Positions 1 to 34,501 of a stretch of DNA of 34,501 bases are shown piece after piece. This DNA is from a virus, in the IMG/VR virus record IMGVR_UViG_3300036791_000521, positions 1-34,501 of that record; one strand, given 5' to 3'. The notes under the pieces are model-generated. The model did no database searches and was not told the DNA's origin. It was given only the letters and a program-made list of their open reading frames with translations. Numbering within the stretch: position 1 is the stretch's first letter; every line of letters begins with the position of its first letter. The translations under genes and the position numbers were made by a program.

Positions 1-643
1 CTCCGCTCCCGGCCTCAGGGCTAAAAAACTGCACTGCCGCGGCACAGGCCGTGCCTGTGCAATGGGTAGGGGGGGGATAGGGGGGTTGCAGGTACCCGGT
101 ATATACGCCACGCCTGCCGTGGCCGACGTGGTGACGGACCGGGTCACCATCCAGCCCAGCACACACCACCCCACTGAGGCTGGGGCTGAGGCAACCAGTG
201 TGCAGGTTGCCTGTCCACCTGGCCTAATGGTTCTAAGTGCCTGTCGTGGCTATGTGCGACCACCAACGGCCACTCTATGATGTGGCCCAATGCCTCGAGT
301 CGGTTCACCATACGGCCCTCACTACCTACGAGAACGGGCACGACTTCTGAGCCAGGCTTTGCCCTGTGAGCTACGACTCAAGTGCAACGGTCGAGTAGCC
401 AACAGTCTGGATCATTCACCACCATTGGCGCTCCACGACCACGTCAACGGCTCCGGCTGTTGTGTCCTGGTGCCGGCCTGTCTACCTTGCCAGAAGTCCC
501 AAGGTGGCTTGATCAAGGATGGCCGGTACCCACGTCCATTGCCTCACCCATCACGGCGTTGGTGATGTGGTCACCGGCTCTCTACATACAAGGTGCGGTT
601 GGCTGCCCCCAGTTCCCAACAACCACCTTGAGCCGGTGACCAC
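1..643. other. Non-coding region upstream of the terminase genes
   Basis: No open frame here has a convincing start, ribosome binding site or recognisable protein, and frames on both strands read as low-quality sequence. The stretch holds an 8-bp perfect hairpin (42-60), G-runs at 62-86, an imperfect inverted repeat GGTGAC/GTCACC near 129-147 and a 79-bp inverted-repeat structure at its right end. In tailed phages the cos or pac packaging site usually lies just upstream of the small terminase gene, so this is where I would expect it. If the window is a circular genome, the gene cut at the right end would continue into this region and stop at 278-280. Confidence 0.55.
42..60. repeat. Perfect 8-bp inverted repeat (hairpin)
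   Basis: GCACAGGC (42-49) and GCCTGTGC (53-60) are perfectly complementary around a 3-nt centre. No T-tract follows on the plus strand; instead a G-rich stretch begins at 62. It could be a transcription stop or a protein site. The sequence does not decide. Confidence 0.5.
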
Positions 644-644
644 A
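566..644. repeat. Perfect 15-bp inverted repeat abutting the small terminase start
   Basis: TGTGGTCACCGGCTC (566-580) is the exact reverse complement of GAGCCGGTGACCACA (630-644). Inside, AAGGTG (590-595) pairs with CACCTT and GTTGG with CCAAC, so the 79 bp can fold as one long stem. The right arm ends on the A of the terminase ATG at 644. As RNA it would occlude the translation start; as DNA it could be a terminase or cos-binding site. No good Shine-Dalgarno sequence lies between the right arm and the ATG. Confidence 0.75.
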
Positions 645-1177
645 TGACCAACGCCTGGCCTGAGCCACACGACTACGACCTGGCCGATGCTCAGGCCTGG
701 GACCGGCAGAAGGGCGAACCGACCAAGGCATACGGCGCATTCCGGGTCTATCGAGACATGAATCCGGTGCAGCGTTCCATGGATGCCGTGGCGCAGCAGA
801 CTGGTCTGAGCGGGCGCCGGGTTCGACAGTTGGCCTTGGATTGGCAATGGCGAGAACGGACCACGGCCTGGGACGACGCCTGCCATCGCACCGAGGACCA
901 TGAGCGGCTGGAAGCCATCCGGGCCATGCACCAAGTCCACCGTCGAGCCGGACGCATGGCTATCACCAAGGCTTTGCAAGGGCTCAACCTGCTCCAGGCC
1001 GAGGAGATGCCACCGTCCACCATTGCTCGATTGCTCGATCTTGGCGCAAAGCTGGAACGCTCAACGCTCATTGTCAGCGTCGAGGAACTGCAAGGCATCG
1101 AAGTGCTCGAGGATGTCGAGGACCCGTGGGAGCGCATTGCCCGTGAGCTTGACCCCAACGCCGAGCCTGACCTCTAA
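644..1177 (+). CDS. Terminase small subunit (probable)
   Basis: This 177-aa protein probably binds the packaging site and loads the large terminase. The N-terminal half carries a helix-turn-helix-like stretch (about residues 44-65, QRSMDAVAQQTGLSGRRVRQ) followed by WQWRERTTAWDDAC, a pattern typical of phage small terminases with a DNA-binding head. The C-terminal half is helical and acidic, as expected for an oligomerisation or large-subunit contact region. It is the first gene of the structural block and overlaps the large-subunit gene by 35 nt, which fits translational coupling. The ATG at 644 sits at the end of a perfect inverted repeat. The call rests on position and motif pattern rather than a catalytic signature. 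Confidence 0.75.
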   Translation: MTNAWPEPHDYDLADAQAWDRQKGEPTKAYGAFRVYRDMNPVQRSMDAVAQQTGLSGRRVRQLALDWQWRERTTAWDDACHRTEDHERLEAIRAMHQVHRRAGRMAITKALQGLNLLQAEEMPPSTIARLLDLGAKLERSTLIVSVEELQGIEVLEDVEDPWERIARELDPNAEPDL

Positions 1178-2591
1178 GCCACGCTGGGGCACACCGCGTC
1201 GTATCGACCGGCTCACCCGTGGCTCATTGGACCGCCAGGTGGCGTCCCTGCTGGGCTGGAAGTTCTTTCCCTGGCAATGCCATGTAGCCGACGTGGCGGG
1301 CGAATACGACCAAGCCACCAAGGTTCCGTACTACCGAACTGCCGGGGTCGGCGTGGCCCGGCAGAATGGCAAGACCACGTTGGTCTGCGCCCGCATTGCC
1401 CGACAGTTGATCCCGCCCCGGCAAACCGTGGCCTACACGGCGCAGGATCGTGGCCTGGCCCGGACCAAATGGGGTGAGCACGTCGACCTGTTGATGAGCA
1501 CGCCCTTTGCCGACCGGGTGGCACGCCTGGACCGGGTCAACCATCGGGAATGCCTGACCATGGAAAACGGCTCGCGCTATATGCCGGTCACGCCGTCCGG
1601 CAAGAAGGCGGGCCGGTCACTGTCCATCGACCTGGCCGTGGTGGACGAAGCCCATGCTCACGAAACCCTCGAGGTCATCTCGGCCATTCAACCGGCCATG
1701 GCCGCTCGGGCCCACGCCCAAATATGGCTACTCTCCAACGCCGGCAACTCCCGCTCCGGGCTCTGGCGCCATTACACCGAGTTGGGCCGGCTCGAGGTCG
1801 ACAATCCGGCCAGCAGCATGTGTTGGTTCGAGTACGCGCCATTCGGCCACGATGTCGACCAGTTCGACCGGGCTGCCTGGGGCGAGGCCAACCCGAGCAT
1901 GGGCCTGGCCGGTGGTGTGCTGGAAACGGCGCTGAGCGACGGCGCACTGACCATGGACCGCGACACCTTCTTCCGTGAGCACCTCAACGTTTGGATGGAC
2001 CCGGCGTCGATTGCGGGCATTGACGCCGTGACCTGGGCGGCGTGTCGCCGGGACGACATCACGCCCGGCAATGAAGTGGCCTTTGGTCTGGACTTCACGC
2101 CCGAACGTGACCGTGGCAGCCTGGCTGCCGCTGGCAAACTCACGCTGGACGACCTGACAACGCTCACGCCACTCGAACTCATTGAGACTGGCTCCGATCT
2201 CGAGCGCCTGGTGGCCCGAACCGCCCAGGTTGCCAACGATTGGGAGGGCTATATCATCATCGACCGTGGCAGTCCGGCTGCTTCAGCCATCCCGGCGTTG
2301 GAGCGCCTGACCATGCAACCCAACGGACAAAGCCGCGTAAGGGTCATTTCGCTCACGGACCTGGTGCGAGCCTGTGGCGACTTCCACGACGCCGCCACCT
2401 ACGCCCGGCTATCGCATCGTGGCGATTTTCGGCTGACAGATGCCGTCCATGGCGCAACACGTCGAGCCATAGGGGAATCCTGGGCCTGGCAACGTCGAGG
2501 CCGTGTTGACATAACACCGCTATTGGCAGTCACATTGGCACGCTGGGGCGTGGTGGCCGTGCCCGAAGAACTGGTGCCTCGGGTTTGGTAA
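1143..2591 (+). CDS. Terminase large subunit (ATPase and nuclease)
   Basis: The 482-aa protein is the DNA-packaging motor. Near residues 70-79 GVARQNGKTT is the Walker A-like loop of phage terminases. Near 165-171 AVVDEAH is Walker B with D168 and catalytic E169. The C-terminal nuclease has acidic motifs GLDFTPE (D317) and IIIDRG (D374). The open frame extends upstream to 900, but that part overlaps the small-subunit gene and encodes nothing family-like. I chose GTG 1143 because GGGAG at 1128-1132 lies 10 nt upstream and the 35-nt overlap is ordinary. The next in-frame candidate is the TTG of SLDRQ, 84 nt later. Family identity is secure; the start is less so. Confidence 0.9.
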   Translation: MSLTPTPSLTSKPRWGTPRRIDRLTRGSLDRQVASLLGWKFFPWQCHVADVAGEYDQATKVPYYRTAGVGVARQNGKTTLVCARIARQLIPPRQTVAYTAQDRGLARTKWGEHVDLLMSTPFADRVARLDRVNHRECLTMENGSRYMPVTPSGKKAGRSLSIDLAVVDEAHAHETLEVISAIQPAMAARAHAQIWLLSNAGNSRSGLWRHYTELGRLEVDNPASSMCWFEYAPFGHDVDQFDRAAWGEANPSMGLAGGVLETALSDGALTMDRDTFFREHLNVWMDPASIAGIDAVTWAACRRDDITPGNEVAFGLDFTPERDRGSLAAAGKLTLDDLTTLTPLELIETGSDLERLVARTAQVANDWEGYIIIDRGSPAASAIPALERLTMQPNGQSRVRVISLTDLVRACGDFHDAATYARLSHRGDFRLTDAVHGATRRAIGESWAWQRRGRVDITPLLAVTLARWGVVAVPEELVPRVW

Positions 2592-2653
2592 GTCAGGGCC
2601 GTTAGTCACCTATCAGTTGCGCGCCCGAGCGCAAGTTGTACCCTTTCTTGGCA

Positions 2654-2743
2654 ATGAGTCACGCCCAGGCCATCATCCTGCTTGTCGAGGTCGGCGTCAT
2701 CGCTGCGGGCGCGCTGCTTCGCATGATCGGCCAACCCGGCTAA
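2654..2743 (+). CDS. Small hydrophobic peptide, unknown
   Basis: This 29-aa frame (MSHAQAIILLVEVGVIAAGA, then LLRMIGQPG) consists almost entirely of one hydrophobic helix, a possible single membrane span. Its TAA (2741-2743) directly abuts the portal ATG at 2744, the same TAAATG join seen between the endolysin and the holin-like gene. No clear Shine-Dalgarno sequence precedes it. It fills a gap that would otherwise be empty, but at this size chance cannot be excluded. Confidence 0.4.
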   Translation: MSHAQAIILLVEVGVIAAGALLRMIGQPG

Positions 2744-4183
2744 ATGGCGTCATACCGTACCGAGTCGGGCCTACTGATAACCGACAGGCGGCACACACGC
2801 TCCAACTTTGACGACCCACGCAGTTGGCCTCCGAATGAGAACGCCAACCCGCCGCCACCCGATCAACCCGGCGTTGGCCCGAATATGTCCGAGGGCTTCG
2901 GCAACGAAAACGTCATGTACCCGGACCCGACCATTCAGCCTGCTTACACCTCGCCGGCCTGGACAATGCGACCGCAAATGCAAGCCTGGTCCGGGTGGCC
3001 GACCGAATGGAATACGCCCAACTGGGGCGGATCAGTGGGCATGGAACAGATGATCCTGCGAAGCTCGGCAGTGTTCGGCGCCATCGACATGAACTCAAGC
3101 ATCCTGTCGACCATGCCGCCGTATCGCATGGCCGGGCGCACACTCATCGACTCATTGCCATGGATGAGCAATCCGCAACCCGAGGTCTACACCGGCTGGA
3201 CCGAGGCCATGAAGCAAGTAATGGTCAGCTACTACGGCGCAGGCGAAGTGTACTTATGGGCCACCAATCGCTATGCCGATGGCACGGTACGCAACTGGGT
3301 CATGCTCAACCCCGACTGGGTCACCGTCAACATGATGGGCCAGGTCCGGCAGTTCTTTTATGGCACCAAGGAAACCGGCGTCGACATTTCCGATGACGTG
3401 CTCCACATTCGCTATACGTCCTGGCCCGGCTACCCGCATGGCATAGGTCCATTGGCGGCACTGGCAACCACTCTGTTCGGCGTAGCCGCTCTGGAACAAT
3501 ATGAATCCAACCTGGCCGTGCGAGGCGGCATTCCCTGGGGCGTGCTCACTGCACCGGGCAACCTGAATGCAACCCAGGCCACCGAGTTGCGACTGGCTTT
3601 CGTCAACGCCCGTATGTCGGCCATGGGCGCACCGGCCGTGTTGTCGGGCGGCGTGACGTTGACGCCGTTCAACATCACACCCCGCGACATGGCGCTCCTC
3701 GAGCTTCGGCAGTTCAATGAGGCGCGCATCTCGACCATTCTCGGCGTACCGCCTTTGCTTCAGGGATTGCCTGAAGGCAGCACGTCCATGACCTACAAGA
3801 ACGCCGAAGGCATCTACGATTTCCACTGGCGGGCGTTCTTGCGACCGAAGGCTGCCACGATTGCCGAGGCCATAAGCAACTGGGCATTGCCCTCGACGCA
3901 GTCGATTGAGTTCAACCGCGACGATTACGTCAAGCCGAACTTCACCGAGCGGACCACCGGCTATCAGATCCTTTTCAACATCTTTGACCCGGCCACCGGC
4001 AAGCGGGCCATCACTGTGGACGAAATCCGAGAGGCCGAGCGACTGGCTGTACTCGATGAAGCCGTCCCTGCGCCTGATCCCAATATGCCGCTGGCCCTAC
4101 CCCCTGCCCCGCAGCCGCCAATGACGCCGCCGCCGCCTACGTCGTTATCACCGGCTGCGGGGCAGGGATCACCGCCGACATGA
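2744..4183 (+). CDS. Portal protein (HK97 family)
   Basis: The 479-aa protein forms the dodecameric ring at the capsid vertex through which DNA enters and to which the tail attaches. Residues about 95-380 carry the portal fold signature: SSAVFGAIDMNSSILSTMP near the N-terminus, VLHIRYTSWPGYPHGIGPL in the middle, and LLELRQFNEARISTILGVPP, the stretch before the tunnel loop in HK97-type portals. The C-terminal 45 residues are proline-rich (PPAPQPPMTPPPPTS) and probably disordered. The length matches actinophage portals. It follows the large terminase and overlaps the next gene by ATGA, consistent with one head operon. Confidence 0.93.
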   Translation: MASYRTESGLLITDRRHTRSNFDDPRSWPPNENANPPPPDQPGVGPNMSEGFGNENVMYPDPTIQPAYTSPAWTMRPQMQAWSGWPTEWNTPNWGGSVGMEQMILRSSAVFGAIDMNSSILSTMPPYRMAGRTLIDSLPWMSNPQPEVYTGWTEAMKQVMVSYYGAGEVYLWATNRYADGTVRNWVMLNPDWVTVNMMGQVRQFFYGTKETGVDISDDVLHIRYTSWPGYPHGIGPLAALATTLFGVAALEQYESNLAVRGGIPWGVLTAPGNLNATQATELRLAFVNARMSAMGAPAVLSGGVTLTPFNITPRDMALLELRQFNEARISTILGVPPLLQGLPEGSTSMTYKNAEGIYDFHWRAFLRPKAATIAEAISNWALPSTQSIEFNRDDYVKPNFTERTTGYQILFNIFDPATGKRAITVDEIREAERLAVLDEAVPAPDPNMPLALPPAPQPPMTPPPPTSLSPAAGQGSPPT

Positions 4184-4482
4184 CCATCGAAGATGACGCG
4201 GCGGCTGTTCTGGCCGGTGTTGTGCCGCTCGGAAACACGCCGACTACTCAAGCCCAGGACCTTGCCGACGCCGTGGCCCGGCATGTGTCCAACCGCCCCG
4301 TCGCCAAAGCATCAACAGGTCTGGGCGAACAACTCTGCCGAGCCTGGGGTCTCAACCCCAACCGAGTTGCCCACATCGTCATCGACGTGCCTGCCAATGA
4401 CATGCCCACCGTCCACGTCACCATGTATGCCGACGACTTGGTGGGCCTGGTCGTCAGTTCTTATCGCCTGGAGGGCAAATGA
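4180..4482 (+). CDS. Hypothetical protein between portal and protease
   Basis: This 100-aa protein overlaps the portal stop (ATGA at 4180) and the protease start (ATGA at 4479), so it is translationally coupled on both sides and very likely real. The C-terminal half (RVAHIVIDVPANDMPTVHVT, then MYADD) has a beta-alpha-beta look; the N-terminal half is helical. I recognise no catalytic motif or family. Small proteins at this position in actinophages are usually uncharacterised. Confidence 0.75.
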   Translation: MTIEDDAAAVLAGVVPLGNTPTTQAQDLADAVARHVSNRPVAKASTGLGEQLCRAWGLNPNRVAHIVIDVPANDMPTVHVTMYADDLVGLVVSSYRLEGK

Positions 4483-5264
4483 CCGAGCCGACCGTCCACG
4501 TCCGGGCCTACCCGGCACAAATCAAGAAGAACGGCCCGCGCCAACTGACGGGACGCTTGGTGCCGTACAACGTCGCCACCGATGTGCTCGACATGGAGGA
4601 CGACGGCCAGCCTGACCTCTACCGTGAGGGCTTTCGCCCCGGCGCCTTCGCCAGCCAACTCAATAGCACCTCAAAAGGCGTGATCCGCAAGATCAGTCTG
4701 ATCCATCGCCACGAGGGCGGGCTGGGGTTTCTCGGACCATTCGTGGCGCTACGCGAGCAACCGGACGGGCTCTACGGCGATGTCAACATCGTGCCGACCA
4801 AGGCCGAGGACGTCGGCGCGCTGATACAGGATGGCATTGACGAGCTATCCATCGAGTTCCACCTCATCGGTCGAGCCAACCACACCGAAGTGGACGGCAC
4901 AGGCGTCCGTTGGCGCACCAGGGCGTACCTACATCAGGTGGCGCTCGAGCCGAAGGGCGCGTATAGCCAGGCCCAGGTACTCGCCTATCGAGCCGCCATT
5001 GACGAGGAACAGAAGGAACAGGCCGAGGCCAACGCCGCCGAACAGGCCAAGTTGGCTCGAGAAAAGGCCGAGCAAGAGGAAGCCGAGGACCAGCGTCTAC
5101 GGGAGGAAGCCGAAGCCGCGGCAGTGCGGGTACGAACCGAGGCCGAGGCCGAAGCCACCCTCGAGCGCCGACGCCGCTGGGAGGAACTGACGGCCAGGGT
5201 GCCAAAGGTGGCAATCGAACAAGCCGAACTGGTCCGTATCTACGGCATTCCCCGACCTGGGTAG
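4479..5264 (+). CDS. Prohead maturation protease (HK97 / S78 family) with coiled-coil tail
   Basis: The 261-aa protein should cleave the capsid delta domain and itself during head maturation. Residues 1-165 match the S78 pattern: YREGFRPGAF, the histidine in LIHRHEGGLGFLG, then GLYGDVNIVPTKAEDVGALI, and the serine in IDELSIEF. Residues about 168-245 are a long highly charged Ala/Glu/Arg/Gln stretch that should form a coiled coil and is dispensable for catalysis; it may act as a built-in scaffold. The gene lies directly before the capsid gene, as in HK97-type phages. Confidence 0.88.
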   Translation: MTEPTVHVRAYPAQIKKNGPRQLTGRLVPYNVATDVLDMEDDGQPDLYREGFRPGAFASQLNSTSKGVIRKISLIHRHEGGLGFLGPFVALREQPDGLYGDVNIVPTKAEDVGALIQDGIDELSIEFHLIGRANHTEVDGTGVRWRTRAYLHQVALEPKGAYSQAQVLAYRAAIDEEQKEQAEANAAEQAKLAREKAEQEEAEDQRLREEAEAAAVRVRTEAEAEATLERRRRWEELTARVPKVAIEQAELVRIYGIPRPG

Positions 5265-5405
5265 TTGACTGGCAACCCGACATAAGGCACCATTAGCCCA
5301 GCAGCGGTGACGACCTCGCCCTACTGACCGCAACCCGCCAGAGCGGCTGCCTCAGTAGCCGACCCGCCCGACGCCGAAACGTCACTTTGACTTCGGGAGG
5401 CAATC

Positions 5406-6686
5406 GTGCCCCATGCCCTGGTTGAGCAATACGTCGATGAGCGCGACCGTCTGCTCAACACCGTAAACGTGCTCAAGAACAACGCCGCCGACACCGGCAA
5501 GGACCCGACCGACACCGACCTCGAGGTCATGGACAAGGCGTTCAAGCGCATCGACCGCCTGGACGAAATGATCAAGGTGCTAGGTGAGGACCGCACCATG
5601 AGCCAAGAGACCAGGGACAAGCTGCTGGCTCCTGTGCCCGAATCGTCGGTCGGGAGCATCAAGTACCGCAGTGGCGGCGAGATGGTATGGGACTGCCTGC
5701 ACGCGGCCTATGGCTCGCAGCAAAACAGCGCCGACCAAGACGCCAAGCGCCGCTGGGAAACGGTCATGAAGCGCGCCGCCCAACACATGGGTACAGGCGA
5801 CGGAAGCAACGTCACGCCGGTAGCCGGTGGCGTCGGTGGCCTCTACGTCGTGCCCGTGGTCGGCCCGGTCATTGACCTCTACCCGCAGGGTCAGCCCTTT
5901 CTGTCGACCATCGGGCGCCGTCCGGCGCCGGACGCCATGAGCTTCACCCGGCCCCGCATTGTCGACCCTGACTACAAGGACGGCGCACCGCCACAAGGCC
6001 AGGAAAAGGCCGAACTAACCAGCAAGAAGTTCGACATCAAGGCCGACACCCTCGGCCTTTCCACCTATGGCGGCTATCTCAACGTCAGCCAGCAACTCAT
6101 GAGCCTTCAGGCCTCAGGCTGGGACCTGATCGTGGCCCAACTCCAGAAGCGGGTGGCCTGGCAGGGCGAGGCCGGCGCATTGGCCGAACTTGCCAAGACC
6201 ACGGCCAAGGTGACCCTGGCTGCCGGAGCCGACGCCGCCACCACCATCGCGGCGCTCTACGACGCCGCCGCCATCGTGTTCCAGAACACCGCCGACCTGC
6301 CCGATTGGATGGTGTACGGGCCACAGGGTTGGAAGATGCTGGGGAGCCTGGTCGATTCAGCCGGTCGGCCACTGTTCCCGTTCCTGGGCGCCACCAACGC
6401 CCTTGGCACCTCGGGCGGCTTGGGCGAGTTCAACCTGGGCCCGCTCGGCCTGACGCAAGTTGTCACGCCAGCCATTACCGACACCAGCATCTACATGGGC
6501 AATGCCTTCGCCCTCGAGGCCTACGTCTACAGCTTCCCGATCCTCGAGGCGCCCGAGCCCGCATTGCTGGGTCGGCAAATCGCCGTGGCCGAGGCAGCTG
6601 CCTATTACCGCCCGACCACCAAGGAAGCCGGACCGAGCGACACGCCGCCCGCCGAGCAAAACGGCGCCGTCCTGATTGGGCCCTGA
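5406..6686 (+). CDS. Major capsid protein (HK97 fold)
   Basis: The 426-aa protein builds the capsid lattice. Residues about 1-75 are helical and charged (ALVEQYVDERDRLLNTVNVL), like the delta/scaffold domain removed by the upstream protease. From about residue 135 the sequence follows the HK97 capsid pattern: GGVGGLYVVPVVGPVIDLY, then PQGQEKAELTSKKFDIKADT and LGLSTYGGYLNVSQQLM (N-arm and spine), and a later SIYMGNAFALEAYVYSFPIL. The last 30 residues are Pro/Glu-rich. The start is GTG 5406 with a strong GGGAGG at 5395-5400. A 140-nt untranslated stretch precedes it, unusual in this tightly packed block, and could hold a promoter or leader for this highly expressed gene. Confidence 0.93.
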   Translation: MPHALVEQYVDERDRLLNTVNVLKNNAADTGKDPTDTDLEVMDKAFKRIDRLDEMIKVLGEDRTMSQETRDKLLAPVPESSVGSIKYRSGGEMVWDCLHAAYGSQQNSADQDAKRRWETVMKRAAQHMGTGDGSNVTPVAGGVGGLYVVPVVGPVIDLYPQGQPFLSTIGRRPAPDAMSFTRPRIVDPDYKDGAPPQGQEKAELTSKKFDIKADTLGLSTYGGYLNVSQQLMSLQASGWDLIVAQLQKRVAWQGEAGALAELAKTTAKVTLAAGADAATTIAALYDAAAIVFQNTADLPDWMVYGPQGWKMLGSLVDSAGRPLFPFLGATNALGTSGGLGEFNLGPLGLTQVVTPAITDTSIYMGNAFALEAYVYSFPILEAPEPALLGRQIAVAEAAAYYRPTTKEAGPSDTPPAEQNGAVLIGP

Positions 6687-6689
6687 GCC

Positions 6690-6806
6690 ATGAGTACCAC
6701 TGAGCCCGAACCAACCAAACCCGAGCCCGAGCCCGAAGGCGAGGATGAGGAGCAAGAGGACCGTCCCAATCCGTCCCAAGAGCCGGGCACACCCGGCAAC
6801 GGATGA
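6690..6806 (+). CDS. Small acidic Pro/Glu-rich peptide
   Basis: This 38-aa frame begins MSTTEPEPTKPEPEPEGEDE and is almost wholly Pro, Glu and Asp, so it should be disordered. It starts 3 nt after the capsid stop and its TGA overlaps the next ATG (ATGA at 6803), which argues for coupled expression. Its function is unknown; a head decoration or charge-masking role is only a guess. Confidence 0.5.
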   Translation: MSTTEPEPTKPEPEPEGEDEEQEDRPNPSQEPGTPGNG

Positions 6807-7297
6807 CCTTCGTCCAGCCATACGATCCTGACGCCGGGCAGGACAAGGTCGGCTACGCCCAGCCCTACGACCCCGACGCCGCCACGTTGGTCAAACAGGC
6901 CATTGCACTCCAGGGCATCTACAACGAGAGTTACCCGGCGTACCTCATGGGCATCGGCCCACATCCCGCCAACGTCGACCCTCTAGGCGGGTTGGCCGCA
7001 GGCGGGGAAGATGTGACCGTATGGGGCAGCGCCTTCATCGGTACCACGGCAGTGGACTTCGGTGGCGTTGCCGCCACCAACGTGCAGGTATTGGGTCCAC
7101 GGGAAATCAGTTGCATCACCCCGGCCCATGCAGCCGGTGTGGTCGACGTGACCGTAACCACGCCAGCCGGGACCGGCACGCTGCCAGGTGGGTTCACCTA
7201 CAACGGCCTGACTCGGAGCAGAACCAGGGCGTCTAGTCAACCTGCGCCTGCGCCAGAACCGGCGCCTGAGCCAGAGTCGCCCACCGAGCCTGTCTAA
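6803..7297 (+). CDS. IPT/TIG-domain head protein
   Basis: The 164-aa protein contains an Ig-like IPT/TIG domain at about residues 50-133: a LGGLAAGGEDVTVWGSAFIG strand pair, then VDFGGVAATNVQVLGPREIS and VVDVTVTTPAGTG before a final GGFTYNG. This is the canonical TIG pattern. The N-terminal 50 residues may anchor it to the capsid; the last 30 are a Pro/Glu/Ala linker. Ig-like domains on phage heads often serve as decoration or surface-adhesion modules. Its place between capsid and connector genes supports a head role. It has no strong Shine-Dalgarno sequence and is coupled to the preceding peptide by ATGA. Confidence 0.72.
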   Translation: MTFVQPYDPDAGQDKVGYAQPYDPDAATLVKQAIALQGIYNESYPAYLMGIGPHPANVDPLGGLAAGGEDVTVWGSAFIGTTAVDFGGVAATNVQVLGPREISCITPAHAAGVVDVTVTTPAGTGTLPGGFTYNGLTRSRTRASSQPAPAPEPAPEPESPTEPV

Positions 7298-7623
7298 TGT
7301 CCTATGCCGCCGTCGAGGACCTTGCTGATGCACTGGAGATTCGGGTTACGCCCGACAACCAGGGCGCACTCCAAGATTGCCTCGACGCGGCCTGGACCGA
7401 AATGCTCGTCATCCTGGCCGACGCCGTCTACGTCGACCCCAACCCGCTCGTTAAGCGGGTCAACGTCAATCGGGCCGTCGAATGGTGGAAAGCACCGGCT
7501 GCCTATAACGGTGGCGTGGGCACCGTCGACACGGGCGTCATGAACAGCCCGCCGTCAGGCTTCGGGCGCCACGCCGCCGTCCTCTATTCTCTGACCATGA
7601 CCGGAGCATCGGGAGTGGCGTGA
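7297..7623 (+). CDS. Head-tail connector (gp6-like adaptor)
   Basis: The 108-aa mostly helical protein starts MSYAAVEDLADALEIRVTPD, the usual opening of gp6/gp15-type adaptors that dock under the portal. It has the expected length and is the first of three neck genes. Its ATG overlaps the last base of the previous stop (TAATG). The assignment rests on position, size and helical pattern. Confidence 0.65.
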   Translation: MSYAAVEDLADALEIRVTPDNQGALQDCLDAAWTEMLVILADAVYVDPNPLVKRVNVNRAVEWWKAPAAYNGGVGTVDTGVMNSPPSGFGRHAAVLYSLTMTGASGVA

Positions 7624-7627
7624 TGCA

Positions 7628-8005
7628 ATGAACCTGCTCGAAGCCCGAGACAAGCTGGCCGCGGTCCTCGCTCCGGTCGAGGACAGCGACCCTTATGTGC
7701 AGACCTCGTTGGTGGACAGCATCGAGCCACCAGCCTTGCTATTGGGCTGGGGCGAGCCATGGCTAGAGCCGATGGGCCTATGCCAGACCACCGGGCGCAT
7801 CATCGTGACCTGCGTAGCCAGTCGCATCATGCCCGGCGAGGGCGTTGCCATGCTCGAGTCACTGGTCGATTACACCATCACCCGCGTTGCCACCGACCAG
7901 CCGAACTGGACGCTGGAAACCGTCACTGGCCCTCGGATTTTCCTCATCGCCAAGACCAACTACCTGGCTTGCCGGATGCAATACAAGGTGGTCCTCGATG
8001 GCTGA
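7628..8005 (+). CDS. Neck or tail-terminator-like protein
   Basis: This 125-aa alpha/beta protein (LLEARDKLAAVLAPVEDSDP, central RIIVTCVASRI, C-terminal RIFLIAKTNYLACRMQYKVV) has the length and layout of tail-terminator or head-closure proteins in actinophages. It starts 4 nt after the connector stop. A three-codon frame, ATG CAA TGA at 7623-7631, overlaps its start, so reinitiation may feed it. It overlaps the next gene by 8 nt. The exact neck role (stopper or terminator) cannot be decided by eye. Confidence 0.6.
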   Translation: MNLLEARDKLAAVLAPVEDSDPYVQTSLVDSIEPPALLLGWGEPWLEPMGLCQTTGRIIVTCVASRIMPGEGVAMLESLVDYTITRVATDQPNWTLETVTGPRIFLIAKTNYLACRMQYKVVLDG

Positions 8006-8399
8006 CGAGGTACAGGTGATCGGCGCCGACCAAGCCGCAGCGGACCTGAGGCATTGGGTCGACCAACTGCCCAAGGACATCGCTCAAACCCTGACCACCT
8101 ACGGCCACCAACTTGTCGAGACCCTCTATGGCCGTCAACCATTCGTGTCCGGCACGCTGGCCGGATCGGCAGAGCTACTGCCACCCACCGTCGACACTTT
8201 CTTTGCCCTGGCGTTGGGCCGCGAGGTCGTTTACGCCGGGTGGATTGAGTTCGGCGGCTCTCGAGGTCGGCCATTGGTTCCCGAAGGGCGCACCGTATGG
8301 CCGGTGGCGCTCGAGTCCGAATCCCAGTTCGAGCATCAGGTCGAACTGGGCACCGGCACCAGCATCGAAAAATACCCCTGGACGCAACAGTCCGCTTGA
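7998..8399 (+). CDS. HK97 gp10-like tail completion protein
   Basis: The 133-aa protein fits the HK97-gp10/minor-capsid-like neck family: an N-terminal helix pair (AAADLRHWVDQLPKDIAQTL) and a C-terminal beta region with YAGWIEFGGSRGRPLVPEGR, close to the typical YA.WIEFGG pattern. The frame is open from 7845, but ATG 7998, 8 nt before the previous stop, avoids a long overlap and gives the normal length. It is the last neck gene before the major tail protein. Confidence 0.75.
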   Translation: MADEVQVIGADQAAADLRHWVDQLPKDIAQTLTTYGHQLVETLYGRQPFVSGTLAGSAELLPPTVDTFFALALGREVVYAGWIEFGGSRGRPLVPEGRTVWPVALESESQFEHQVELGTGTSIEKYPWTQQSA

Positions 8400-8412
8400 T
8401 AGGAGATAGCCC

Positions 8413-9108
8413 ATGAGCCTCATGTCGCCCCCGACACCCCCGCATCTCGAGGTCCTGGCAACCGGCGATCCCACGCCGCCGCCCGCCCAGCCACTCATCC
8501 TCAATGACGCCTATTTCGAACTTTCCGGCGTCAACCTGCGATGCCTGGTGCAGCACCTCGAGGTGGCGCCTGAGGTCAAAGCGGTAACCGTGACCTCATT
8601 CTGTGCAGAAACGGATTACCCAGGGGCTATTAAATGGCATCTAAGGGTAACATTTTACCAGAGCTTCGATGTGGGTGCAGTATATGACACGTTAAACGCT
8701 GCATACACCGCCTATCAGAACAGCGGCACGCCCGCCAGCTTCAAGGCCCGGCCCTATAGCTCCAAGGCGGCAGCCGCCAACAACCCCATCATCTCGGGCT
8801 TTGCCATTCCCCAGCCATTCGACCTCATTGCCGGTGACGCTGGTGCGGCCAGCCAAATCCAAATCGACTGGAACCTGACGCAATGGCCCGCCGTGGACAA
8901 GGGCGCCGTCGCTGCCACCGGAGCCACAGCCGGTGCGCCTGGCTACTTCACACCGAGTGGTGCCACCATCCCGGCCAACCTGGCTGCCCTTTCGGGCATC
9001 ACGGCCCAGCCCACCACTGACTGGACCTCCGGCCAGTACGTCATTACTGCCGACATGCTCGCCGCCCACTACGCGAGCGGGGCATGGTCGGCTGGCAAAG
9101 CGCCGTGA
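8413..9108 (+). CDS. Major tail tube protein (probable)
   Basis: The 231-aa, mostly beta protein lies where the tail tube gene is expected, between the neck genes and the chaperones, with a good TAGGAG 6 nt upstream. Residues 35-170 (LNDAYFELSGVNLRCLVQHL through SQIQIDWNLTQW) look like a tail-tube beta barrel. The Ala/Thr-rich C-terminus may be a surface appendage. A block of about 120 bp (roughly 8581-8705) uses codons unlike the rest of the gene (TTA, AGG, CTA, GTA, ACA, ATT, GGG), suggesting a recombination patch. Confidence 0.75.
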   Translation: MSLMSPPTPPHLEVLATGDPTPPPAQPLILNDAYFELSGVNLRCLVQHLEVAPEVKAVTVTSFCAETDYPGAIKWHLRVTFYQSFDVGAVYDTLNAAYTAYQNSGTPASFKARPYSSKAAAANNPIISGFAIPQPFDLIAGDAGAASQIQIDWNLTQWPAVDKGAVAATGATAGAPGYFTPSGATIPANLAALSGITAQPTTDWTSGQYVITADMLAAHYASGAWSAGKAP

Positions 9109-9464
9109 GCGAGGTCGAAACCAACGGCGCAGCCACGGTCGTGGGCGAGATGGTCGAACACGCCGACCTGAGCACACCATTGCCCACCGAGATGCAAGCC
9201 ACGCTGTCGTTTGTCAAGCGCCTACCCACACAACGGCTCCTCGACTCCCTAGCCCACTACGACTCGACGCCATATGGCGAGTTGCAGGAACAGATGCCAT
9301 CTCGAGTGCTGGCGTTCCGCTTACTGGTGCGGGAATACCCGAACCGCGACCTGGGCTCGTTGTGGCAACACGCCTACGACGTCGAAATCGAAATCGTAGA
9401 TTCGGACCCTACCTCCGCGCTCGGGCAGATGCCGTCGCTGCCTTCTGCGCCTACTTCCACATGA
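9105..9464 (+). CDS. Tail assembly chaperone, upstream frame (G-like)
   Basis: The 119-aa protein is the shorter of the two tail chaperones encoded between tail tube and tape measure genes. PTEMQATLSFVKRLPTQRLL and the end LWQHAYDVEIEIVDSDPTSA resemble actinophage G proteins, where the DPT-type segment marks the frameshift region. GTG 9105 overlaps the tail-protein stop as GTGA; an alternative ATG lies at 9084 but gives a 25-nt overlap. The last residues after the slip region (ALGQMPSLPSAPTST) look unconstrained. Confidence 0.75.
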   Translation: MSEVETNGAATVVGEMVEHADLSTPLPTEMQATLSFVKRLPTQRLLDSLAHYDSTPYGELQEQMPSRVLAFRLLVREYPNRDLGSLWQHAYDVEIEIVDSDPTSALGQMPSLPSAPTST

Positions 9465-9577
9465 AGCCCTCCGAGGTAGATGAGCTAGACGACGAAATGT
9501 GGGCCGGCATGGTCCGGCACATGGAGACTGAGGCCAGGGCCATCAAGGCGGCGAACGCCAAGATTCCGAAGCGGTAA
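9105..9577 (+). CDS. Tail assembly chaperone G-T fusion by -1 frameshift
   Basis: The frame one base back continues past the G stop to 9577 and encodes a clean helical acidic domain (ADAVAAFCAYFHMKPSEVDE, then LDDEMWAGMVRHMETEARAI) with no plausible start of its own. This is the T domain of lambda-like G-T chaperones. Ribosomes slipping -1 near 9396-9411, where G-frame GAC CCT becomes GGA CCC, would give about 157 aa. No perfect X XXY YYZ heptamer is visible; GGACCCT (9404-9410) is the nearest candidate. The fusion ends 3 nt before the tape measure ATG. The exact slip codon is unresolved. Confidence 0.7.
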
Positions 9578-9580
9578 GCC

Positions 9581-11722
9581 ATGGCTGGCCCGTCGATTGC
9601 GGTCCGCTTCCTCGGTGACTTCTCGAAGCTCAAGGCGGGCATGTCCGATGTTGGCGCCGCCGCCAAGGCTAACGGTGGTTCGATAAAGGACGCCTTTGCA
9701 CCAGCCTTGGCCGTGCTCAACAAAAGTGGCGTTCTGGGGCCCTTCAAGGAGGCGCTTGACGGTGTAGGTGAGTCGATTAACGCCGTCAAGGAGCACATCC
9801 GCGACCTACCGTTGGCGATGGCGGCGGCAGGCGCAGGGATCGCCGGGGTCGGCACTGCGCTTACAGCGATGGGCGACAAGGACAAAGCCGCCCACGCCCA
9901 GTTGCAAGCCGCCGTCGACGCGACCGGCAAGTCGTATGAAGGCTACGAGGGCCAGGTCGAATCGGCCATCAAGAAGCAAGAGAAGTTCGGCACCACTGCC
10001 AATACCACGCAGGACGCCCTGCGGATATTGACCCAAGCCACCAACGATCCGGCCAAGGCCATGCAATACCTGGGTACCGCCAGTGACCTGGCGGCAGCCA
10101 AGCACGAGACCCTGACGGTGGCGGCTCAGAGCATGGCGCAGGCCTATGCCGGGAACACTCGAGCCCTCAAAGAGTTCGGCATCCAGGCTGTGGCGTCGAA
10201 GAACCCCCAGCAAGCCCTTACGCTCGCGACCAACCAAGCTGGCAACGCCGACAAAACCCTGGCAGCAGCAAAACAAAAACTGAGCGACATCCAACTCTCC
10301 CTGTCCGGCAAAACCAAACTCACCCTGCAAGACCAAATCAAACTACGGGACGCTCAGCAGAAGGTCACGGACGCCACCAGCAAGGATGTCCTCGCCCAAA
10401 AGAAGATGCGGGAGGCGCAGGACACCCTCAAGACCGGCAACAAGCAAATGGCCGCGGCATTGGACGAACTGGGCACCAAACTCAAAGGCCAGGCATCTGC
10501 ATCAGCCGACACCTTCAGCGGCAGACTGCGGGAACTGAAGGCCAGGGGCGAGGACGCCATCTCGGTGTTCGGCCAGAAGTACGGGCCCGACCTGCAAAAG
10601 GCTGGCGCAGCCATGGCCGGACTGGGTGGCGCCATGAAGGCCGGGCAGGCGGCGATGGAGGCAGCGAAGGCGGCAGCCCTGGGCACCCGCATTGAACTGG
10701 GCCTGATGTCGGCGGCGACCAAGGTACAAACCGCCGTGCAATGGCTTCTCAATGCAGCCATGGACGCCAACCCCATCGTGCTGATCGTTATTGCCATCGT
10801 GGCGCTGGTCGCCATCATCGTGCTCGTCCTGGTCAAAACCGGCCTGCTCAAGGACGCCTGGAACGACATGAAGAAGGCAGCCGAGGCCGTATGGAACGCG
10901 ATACTCGTCGCCGTCCACGTCGTATGGGACTGGATCAAAACCAACTGGCCGCTACTGCTCGGCATCCTGCTCGGCCCCATAGCTCTGGCGGCGGCACTGA
11001 TCTATAAATACTGGGACAGCATCCTCAAGGGCATCCAAGCCGTATGGAACTGGATTCGCGCCGTGTGGGGCGACGTGGTCAACTTCCTGGTCGGCCCGAT
11101 CTCTGCTGCCATCCACTGGATTGCTGGCGCTTGGGGGGCAGTGACCGGCACCATCGCCTATGTCGTGGACTGGGTCAGAGCCGTTTGGGGCAGTCTATAT
11201 GGCGCACTCACCGGCACTATCGGGGCTGCCGTGGGATGGATACGGGGTGCCTGGGGCAGCATCATCGGAGCCGTACAGGGCGTGGTCAGCACTATCGAGG
11301 GCATCTTCAACGGCATGATCAACTTCATTGCCGGGCTCCCCGGCCGAATAGCGTCGGTCGCCTCTCACGCCTTCGACTCAATCATCGGTGCCGGTCGTGG
11401 TGCCATCAACGCCGTAATCGACGTATGGAACCACATGGCTGCGATGACCTCAATCAGCGTGGGCTTCACCGTGCCGGTGGTCAACAAAAAGATCAGCTTC
11501 ACTACCCCGCAGTTGGTCCCCGACTTGCCCCATCTGGCGCAGGGCGGTCTCATTGTCAACGAAGGCCTGGTCTACGCCCATGCCGGCGAAGTCATCTCAC
11601 CCGTGCCCAGTGGCGTAGGTGGCCCGGCAGTGGTCGTCCAAAACGCCCACTTCAACACCGAACTTGACATTGAACTGTTCATGCGCCGTGCCGCCTGGGT
11701 CGTCCAAACAGCGAGGATTTGA
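9581..11722 (+). CDS. Tape measure protein
   Basis: The 713-aa protein sets tail length and passes into the host envelope. Residues 1-90 open with AVRFLGDFSKLKAGMSDVGA, the usual tape-measure start. Residues 90-350 are a long Ala/Lys/Gln-rich helical region, mostly coiled coil. Residues about 405-425 (PIVLIVIAIVALVAIIVLVL) form a strong membrane span. Residues 435-570 are Trp-rich amphipathic repeats (VWNWIRAVWG, GAWGAVTG, VDWVRAVWG, GWIRGAWG). The C-terminus GGLIVNEGLVYAHAGEVISP is common in actinophage tape measures. It is the longest gene in the window and is coupled to the next by stop overlap. For a 713-aa tape measure a tail of about 100 nm would be usual. Confidence 0.92.
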   Translation: MAGPSIAVRFLGDFSKLKAGMSDVGAAAKANGGSIKDAFAPALAVLNKSGVLGPFKEALDGVGESINAVKEHIRDLPLAMAAAGAGIAGVGTALTAMGDKDKAAHAQLQAAVDATGKSYEGYEGQVESAIKKQEKFGTTANTTQDALRILTQATNDPAKAMQYLGTASDLAAAKHETLTVAAQSMAQAYAGNTRALKEFGIQAVASKNPQQALTLATNQAGNADKTLAAAKQKLSDIQLSLSGKTKLTLQDQIKLRDAQQKVTDATSKDVLAQKKMREAQDTLKTGNKQMAAALDELGTKLKGQASASADTFSGRLRELKARGEDAISVFGQKYGPDLQKAGAAMAGLGGAMKAGQAAMEAAKAAALGTRIELGLMSAATKVQTAVQWLLNAAMDANPIVLIVIAIVALVAIIVLVLVKTGLLKDAWNDMKKAAEAVWNAILVAVHVVWDWIKTNWPLLLGILLGPIALAAALIYKYWDSILKGIQAVWNWIRAVWGDVVNFLVGPISAAIHWIAGAWGAVTGTIAYVVDWVRAVWGSLYGALTGTIGAAVGWIRGAWGSIIGAVQGVVSTIEGIFNGMINFIAGLPGRIASVASHAFDSIIGAGRGAINAVIDVWNHMAAMTSISVGFTVPVVNKKISFTTPQLVPDLPHLAQGGLIVNEGLVYAHAGEVISPVPSGVGGPAVVVQNAHFNTELDIELFMRRAAWVVQTARI

Positions 11723-11724
11723 CC

Positions 11725-12624
11725 GTGACCAGTTGCGTTCGCAAGGCCTGGCTAACCCTCGGCACATTGAGCGTCCTATTGGAAGACTCAACCAAGGGCT
11801 ACTTCTGCACCGAACTAAACCTGGGCTATCCCGCAGCACGAGAGGTCATTAACAACCGCCCCGACCAAGACGGCGCAGACGACCGCACGCAATACATGGG
11901 GTCACGGGCCGTCACCGCCAACATCTCAGCACTGGCCGGGGCCGGGGCGCGGATCGACACCGTAGCCTCCCAGTTTGCGCCATTTATGGTCCCGAGCGCC
12001 CGACCGACGCTGCACTACATTCTTGATCGCCCCGGCGCAGCCGAACGCACCATGACCCTACGGGCGTCCAACTACGCCTGGCCGATCATCGGGTCATTCC
12101 AGCGAGACATTCAACTTGCCTGGGTCTGTTCCGACCCTTACGCCGCAGACCCGAATCAGTCGAGCGCCAGCGCCTACGCCGGATCATCGACCAGCCCTGG
12201 TCGCCTCTATAATCTGATCTTCCCACGGGTCTACCCGGTCGGCGGCGGCAGCGCCACCACTGGACAGATATTGCCGAAGGGCGACTTGAGTGTGCAACCC
12301 ATCTTCCAGATTTGGGGGCCAATCACTGCGCCCGTCATAACCCTCAACCTCATTGGCGGCGGTGGGGGCTGGCAAATCAAGTTCCTACCGCCTCTCATCA
12401 TCAATGCCAACCACTACGTCGAAATCGACACCTACGCCAAGACCGTCCGCATGGACGGCGACCCAATGCAATCGCAAAGCGCCTTGCTGGACTGGCAAAA
12501 CACCACCTGGCCGGTCTGCCCGCCCGTGCCACCGACGCAGGGAACCTACCTGCAACTCTCGGGCGGTTCAACCTCGGTCATCACGCAAGTCAAAGCGCTA
12601 TGGCACGACAGGTACCTATCGTGA
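11725..12624 (+). CDS. Distal-tail-like minor tail protein
   Basis: The 299-aa beta-rich protein is the first gene after the tape measure, the usual place of the Dit hub in siphoviruses. It contains GYFCTELNLGYPAAREVINN and a C-terminal galectin-like stretch NANHYVEIDTYAKTVRMDGD followed by WPVCPPVPP, which recurs in actinophage distal tail proteins. The frame is open from TTG 11719, but GTG 11725 is better spaced from GAGG (11713-11717). The gene overlaps the next by GTGA at 12621. Confidence 0.75.
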   Translation: MTSCVRKAWLTLGTLSVLLEDSTKGYFCTELNLGYPAAREVINNRPDQDGADDRTQYMGSRAVTANISALAGAGARIDTVASQFAPFMVPSARPTLHYILDRPGAAERTMTLRASNYAWPIIGSFQRDIQLAWVCSDPYAADPNQSSASAYAGSSTSPGRLYNLIFPRVYPVGGGSATTGQILPKGDLSVQPIFQIWGPITAPVITLNLIGGGGGWQIKFLPPLIINANHYVEIDTYAKTVRMDGDPMQSQSALLDWQNTTWPVCPPVPPTQGTYLQLSGGSTSVITQVKALWHDRYLS

Positions 12625-13913
12625 GCGTGCTCACCGCCGATGAACTCGAGAGCCGCGCTGCGCCTGGGACCTACCCGATACCAGCCGGTCGAGGCCGTTG
12701 GCGCTTCACCCTGCACAAACGGGTGTTCTCGACCGCCGCAACCTATCCGAATGCCACCAGCATCGGTGAGTTGACCGACGCCCGCAGTCGAAATCTCCAA
12801 CAAGCATGGAACCAACCAGCAGTCCTAACATTCGTGGTTGACGGGCACTCGCCATCCGCCGCCGAAGTAGCCGAGTTGCAGACCGATGTCATCGCCTGGC
12901 GCTGGAGTACGTCACTTGGCATAGACGTGCCTCTGTTCCGTGGCATCGTGGCGCAATCGCAGGACGACATCACCGAGCAATCGCATACCGTCACCTTTAC
13001 CTGCCACGACTACTTTGCCATGCTCTCCCGCCGCACCATCACCGATGACACGCCACTCACCTACACCCAACAGGACCAGGACCTAATCGTCCAAAATCTC
13101 CTGCACCTCGCCCTCAACGCCACGACCAGCGCCGGAGTTAGTTTCTCTCCGGGCAGCCAACTACCACTCTCGACAATCATTAGCAATCCAGACGGTAGTG
13201 GACGTGCCGCACTCAGCGGCCAACTACGAGACCGCTCATACCTGGGCAACACCATCATCGGCAACGAAATCGACAACCTGGCAAAAGTCATCAATGGCTT
13301 CGACTATGACGTATTAGCGCGCTCAGATGCAAACGGTATCGACTACCTACGGCTCTTTTACCCACAGCAGGGCGTCACCCGCAACGACATGACCTTCACC
13401 TATGGCGCCAACGTGGCAACCGTCAGCCGTTCGATTAACTCTGCCGACTACAGCAACTACATTCGCGTCCTCGGCAACAACGGCTCCAGCGACCCGAACG
13501 CCGCCCAAATGTTCTCCGAAGATTGGAACGCCGACAGCAACAATGTCGGGCAAGTCCCGGTCGGGCTATGGATGACCGGCGCTGCCGCCTCCGACGTAAA
13601 CATCCAAGCCACCCTGGACGAAAAGGCGACTGGCGACCTGAGCATGGATGGCATCCTGCAACCTGTCTACACGCTGGGACTCCGGCCCGGCTTCTACAAC
13701 ATCGGCTACCCGAACATGGGTGACACCGTGCAGTTACAGGTGAACTCAGGCCGACTAAACGTCAATACGCCAGTGCGAGTGCTCGGCATCACCTACGGCA
13801 TTGGCGACGACGGCGAGGAAAACGTAAGCCTCACGGTGGCCCGTCCCGTAATCACCCTGTCTGCAATCCTGGCCGAGCAACAACGCCAGGTCGCCGCCCT
13901 GACCCGGAGGTAA
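12621..13913 (+). CDS. Tail hub / minor tail protein
   Basis: The 430-aa protein follows Dit and should be the tail-associated hub or tail-tip protein. It has WRFTLHKRVFSTAA early, HTVTFTCHDYFAMLSRRTIT (about residues 120-140) and a late VRVLGITYGIGDDGEENVSL before TVARP. The last is the sheet typical of Gp37-like/Tal hub proteins, which carry an LGITY.IGDDG.E.V.L strand. The frame is open from 12312; GTG 12621 is chosen for the GTGA overlap with Dit. ATG 12600 is an alternative. No lysozyme or peptidase motif is visible. Confidence 0.7.
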   Translation: MSVLTADELESRAAPGTYPIPAGRGRWRFTLHKRVFSTAATYPNATSIGELTDARSRNLQQAWNQPAVLTFVVDGHSPSAAEVAELQTDVIAWRWSTSLGIDVPLFRGIVAQSQDDITEQSHTVTFTCHDYFAMLSRRTITDDTPLTYTQQDQDLIVQNLLHLALNATTSAGVSFSPGSQLPLSTIISNPDGSGRAALSGQLRDRSYLGNTIIGNEIDNLAKVINGFDYDVLARSDANGIDYLRLFYPQQGVTRNDMTFTYGANVATVSRSINSADYSNYIRVLGNNGSSDPNAAQMFSEDWNADSNNVGQVPVGLWMTGAAASDVNIQATLDEKATGDLSMDGILQPVYTLGLRPGFYNIGYPNMGDTVQLQVNSGRLNVNTPVRVLGITYGIGDDGEENVSLTVARPVITLSAILAEQQRQVAALTRR

Positions 13914-13917
13914 ACAC

Positions 13918-14931
13918 ATGACTCGTTACACGCCCCAATGGCTCCAGAGCGGAAGCTACGCGGCCAGTCAAGACCGCCGCCTCATCGGTGCCCTGTGGCC
14001 CGCCCCGGCCACGACCGGCTGCGCCGTCAGCGTGGCCTCGGCCATGACCCTGAACATCGCCGCCGGTCAAGTGGCCGTGCCCTCGCAGAACAACACCGGC
14101 TCGACGCTGTGCAGCTCAGACGCCGTCGAACAGGTGGTCCTGGCGGCCGCTCCGCCGTCCGGCCAAAACCGCATAGACGTGGTGGCCTGCCACCCCCGGG
14201 GCGCCGACCTGGACGGCGGCAGCAACAACGACTTCATTTTCGACGTCGTCCAGGGCACGGCCGCCACGGCGGGCTCAGAGGTCGCTCCGGCGGTCCCGGC
14301 TGGACGAGTGGCGCTGGCGAATGTGACAGTGCCAGGCGGGGCGGCCGCCATCGTGGCCGGAAACATCGTTGACGTGCGCCCTGGTGGGTTAGGAATGGGC
14401 GCTGGTGGTCTACCGCCGCCCATTACCAGCGGCAGCACTATTCAGGCATGGCAAGACAGTACGGGTGAATGGTTCGTTGCCAAGAACGGCGTGAATGGTG
14501 GAACCTGGAGAAAGGCACGGGACGTGCTCCACGCCCACGTGTACCGGTCTGCCTCTTGGAGTTTTAGCGCTGGCGAAATAACCTTCAACTTCGACACGGC
14601 CGTATTTGACGCCTACGGCCTATTCACGCCCGGCGGGAACTTCACGTGTCCCATTCCAGGACTATGGCAGGTAGCGAGCAAGTACTCCCATACGCCCGTG
14701 GGCACTAACTACACCTATATGGGAGTGACTGTTAACGGGGTGGTGAGTGCGTACGTTGGCGGCTTCAATACAAGTCTCACCGCAGGCTCACAAACAGCAT
14801 GCACCCCGATCCTGGTCAAGGCCGCCGCCGGTGACCATATCGGCCACGTAATCGGCGCCTCCGCAATAATGAATGGAACCGTTGGACAGCCTTACACGTG
14901 GGGGACGTTGGACTATATCGGCACCGGCTGA
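13918..14931 (+). CDS. Minor tail protein with C1q-like C-terminus; receptor-binding candidate
   Basis: The 337-aa protein is read from ATG 13918 with GGAGG at 13906-13910. Residues 1-160 resemble the baseplate-anchoring N-terminus of actinophage minor tail proteins (QWLQSGSYAASQDRRLIGAL). A Gly-rich hinge follows (about 160-175, GGLGMGAGGLPPP). Residues 200-337 form a beta jelly roll like C1q/TNF domains: FDTAVFDAYGLFTPGGNFTC, then PIPGLWQVASKYSHTP and a Gly-rich end. C1q-like domains at tail-fibre ends are often receptor binders. It is the last large tail gene, consistent with the host-recognition tip. Confidence 0.68.
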   Translation: MTRYTPQWLQSGSYAASQDRRLIGALWPAPATTGCAVSVASAMTLNIAAGQVAVPSQNNTGSTLCSSDAVEQVVLAAAPPSGQNRIDVVACHPRGADLDGGSNNDFIFDVVQGTAATAGSEVAPAVPAGRVALANVTVPGGAAAIVAGNIVDVRPGGLGMGAGGLPPPITSGSTIQAWQDSTGEWFVAKNGVNGGTWRKARDVLHAHVYRSASWSFSAGEITFNFDTAVFDAYGLFTPGGNFTCPIPGLWQVASKYSHTPVGTNYTYMGVTVNGVVSAYVGGFNTSLTAGSQTACTPILVKAAAGDHIGHVIGASAIMNGTVGQPYTWGTLDYIGTG

Positions 14932-14941
14932 AAGGAACACG

Positions 14942-15277
14942 ATGAGCTACCAAACCCAAGCCGCACTTGAGGCCGACTACAGCTTCCAGCAGCGCAGCCG
15001 GGCCTGCGCCATCCAACAGGCCGAGACGTACAAGGACGACCAACGCCCCGACTTCGTGGCCCTGGCCGAGAGCGTGCTGCGAGACGATGCCGGACCGACC
15101 TCGGCCTTCGCCCGCCTGAACGCAGCCGGACCGGGCATTGCCGACAAGGTCGACAACGGCGACGGCACCATCGACTCCGACAAGGTGACCGACGCCGACC
15201 TGCTCAGCTTGACTCAGGCCAACTGGCAAATCATAGCCCCGCTTTACTTCAGCGCAGACGGGAGCCCCATCACATGA
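14942..15277 (+). CDS. Hypothetical small tail-region protein
   Basis: The 111-aa acidic protein begins MSYQTQAALEADYSFQQRSR. ATG 14942 has a strong AAAGGA about 6 nt upstream, whereas the in-frame extension to 14873 runs into the preceding gene. It has helices followed by IADKVDNGDGTIDSDKVTDA, which resembles a short Asp-rich calcium-type loop. Actinophages often carry a protein of this size between minor tail and lysis genes; its function is unknown. It overlaps the next gene by ATGA. Confidence 0.7.
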   Translation: MSYQTQAALEADYSFQQRSRACAIQQAETYKDDQRPDFVALAESVLRDDAGPTSAFARLNAAGPGIADKVDNGDGTIDSDKVTDADLLSLTQANWQIIAPLYFSADGSPIT

Positions 15278-15453
15278 CCGACCAACCGCGTGAGCACTTC
15301 GACCGAGACATCAAATGGCCCGAGCGCCGCCAGGAACCGCCCGAGGAACGAACCCACGGCGACACAATCCCCGACCTTGTAGACGGCCCCTTCACCTATT
15401 GGGTCAAACGGCTCAAGGGCGACGAGGAAATCGGCTACGAGGGCGAACGATGA
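15274..15453 (+). CDS. Hypothetical 59-aa protein before the endolysin
   Basis: The frame MTDQPREHFDRDIKWPERRQ (59 aa in all) is linked to both neighbours by ATGA overlaps at 15274 and 15450, strong evidence that it is translated. It is very charged and has no membrane segment or known motif. The C-terminal PFTYWVKRLKGDEEIGYEGE could be a small folded strand-helix. No function can be assigned. Confidence 0.62.
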   Translation: MTDQPREHFDRDIKWPERRQEPPEERTHGDTIPDLVDGPFTYWVKRLKGDEEIGYEGER

Positions 15454-16235
15454 GCCTCATCCGCATACCCATGCCCTCACCCTGCTATTCGGATCGTGAC
15501 AGCGGGGTGCGCCTGATAGTGCTGCATACCGCCGAAGGGGCGAGAACGATTGAGTCGCTCGGCAACTTCTTCGCCAATGGCGCCAACGAAGTCTCGAGTC
15601 ACGCCGGAGCCGACGATAAGCCCGGCACCATCGGCGTCTACGTCGAACGAGCCATGAAAAGTTGGACGCAAGCCAACGCCAATCCATATTGCGTGAGCAT
15701 GGAGATGTGCGCCTTTGCGGCCTGGTCGACGGCGGAATGGGACCAGCACCCGAACATCCTCGCCAATACCGCCGCCTGGATTGCCGAGGAAGCCGCCGCC
15801 TTCAATATCCCCATCACTCGCCTGAACGCCGGACAGGCGCAAGGCGGCGCTGCGGGGGTGTGTCAGCACATCGACCTCGGCTCCATGGGTGGCGGGCATG
15901 TCGATTGCGACTACGGCACTGGCACCTTCCCCATGGACCGCGTGCTAGACATGGCTCGAGGCGGTGCCCCCCTTCCCCCGGTCCCTATCACACCCGCGCC
16001 GGGTGGGGCACCGCCCTTCCCTGGTACCTTGCTCGTCAACTTCACGCAGGGGCACGGCACCAGGCAATGGCAACAACAGATGGCGGCTCGGGGTTGGAGC
16101 CTTGGCGTCGATGATATGTACGGCGGCGAGAGCGAACGAGTCTGCACCCAGTTCCAACAAGAGAAGGGCCTGGGCGTGGACGGCGTAGTGGGCCCGGAGA
16201 CCTGGGCTGCCGCCTGGACTGCGCCTGTCACCTAA
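15450..16235 (+). CDS. Endolysin: N-acetylmuramoyl-L-alanine amidase with peptidoglycan-binding domain
   Basis: The 261-aa protein cuts the amide bond between muramic acid and the stem peptide to lyse the host. Residues 1-170 are an Amidase_2 domain: LIVLHTAEG (zinc ligand H26), then GVCQHIDLG (H140) and GGGHVDCDYG (H150 and C153/D154 near the active site). A Pro-rich linker (about 172-195) leads to a PG_binding_1 domain at 197-257 (TRQWQQQMAARGW ... VDGVVGPETWAAA). ATG 15450 overlaps the previous stop (ATGA), so the longer open frame is not needed. A holin-like gene follows at once. Confidence 0.92.
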   Translation: MSLIRIPMPSPCYSDRDSGVRLIVLHTAEGARTIESLGNFFANGANEVSSHAGADDKPGTIGVYVERAMKSWTQANANPYCVSMEMCAFAAWSTAEWDQHPNILANTAAWIAEEAAAFNIPITRLNAGQAQGGAAGVCQHIDLGSMGGGHVDCDYGTGTFPMDRVLDMARGGAPLPPVPITPAPGGAPPFPGTLLVNFTQGHGTRQWQQQMAARGWSLGVDDMYGGESERVCTQFQQEKGLGVDGVVGPETWAAAWTAPVT

Positions 16236-16424
16236 ATGCCCTGGCGGTTCAAACGGCGGATATACCTGGCCGTGCTCGGGGCCGTGGCCCTGGCCCTGGC
16301 TGTCATTGTGCTGATACAGAATCAGAGCCTCAGCACCGAGCTACTAGCCTCCCTCGGCGTGGTCGGGGCAGCGGCCATTCTCATCGTCAGCCTGCCCACC
16401 AATGGGAACGGCAACGACCACTGA
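16236..16424 (+). CDS. Holin-like membrane protein
   Basis: The 62-aa protein has a short basic N-terminus (MPWRFKRRIY) and two hydrophobic segments, LAVLGAVALALAVIVLI and LLASLGVVGAAAILIVSL, separated by a polar turn, with a hydrophilic tail. This fits a small class II-type holin. Its ATG directly follows the endolysin TAA (TAAATG). No other lysis gene such as a LysB esterase is nearby. Holin is inferred from topology and location. Confidence 0.7.
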   Translation: MPWRFKRRIYLAVLGAVALALAVIVLIQNQSLSTELLASLGVVGAAAILIVSLPTNGNGNDH

Positions 16425-16528
16425 ACCCGCACCGCCGTCGCGACATCCTGCTCGTCTGGCTGCTCATAGCCACCACCTGTGCGCTCCTGGCGTGGGTTAT
16501 TGCCGTCGTGGTGCTGTTAGTCACCTAA
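16421..16528 (+). CDS. Possible second lysis-cassette membrane peptide with CTG start
   Basis: The frame starting at CTG 16421 reads LNPHRRRDILLVWLLIATTC, then ALLAWVIAVVVLLVT: a basic head and one strong membrane span, 35 aa. The CTG overlaps the holin-like stop as CTGA, mimicking the ATGA/GTGA overlaps used elsewhere. No ATG, GTG or TTG lies near upstream in frame. It may start at CTG, be reached by a -1 shift at the holin end, or be a decayed gene whose start was lost. Confidence 0.42.
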   Translation: MNPHRRRDILLVWLLIATTCALLAWVIAVVVLLVT

Positions 16529-16535
16529 CACGCGG

Positions 16536-16571
16536 AAATACTTGAATGAGGCCACCACTCTGTGGTAACCT
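16536..16571 (+). promoter_or_regulatory. Promoter for the XRE regulator, probably leaderless
   Basis: TTGAAT (16542-16547), an 18-nt spacer and TAACCT (16566-16571) lie 9 nt before the ATG at 16581, so transcription would start near the start codon. The 12-mer AAATACTTGAAT (16536-16547) recurs exactly at 32801-32812, with the same 18-nt spacer, ahead of the other predicted DNA-binding gene. There is no Shine-Dalgarno sequence between -10 and ATG. Confidence 0.55.
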
Positions 16572-16580
16572 TGCTGTTCC

Positions 16581-16832
16581 ATGACACGCACACGCACACG
16601 CCCACATAAACCACCAGTCGAGCCCAACATCCTGGGCGAACTCATCGAAAACGCCAGAAGGGGCGCACGGCTCCACCGAGAGGACCTGGCCTACAAAGCC
16701 GGGGTACGGTCCATGACCATTGCCCGGATCGAGCTAGGCCATACCACTGACCCGCACTGGTCAACCATCGTGGCAATAGCCCGAGTGCTGGACCTCGACC
16801 TCGAGCAACTGGCCGACCAAACTGTCACATGA
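16581..16832 (+). CDS. XRE/Cro-C1 helix-turn-helix regulator
   Basis: The 83-aa protein has a single HTH_3 domain over residues about 17-80: ILGELIENARRGARLHREDL, then AYKAGVRSMTIARIELG as the helix-turn-recognition helix, and a final STIVAIARVLDLDLEQLAD. The Arg/Thr/Pro-rich N-terminus (MTRTRTRPHKPP) is a basic arm. It begins the DNA-metabolism block and probably controls it or its own promoter. No dimerisation or cleavage domain is present, so it is not a LexA-like repressor. It overlaps the resolvase gene by ATGA. Confidence 0.85.
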   Translation: MTRTRTRPHKPPVEPNILGELIENARRGARLHREDLAYKAGVRSMTIARIELGHTTDPHWSTIVAIARVLDLDLEQLADQTVT

Positions 16833-17380
16833 CCACGCCACACCCTTATCGGGGCTGGGTGGACGAAAACGACGTGGGCAACGCCTGTTGCCTGGCGCCT
16901 CGTGACGACCCCATCCACCTACGGCCCCCGGTTGCCATCAAGATCAACGTCCGGGGGTTACCTATCCCGCAGGGCTCAATGAAGGCCGTGCCCGCCAAAT
17001 ACGGCAACCACGTCGCCCTCAAGTACCCGCCCGGCGTCTACCAATGGCGGGGCCAGGTCCAATACGCCGTCTGCGAGGCCATGGCAAAATCCAACCTCGA
17101 GGGGCCCATCGACGGGGCGGTGAAGGTCGAGCTAGGGTTCGACCTGCCGCGGCTCCAATCCCACTTCTGGCCCGTAAACCGCAATCACCACGGCGAAGTG
17201 CGTGACGACGCCCCCATCTACCCATTGGTAGCGCCAGACCTCGACAAACTCATCCGAGCCATCTGCGATTCAATCACCGACGCCGGCCTGTGGAAAGACG
17301 ATTCGCAGGTCGTCTACCTGCAAGCCGCCAAGCGCTACGCCGACCCAGCCGGTGTGCTCATAACCATCACACCCCTATGA
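16829..17380 (+). CDS. RusA-like Holliday-junction resolvase
   Basis: The 183-aa protein should resolve branched DNA made during replication, recombination or packaging. RusA features are IPQGSMKAVP (about residues 46-55), PDLDKLIRAICDSITDAG with D137 and D139, and LWKDDSQVVYLQAAKRY with D157/D158, the acidic set that binds metal. The first 40 residues (HPYRGWVDENDVGNACCLAP) form an extension not usual in RusA. It sits with nuclease, SSB-like and primase genes. Confidence 0.85.
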   Translation: MTTPHPYRGWVDENDVGNACCLAPRDDPIHLRPPVAIKINVRGLPIPQGSMKAVPAKYGNHVALKYPPGVYQWRGQVQYAVCEAMAKSNLEGPIDGAVKVELGFDLPRLQSHFWPVNRNHHGEVRDDAPIYPLVAPDLDKLIRAICDSITDAGLWKDDSQVVYLQAAKRYADPAGVLITITPL

Positions 17381-17394
17381 GAAAGTGAGCAGCA

Positions 17395-17709
17395 ATGACC
17401 GAACCGACGACCGAGCGACTAGCCCGTGACCTGGAGGCTGCGGGTGCGCCCGCCATTATGATCGTCCGGGCCCGAGCGGGCTATTACGACGACTACAAAT
17501 CGCCCCTGGCCTTCCCTGAGACCCAGCTACTCACCGACGCCAGAGCAGCCGGGCTAGAGGACATTGCTCAGGGCGTGATGGATGGCCGCTGGGATGGCAC
17601 TAGGGAAGAATCCGACGCCTGGGCTGCCAGCCCCGAAGGCCAAGCCGCCTTTACCGAACTGATTAAGTCTCGACCCAACCGAGCCCAACGGAGGCACCCC
17701 CGACGATGA
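17395..17709 (+). CDS. Hypothetical protein in the DNA-metabolism block
   Basis: The 104-aa acidic, helical protein contains IVRARAGYYDDYKSPLAFPE (residues 23-42) and DIAQGVMDGRWDGTREESDA. The end is basic (NRAQRRHPRR). It starts 14 nt after the resolvase stop and overlaps the nuclease gene by ATGA. I recognise no family beyond similarity in style to small actinophage proteins beside recombination genes. Confidence 0.68.
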   Translation: MTEPTTERLARDLEAAGAPAIMIVRARAGYYDDYKSPLAFPETQLLTDARAAGLEDIAQGVMDGRWDGTREESDAWAASPEGQAAFTELIKSRPNRAQRRHPRR

Positions 17710-19028
17710 CAAACGGCATTCCTCTTGACGAGCTATCCGGCGGGGCCGATACAACCCGCCGCGACCAATGGGGCCGATACATGGTCGTGCCCCCCAACAG
17801 CCCCAAGCCGGTGGGCTACACGAGAGTGACCACGGTCGCCAAAGCATTGGACAGTGGCGGCGGGCTGGCCCCCTGGAAGGCCACCATGACGGCAGCGGGT
17901 ATCATCATGCGCCGAGGACTCCGGTCCCGATGGGAAGCACTGGTAGCCCTCTATGGCGACCCGTGGTATTCGGGCGACATAGGCAAAAGAGCCTGCAAAG
18001 AGCTAGTCGAAGAATGTGCGGCTGTAGGTGGAGCCAACGACCGCAAAGAGATGGGTTCGAGCCTCCACACCCTCACCGCCCTGGTCGACCTGGGCCGGGC
18101 GCCAACGCACCTGACCGAGGAAACCGAGCGTGATGTACGGGCCTACCTCGAGGGACGCCAAGCCGCAGGCATAGCGGTCGTGCCGGGCATGATCGAGACC
18201 ACCGTCGTGCTCGACACATACCAGGTGGCGGGCACATTCGACCGCCTGGTCACCGTACCGGGCTTTGATTTGCCCCTAATCTCGGACTTGAAAACCGGGG
18301 CCAACCTCGAATACTCTTGGCAGTCCATAGCCATTCAACTGGCGGGCTATTCACGGGCCAACGACATTTACATTCAAGGGCCAGCCAAAGACGGAAGCCA
18401 GGACCAACGACGCCCCATGCCGAAAGTAGACCAGCACCACGGCCTCATCTTCTGGCTCCCCGCCGACAAAGGGGAGTTGGAGCTATGGCTCGTGGACCTC
18501 GATTCGGGCTGGGAGGCGTTCCAGCACTCCATGTGGGCCAGGGGATGGCGTAACCAAAAGCCTCAGTCAAAACTGGGCGACCCGCAGCCCACCCTGGACA
18601 ATGACCTCACAAAGGCGCTCCAAGCCTCCCTTGACGAAATCAACAAGGGCACCGACGAGACCGTCGACGCCCTGGCCGCAACGCTCGAAGCCATCCGGGC
18701 CGAAGATGCCCCGGCCAGCGCAGCCGATATACGGGACTGGCTCCAGGGACGCATCAACGTAATCGGCCACCACGAGAACGCCAGGGGCGACCTGGGCCGA
18801 GCGTGGCCCAAAGACATGCCGACGCTGCGTGCATCCGACACGCATACGCCGGAACAGCTTGGCGTCATCGAGCAACTGCTCGACAGCGTCGAGCGGCGGT
18901 GGGAGATCGTCTTTCCCCCGCCGAAGCCAGGGAGCGCATCAAACCCGGTAGCACGGGTCGTGCAGATGTTCCCTGGTAGCCAGGTAGTGAGCAATGACAG
19001 CGACAACGACAATGGAGGTGCCGCGTGA
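17706..19028 (+). CDS. PD-(D/E)XK nuclease (RecB/Cas4-like exonuclease)
   Basis: The 440-aa protein has the core of the PD-(D/E)XK superfamily as in RecB/Cas4-like phage exonucleases: GSSLHTLTALV (H121), GTFDRLVTVPG (D179), LISDLKTG (D194, K196) and, downstream, SWQSIAIQLAGYSRAND, the QxxxY-type helix. Residues 290-440 form a less conserved helical C-terminus. It could trim DNA ends for recombination or process replication intermediates together with the adjacent SSB-like protein. Length and motif spacing fit actinophage exonucleases. It overlaps the next gene by 4 nt (GTGA at 19025). Confidence 0.85.
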   Translation: MTNGIPLDELSGGADTTRRDQWGRYMVVPPNSPKPVGYTRVTTVAKALDSGGGLAPWKATMTAAGIIMRRGLRSRWEALVALYGDPWYSGDIGKRACKELVEECAAVGGANDRKEMGSSLHTLTALVDLGRAPTHLTEETERDVRAYLEGRQAAGIAVVPGMIETTVVLDTYQVAGTFDRLVTVPGFDLPLISDLKTGANLEYSWQSIAIQLAGYSRANDIYIQGPAKDGSQDQRRPMPKVDQHHGLIFWLPADKGELELWLVDLDSGWEAFQHSMWARGWRNQKPQSKLGDPQPTLDNDLTKALQASLDEINKGTDETVDALAATLEAIRAEDAPASAADIRDWLQGRINVIGHHENARGDLGRAWPKDMPTLRASDTHTPEQLGVIEQLLDSVERRWEIVFPPPKPGSASNPVARVVQMFPGSQVVSNDSDNDNGGAA

Positions 19029-19477
19029 GCGACGCTATTCCCCTATCCGCCTTCGAGGGACAAGGCAACTCAGCCAAGTTCCCCAATATGGGAGACACCC
19101 ACGCCGGGGTGATCGTATCCATTGAGCAGCGCCAGGTGACCGACCTGGACACCGGCAAGCTCAAGTTCTGGGGCGAAAGCGACCGGCCCATGATGCAGTG
19201 GCTCATCACCATCGAGGAGGGCGACGGCACCGCCGTCCTCTACGCCAGGGGCGGTAACTACGAAGTGCAGAGCGGTACGGGCGAATCCATGCAATCCGCT
19301 ATCGCCCGAGCCGTGCGAGCGGCCAACGCCACCAACGTGGCCCCAGGCGCTCGCCTGGCCGTCAAGCACACTGGCCTGGGCAAGGCCAGGCCCCAGCCGG
19401 CGAAGCTCTACACCGCCCAGTACGAGCCACCCGCACCGCCTTCGGTGCCGGTGGACTTGTTCTCCACGCCAGAATGA
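19025..19477 (+). CDS. Possible single-stranded DNA-binding protein
   Basis: The 150-aa beta-rich protein has the strand pattern of an OB fold (GDTHAGVIVSIEQRQVTDLD, later LITIEEGDGTAVLYARGG) and an Ala-rich helix AIARAVRAANATNVAPG. The tail is Pro-rich and ends near VDLFSTPE, an acidic-hydrophobic tip like SSB tails. It starts at GTG 19025 overlapping the nuclease stop. In many actinophages this location between exonuclease and primase holds an SSB-like protein. The fold assignment is by pattern only. Confidence 0.5.
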   Translation: MSDAIPLSAFEGQGNSAKFPNMGDTHAGVIVSIEQRQVTDLDTGKLKFWGESDRPMMQWLITIEEGDGTAVLYARGGNYEVQSGTGESMQSAIARAVRAANATNVAPGARLAVKHTGLGKARPQPAKLYTAQYEPPAPPSVPVDLFSTPE

Positions 19478-19722
19478 CCCACCGCCGACTTCCCATGCCA
19501 GACACCGACAAGACGCAGGAGGCGCTGGCCCTGACCAAGTGGCTGGTCAGTGACGGGCCCAGCGCTACCGCCCACGACCTCAAAGAGGCAGGCACTCGCC
19601 TCGAGGACATCATCATGGACCTGTTCCCCGGCCACAGCCATGCCGAGGGCATGGTCCTCAGGGAGGCCGAGGTCAGCCTTTCGGTGTGCTTGAGCACCAT
19701 CCGGGCACTTCTGCGAAACTAG
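19474..19722 (+). CDS. Hypothetical helical protein
   Basis: The 82-aa protein is mostly helical (QEALALTKWLVSDG, AHDLKEAGTRLEDIIMDLFP). The ATG at 19474 overlaps the previous stop (ATGA); a second ATG at 19495 is possible. It is the last gene before a hairpin terminator, so it may end a transcript. No known motif. Confidence 0.6.
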   Translation: MTHRRLPMPDTDKTQEALALTKWLVSDGPSATAHDLKEAGTRLEDIIMDLFPGHSHAEGMVLREAEVSLSVCLSTIRALLRN

Positions 19723-19739
19723 CCGGATCAACCTAAAGG

Positions 19740-19771
19740 AAGGCCCACCGGACTCCAATCCGGTGGGCCTT
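19740..19771 (+). terminator. Hairpin terminator
   Basis: AAGGCCCACCGG (19740-19751) and CCGGTGGGCCTT (19760-19771) form a perfect 12-bp stem with an 8-nt loop, 17 nt after a stop codon. Only TTCTGT follows, not a true U-tract, so termination may be partial, a common arrangement in actinobacteria. Confidence 0.75.
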
Positions 19772-19804
19772 CTGTGACCCCCGCTTCAGGAGGGAGCCCA
19801 TGTA

Positions 19805-21766
19805 ATGGATACCCACGATAGCTCAACCCATGCCGACGAACGTGAGCAATGGACCACGGCCTTTGCCATCACCGACGACGCCATCGACGCCGGATTTGAG
19901 GTGCTACCCGCCGCCATCTGGCTGAAGCCGGACGGGACCTATGGGAAGCGCCCCTTACTGGTCAACGGTCACCTGGGGGCCACGACCGACCGCCAGGAGA
20001 TGCGCCAATGGCTGGTCAATCCACCCCTGCCGCTCCGGGCCGAGGAAATGGTCGTGGTGGCCTTCGTGCCGGGCTCGGGCGGCTGTGGCGTGCTCGATTG
20101 CGACATCAAGCACCACAAGGCCGGGCTGGCGACCCTGCGGACGCTGACCGGCGAGCACGGCAACTTCGTCCATTCCGCCTGGGACTCGCCATCGGGGGGC
20201 ATCAATGTGCTGTTCCGCAAACCCCCCGGCGTCATCTACGGCAATCACTCACCTTGGCTCGGCATCGACATGCGCTCCAACAACGGCTGGGTGGTTGCAC
20301 CCGGCCAGTACGGATGGCGCTGGAAGGGCCAGAGCAGTTTCACCACGCCACAGCCCCTACCGGAAACCATGGCCCGCCAACTGCACCCTGGGGCGATTCA
20401 TAACGGACGGCGGGCCACCAACGCCGACACGGTGGCTTTCATCAACGCCAGCCCCACCGAGTCCACCCTGCCCGCCATGCAGCGGTTCGCAGAGCAGGAA
20501 GCGGTGTTCACCCAAGCCGCCGAGGGCAGCCGTCACGACGCCCTGGTACGCATCATGGGCTGGGCCTTTGGTATGACGGCGCTCGACGCTCGGGACGCTC
20601 TGGCCCGCATCAAGGCCGATTGGGAAGTGCTGACGGCGGGCGAGGGCCGCACCGACGAGGTGGACGAGGTGGCAGCCTGGGTGGTCGGGCAGGAACTACT
20701 CAAAAGGGCCAAACCCGCAGACCCCACGCCGGTAGGTGACTATCAGCAAGCCACCGACGACGACACGCCCAGCATCTTCATCGACTGGCAGGCCTTCGCC
20801 AAACGCGACTCCTCGCAGCACCACTGGCTGGTGGAAAAGTTCTGGCCGTGGGGCCGGGCAATGGCGCTGTGGGCTGGAGCAAAAGAGGGCAAATCGGAAC
20901 TGGTGTTGTGGTGTGCCGGTTGCCTGGCGCTGGGCCGGCATCCCTGGACCGGCGATGCCATCGAGCCGGTCGACGTGGCCTACTTCGATTACGAAATGAC
21001 CGAGGACGACCTCGAGGAGCGCCTGAGCGACTTCGGCTTCGACCTCGACGGCCTGGACCGACTCCATTACGCCCTGTTCGCACCAATGCACCCGCTCAAC
21101 CTCAAAAATGGCGGGGATCAGCTAATGGACTACGTCCACAGCGTCAACGCCCAGGCCGTCATATTCGACACCTTTTCCAGGGTCGTGCAGGGCGACGAGA
21201 ACGACGCCGCCACGGTGCAGGACTTCTACCATCACACTGGCGTCCGGCTGAAACGGGACGGTATTGCCTACCTACGGCTCGACCACGCAGGCAAGGACCC
21301 CGGCAAGGGCCAACGCGGGTCGTCGGCCAAACGGGACGACGTAGACGTCATTTGGCGTCAACGACGCACCGAAAGCGGCGTCATCCTCGACTGCACCGGA
21401 GCCTCCCGCCTTTCCTGGGTCGGGCCCATACTCAACATCGAGCGCCATATCAGTTTCCAGGCGGGCCATGAGGGCGAGGTCAGTTACTCCGCACCGATTC
21501 AGGTCGGCTGGCTGGCGGGCGTGACCGAGAAGGCCCAGGAGCTTGACGATGTCGGCGTTCCGCTCGACGCCACAGAGCGCAGGGCCAAGGACCTGCTACG
21601 GGCGGCGGGCAAACGTTTGGGACGCAACACCGTCCTCGGCCAGGCGCTCAAGTACCGCCGATCAGCGCCAAATGCTTCCCGGAAGCAGGATTTTGGGGGG
21701 TCGGAAGCGGGGGGTGAGAAGCAGGGTGGGAAGCAAGATGAACCGACCAATCTTTTCGACCCCTGA
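19805..21766 (+). CDS. Primase-polymerase / AAA helicase fusion
   Basis: The 653-aa protein probably starts replication. Residues about 25-200 match the bifunctional Prim-Pol fold, with a GCGVLDCDIKHHKAGL motif (catalytic D98 and D100) and a later GIDMRSNNGWVVAPGQY. Residues 330-560 are a RecA/RepA-like ATPase: Walker A GAKEGKSELV (K363), DVAYFDYEMTEDDLEERL, then AVIFDTFSRVVQGDENDA (Walker B-like) and YLRLDHAGKD. The C-terminal 60 residues are basic and Gly/Lys-rich. ATG 19805 has AGGAGGGAG upstream, with a tiny ATG-TAA frame at 19800-19805 overlapping it. No DNA polymerase or DnaB is visible, so elongation must rely on this enzyme or the host. Confidence 0.87.
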   Translation: MDTHDSSTHADEREQWTTAFAITDDAIDAGFEVLPAAIWLKPDGTYGKRPLLVNGHLGATTDRQEMRQWLVNPPLPLRAEEMVVVAFVPGSGGCGVLDCDIKHHKAGLATLRTLTGEHGNFVHSAWDSPSGGINVLFRKPPGVIYGNHSPWLGIDMRSNNGWVVAPGQYGWRWKGQSSFTTPQPLPETMARQLHPGAIHNGRRATNADTVAFINASPTESTLPAMQRFAEQEAVFTQAAEGSRHDALVRIMGWAFGMTALDARDALARIKADWEVLTAGEGRTDEVDEVAAWVVGQELLKRAKPADPTPVGDYQQATDDDTPSIFIDWQAFAKRDSSQHHWLVEKFWPWGRAMALWAGAKEGKSELVLWCAGCLALGRHPWTGDAIEPVDVAYFDYEMTEDDLEERLSDFGFDLDGLDRLHYALFAPMHPLNLKNGGDQLMDYVHSVNAQAVIFDTFSRVVQGDENDAATVQDFYHHTGVRLKRDGIAYLRLDHAGKDPGKGQRGSSAKRDDVDVIWRQRRTESGVILDCTGASRLSWVGPILNIERHISFQAGHEGEVSYSAPIQVGWLAGVTEKAQELDDVGVPLDATERRAKDLLRAAGKRLGRNTVLGQALKYRRSAPNASRKQDFGGSEAGGEKQGGKQDEPTNLFDP

Positions 21767-21860
21767 GCAGGAGTTTTGTATGGGAAGCACTAGCGGGAAG
21801 CAGGAAGAAAGCAAAAATCAGTCGAACCGTGCGCTTCCGCCGCTCTTTAGAGCGGAAGCA
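21674..21860. repeat. Cluster of GGAAGC repeats around the end of the primase gene
   Basis: Seven near-copies of (G)GGAAGC(A) lie at 21681, 21703, 21718 (variant GAAGCA), 21728, 21782, 21795 and 21853, some with an inverted copy: GCTTCC/GGAAGC at 21674-21686 and GCTTCCGC/GCGGAAGC at about 21833-21859. Spacing is irregular. The cluster spans the end of the primase gene and start of the zinc-ribbon gene. Replication origins within or beside the initiator gene are common, so iterons are one reading; Lys/Ser-rich coding bias is another. Confidence 0.4.
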
Positions 21861-22328
21861 CGGGGACCAAATCTAGAAAATCTAGATCTTTGGCAAGAGC
21901 TAGAGATCGAAGGCAGGCGCACCGGCCATGTGGTGGCCCGGTGCCCGAGATGTGGCGAGCGCCAGATGGTTGCGTACCGTCCGGCGTCCCAACCCCTGCC
22001 GCGCTGCCGGGTCTGTCTGCCTCAGCCGGCCCCCATCCTCGAGTGCCTGAGCGACCGGAGCCTGGTGGTACATAAGCGTCCCGGCCAGCCCCGCACAGCC
22101 ACGCAGCTACGCCGGGACGGTTGTATCGTTTCGCCATGGCAGGCATCTCCCCACAGCGACGAGCCACCCTTCCTCGAGGCAGCTACGTCTATGGCCCAAC
22201 CAGCACAGTTGGGGGCAAAGGGCGCAAGTCCTTCCCAATCGACACAAAAGCCCGAGCCCGCAATGCTCTGGCCCGAGCCGGACAGTCCAACAACGCCGCT
22301 ACCTACGGCAAGGTCGAGAAGGCCGTGA
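21780..22328 (+). CDS. Zinc-ribbon protein, unknown role
   Basis: The 182-aa protein (ATG 21780, AGGAG six nt upstream) carries a clear treble-clef or ribbon: C55-P-R-C58 and C76-R-V-C79. The N-terminus is Ser/Lys/Glu/Gln-rich and unstructured. The last 60 residues, after about DGCIVSPWQ, share DNA with the next gene in another frame and look unconstrained (Pro/Ala/Ser-rich). Either the true gene ends earlier through a frameshift, or the overlap is real. An upstream ATG at 21738 is also in frame. Confidence 0.6.
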   Translation: MGSTSGKQEESKNQSNRALPPLFRAEARGPNLENLDLWQELEIEGRRTGHVVARCPRCGERQMVAYRPASQPLPRCRVCLPQPAPILECLSDRSLVVHKRPGQPRTATQLRRDGCIVSPWQASPHSDEPPFLEAATSMAQPAQLGAKGASPSQSTQKPEPAMLWPEPDSPTTPLPTARSRRP

Positions 22329-22381
22329 ACCGCAAGTGGCCGGACATCCAAACCAAGAATCACACGCCTAAGGGCAAATAG
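22136..22381 (+). CDS. Small basic phage protein of a widespread uncharacterised type
   Basis: The 81-aa basic protein (start MAGISPQRRATLPRGSYVYG) contains SFPIDTKARARNALARAGQS, a motif of small proteins found widely in phages and prophages (FPI.DK.HARNALAR). Function unknown; DNA or nucleoprotein binding is plausible from its charge. ATG 22136 removes a non-family leader. It overlaps the preceding frame by 193 nt, and this frame is the better conserved. It ends just before a strong promoter. Confidence 0.68.
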   Translation: MAGISPQRRATLPRGSYVYGPTSTVGGKGRKSFPIDTKARARNALARAGQSNNAATYGKVEKAVNRKWPDIQTKNHTPKGK

Positions 22382-22410
22382 TTGACTCACCGCCCGCATT
22401 GAACTATACT
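22382..22410 (+). promoter_or_regulatory. Strong SigA-type promoter, leaderless
   Basis: TTGACT (22382-22387), a 17-nt spacer and TATACT (22405-22410) make the best -35/-10 pair in the window. The GTG of the next gene starts 8 nt after the -10 box, where transcription should begin, so the mRNA would be leaderless. It drives 22419-23729. Confidence 0.72.
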
Positions 22411-22418
22411 GTCTGCCC

Positions 22419-22790
22419 GTGAAAACCAATGTGGGTACCCGCGTCCGTATTCAACGTGATGAAAAGCAATATCCACCTCGAGGCACCTGGCCTCGCTACC
22501 GGGGGCGGGTAGCCACCGTGGTAGCCCTCAATGAGGAAACCTGCCAGGGCGTGGAGCCGGGGGCCAGGGGCTGGAAGTGCGATCAGCACGCTCCGGGCGA
22601 GGTGTTCTATACCGAAATCGGCGTGAGCTTTGATGATCGGATCGCAGGCACCAAGGGTGCTGCGACGTGGTTTAGACCCTTCGAACTTGTGGTCATCAGC
22701 GAACAGCAGTACGAGGGCGAGAGATTGGGTATCTTCAGCCCCCCGGAAACCGGATCACAGCCCCGGAAACGGGCCAGGAGCCGTTCTTGA
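22419..22790 (+). CDS. Hypothetical basic protein, leaderless
   Basis: The 123-aa protein starts at GTG 22419 immediately after the promoter. It has a beta-strand-rich core (GTRVRIQRDEKQYPPRGTWP, RYRGRVATVVALNEE) resembling SH3/KOW-like barrels, then WFRPFELVVIS, and a basic C-terminus (PRKRARSRS). A nucleic-acid-binding role is possible but not shown. It overlaps the next gene by TTGA at 22787. Confidence 0.68.
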   Translation: MKTNVGTRVRIQRDEKQYPPRGTWPRYRGRVATVVALNEETCQGVEPGARGWKCDQHAPGEVFYTEIGVSFDDRIAGTKGAATWFRPFELVVISEQQYEGERLGIFSPPETGSQPRKRARSRS

Positions 22791-23506
22791 TAGACCTGGC
22801 CCCCTGGGTCCGCTCAGAGCCTCTGAGAGGCGTACAGCGGGCCTCCGGGGAACATACGTTCGGCCTGAGCCGGACGACGTTAATGGGCTGGGTCGGACCC
22901 GGCCAGGGGCCACAGGCGCACCTGATAGACCAGGACGGCTCACACATCCTGGGTACGCACTTCCATAGCACGGACCAGTTCCAGGTGTTCACGCACGGCT
23001 CCGGGCGGGTTGGCCAACACCATGTGGCGCAGGGTCTGGCGCACTACGCCGACCGGCACACCGTCTACGGGCCCGTGGCCCCGGCCCCCGAAGGGCTGAG
23101 TTACGTCACCCTTCGGCCCGAGCACGACCCCGGCGCCCGCTTCATGCCCGAGCAACAGGCCCGGCTGGCTCAGGCCCGGCAAAACCGGCCAAATGCCCCA
23201 CGCCGGAACGAACTGCTCGATCTCTATTATCCGGTCAGCCCGTACTGGGCCGATCTCGTCTACGAGCGGGACGGCCTGCGGGTGGCCGTCATCGTGGTGA
23301 CGCGCGACTGGACGCTGGAACCGTTCCACATTGCCGGGGCCGGCGCCTATTGCCTGGTCCTGGCCGGGGGCTTCGAGGATGACCAGCACGCCGTCCTGAC
23401 CGAAGGCTGGATGCGCTGGCTGGAGCCAGGAACGGTCCTCGAGGGTCGGTCCCACGGCGGTGCGCTGCGCCTGGTCGTCTTGCAGTTCCCGAGCCATGGA
23501 GACTGA
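22787..23506 (+). CDS. Cupin-like double-barrel protein
   Basis: The 239-aa protein contains a cupin signature: GTHFHSTDQFQVFTHGSGRV (about residues 56-75) gives the HxH...Q/E metal-site part, and later HYADRHTVYGPVAPAPEGLS and YVTLRPEHDPGA follow the pattern of bacterial cupin proteins. A second half (VAVIVVTRDWTLEPFHIAGA, then GAYCLVLAGG) looks like another, degenerate barrel. Start is TTG 22787 with CAGGAG six nt upstream and a TTGA overlap. Cupins are rare in phage genomes; this may be an auxiliary metabolic gene or a sugar/nucleotide-binding protein. Confidence 0.6.
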   Translation: MIDLAPWVRSEPLRGVQRASGEHTFGLSRTTLMGWVGPGQGPQAHLIDQDGSHILGTHFHSTDQFQVFTHGSGRVGQHHVAQGLAHYADRHTVYGPVAPAPEGLSYVTLRPEHDPGARFMPEQQARLAQARQNRPNAPRRNELLDLYYPVSPYWADLVYERDGLRVAVIVVTRDWTLEPFHIAGAGAYCLVLAGGFEDDQHAVLTEGWMRWLEPGTVLEGRSHGGALRLVVLQFPSHGD

Positions 23507-23729
23507 ATCCCCGCTCGAGCGGGTCGAGCGTGAGGCCTTCGAGCGGGCCGGACGCCAAATCCGCATCGACGTCGAGGCCATACGCCGCCGCGGCTGTATC
23601 CACTGCCACGGCCCACTGGGCACCCGATACCTGTATTGCTCTGCCCGGTGCTCCCGACTGTCGTTGGACGAGGAGCGGAAGCTGAAGCAGAAAAAAAGCC
23701 CCCGCCGGGGCGAACCCGGCGAGGGCTGA
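23496..23729 (+). CDS. Small zinc-finger protein
   Basis: The 77-aa protein (ATG 23496, overlapping the cupin gene by 11 nt) has an N-terminal charged helix and CIHCHGPLGTRYLYCSARC, a four-cysteine zinc ribbon (CxxC...CxxxC) of the type seen in phage and toxin-antitoxin-linked proteins. Its tail (KQKKSPRRGEPGEG) is encoded by the terminator stem itself. Probably DNA- or RNA-binding. Confidence 0.68.
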   Translation: METESPLERVEREAFERAGRQIRIDVEAIRRRGCIHCHGPLGTRYLYCSARCSRLSLDEERKLKQKKSPRRGEPGEG

Positions 23730-23735
23730 TTTTTT
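23697..23735. terminator. Bidirectional rho-independent terminator
   Basis: AGCCCCCGCCGGG pairs with CCCGGCGAGGGCT (one mismatch pair) around GCGAA, followed by T6 (23730-23735) and preceded by A7 (23691-23697) on the plus strand. It therefore can stop both the rightward block and the leftward block whose last gene ends at 23768. The stop codon of the zinc-finger gene lies inside it. Confidence 0.88.
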
Positions 23736-23767
23736 GCCGACTTCCCACAGCCAGGCTGTGAGCGAGC

Positions 23768-24100
23768 CTAGCGGCCTTTGCCGTTCCTGACCCATAGGCT
23801 GCGCCGGATCAACTCGGCCCGCAGGCCGTCACCGTCGAAGCGATGGGTTTTGGGATAGCCGACCGGGTTGCGGTAGTACCGCCCGATCAACTCGCCCCTG
23901 GAGCCCAGGTAGTCGTATCGTTCACGCCTGCAACGAGTACAACGTAGGCACAGGATTCGGTAGGCCAGTTGCGCCACCTCGCCGTCGATGTGCTTGGGGC
24001 TGGGATTGTTGGCCCAGGCGTGGGCCCACAGCATCTTGCAGGTGAAGATGTCCGTGCCCAGATCCCCGAGGTCGGTATACGCCGACTCGTCAACGGCCAT
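23768..24100 (-). CDS. Cysteine-rich hypothetical protein
   Basis: The 110-aa protein (ATG at 24100; longer TTG start at 24127 less likely) has a zinc motif RILCLRCTRCRRERYDYLGS followed by RGELIGRYYRNPVGY. This C..C..C...R.D pattern occurs in small actinophage proteins of unknown role. It overlaps the previous gene in the operon by 11 nt and is the last leftward gene before the terminator, so it is translated by coupling and has no structured leader of its own. Confidence 0.66.
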   Translation of the reverse strand: MAVDESAYTDLGDLGTDIFTCKMLWAHAWANNPSPKHIDGEVAQLAYRILCLRCTRCRRERYDYLGSRGELIGRYYRNPVGYPKTHRFDGDGLRAELIRRSLWVRNGKGR

Positions 24101-24461
24101 GGCGCACCGTGCCCAAGAGACGGTCAAGCTCGGCCGCGTCCAGCTTCAACCACACGCCACGCTCGTCCACCCGAATGGTGAACTCGGTGGCGTCGTCACT
24201 GTTGCTGGACGGTGGTGCCATGATTTGGCTGTCGATAGCCGCCACCGTGGCCTCAGGCGAGGCGACGGCTTTGGCTGGGGCACGCTTTTTGGCGACCTTG
24301 CCGGCGATACGGCTATACGGCATCATGTCGCCAGAACGGCCATCGGGTTGCGGTATGCGGTCACCGAAGTGCTCGCGCGCCTTCATGTGGGCGGCGAGGC
24401 CCGTGCCGTCCGAGACATTCTCGCACTGCGGGCACTTGTACCGCTTGATGGATTCCGTCAT
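24090..24461 (-). CDS. C2H2 zinc-finger protein
   Basis: The 123-aa protein starts at ATG 24461, 8 nt from GGAAGGA. Residues 8-31 (YKCPQCENVSDGTGLAAHMK, then H31) form a C2H2 finger with C10, C13, H25 and H31, followed by a basic Lys/Ala/Pro linker and a C-terminal acidic helix with WLKLDAAELDRLLGTV. C2H2 fingers are unusual in bacteria but known in actinophages, where DNA-binding or host-directed roles are proposed. It has a three-hairpin leader upstream (24462-24552). Confidence 0.72.
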   Translation of the reverse strand: MTESIKRYKCPQCENVSDGTGLAAHMKAREHFGDRIPQPDGRSGDMMPYSRIAGKVAKKRAPAKAVASPEATVAAIDSQIMAPPSSNSDDATEFTIRVDERGVWLKLDAAELDRLLGTVRHGR

Positions 24462-24552
24462 GCACACATCCTTCCTAAGTGTGTGGTACTGCGGTGTTGG
24501 CGATCAACACCCGAAAGCCTCGAGCCATCTCGAGGCAATCGGCTGGCTACCG
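24462..24552 (-). promoter_or_regulatory. Structured leader, family 1 (UU/UU hairpin, mid hairpin, SD hairpin)
   Basis: On the leftward RNA, going toward the gene: hairpin 2 (24511-24542) has outer CCGA/UCGG, a UU/UU internal loop and inner GCCUCGAG/CUCGAGGC around AUGG. Hairpin 1 (24493-24511) pairs GGUGUUG with CAACACC around AUCGC. The SD hairpin (24463-24485) pairs CACACA with UGUGUG and puts AGGAAGGA in its loop, 1 nt before the AUG. Hairpin 2 starts 10 nt after the upstream stop. Confidence 0.8.
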
Positions 24553-24759
24553 CTAGTGGCAGGAGGCGTGCAGGTTGATTAGTTCGCCTACGGTCCTGCG
24601 CCCCACCCGACGAATGCCGTGGCAACAACGCAGGTGATCACCGATGCGCCAGTTGATCTGGCGAACGGCGTGCCGTCGACGCTCAGGCGATAGCCACGCC
24701 AGTGTTTCCAGGCCGCGGCCAATCTCATCGTGCTGCTTGCCATGATGGAGATGCGCCAT
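24553..24759 (-). CDS. Small protein with possible helix-hairpin-helix
   Basis: The 68-aa protein is rich in His, Arg and Cys. Residues 33-62 (AVRQINWRIGDHLRCCHGIR, then RVGRRTVGELINL) look like a helix-hairpin-helix or alpha-CTD-like fold (hydrophobic-GIR-hydrophobic-G), a nucleic-acid-binding motif. Its ATG lies 3 nt after the stop of the preceding gene in the operon, so it is probably coupled to it. Moderate support only. Confidence 0.52.
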   Translation of the reverse strand: MAHLHHGKQHDEIGRGLETLAWLSPERRRHAVRQINWRIGDHLRCCHGIRRVGRRTVGELINLHASCH

Positions 24760-24762
24760 TTA

Positions 24763-24930
24763 TCAACGCAGGGCGTCCGGGTTGATATCCTGAGCGGCCA
24801 AAATGGCCCGAATAAGAGTCATTCGGTCCAAGGCACTTACCCGTTGGGCCTCCTCGAGCAACTGCGCCCTGGTCATACGGTGCAGTCTGCGCTCGTAACC
24901 CAACAGGTCGCGCAGGCTTTCTTTAGCCAT
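24763..24930 (-). CDS. Small helical protein
   Basis: The 55-aa protein starts at ATG 24930 with GGGAG 5 nt upstream; the open frame extends to 24999, but that part overlaps the structured leader. It is two amphipathic charged helices (ESLRDLLGYERRLHRMTRAQ, LLEEAQRVSALDRMTLIRAI). No known motif. It heads a two-gene unit with the downstream 68-aa protein. Confidence 0.66.
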   Translation of the reverse strand: MAKESLRDLLGYERRLHRMTRAQLLEEAQRVSALDRMTLIRAILAAQDINPDALR

Positions 24931-25017
24931 TTGCTCTCCCTTCTGAAAGTTGGTGCCTATCGACACCCGAAAGGCCCGAGCCAAAGACACTCGGACCAAT
25001 CGGCTGCTGATAGGTGA
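24931..25017 (-). promoter_or_regulatory. Structured leader, family 1
   Basis: Hairpin 2 (24967-25003): outer CCGA/UCGG, UU/UU loop, inner GGUCCGAG/CUCGGGCC with one U.G pair. Hairpin 1 (24952-24967): GGUGUC/GGCACC around GAUA, one U.G pair. SD hairpin (24934-24949): CUUUC/GAGAG with one U.G pair around AGAAGG, 3 nt before the AUG. Each wobble is possible only on the leftward RNA; the plus strand would have A-C mismatches. Confidence 0.78.
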
Positions 25018-26829
25018 CTAACTCTGCGCCTTCATTTTGGCGAGAGCCACGTCCCTAAACAACAGAGCCAAATCCCCCGGTACGGCGATTTCTTTGAAGA
25101 ACTCGACGCCGTGAGGATCGGGCTGGGTCACCATGCCGACAACCTGCGAAGTATCGAGGTACGCCAACACGGTGGTAATGCCAAACTCGCGCATGGCCGC
25201 TATGACCAAATCACCCTGCCCGCCGTACCAGTCGCCATCTGTGAGGATGATGACCAGCCGATTGAGAGCCGGGCTATTGGCCAGGTGAGCAAAGGCCTCA
25301 CGGAGCGCCGATTCCGGGTCTGTCCCGCCCCATGCCTGCGGGTGGAACATACGCTGATCGGGACGCTCACCTGGGCGACCCAGCACACGATGGGGACCTG
25401 AGCAGAAGGTGAAGATGGTGGCTTCACCGTCCAGGTCGTCCACTGCGTGCCAGATAGCCCACAATGATTCGGCCAGGTTCAGGGTCACCTTTTGCATCGA
25501 ACCTGAAACATCAATGATGCACACCAACTCCAACTCGCTGGCATCCATCTGCCCAGGCTCATAGCGGTCAAAGAGCGTGTCCGGATCAACCCTGGGGTTG
25601 AGCAGACGTTGCACCTTGATCCGCCCGCTGTTCACACGGCGAACCCAGCCCGGCTCGGTTTCTTCTTTGAAATCGAGCAATGCGTCGGCCACCTCGCGGT
25701 GTAGACGCCGGGCGCCATCGGTGGCTTCTCGATACCGACCTTCGGGCATCACGCCGTCAATGTCGACTCCCGGTCGCCCCCATCGGAGGGCATCCAAGAT
25801 TGATTCGATATCGGCTTTGGCATCCGGGTCTCTCTCGAGCCCCTTTCGCGCCTCGTTCTTTAGCTCCTCCTTGAGTTGCTTTTGATCGAGGGGCTTGGGC
25901 GGGATCGGGTTGTCGCCCGCTCCCGCGCCAGTGCCGGTTGGCTCGTCCCCGCCACCTTCGGCAGGAATGTCGCCCTCCGGGCCATCACCTTCGCCACCGG
26001 CTTTCCCTTTGCCTCCGGTCGCCTCGTCCTCGGCTTCGTCAGCCGTGGGCGGTGCGCCATTGTCATCAGGGAAAGTCTCGGGCTCGCCGCTCGTAAGGAC
26101 ACCGCCACCGCAACCTCCGGGCGGGATATCCAAATCGAACAGCGTGTGCAACCGTTCGAGAATGCTCATGGCCTCGTCGGCCTCATCCTCGCCCGGATCG
26201 GTGAGCCGCTGATACTCACCTACCAACTGCGTGACCTCTTTGGCCGTCGACTCGCCACGGGCGAGCACGAACATGGCGCGAGCGGTATCCCGAATCTGGC
26301 TCGAGAGCCAGGTTCGCCCGGTGACCAGGAGCCAGGCTCCCCCGCCCTCACGCACCTTTATGTGATGCCCGAGAGCAGCCACCAAGTAGTTGCGCCACGG
26401 CGAGAACCGAGCCAGGAGCAATCGCTCCCCGCGTTGGTCCTCGCAGATGTTGTGCAACGGGACAACGCCCTTGAGGAACAGTTGGTCGGCCTCTATAACC
26501 CGAGCCATGAGAGTTGAATCTGTACGGGGGCTAAAGAGGACGTGCATTAGCTCGTGAGCATTGGTGCCCAACCAAACCGCAATGTCCACTTTGCTGATCG
26601 GCAGCGGCATGTGCGCCATCGAAAAGCTGATCCGGTCGCCTTCGAGCGTGGTCCAGGCCGGCGCGGGGCCAGCCGGGACGATGCTCACGGCATCCAGGTC
26701 ATAGGACAGGATTTGATCGGTGAGCCGCAACTCACGGGCCAAACGCTGAAGCCGCAGAACGTCCTGCGGACTATAAGTGTCGGGCAATAGCACCTCGGTG
26801 GTGCCTTGCCGGCCACTTGTACGGTACAT
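25018..26829 (-). CDS. CobT-like protein: HExxH domain plus VWA (MIDAS)
   Basis: The 603-aa protein pairs with the AAA ATPase encoded upstream in the operon. Residues 80-110 contain NAHELMHVLFSPRTD: H92-E-L-M-H96, a metalloprotease-like HExxH. Residues about 250-330 are a Gly/Asp/Glu/Pro-rich acidic linker as in CobT. From about 434 a von Willebrand A domain starts (LELVCIIDVSGSM, D440, then TFCSG, GGTDPE and ILTDGDW), forming the MIDAS metal site. This layout fits the DUF2201-type metallopeptidase/VWA-like family and CobT. Start ATG 26829 lies 5 nt from GGGAG. In phages such AAA/VWA pairs are of uncertain role; remodelling of a host or virion complex is one possibility. Confidence 0.85.
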   Translation of the reverse strand: MYRTSGRQGTTEVLLPDTYSPQDVLRLQRLARELRLTDQILSYDLDAVSIVPAGPAPAWTTLEGDRISFSMAHMPLPISKVDIAVWLGTNAHELMHVLFSPRTDSTLMARVIEADQLFLKGVVPLHNICEDQRGERLLLARFSPWRNYLVAALGHHIKVREGGGAWLLVTGRTWLSSQIRDTARAMFVLARGESTAKEVTQLVGEYQRLTDPGEDEADEAMSILERLHTLFDLDIPPGGCGGGVLTSGEPETFPDDNGAPPTADEAEDEATGGKGKAGGEGDGPEGDIPAEGGGDEPTGTGAGAGDNPIPPKPLDQKQLKEELKNEARKGLERDPDAKADIESILDALRWGRPGVDIDGVMPEGRYREATDGARRLHREVADALLDFKEETEPGWVRRVNSGRIKVQRLLNPRVDPDTLFDRYEPGQMDASELELVCIIDVSGSMQKVTLNLAESLWAIWHAVDDLDGEATIFTFCSGPHRVLGRPGERPDQRMFHPQAWGGTDPESALREAFAHLANSPALNRLVIILTDGDWYGGQGDLVIAAMREFGITTVLAYLDTSQVVGMVTQPDPHGVEFFKEIAVPGDLALLFRDVALAKMKAQS

Positions 26830-26916
26830 GGCTACTCCCTTCAAAGTAGTTGTGCCGGGTACGGGCGATCCGTACCCACAACGCCCCGGCAGAGCCAGGG
26901 CGAAGTGGCTAAGGAC
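26830..26916 (-). promoter_or_regulatory. Structured leader, family 1 (variant stems)
   Basis: Hairpin 2 (26876-26908): outer CCAC/GUGG, UU/UU internal loop, inner CGCCCUGGC/GCCGGGGCG with one U.G pair around UCU. Hairpin 1 (26857-26877): GGGUACGG/CCGUACCC around AUCGC. SD hairpin (26832-26849): CUACU/AGUAG around UUGAAGGG, 2 nt before the AUG. Compared with the CCGA/UCGG leaders both strands of each stem have changed together. Confidence 0.82.
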
Positions 26917-27207
26917 CTATCGCGTTTTACGCCGAGAGGACTTCCTCGGCACGGCCACCCAGGCGGGGGGCCAATCGGGGAACTGCGCCACGACCTTTTC
27001 CCATTTCGGCTCATAGCCCAGGATTCCAGCGGCCTCGGCCATGGCCTTATCGGATTCGTCGGGGCGAGGACCAGGTAGGGCGGTGCGGACACCGCCACCG
27101 GGCCAACCAACATGGAGCACCCATCGGCCATCGTCACCCCGCGCTCCTGGGGAACGCGGTGCCTGCAACGACAACATGGTGGGTTGCGGTGGCGGGGGCT
27201 TTTTCAT
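26917..27207 (-). CDS. Hypothetical protein between the AAA and VWA genes
   Basis: The 96-aa protein starts MKKPPPPQPTMLSLQAPRSP and has a short globular part (AAGILGYEPKWEKVVAQFPD, then WPPAWVAVPRK) and a basic end. Its ATG overlaps the AAA gene stop (ATGA), so it is coupled to the AAA gene, and it precedes the leader of the VWA gene. An adaptor role for the AAA/VWA pair is possible but not shown. Confidence 0.64.
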   Translation of the reverse strand: MKKPPPPQPTMLSLQAPRSPGARGDDGRWVLHVGWPGGGVRTALPGPRPDESDKAMAEAAGILGYEPKWEKVVAQFPDWPPAWVAVPRKSSRRKTR

Positions 27208-28097
27208 GATCCCAGCCGCCAGGATTTCTCCAACTCAGCCACAATGGCTGTGCTGTTCGCCTCGAGGGCTCTCATGATCGGGGACCGCTCTGCCTCGGCA
27301 AAACGGTTCGCAAAGAGTCGAGCCGCCGGATTCCAACCGAAGCGCCAGGTATGGTGCTCCAACTCCATCAGCGCGTTACTGCTGACGGGGGTTTGAATCT
27401 CGGCCAGTGAGCGAATGCCCTCGGCCATGTCCAGCAACCGCTCCGACTTGAGCAGTTTCATTTCAACCTCATGCAGGTAGGGCCACTCGTGCGGCTGCCC
27501 GAATCGGTTGAGCAAGGCCTGGTTCATTCGCACCGTCCCTTCATAAACCCTGCTCGGGTTCATGTTCGCCGCCAACAGCAATGGCTGGGGCCGGCCCAAA
27601 CCACCTGCGCCACCTTTGATGGTTTCGGTGTTCTCAGGCAGGGACATTCGCCGGGTAACAGCCAGCAGTTGGTGAAACCCGGCACTGATTCGAGGGTTAA
27701 CCATGTTGATTTCCTCGATAACTGCTGCGCCGCCGTAGCGGACGACCAACGTAAACTCGCCGTCTACCCAGTGCAGGCCTTTTGGGTCCAACCGCCCGAG
27801 TGTGCTACTCAGGTCCATGGACGCATTGGCCTCGATGATCGCCAGGGGCAATCCGCGTGCGGCGGAATAGGCCCTGAACAGCGTTGACTTGGCCGACCCG
27901 GTCGGGCCAACCAAGAGCACGTTTTCCAAATCCTCGATGGCCGCATCCAGATAATCGAAATCGAGTATGCCCTCGATGTCGCGATGCACATAACGCTTCG
28001 CCAGCACTGGGTCTGGAATCATCTGTTGGACGCGGGCCCGATCAATCTCGGGCACCGTGGATATGTCAAACGTGGGCGTGTCTGCTTTCACAGGCAC
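27204..28097 (-). CDS. MoxR/CobS-type AAA ATPase
   Basis: The 297-aa ATPase has Walker A GPTGSAKST (residues 64-72), AAVIEEINMVNPRI (Walker B with E128/E129 and the CobS-type helix), GFHQLLAVTRRMSLPENTET and LLLAANMNPS (sensor 1), then an arginine-finger region ALLNRFGQPHEWPYLHEVE. This is the MoxR/CobS clade, whose members work with VWA proteins like the downstream gene. GTG 28097 is 4 nt from GGGAGG; GTG 28091 is an alternative. The gene forms one unit with the 96-aa protein downstream. Confidence 0.9.
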   Translation of the reverse strand: MPVKADTPTFDISTVPEIDRARVQQMIPDPVLAKRYVHRDIEGILDFDYLDAAIEDLENVLLVGPTGSAKSTLFRAYSAARGLPLAIIEANASMDLSSTLGRLDPKGLHWVDGEFTLVVRYGGAAVIEEINMVNPRISAGFHQLLAVTRRMSLPENTETIKGGAGGLGRPQPLLLAANMNPSRVYEGTVRMNQALLNRFGQPHEWPYLHEVEMKLLKSERLLDMAEGIRSLAEIQTPVSSNALMELEHHTWRFGWNPAARLFANRFAEAERSPIMRALEANSTAIVAELEKSWRLGS

Positions 28098-28178
28098 AGA
28101 GCCTCCCTTCAAAGGGCTCAAATGGTGTGGGCAATCCACACCCGAAAGGCCCGAGCAAAGATCGGGCCAATCGGCTGT
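28098..28178 (-). promoter_or_regulatory. Structured leader, family 1
   Basis: Hairpin 2 (28142-28174): outer CCGA/UCGG, UU/UU loop, inner GGCCCGA/UCGGGCC. Hairpin 1 (28124-28142): GGUGUGG/CCACACC around AUUGC. SD hairpin (28099-28119): GAGCC/GGCUC around CUUUGAAGGGA, leaving 1 nt before the GUG. The SD-hairpin stem shares no sequence with those of the other leaders yet occupies the same place. Confidence 0.82.
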
Positions 28179-28931
28179 TCACAGCCCTCGCACGTCACCT
28201 GGGCCAGCCGGCCTTTTGGTCGGGGGTGGCGTGGTGGGTACAGGTGTGGTGGCCGGAGCCGACTTCTTGGCTGCGGCTGCCTTGGCTCGAGCCAACTTGA
28301 TGCGGAGTCTTTCCACATGCTCGATGGCTCGAGTCATTCCGACATGGAGCTTGTCCAGGTCGGAGCCTTTGGTGTCGCCGCCGATCCGACTGATCAACTG
28401 CGGGCTCCCGGCTTTGATGTCGTCCAGCACATCGAACTGGGGTTTCACAGGGGTCGTACCACTGCCACCTCGGCCACCGCCTGCTCCTCGAGTGGTAACA
28501 GGCTTGCCCCTTTTGACCTGAACGGCTCTGCGGACTGCCGAGACACTGACCTTGCCAGGCCCGCCCAGACTCTTGCTCAAGTCCTGCAACAGCTTTTCCT
28601 GTTGCGCGACGGTGTCCTTGAGGTTCATGGCCTCACGGTGCGCCGAGAAGGACACATCGGGCACCCGCTTTTCCGGGGGCCACGCCAGGGCGGCGTTACG
28701 GTACGCCTTGAGTGTGTTGGCACTCAGGTTTGCCGTAATCCCTTGTGCGCCAGCGGCGTCCATGATTTCATCGAAACCCTTTTCGCCGGTCGGCACCTTC
28801 TTGGCCAGGGCTTCGGCCAATACCCAGGCCTGCCCTTCCGTTTGCAGTTCCCGCATTGCCTCGACAATGGCCGCGAGGTCCTTGTCGACGGGCTTTGGGG
28901 GCGTTGCGGTTTGTGGCGTTACGTTTGCCAC
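28179..28931 (-). CDS. Predicted DNA-binding or scaffold-like protein
   Basis: The 250-aa protein starts at GTG 28931 with GGGAG upstream. Residues about 68-104 (SANTLKAYRNAALAWPPEKR, then VPDVSFSAHREA) match a motif common in actinobacterial and actinophage proteins, L..YR..A..WP...R....S.H, linked to DNA-binding helix-turn-helix proteins. The middle is Gly/Arg-rich and the C-terminus Lys/Ala/Pro-rich, both likely disordered. A regulatory role is inferred. It is read from its own structured leader. Confidence 0.62.
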   Translation of the reverse strand: MANVTPQTATPPKPVDKDLAAIVEAMRELQTEGQAWVLAEALAKKVPTGEKGFDEIMDAAGAQGITANLSANTLKAYRNAALAWPPEKRVPDVSFSAHREAMNLKDTVAQQEKLLQDLSKSLGGPGKVSVSAVRRAVQVKRGKPVTTRGAGGGRGGSGTTPVKPQFDVLDDIKAGSPQLISRIGGDTKGSDLDKLHVGMTRAIEHVERLRIKLARAKAAAAKKSAPATTPVPTTPPPTKRPAGPGDVRGL

Positions 28932-29017
28932 GGCTCTCTCCCTTCAGTGAGAGTCGGCACGGGCGATCCGTACCCACAACGCCCGGCACGGGGCCGGGCG
29001 AAGTGGCTAAGGACGGC
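28932..29017 (-). promoter_or_regulatory. Structured leader, family 1 (variant stems)
   Basis: Hairpin 2 (28974-29006): outer CCAC/GUGG, UU/UU loop, inner CGCCCGGC/GCCGGGCG around CCCGU. Hairpin 1 (28956-28974): GGUACGG/CCGUGCC around AUCGC with a U.G pair (an A-C mismatch on the plus strand). SD hairpin (28936-28953): CUCUC/GAGAG around ACUGAAGG, 4 nt before the GUG. Confidence 0.82.
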
Positions 29018-29212
29018 CTATTGCACGTCCTTGATCGTCATGATCCAGGGCGGCTCAGCGTCTTGATAATCGGCAACGTCGACCATGACACTGCCGAGCT
29101 TGACCAGCCGGTGCGCCACGAGACAGTGATACGACTGCCCGAAGCCGGGTGCGCCAATCTCTGCGTCATAGAACACTTCTGACCCGCAGGTTGGGCAACG
29201 AAGGTTGCTCAA
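29018..29212 (-). CDS. Small zinc-ribbon protein
   Basis: The 64-aa protein starts at TTG 29212, overlapping the preceding stop as TTGA. LRCPTCGSEVFYDAEIGAPG gives one CxxC pair; YHCLVAH supplies a further Cys and His. The rest (DYQDAEPPWIMTIKDVQ) is a short folded tail. It is the second gene of a two-gene unit and has no leader. Role unknown. Confidence 0.62.
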   Translation of the reverse strand: MSNLRCPTCGSEVFYDAEIGAPGFGQSYHCLVAHRLVKLGSVMVDVADYQDAEPPWIMTIKDVQ

Positions 29213-29469
29213 CGAATCACCGCCAACCGCTTTACGGTGAACTGCGTGCCACGGCGGGTGAGACCCTCGGCTCGAACGGCAGCGCGCCGTTGGTTGCCAT
29301 AGACCTCGACTTGCGGCTCCCGCCCGGCCCGCTCGATCACGAAAACTTCAACGTGATGCTGGCGGACGGTGGGCAGGTGGGCCTTTTGCAGACCCTCGGC
29401 AATGGCCTTGTCCACTGGATCGGCGGGCTTGGCCGTTGCCTCCTTTTTGGCTGGTGCTGGCACAATCAT
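29209..29469 (-). CDS. Small basic hypothetical protein
   Basis: The 86-aa protein begins MIVPAPAKKEATAKPADPVD and has an alpha/beta second half (HHVEVFVIERAGREPQVEVY). The ATG at 29469 is preceded by AGAAGGGAA. Its first three codons (ATG ATT GTG) and leader are the same as those of the next upstream gene (29983), although the proteins are otherwise different, so the start region rather than the protein is conserved. Function unknown. Confidence 0.62.
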   Translation of the reverse strand: MIVPAPAKKEATAKPADPVDKAIAEGLQKAHLPTVRQHHVEVFVIERAGREPQVEVYGNQRRAAVRAEGLTRRGTQFTVKRLAVIR

Positions 29470-29548
29470 TTCCCTTCTGTGAGTGTGTGCCGGTGTGGGG
29501 AATCCACACCCGAAAGCCTCGAGCCATCTCGAGGCAATCGGCTGGGGA
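29470..29548 (-). promoter_or_regulatory. Structured leader, family 1 with start-codon hairpin
   Basis: Hairpin 2 (29510-29541) is identical to that at 24511-24542. Hairpin 1 (29492-29510): GGUGUGG/CCACACC around AUUCC. The last hairpin (29459-29491) pairs GGCACA with UGUGCC and encloses the GAAGGGAA Shine-Dalgarno and the AUG itself; its 3' arm lies inside the first codons. This differs from most other leaders, where the AUG is just outside the stem. Confidence 0.76.
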
Positions 29549-29983
29549 CTACAAAAGCTCCAGCGGGCTGACGTGGCCGGTTGGGTGGAAATGCACCCGT
29601 TCGCCAGCCGCGTAGTTCAAATCCCCGCCGTGCAAACCGATATGCATTTCATCGGTTTGTGCACCGGGAAGATGTATGCCGTGGTCAGCCTCGAGGTGGC
29701 TGCCAAGGACATAGGCATCTGGCCGGTTGAGCACCTCGAGCAGGTCGAATGGGAGTTCGGGGGCCGGACCGTATTCGGTGGCCCCATTCTCCCAATCCTG
29801 AAACCAGGCTTCGGCTGCCCGTTGCGAGGAATCTGCATTGCAGATGCCACAGCCCAACTCGTCACAAGTCAGGCCACGGTCATTCTGCCAATCACGCCGA
29901 CTGGCAATATGATCCTCGCAATACTCGATCAAAGCGCCGAGCACCTTGATCCGTTGCCCATTGGTTAGGGGTTGCACAATCAT
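29549..29983 (-). CDS. Hypothetical protein, 144 aa
   Basis: The protein starts MIVQPLTNGQRIKVLGALIE, continues with a helical region containing three Cys (CEDHI, CDELGCGICNAD), and ends in a His-rich stretch (DEMHIGLHGGDLNYAAGERV, then HFHPTGHVSPLELL). The Cys and His residues could bind a metal, but the pattern is not one I recognise. It stands alone in its unit behind a family 1 leader. Confidence 0.64.
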   Translation of the reverse strand: MIVQPLTNGQRIKVLGALIEYCEDHIASRRDWQNDRGLTCDELGCGICNADSSQRAAEAWFQDWENGATEYGPAPELPFDLLEVLNRPDAYVLGSHLEADHGIHLPGAQTDEMHIGLHGGDLNYAAGERVHFHPTGHVSPLELL

Positions 29984-30057
29984 TTCCCTTCTGTGAGTGT
30001 GCCGGTACGGTCGATCCGTACCCGCAACCTGCCCGACCGAGGCCGGGCAGGAGGCGG
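29984..30057 (-). promoter_or_regulatory. Structured leader, family 1 with start-codon hairpin
   Basis: Hairpin 2 (30022-30057): outer CCGC/GCGG, CU/UU internal loop, inner CCUGCCCG/CGGGCAGG; it begins directly after the upstream stop codon. Hairpin 1 (30004-30022): GGUACGG/CCGUACC around AUCGA. The last hairpin (29974-30002) pairs GCACA with UGUGC around the SD and AUG. Confidence 0.78.
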
Positions 30058-30243
30058 CTATGAATACCGTTTGCGGAATCCGCCGGCTCGAGCATGGACG
30101 GACCTGTGCAGGTCACCGCCCCGTGGCCCGTGAGACTTGTTGGTCTCCGGGCAATGCCACTTGCCACCGGATGGAAACTTGGTGCGCCCGCAGTAAGGAC
30201 ATTGGGGAGCCGTCTTAGGTGAATACCCCTTTGCCCTAGTCAT
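30058..30243 (-). CDS. Small zinc-ribbon basic protein
   Basis: The 61-aa protein (ATG 30243) has APQCPYCGRTKFPSGGKWHC: CxxC plus a later Cys, then a basic tail rich in His and Arg. This is a typical small phage zinc-ribbon that may bind nucleic acid. It overlaps the 34-aa gene upstream by 8 nt and relies on it for translation. Confidence 0.62.
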   Translation of the reverse strand: MTRAKGYSPKTAPQCPYCGRTKFPSGGKWHCPETNKSHGPRGGDLHRSVHARAGGFRKRYS

Positions 30244-30340
30244 CGTCCTGCTCACCCATGTCGATGAGTAGTGCAATGGCCTCGGTGCGGGTGTAGCCGC
30301 CCTCGTCAATAAGGGCGGCAACCTTTTCTTTAAAGGTCAT
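30236..30340 (-). CDS. 34-aa acidic helical protein
   Basis: The frame MTFKEKVAALIDEGGYTRTE, then AIALLIDMGEQDDD, follows AGGAG held in an SD hairpin 5 nt before the ATG. It reads as a UBA-like or small helical bundle with an acidic end. The good ribosome site, leader and 8-nt overlap with the next gene support a real gene despite its size. Confidence 0.6.
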   Translation of the reverse strand: MTFKEKVAALIDEGGYTRTEAIALLIDMGEQDDD

Positions 30341-30433
30341 TTTGGTTGTGCTCCTTCCACACAAAGAGAAACGCCGTTTGTCTCTCTGCATGGCCGTTGC
30401 CCCGGCCACTGTGGGCCGGGGCTCCGGGTGCTC
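30341..30433 (-). promoter_or_regulatory. Structured leader, family 2 (GC hairpin, GAGAGAC hairpin, SD hairpin)
   Basis: First hairpin (30399-30422): GCCCCGGCC/GGCCGGGGC. Second (30366-30386): GAGAGAC/GUUUCUC with one G.U pair, possible only on the leftward RNA. SD hairpin (30346-30364): UUGUG/CACAA with UGGAAGGAG in the loop. Same three-hairpin order as family 1 but no shared sequence. Confidence 0.8.
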
Positions 30434-30694
30434 CTAGTCGACTCGCCAGGCCGTCAATAGGTCGGCCAGGCTCTTGTATTCGATGGTCTCAATGTCCGTG
30501 AAACGGCCCGGCCCCTTCTCGACCGAAAAGGTAATCATGTTGCCGACAAAGACCTTCAGGCTGTGCCCGTCGATCAAGAATCCGCAACGCCGTGAAGGGG
30601 TCGGTACCCGCTCCACGAGGGGCAGTAGAGGCCAATGGGGCCAATCGTCGGGGGAGGCGGCGAACGCCGTTTCCCGGCTATTGGTAGGTGCCAT
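30434..30694 (-). CDS. Hypothetical protein, 86 aa
   Basis: The protein (ATG 30694; a longer frame to 30727 would run into the leader) has a proline/tryptophan-rich start (ASPDDWPHWPLLPLVERVP) and a beta/alpha end (KVFVGNMITFSVEKGPGRFT, then SLADLLTAWRVD). I recognise no family. It is a single-gene unit with a family 2 leader. Confidence 0.62.
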   Translation of the reverse strand: MAPTNSRETAFAASPDDWPHWPLLPLVERVPTPSRRCGFLIDGHSLKVFVGNMITFSVEKGPGRFTDIETIEYKSLADLLTAWRVD

Positions 30695-30780
30695 TTTGTG
30701 TTCCTTCCACACAATGAGAGACGCCAAATGTCTCTCTGCATGGCCGTTGCCCCGGCCACTGTGGGCCGGGGCTCCGGGTG
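30695..30780 (-). promoter_or_regulatory. Structured leader, family 2
   Basis: GC hairpin (30749-30772) is identical to that at 30399-30422. Second hairpin (30716-30736): GAGAGAC/GUCUCUC, perfect. SD hairpin (30696-30714): UUGUG/CACAA around UGGAAGGAA, 1 nt before the AUG. The first part of the leader is a near-exact copy of 30366-30422, so it is a recent duplicate. Confidence 0.82.
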
Positions 30781-30966
30781 CTATAGGTCGGCCCCGACCA
30801 GGGTAACGACGGCAAATGGTGTGTATTCGTCTGCCGGTTCGATCCTGGCCTCGACTAAAACGAATGAGCCATCCTCATAATAAAGTTGGATCCGCCCGTC
30901 GTCGGGGACGTTTGCCAGTGCCGCCCGTAGTTGCCCTACGGTCATGGTCTCTGGTTCGCTGGACAT
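30781..30966 (-). CDS. Small acidic protein, 61 aa
   Basis: The protein MSSEPETMTVGQLRAALANV continues PDDGRIQLYYEDGSFVLVEA, a form seen in small actinobacterial proteins that begin MTVGELRAAL..VPDD. It is likely a compact alpha-beta fold. ATG 30966 is preceded by AGGAG within an SD hairpin. Role unknown. Confidence 0.62.
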   Translation of the reverse strand: MSSEPETMTVGQLRAALANVPDDGRIQLYYEDGSFVLVEARIEPADEYTPFAVVTLVGADL

Positions 30967-31059
30967 AATAGGTTGTGCTCCTTCCACACAATGAGGACCG
31001 TGCTGGTCTCTCTGCATGGGTAAATCCCCAGGTTTCATCCTGGGGATTCACTCAATGGA
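30967..31059 (-). promoter_or_regulatory. Structured leader, family 2
   Basis: First hairpin (31023-31048): AAUCCCCAGG/CCUGGGGAUU around AUGAAA. Second (30993-31010): GAGACC/GGUCCUC with one bulged C. SD hairpin (30973-30991): UUGUG/CACAA around UGGAAGGAG, 6 nt before the AUG. The distal stem differs from the previous two leaders while the SD hairpin is conserved. Confidence 0.76.
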
Positions 31060-31335
31060 TTAGGCCGACTGTGAGAAAACAGTCTTGCTGGCCCCCCGTG
31101 AAAGGGTACCAACGGCCACCAGGTTGTCGCCATCGAAGACGCTGAGAATGAGGTTATCATTCCGCCCCGTCCACGAAATCTGGACCGCCGGAAGGTCGAA
31201 AAGACCGTCCGCCAACCAGGACTCAACCTTGGCCTTGGCCTTGGAAATACCGTGGGCCCGGAGGGCCACCGGCTGGGAGCCGTCCCACTCGAAAGTGAAA
31301 ACGGTATCTGCCACCATGTTGTTGAACACGGCCAT
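31060..31335 (-). CDS. Hypothetical protein, paralogue of the next gene
   Basis: The 91-aa protein (MAVFNNMVADTVFTFEWDGS) is a tandem paralogue of the gene at 31427-31696: both share ALRAHGISKAKAKVESWLAD and a VFDGD(N/D)LV segment. The pair is close at DNA level, including part of the downstream hairpin, so it is a fairly recent duplication. ATG 31335 is chosen, 8 nt from AGGAG; the frame continues to 31353 in the leader. Function unknown. Confidence 0.72.
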   Translation of the reverse strand: MAVFNNMVADTVFTFEWDGSQPVALRAHGISKAKAKVESWLADGLFDLPAVQISWTGRNDNLILSVFDGDNLVAVGTLSRGASKTVFSQSA

Positions 31336-31426
31336 AACTTGTGCTCCTTCCACACAATGAGAGACCGGATTGGTCTCTCTGCGTGGGTAAATCCCCCGGT
31401 TTCATCCAGGGGATTCACTCAATGGA
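31336..31426 (-). promoter_or_regulatory. Structured leader, family 2
   Basis: First hairpin (31390-31415): AAUCCCCUGG/CCGGGGGAUU with a U.G pair possible only on the leftward RNA. Second (31359-31379): GAGAGACC/GGUCUCUC, perfect. SD hairpin (31339-31357): UUGUG/CACAA around UGGAAGGAG, 3 nt before the AUG. Confidence 0.82.
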
Positions 31427-31696
31427 TTAGGCCGTTTGGGTGAAAACCTCTTGGCCGGCCCCCCGGTAAAGGGTTGCCACGGTGACCAAATCGTCACCGT
31501 CGAAAACATTGAGTACCCAATGATCCCCAACGCTGGTCCACGAAATGTTGACTGCCGGAAGGTCGATATAACCATCCGCCAACCACGATTCAACCTTGGC
31601 CTTGGCCTTGGAAATACCGTGAGCCCTCAGGGCCAATGGACCGGAGCCGTCATCGTAAGTGAAGACGGTGTTTGCCGGGATATTGTTGTTAAACAT
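31427..31696 (-). CDS. Hypothetical protein, first gene of the leftward block
   Basis: The 89-aa protein (MFNNNIPANTVFTYDDGSGP) shares about 60 percent of residues with its downstream paralogue, densest over the ALRAHGISKAKAKVESWLAD helix. The mixed alpha/beta pattern and the conserved FDGD/RGA residues suggest one small domain. It is closest to the divergent region and so probably the first translated gene of the leftward transcript, a place where early host-takeover proteins often sit. Function unknown. Confidence 0.72.
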   Translation of the reverse strand: MFNNNIPANTVFTYDDGSGPLALRAHGISKAKAKVESWLADGYIDLPAVNISWTSVGDHWVLNVFDGDDLVTVATLYRGAGQEVFTQTA

Positions 31697-31750
31697 TGCT
31701 CATCCTTCCATGATGAACGATCCCCCAGGACCTTGTTGCCCTGGGGGAAT
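31697..31750 (-). promoter_or_regulatory. Leader of the first leftward gene
   Basis: SD hairpin (31700-31716): UCAUC/GAUGA around AUGGAAG, 3 nt before the AUG; its stem matches neither UUGUG/CACAA nor the family 1 stems. Upstream lies CCCCCAGG/CCUGGGGG (31722-31747). A middle hairpin like that of the other leaders is not clear here. Confidence 0.72.
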
Positions 31751-31825
31751 GGTGAGTGCCCTCACCGGGAAATCGTCCAATCATTGGAAGGGTATTGGAC
31801 GATAACCCGCTGGTGACATAGTCAC
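31751..31825. repeat. Inverted-repeat cluster
   Basis: GGTGAG/CTCACC (31751-31766), perfect TCGTCCAAT (31773-31781)/ATTGGACGA (31794-31802) and GTGAC/GTCAC (31813-31825) follow one another. The middle one is the best operator candidate for the leftward block. Confidence 0.6.
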
Positions 31826-31832
31826 TGTCTTG

Positions 31833-32095
31833 CCCCATACTGTCCTGCCATCGGACGTTTCTGGGGTCCCCCATACTGTCCTGCCATCGGACGTTTCTGG
31901 GGAGTCAGGGAATCCCCATACTGCCGTTGTTTCCGACGTTTCTGGGGATTCCTATTCGATTGTCAAGTACCTGGGGAGACTTGAGGCCACGTCACCTGGG
32001 GAGTACCGGAGATTTGAGTGATTGTCCGGTACGGTCGTGGTCCCACCTGGGGGATGGGTCCCCCCCTACTGTCCTGCCATCGGACGTTTCTGGGG
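31833..32095 (-). repeat. Four 34-bp imperfect palindromic repeats
   Basis: Copies at 31833-31866, 31869-31902, 31914-31947 and 32062-32095. Read leftward each has CCCCAGAAACGTC, a 10-11-bp centre and AGTATGGGG or a variant. Copy 3 keeps the ends but has a different centre of the same length. The two fixed boxes, GAAAC and GTAT, are 16 nt apart, as in promoter or operator half-sites. Confidence 0.68.
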
Positions 32096-32303
32096 GTCCC
32101 TGGGGGTCCCTGGGGGACCCCCTTGATCTCTTTAGGTTGTCAAGTTACAACTATCAACCATCTTATCACACGCGGGATTCTTAGGGCCAGAAGGATTCTT
32201 AGGGTCCTGACCAGGACTTTTGTGGGACCCCTTCCGGGATGTCCCCTTTTGTCCGACCTTGAAATGGCGTGGAGATTGACTCGAGACTGGCGCATCCCTC
32301 GAG

Positions 32304-32332
32304 GAAAAACCCTTGTCGCGTAAGGGTTTTTC
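32304..32332. terminator. Perfect 11-bp hairpin with A and T tracts, bidirectional
   Basis: GAAAAACCCTT (32304-32314) pairs with AAGGGTTTTTC (32322-32332) around GTCGCGT. The A5 and T5 runs lie inside the stem, giving a terminator-like element in both directions. It separates the 34-bp repeats from the tandem arrays. Confidence 0.7.
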
Positions 32333-32373
32333 GACGATCCGGGGTCATATACGGACCCCCGTTGCCAGGGATT

Positions 32374-32534
32374 TCCCTGGGGGTCCCTGGGGGTCCCTAG
32401 GGGGTCCCTGGGGGTCCCTGGGGGTCCCTGGGGGTCCCTGGGGGGTCCCTGGGGGTCCCTGGGGGTCCCTGGGGGTCCCTGGGGGTCCCTGGGTCCCTGG
32501 GTCCCTGGGGGTCCCTGGGGTCCCTGGGGGTCCC
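32374..32534 (+). repeat. Tandem 10-bp array GGGGGTCCCT
   Basis: About sixteen near-copies of GGGGGTCCCT, with a few 7-11-bp variants (GGGTCCCT), run from 32374; three more lie at 32091-32117. The unit has the palindrome GGGTCCC and a period near one helical turn. On the plus strand G-runs of 3-5 recur with 5-nt spacers, so G-quadruplexes are possible. Confidence 0.85.
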
Positions 32535-32770
32535 TGGGGGACGGGGACCGACCTGGGGGACGGGGACCGACCTGGGGGACCGACCTGGGGGACCGACCTG
32601 GGGACCGACCTGGGACCGACCTGGGGGACGGGGACCGACCTGGGGACCGACCTGGGGGACCGACCTGGGGGACCGACCTGGGGGACCGACCTGGGGGACC
32701 GACCTGGGGGACCGACCTGGGGGACGGGGACCGACCTGGGGGACCGACCTGGGGGACGGGGACCGACCTT
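32535..32770 (+). repeat. Tandem GACCGACCT array, sixteen copies
   Basis: Sixteen copies of GACCGACCT are separated by G-runs of varying length; units of 13 bp (GGGGGACCGACCT) and 19 bp (with an added GACGGG) alternate. It continues directly from the 10-bp array and ends at 32770, 73 nt before the ribbon-helix-helix gene. Confidence 0.85.
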
Positions 32771-32800
32771 GTGCGCCGCGTCCCCCGGTCGTGCTCAGGT

Positions 32801-32836
32801 AAATACTTGAATCGTCACGGTACTAAGAGGTATCAT
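32801..32836 (+). promoter_or_regulatory. Promoter of the ribbon-helix-helix gene, leaderless type
   Basis: AAATACTTGAAT (32801-32812) with TTGAAT as -35, an 18-nt spacer and TATCAT (32831-32836) as -10; the ATG at 32843 follows after 6 nt. The 12-mer and spacer are shared with 16536-16571. No Shine-Dalgarno sequence precedes the ATG. Confidence 0.62.
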
Positions 32837-32842
32837 GGCTCC

Positions 32843-33025
32843 ATGCCCACTAAGAGAATCCGCTCGACCAATACCCTGGAAAAGTCGGAGGTTGCTGAGA
32901 CCGTTTCCGTAAACGTCCCATTGCCTAAGGACCTTCACCGCCAGTTGCGATTCCGTGCCTTTGACCTGGACATCACTCTGGCCGAGGCCGTGGCCCAGGC
33001 CCTCGAATACTGGTTGCAAGATTGA
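32843..33025 (+). CDS. Ribbon-helix-helix (CopG/ParG-like) DNA-binding protein
   Basis: The 60-aa protein has a basic, Ser/Thr-rich N-terminus, a beta strand (ETVSVNVPLPKDLHRQLRFR) and two helices (FDLDITLAEAVAQALEYWLQ), the full RHH domain. Such proteins bind DNA as dimers, often autoregulate and bind iterons. It lies directly after the repeat arrays. ATG 32843 is preferred over an upstream start because the promoter -10 lies just before it. Confidence 0.82.
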   Translation: MPTKRIRSTNTLEKSEVAETVSVNVPLPKDLHRQLRFRAFDLDITLAEAVAQALEYWLQD

Positions 33026-33228
33026 GTGCCCCCTACGGCCTTACTACTGGGAGTGATTGCCTCACCGGGAAAACCCAGTACGCCACCAAGAAAGTCGCGG
33101 CCGAGGCCGCGGCAGCGGCCCGGACCCGCGGCTGGCCCACCATGCGTGAGTACACCTGCCCCTATTGCCAGTGCTGGCACATCGGAAACACCCGAGCCAG
33201 CAACTCCAAAGCCCGCCACCGCCGATGA
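33022..33228 (+). CDS. Small zinc-binding protein (CPYC..WH type)
   Basis: The 68-aa protein starts at TTG 33022 (TTGA overlap). ATKKVAAEAAAAARTRGWPT is a charged helix, then YTCPYCQCWHIGNTR, a CxxC..WHxG motif common in small phage proteins, then a basic end. A nucleic-acid-binding role is plausible. It overlaps the next gene by ATGA. Confidence 0.68.
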   Translation: MSAPYGLTTGSDCLTGKTQYATKKVAAEAAAAARTRGWPTMREYTCPYCQCWHIGNTRASNSKARHRR

Positions 33229-33383
33229 AGCCATCCGACCATGTAAAGGCCGGGGAGTGCCCGTTCTGCCACGGCACAGGGCAAAGACCGGAGTTAACCA
33301 TACAGATTGCGGACCCCGACACCGCCGACCGGCTCGACCTATGCCCCCTTTGCGGTGGCACCAAAACCTGGCCCCCTGATTAA
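33225..33383 (+). CDS. Small double-CxxC zinc protein
   Basis: The 52-aa protein has two zinc knuckles, ECPFCHGTGQ and LCPLCGGTKT, like DnaJ-type CxxCxGxG repeats. ATG 33225 overlaps the previous stop. The short linker between knuckles (RPELTIQIADPDTADRL) supports one rubredoxin-like fold. Role unknown. Confidence 0.66.
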   Translation: MKPSDHVKAGECPFCHGTGQRPELTIQIADPDTADRLDLCPLCGGTKTWPPD

Positions 33384-33412
33384 CTGTCACACCCTGCGAG
33401 GAGACTTCCCAC

Positions 33413-33697
33413 ATGCAATACGCCATGAGCAACGGAAACCCCCGAGCTCGCCACGACCCATTGGTGGGCCTGGAAGCCAGCCGCAAAGTCGGCTTTGCCC
33501 TGTTCTACCAAGAGCGGGAACGAGCCGATGGCCTGGCCCAGGTCAGCCACCGCCAGCGAGAGCGCATCGAACTTCTGCTCGAGGCATTGCTCGAGCTAGT
33601 CGACGCCGTGCTGACGGCACGCAACATCGACGCTTTTGCCTTTGCCCTACGCATCCGCACTCTCATTGACCGCTTCATTGCCGAGGAGGAGCAATGA
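33413..33697 (+). CDS. Helical hypothetical protein
   Basis: The 94-aa protein is almost entirely helical: HRQRERIELLLEALLELVDA, then VLTARNIDAFAFALRIRTLI. GAGGAG lies about 10 nt before ATG 33413; ATG 33425 is also possible. The heptad-like Leu spacing suggests a dimer or coiled coil. It overlaps the next gene by ATGA. Confidence 0.64.
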   Translation: MQYAMSNGNPRARHDPLVGLEASRKVGFALFYQERERADGLAQVSHRQRERIELLLEALLELVDAVLTARNIDAFAFALRIRTLIDRFIAEEEQ

Positions 33698-33963
33698 CCA
33701 ACGAGGAGCACTACGTCGACCACACCGACGTTGCCATCACCAAGCAAGACATGGAGGCGCTGGCTGCCAACGCCGAGCAAGACTGGGACATCGACCAAGT
33801 CATACGCCACAACCTCTATATCGGCTGGATCATGGGTCTTGCCAATGGCGCCGACGTCACTGCCATTCGGCACGGTGGCGGTAATCGCGTGCTCATCAAC
33901 CTGAGCAACGAAGCCAGCCTCACCCTGATCGTGCCCTACCCGCCACAGGACTGGCAGCCATGA
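33694..33963 (+). CDS. Hypothetical protein, 89 aa
   Basis: The protein starts MTNEEHYVDHTDVAITKQDM and has one long hydrophobic-rich helix region (VIRHNLYIGWIMGLANGADV) followed by beta strands (RVLINLSNEASLTLIVPYPP). It could be a small alpha/beta domain. Overlaps the next gene by ATGA. No family recognised. Confidence 0.64.
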   Translation: MTNEEHYVDHTDVAITKQDMEALAANAEQDWDIDQVIRHNLYIGWIMGLANGADVTAIRHGGGNRVLINLSNEASLTLIVPYPPQDWQP

Positions 33964-34501
33964 CCCCTAACGCCGACTACGGGGCGTTATTGGAGGACGC
34001 CGCCTGCTTGCTGATCGAGGTGCGTCGAGTCTGCACTGGCTCGCCTCCGCACCAGATCGTGGGCGACAACCTCAACGCCATGAAAACCTGCCCCGCCCAT
34101 ATAGATCAAGCGGGAACGCCGTGTGGGGCCGAGTTGTTCGACGGCCAGTTGATCGGGGAACGGGACGAGGACGCCATGGCGGTCATCGCTCGCCTGATGG
34201 GCGCAATCGGTGACCGAATGGCACCCCCTAAGAACAGTGGTGCCCCATGGAACGCGGACTACGAGGCACTTATCGTTGAAGCCCGCATGGGTCAGGACGG
34301 CTGCGAGGATTGCGTTTTGCTGGGGATGCTCGCCGATGCTCTGGAACAATTACTGGCCCATATCGAAGGGGTGCCCGCGATGCCTAACGCCGACCGTGGG
34401 GCAGTTATCAAGAGCCTGATCAGTCGCAACCTCGATGTGCTCAATCGCCTAGAGCCGCATCTGGGCTGCGCCTGTTGTCATGGCCCGCTTATCGGTGGGC
34501 G
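33960..34501 (+). CDS. Partial repeat-containing protein, cut by window edge
   Basis: At least 180 codons are open to the window end without stop. Three internal repeats begin NADYGALLEDA, NADYEALIVEA and NADRGAVIKSL, each heading a helical unit with Cys pairs (CPAHIDQAGTPC, CEDCVLLGMLAD, CACCHGPLIGG). The last cysteines look like the first half of a zinc knuckle. If the window is circular, the same frame continues without a stop to 278-280 at the left end; that would give 273 aa, though the last part does not look coding. Confidence 0.66.
   Translation, partial: MTPNADYGALLEDAACLLIEVRRVCTGSPPHQIVGDNLNAMKTCPAHIDQAGTPCGAELFDGQLIGERDEDAMAVIARLMGAIGDRMAPPKNSGAPWNADYEALIVEARMGQDGCEDCVLLGMLADALEQLLAHIEGVPAMPNADRGAVIKSLISRNLDVLNRLEPHLGCACCHGPLIGG

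Follow-up and report, generated by a model that had tools for sequence, protein, structure and literature searches.

Covarying hairpins at the non-overlapping gene starts of a leftward phage operon as possible translational separators

Why should the Shine-Dalgarno (SD) sequences of one phage operon lie between short complementary arms that differ from gene to gene and still pair? The window analysed here, 34,501 nucleotides in length, is an entire 34.5-kb IMG/VR virus, an uncultured tailed phage whose host is likely an actinobacterium. Its rightward genes include those for TerL, portal, capsid, tape measure, endolysin, exonuclease and primase, and a leftward block from 31.7 to 24.1 kb holds small genes along with a MoxR-like AAA ATPase gene (28097..27204, minus strand) and that of its vWA/CobT-like partner (26829..25018, minus strand). 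Because no promoter-like site was found on the operon strand within the block and no U-tract terminator in any of its 12 leaders, the block is probably a single message; terminator-like sites within it are also fewer than in shuffled sequence.

A first-pass annotation made from the letters alone had described SD sequences displayed in hairpin loops in all twelve leftward leaders, which are named here by the positions of their start codons. Each stem it quoted is present on the minus strand where it was placed, with GAAGG between the arms in 12/12 leaders. The arms are CACACA/UGUGUG (24463..24485, start 24461), CUUUC/GAGAG with one G-U pair (24934..24949, start 24930), CUACU/AGUAG (26832..26849, start of the vWA gene at 26829), GAGCC/GGCUC (28099..28119, start of the AAA ATPase gene at 28097), CUCUC/GAGAG (28936..28953, start 28931), GGCACA/UGUGCC (29459..29491, start 29469), GCACA/UGUGC (29974..30002, start 29983 with ATG or 29977 with GTG), four copies of UUGUG/CACAA (30346..30364, 30696..30714, 30973..30991 and 31339..31357, for starts 30340, 30694, 30966 and 31335) and UCAUC/GAUGA (31698..31718, start 31696). 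The arms are complementary in all twelve leaders, but only eight leaders are distinct: those of 31335, 30966, 30694 and 30340 are copies of one repeat and those of 29983 and 29469 are near-copies of each other, which leaves fewer than twelve independent cases. Loops range from 6 to 19 nt across the leaders. The stems at 29983 and 29469 fit only with a 19-nt loop (at least 19 nt at 29469) and with the 3' arm over or beyond the start codon; at 29469 the arm runs past the ATG and over a GTG at 29463. Initiation at the GTG six bases downstream of the ATG would restore the usual SD spacing in both. All four genes that overlap their neighbor (30242, 29212, 27207 and 24759) are without a comparable leader.

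Taken singly, these stems are weak evidence, as 3-77% of flank shuffles match their scores in a loose search, but jointly they are significant. The summed stem score is 100 compared to 58±14 in shuffles, a value reached by 2/2000 shuffles, and arms paired better with their own partners than with exchanged ones (p=0.014, 8 distinct leaders). The arms do change together from leader to leader, with G-U intermediates. When the geometry was fixed (no loop above 12 nt, the 3' arm ahead of the start codon, 5 or more bp and no more than one G-U pair), 7/8 distinct leaders had at least 5 bp around the SD versus 0.99 expected, with a P of 1.4e-6 that is optimistic because the geometry was chosen after the data were seen; the 29469 and 29983 hairpins fail this short-loop test. 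Control genes are at chance, in line with what the first-pass annotation had noted for the rightward genes it checked (capsid and primase). By the fixed-geometry test, hairpins occur at 3/33 of the other SD genes of the window versus 3.4 expected and at 32/282 SD genes of 11 relatives versus 33.3 expected; Gordonia and Brevibacterium phages that carry homologues of the genes give 1/44 versus 1.8 expected. The hairpins are jointly enriched over shuffles in the leftward leaders of the window, to which the enrichment is confined, and the other SD genes stand at chance. The SD hairpin is real as a statistical pattern. An initial hairpin scan of all ORFs proved insufficiently strict and was set aside, and one arm-swap count that used hand-picked registers was left out as a test. 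A 7-bp stem, UCAUUGC/GCAAUGA, surrounds the SD of a rightward gene at 33675-33697 (plus strand), with the start inside its 3' arm; it is a single case, within chance.

Folding of complete leaders asked more of the individual stems. Every one of the 12 leaders is much more stably folded than its dinucleotide shuffles (z of -3.5 to -6.7); the overlapping starts score -1.1 to +0.6 in three cases out of four and -2.8 at 30242. Full-leader ensembles were used instead of short segments, whose folds were mixed because cut upstream hairpins misfold. The quoted SD stem is dominant in the folds of 26829, 29983, 29469 and 28097, reaches ~60% in 30694, and is partly supported in 24461, where the SD is partly paired. 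In about half of the leaders the ensemble prefers other structures for the SD region. An extended upstream hairpin, CCAYGCA/UGUGUGG, captures the 5' arm of the SD hairpin in 31335, 30966 and 30340; in 31696 the SD pairs preferentially at long range with a distant CCUUCC; and in 24461 and 28097 a CUU/CUUU opposite the SD, inside the quoted loop, can pair with part of it. Display of the SD in a loop is a reasonable prediction from these models, although the full-leader folds are not unanimous on it. Within the four-copy leaders (30340-31420, minus strand), UGUGUGG is common to two mutually exclusive hairpins, the extended upstream one and the SD hairpin, and these alternative pairings could act as a switch or be a by-product.

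Upstream of the SD hairpin, seven leaders carry a further pair of structures that the first-pass annotation had missed. The first (H1) is a helix of ~11-15 bp with a UU/UU internal loop and the second (H2) is a GAU-loop hairpin that abuts it directly with no gap, giving the pattern AGCC-NN-YU-[7-11-bp helix]-UU-NN-GG followed by GUNNNG-AUNNN-CNNNRC. On the minus strand, the copies lie at 24491..24544 (upstream of 24461), 24950..25005 (24930, with a shorter H2), 26856..26910 (26829), 28122..28176 (28097), 28954..29008 (28931), 29490..29543 (29469) and 30002..30059 (29983, with a longer H1). A pattern scan of the whole window returned exactly these seven copies, all of them in leaders, plus one chance site. 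The outer stem of H1 occurs as CCGA/UCGG, CCAC/GUGG or CCGC/GCGG, and the inner helix and H2 likewise vary on both sides. Five copies align cleanly, with registers set by conserved flanks and not picked for pairing; among these, 85/85 cells are paired and 10/17 pairs show compensatory changes, covariation that comes from a few copies in a single genome and so does not amount to evolution across species. None of 500 shuffles equaled the observed pairing, which fell to 35-46% when the partner was slid by 1-3 columns. Because MAFFT misaligned two copies, that of 29983 in its longer helix and that of 24930 in its short H2, both were kept out of the covariance model and served as held-out tests. 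The model built on the other five recovered them at 45.5 and 37.8 bits, respectively; across 545 kb the runner-up scored 21 bits and lay antisense to a true copy. The earlier suggestion of a shared RNA element is supported at the level of RNA, but it was understated, as seven leaders share a compound H1+H2 module.

The other five leaders have strong hairpins of their own at the corresponding place, again on the minus strand: at 30365..30428 upstream of 30340 (GCCCCGGCC..GGCCGGGGC and AGAGAGAC..GUUUCUCU), at 30715..30778 upstream of 30694, at 30992..31053 upstream of 30966 (AUCCCCAGG..CCUGGGGAU and GAGAGACC..GGUC-CUC), at 31358..31420 upstream of 31335, and at 31719..31770 upstream of 31696 (GGUGAG..CUCACC and CCCCCAGG..CCUGGGGG). 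The leader layout is then a strong hairpin pair, a gap of ~8-18 nt, the small covarying SD hairpin and the start codon. No Rfam family reached its gathering score, the best match within 24000-32100 scoring 24.7 bits where 115 were needed. Searches of viral contigs and ~85,000 genomes with the module pattern gave 48 stretches, none of which pairs like a true copy, and H1+H2 is so far known from this phage only.

Does the arrangement travel with the operon? No DNA relatives of the window were found in the phage collection, scans that each used one protein (AAA, vWA or TerL) gave no close relatives of the leaders, and a DNA pattern scan for a repeated SD hairpin found no relative. Relatives were obtained through capsid and vWA alignment searches. 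Protein relatives of the AAA ATPase and vWA partner occur in Gordonia and Brevibacterium phages at ~28-37% identity, and eleven IMG/VR contigs keep the set formed in the window by these two and a third conserved protein (25018-28931, minus strand), at 36-60% identity. When relatives were searched with the covariance model, as had been proposed as a check on covariation, the module scored at chance there. Nor is the SD hairpin conserved along with the genes of the operon: the 11 relatives are at background overall, and GMA6, Cantare and Hanem carry homologous genes without such a hairpin.

Individual relatives nevertheless mark the same starts in ways of their own. The clearest SD hairpins among the eleven are in contig G017, at 2/3 operon starts (UUCGUU-GAAAGGAA-AACGAA and CUCACU-GAAAGGAA-AGUGAG), with strong hairpins upstream. 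At 30287, 31322 and 33751 (plus strand) G017 has three intergenic 14-bp GC-rich hairpins followed by AACCGG, which show compensatory changes at two positions and have no sequence in common with the module of the window; they are a putative structured separator of independent origin in a relative. Leaders at the same genes are strongly structured in three further contigs (G022, G019 and G014). In five (L026, L027, L032, L036 and G020) the palindrome TGATAGACGTCTATCA, with variants, lies just before SDs of the same operon and looks like a DNA site or operator, and a constant palindrome, GGTGCACGAGCACC, is at the corresponding place in G022. Structured or dyad-marked starts recur across this phage group in differing forms.

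What the leader feature does we infer from its form and placement; the feature itself, as read from sequence, is real, covarying and lineage-specific. Our preferred reading, which we hold tentatively as quite possible though short of probable, is that the hairpins are separators that end in an SD-presenting hairpin, so that each non-overlapping gene of a polycistronic message initiates independently. The strong pair would block pairing between the preceding ORF and the next leader in the RNA, and it may in addition trim or slow the transcript. The small hairpin would consume the nearest flanking bases locally and leave the SD mostly unpaired. Each non-overlapping gene could then start translation independently, and overlapping genes would depend on coupling; these can be without a separator because they can be translationally coupled. 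Structural insulation ORF by ORF is documented in E. coli operons (PMC5318159), where, as proposed here, sequence-encoded boundaries limit pairing between neighboring reading frames, but those boundaries have no dedicated repeated hairpin element. Three observations count against the separator reading: full-leader ensembles favor other structures around the SD in about half of the leaders, relatives that carry the operon show no enrichment of the SD hairpin, and the covariation is among a few copies within the same genome.

The main competing explanation makes H1+H2 tandem V-shaped intrinsic terminators or attenuators, which would drop transcription stepwise along the operon, with the SD hairpin only helping adjoining starts, a role we consider unlikely but worth serious attention. 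Tandem hairpins lacking a U-tract are a described terminator class, and in M. smegmatis termination after gyrA is more efficient with a tandem pair of hairpins than with a single one (PMC8355165). The pairs of the window resemble that class in being two abutting GC-rich hairpins positioned after stop codons with no U-tract. Unlike V-shaped terminators, they are repeated with fixed internal-loop and GAU-loop letters and sit immediately before an SD, in a block where no internal promoter was found. The missing U-tract can also be turned against termination, since mycobacterial polymerase is reported to require one (Czyz 2014), and the block is poorer in terminator-like sites than shuffles. Moreover, H1+H2 lie 8-18 nt before the SD, which leaves no space for a promoter, so full termination there would silence the downstream gene.

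Next in line is processing, and here the chance seems to us slim. RNase III or another nuclease would cut in or beside H1+H2, making the separators processing or stability elements that leave mRNAs hairpin-capped at both ends. The early messages of T7 are RNase-processed mRNAs with hairpins at both ends. An internal-loop helix between cistrons, one per gene boundary, is what such a site would look like, and G017 has similar stacked hairpins; however, at ~11-15 bp H1 is a short helix for RNase III, though stacking of H2 could extend it, and the literature searched gave no support for processing. Either termination or processing could coexist with SD presentation.

Control through a phage or host RNA-binding protein, which the first-pass annotation had offered as one mechanism, fared poorly. 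On this account the SD hairpins are a translational operator and a protein, CsrA-like or other, binds the GAAGG loop to co-control the genes. A common loop core in a variable stem, one per translation unit, is the geometry of GGA-loop binders. The geometry fits CsrA in part: GGA is missing from the loop in leaders where GAAGGG runs directly into the arm. Loops also span 6 to 19 nt. The phage proteins scanned, which included part of the small ORFs, yielded no RNA-binding domain, CsrA-like or otherwise. GAAGG is also what an SD must be; since the SD alone explains the loop letters, their conservation needs no binding protein, and we regard such an operator as improbable.

The closest known parallel is the Start Associated Sequences (SAS) and Extended SAS (ESAS), described in cluster K mycobacteriophages such as TM4 (PMC3203893) and in cluster EF Microbacterium phages (PMC7302621). 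In SAS, 3-bp arms flank the SD within one fixed sequence of 13 bp (GGG-AUAGGAG-CCC; GGG-AAAGGAC-CCC), and the accessible text of the two papers does not describe SAS as a hairpin. Like SAS/ESAS, the leaders of the window are repeated at the starts of some non-structural genes, place the SD between short complementary arms with a dyad upstream, and sit in gaps and not at overlapping starts. Unlike SAS, they lack the 13-bp sequence (GGGATAGGAGCCC or GGGAAAGGACCCC) and share GAAGG only; their arms differ, their stems are 5-6 bp with pairing kept as sequence varies, and their upstream module has a UU/UU internal loop. ESAS consists of 17-bp imperfect inverted repeats with a consensus, from which the upstream module differs in form and in having arms that covary. 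The six closest SAS copies in TM4 keep GGG/CCC (one has GGG/CCU) and two weaker copies break the arms, so SAS in TM4 shows no covariation. By sequence definition the leaders are not SAS members, though they may work alike. In the accessible part of PMC3203893, departures from the ESAS consensus were judged not to support RNA pairing and DNA binding was preferred; that the dyads of the window are likewise DNA operators for a dimeric phage regulator is very improbable, since, for all the constant palindromes that relatives have here (TGATAGACGTCTATCA in several, GGTGCACGAGCACC in G022), its letters vary while pairing is kept, G-U pairs are present, and all copies are transcript-sense and just upstream of starts.

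A more far-reaching version of the separator reading, which we offer as a speculation and on balance doubt, is that the three covarying helices (the UU/UU helix, the GAU-loop hairpin and the SD hairpin) form a new class of phage intercistronic RNA, a portable separator copied from gap to gap within one operon and perhaps recognized by a factor, with SAS/ESAS as its fixed-sequence, simplified counterpart. In the literature searched, which was mostly non-subscription, we found no repeated phage element described as an SD-presenting hairpin. The role of the start-associated repeats of actinophages has been an open question since 2011. The SAS motif is nearly invariant, so RNA pairing is inseparable from DNA binding there; in the window the letters change and the pairing stays, which makes structure and sequence testable apart. 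Should the separators function as suggested here, they would offer compact parts for the independent expression of neighboring genes in GC-rich hosts.

Two tandem paralogues lie at 31427-31696 and 31060-31335 (minus strand) and share 69% identity (…AHGISKAKAKVESWLADG…); neither the phage collection nor viral contigs gave a relative of them. Some 10 tandem units of 10-11 bp, TCCCTGGGGG, occupy 32353-32493, and part of this array is also present at 32087-32124. Just upstream of the first leftward gene, at 31826-32095, a 41-nt repeat occurs four times (CCCCATACTGTCCTGCCATCGGACGTTTCTGGGG), and this area is a possible promoter or operator region of the leftward block.
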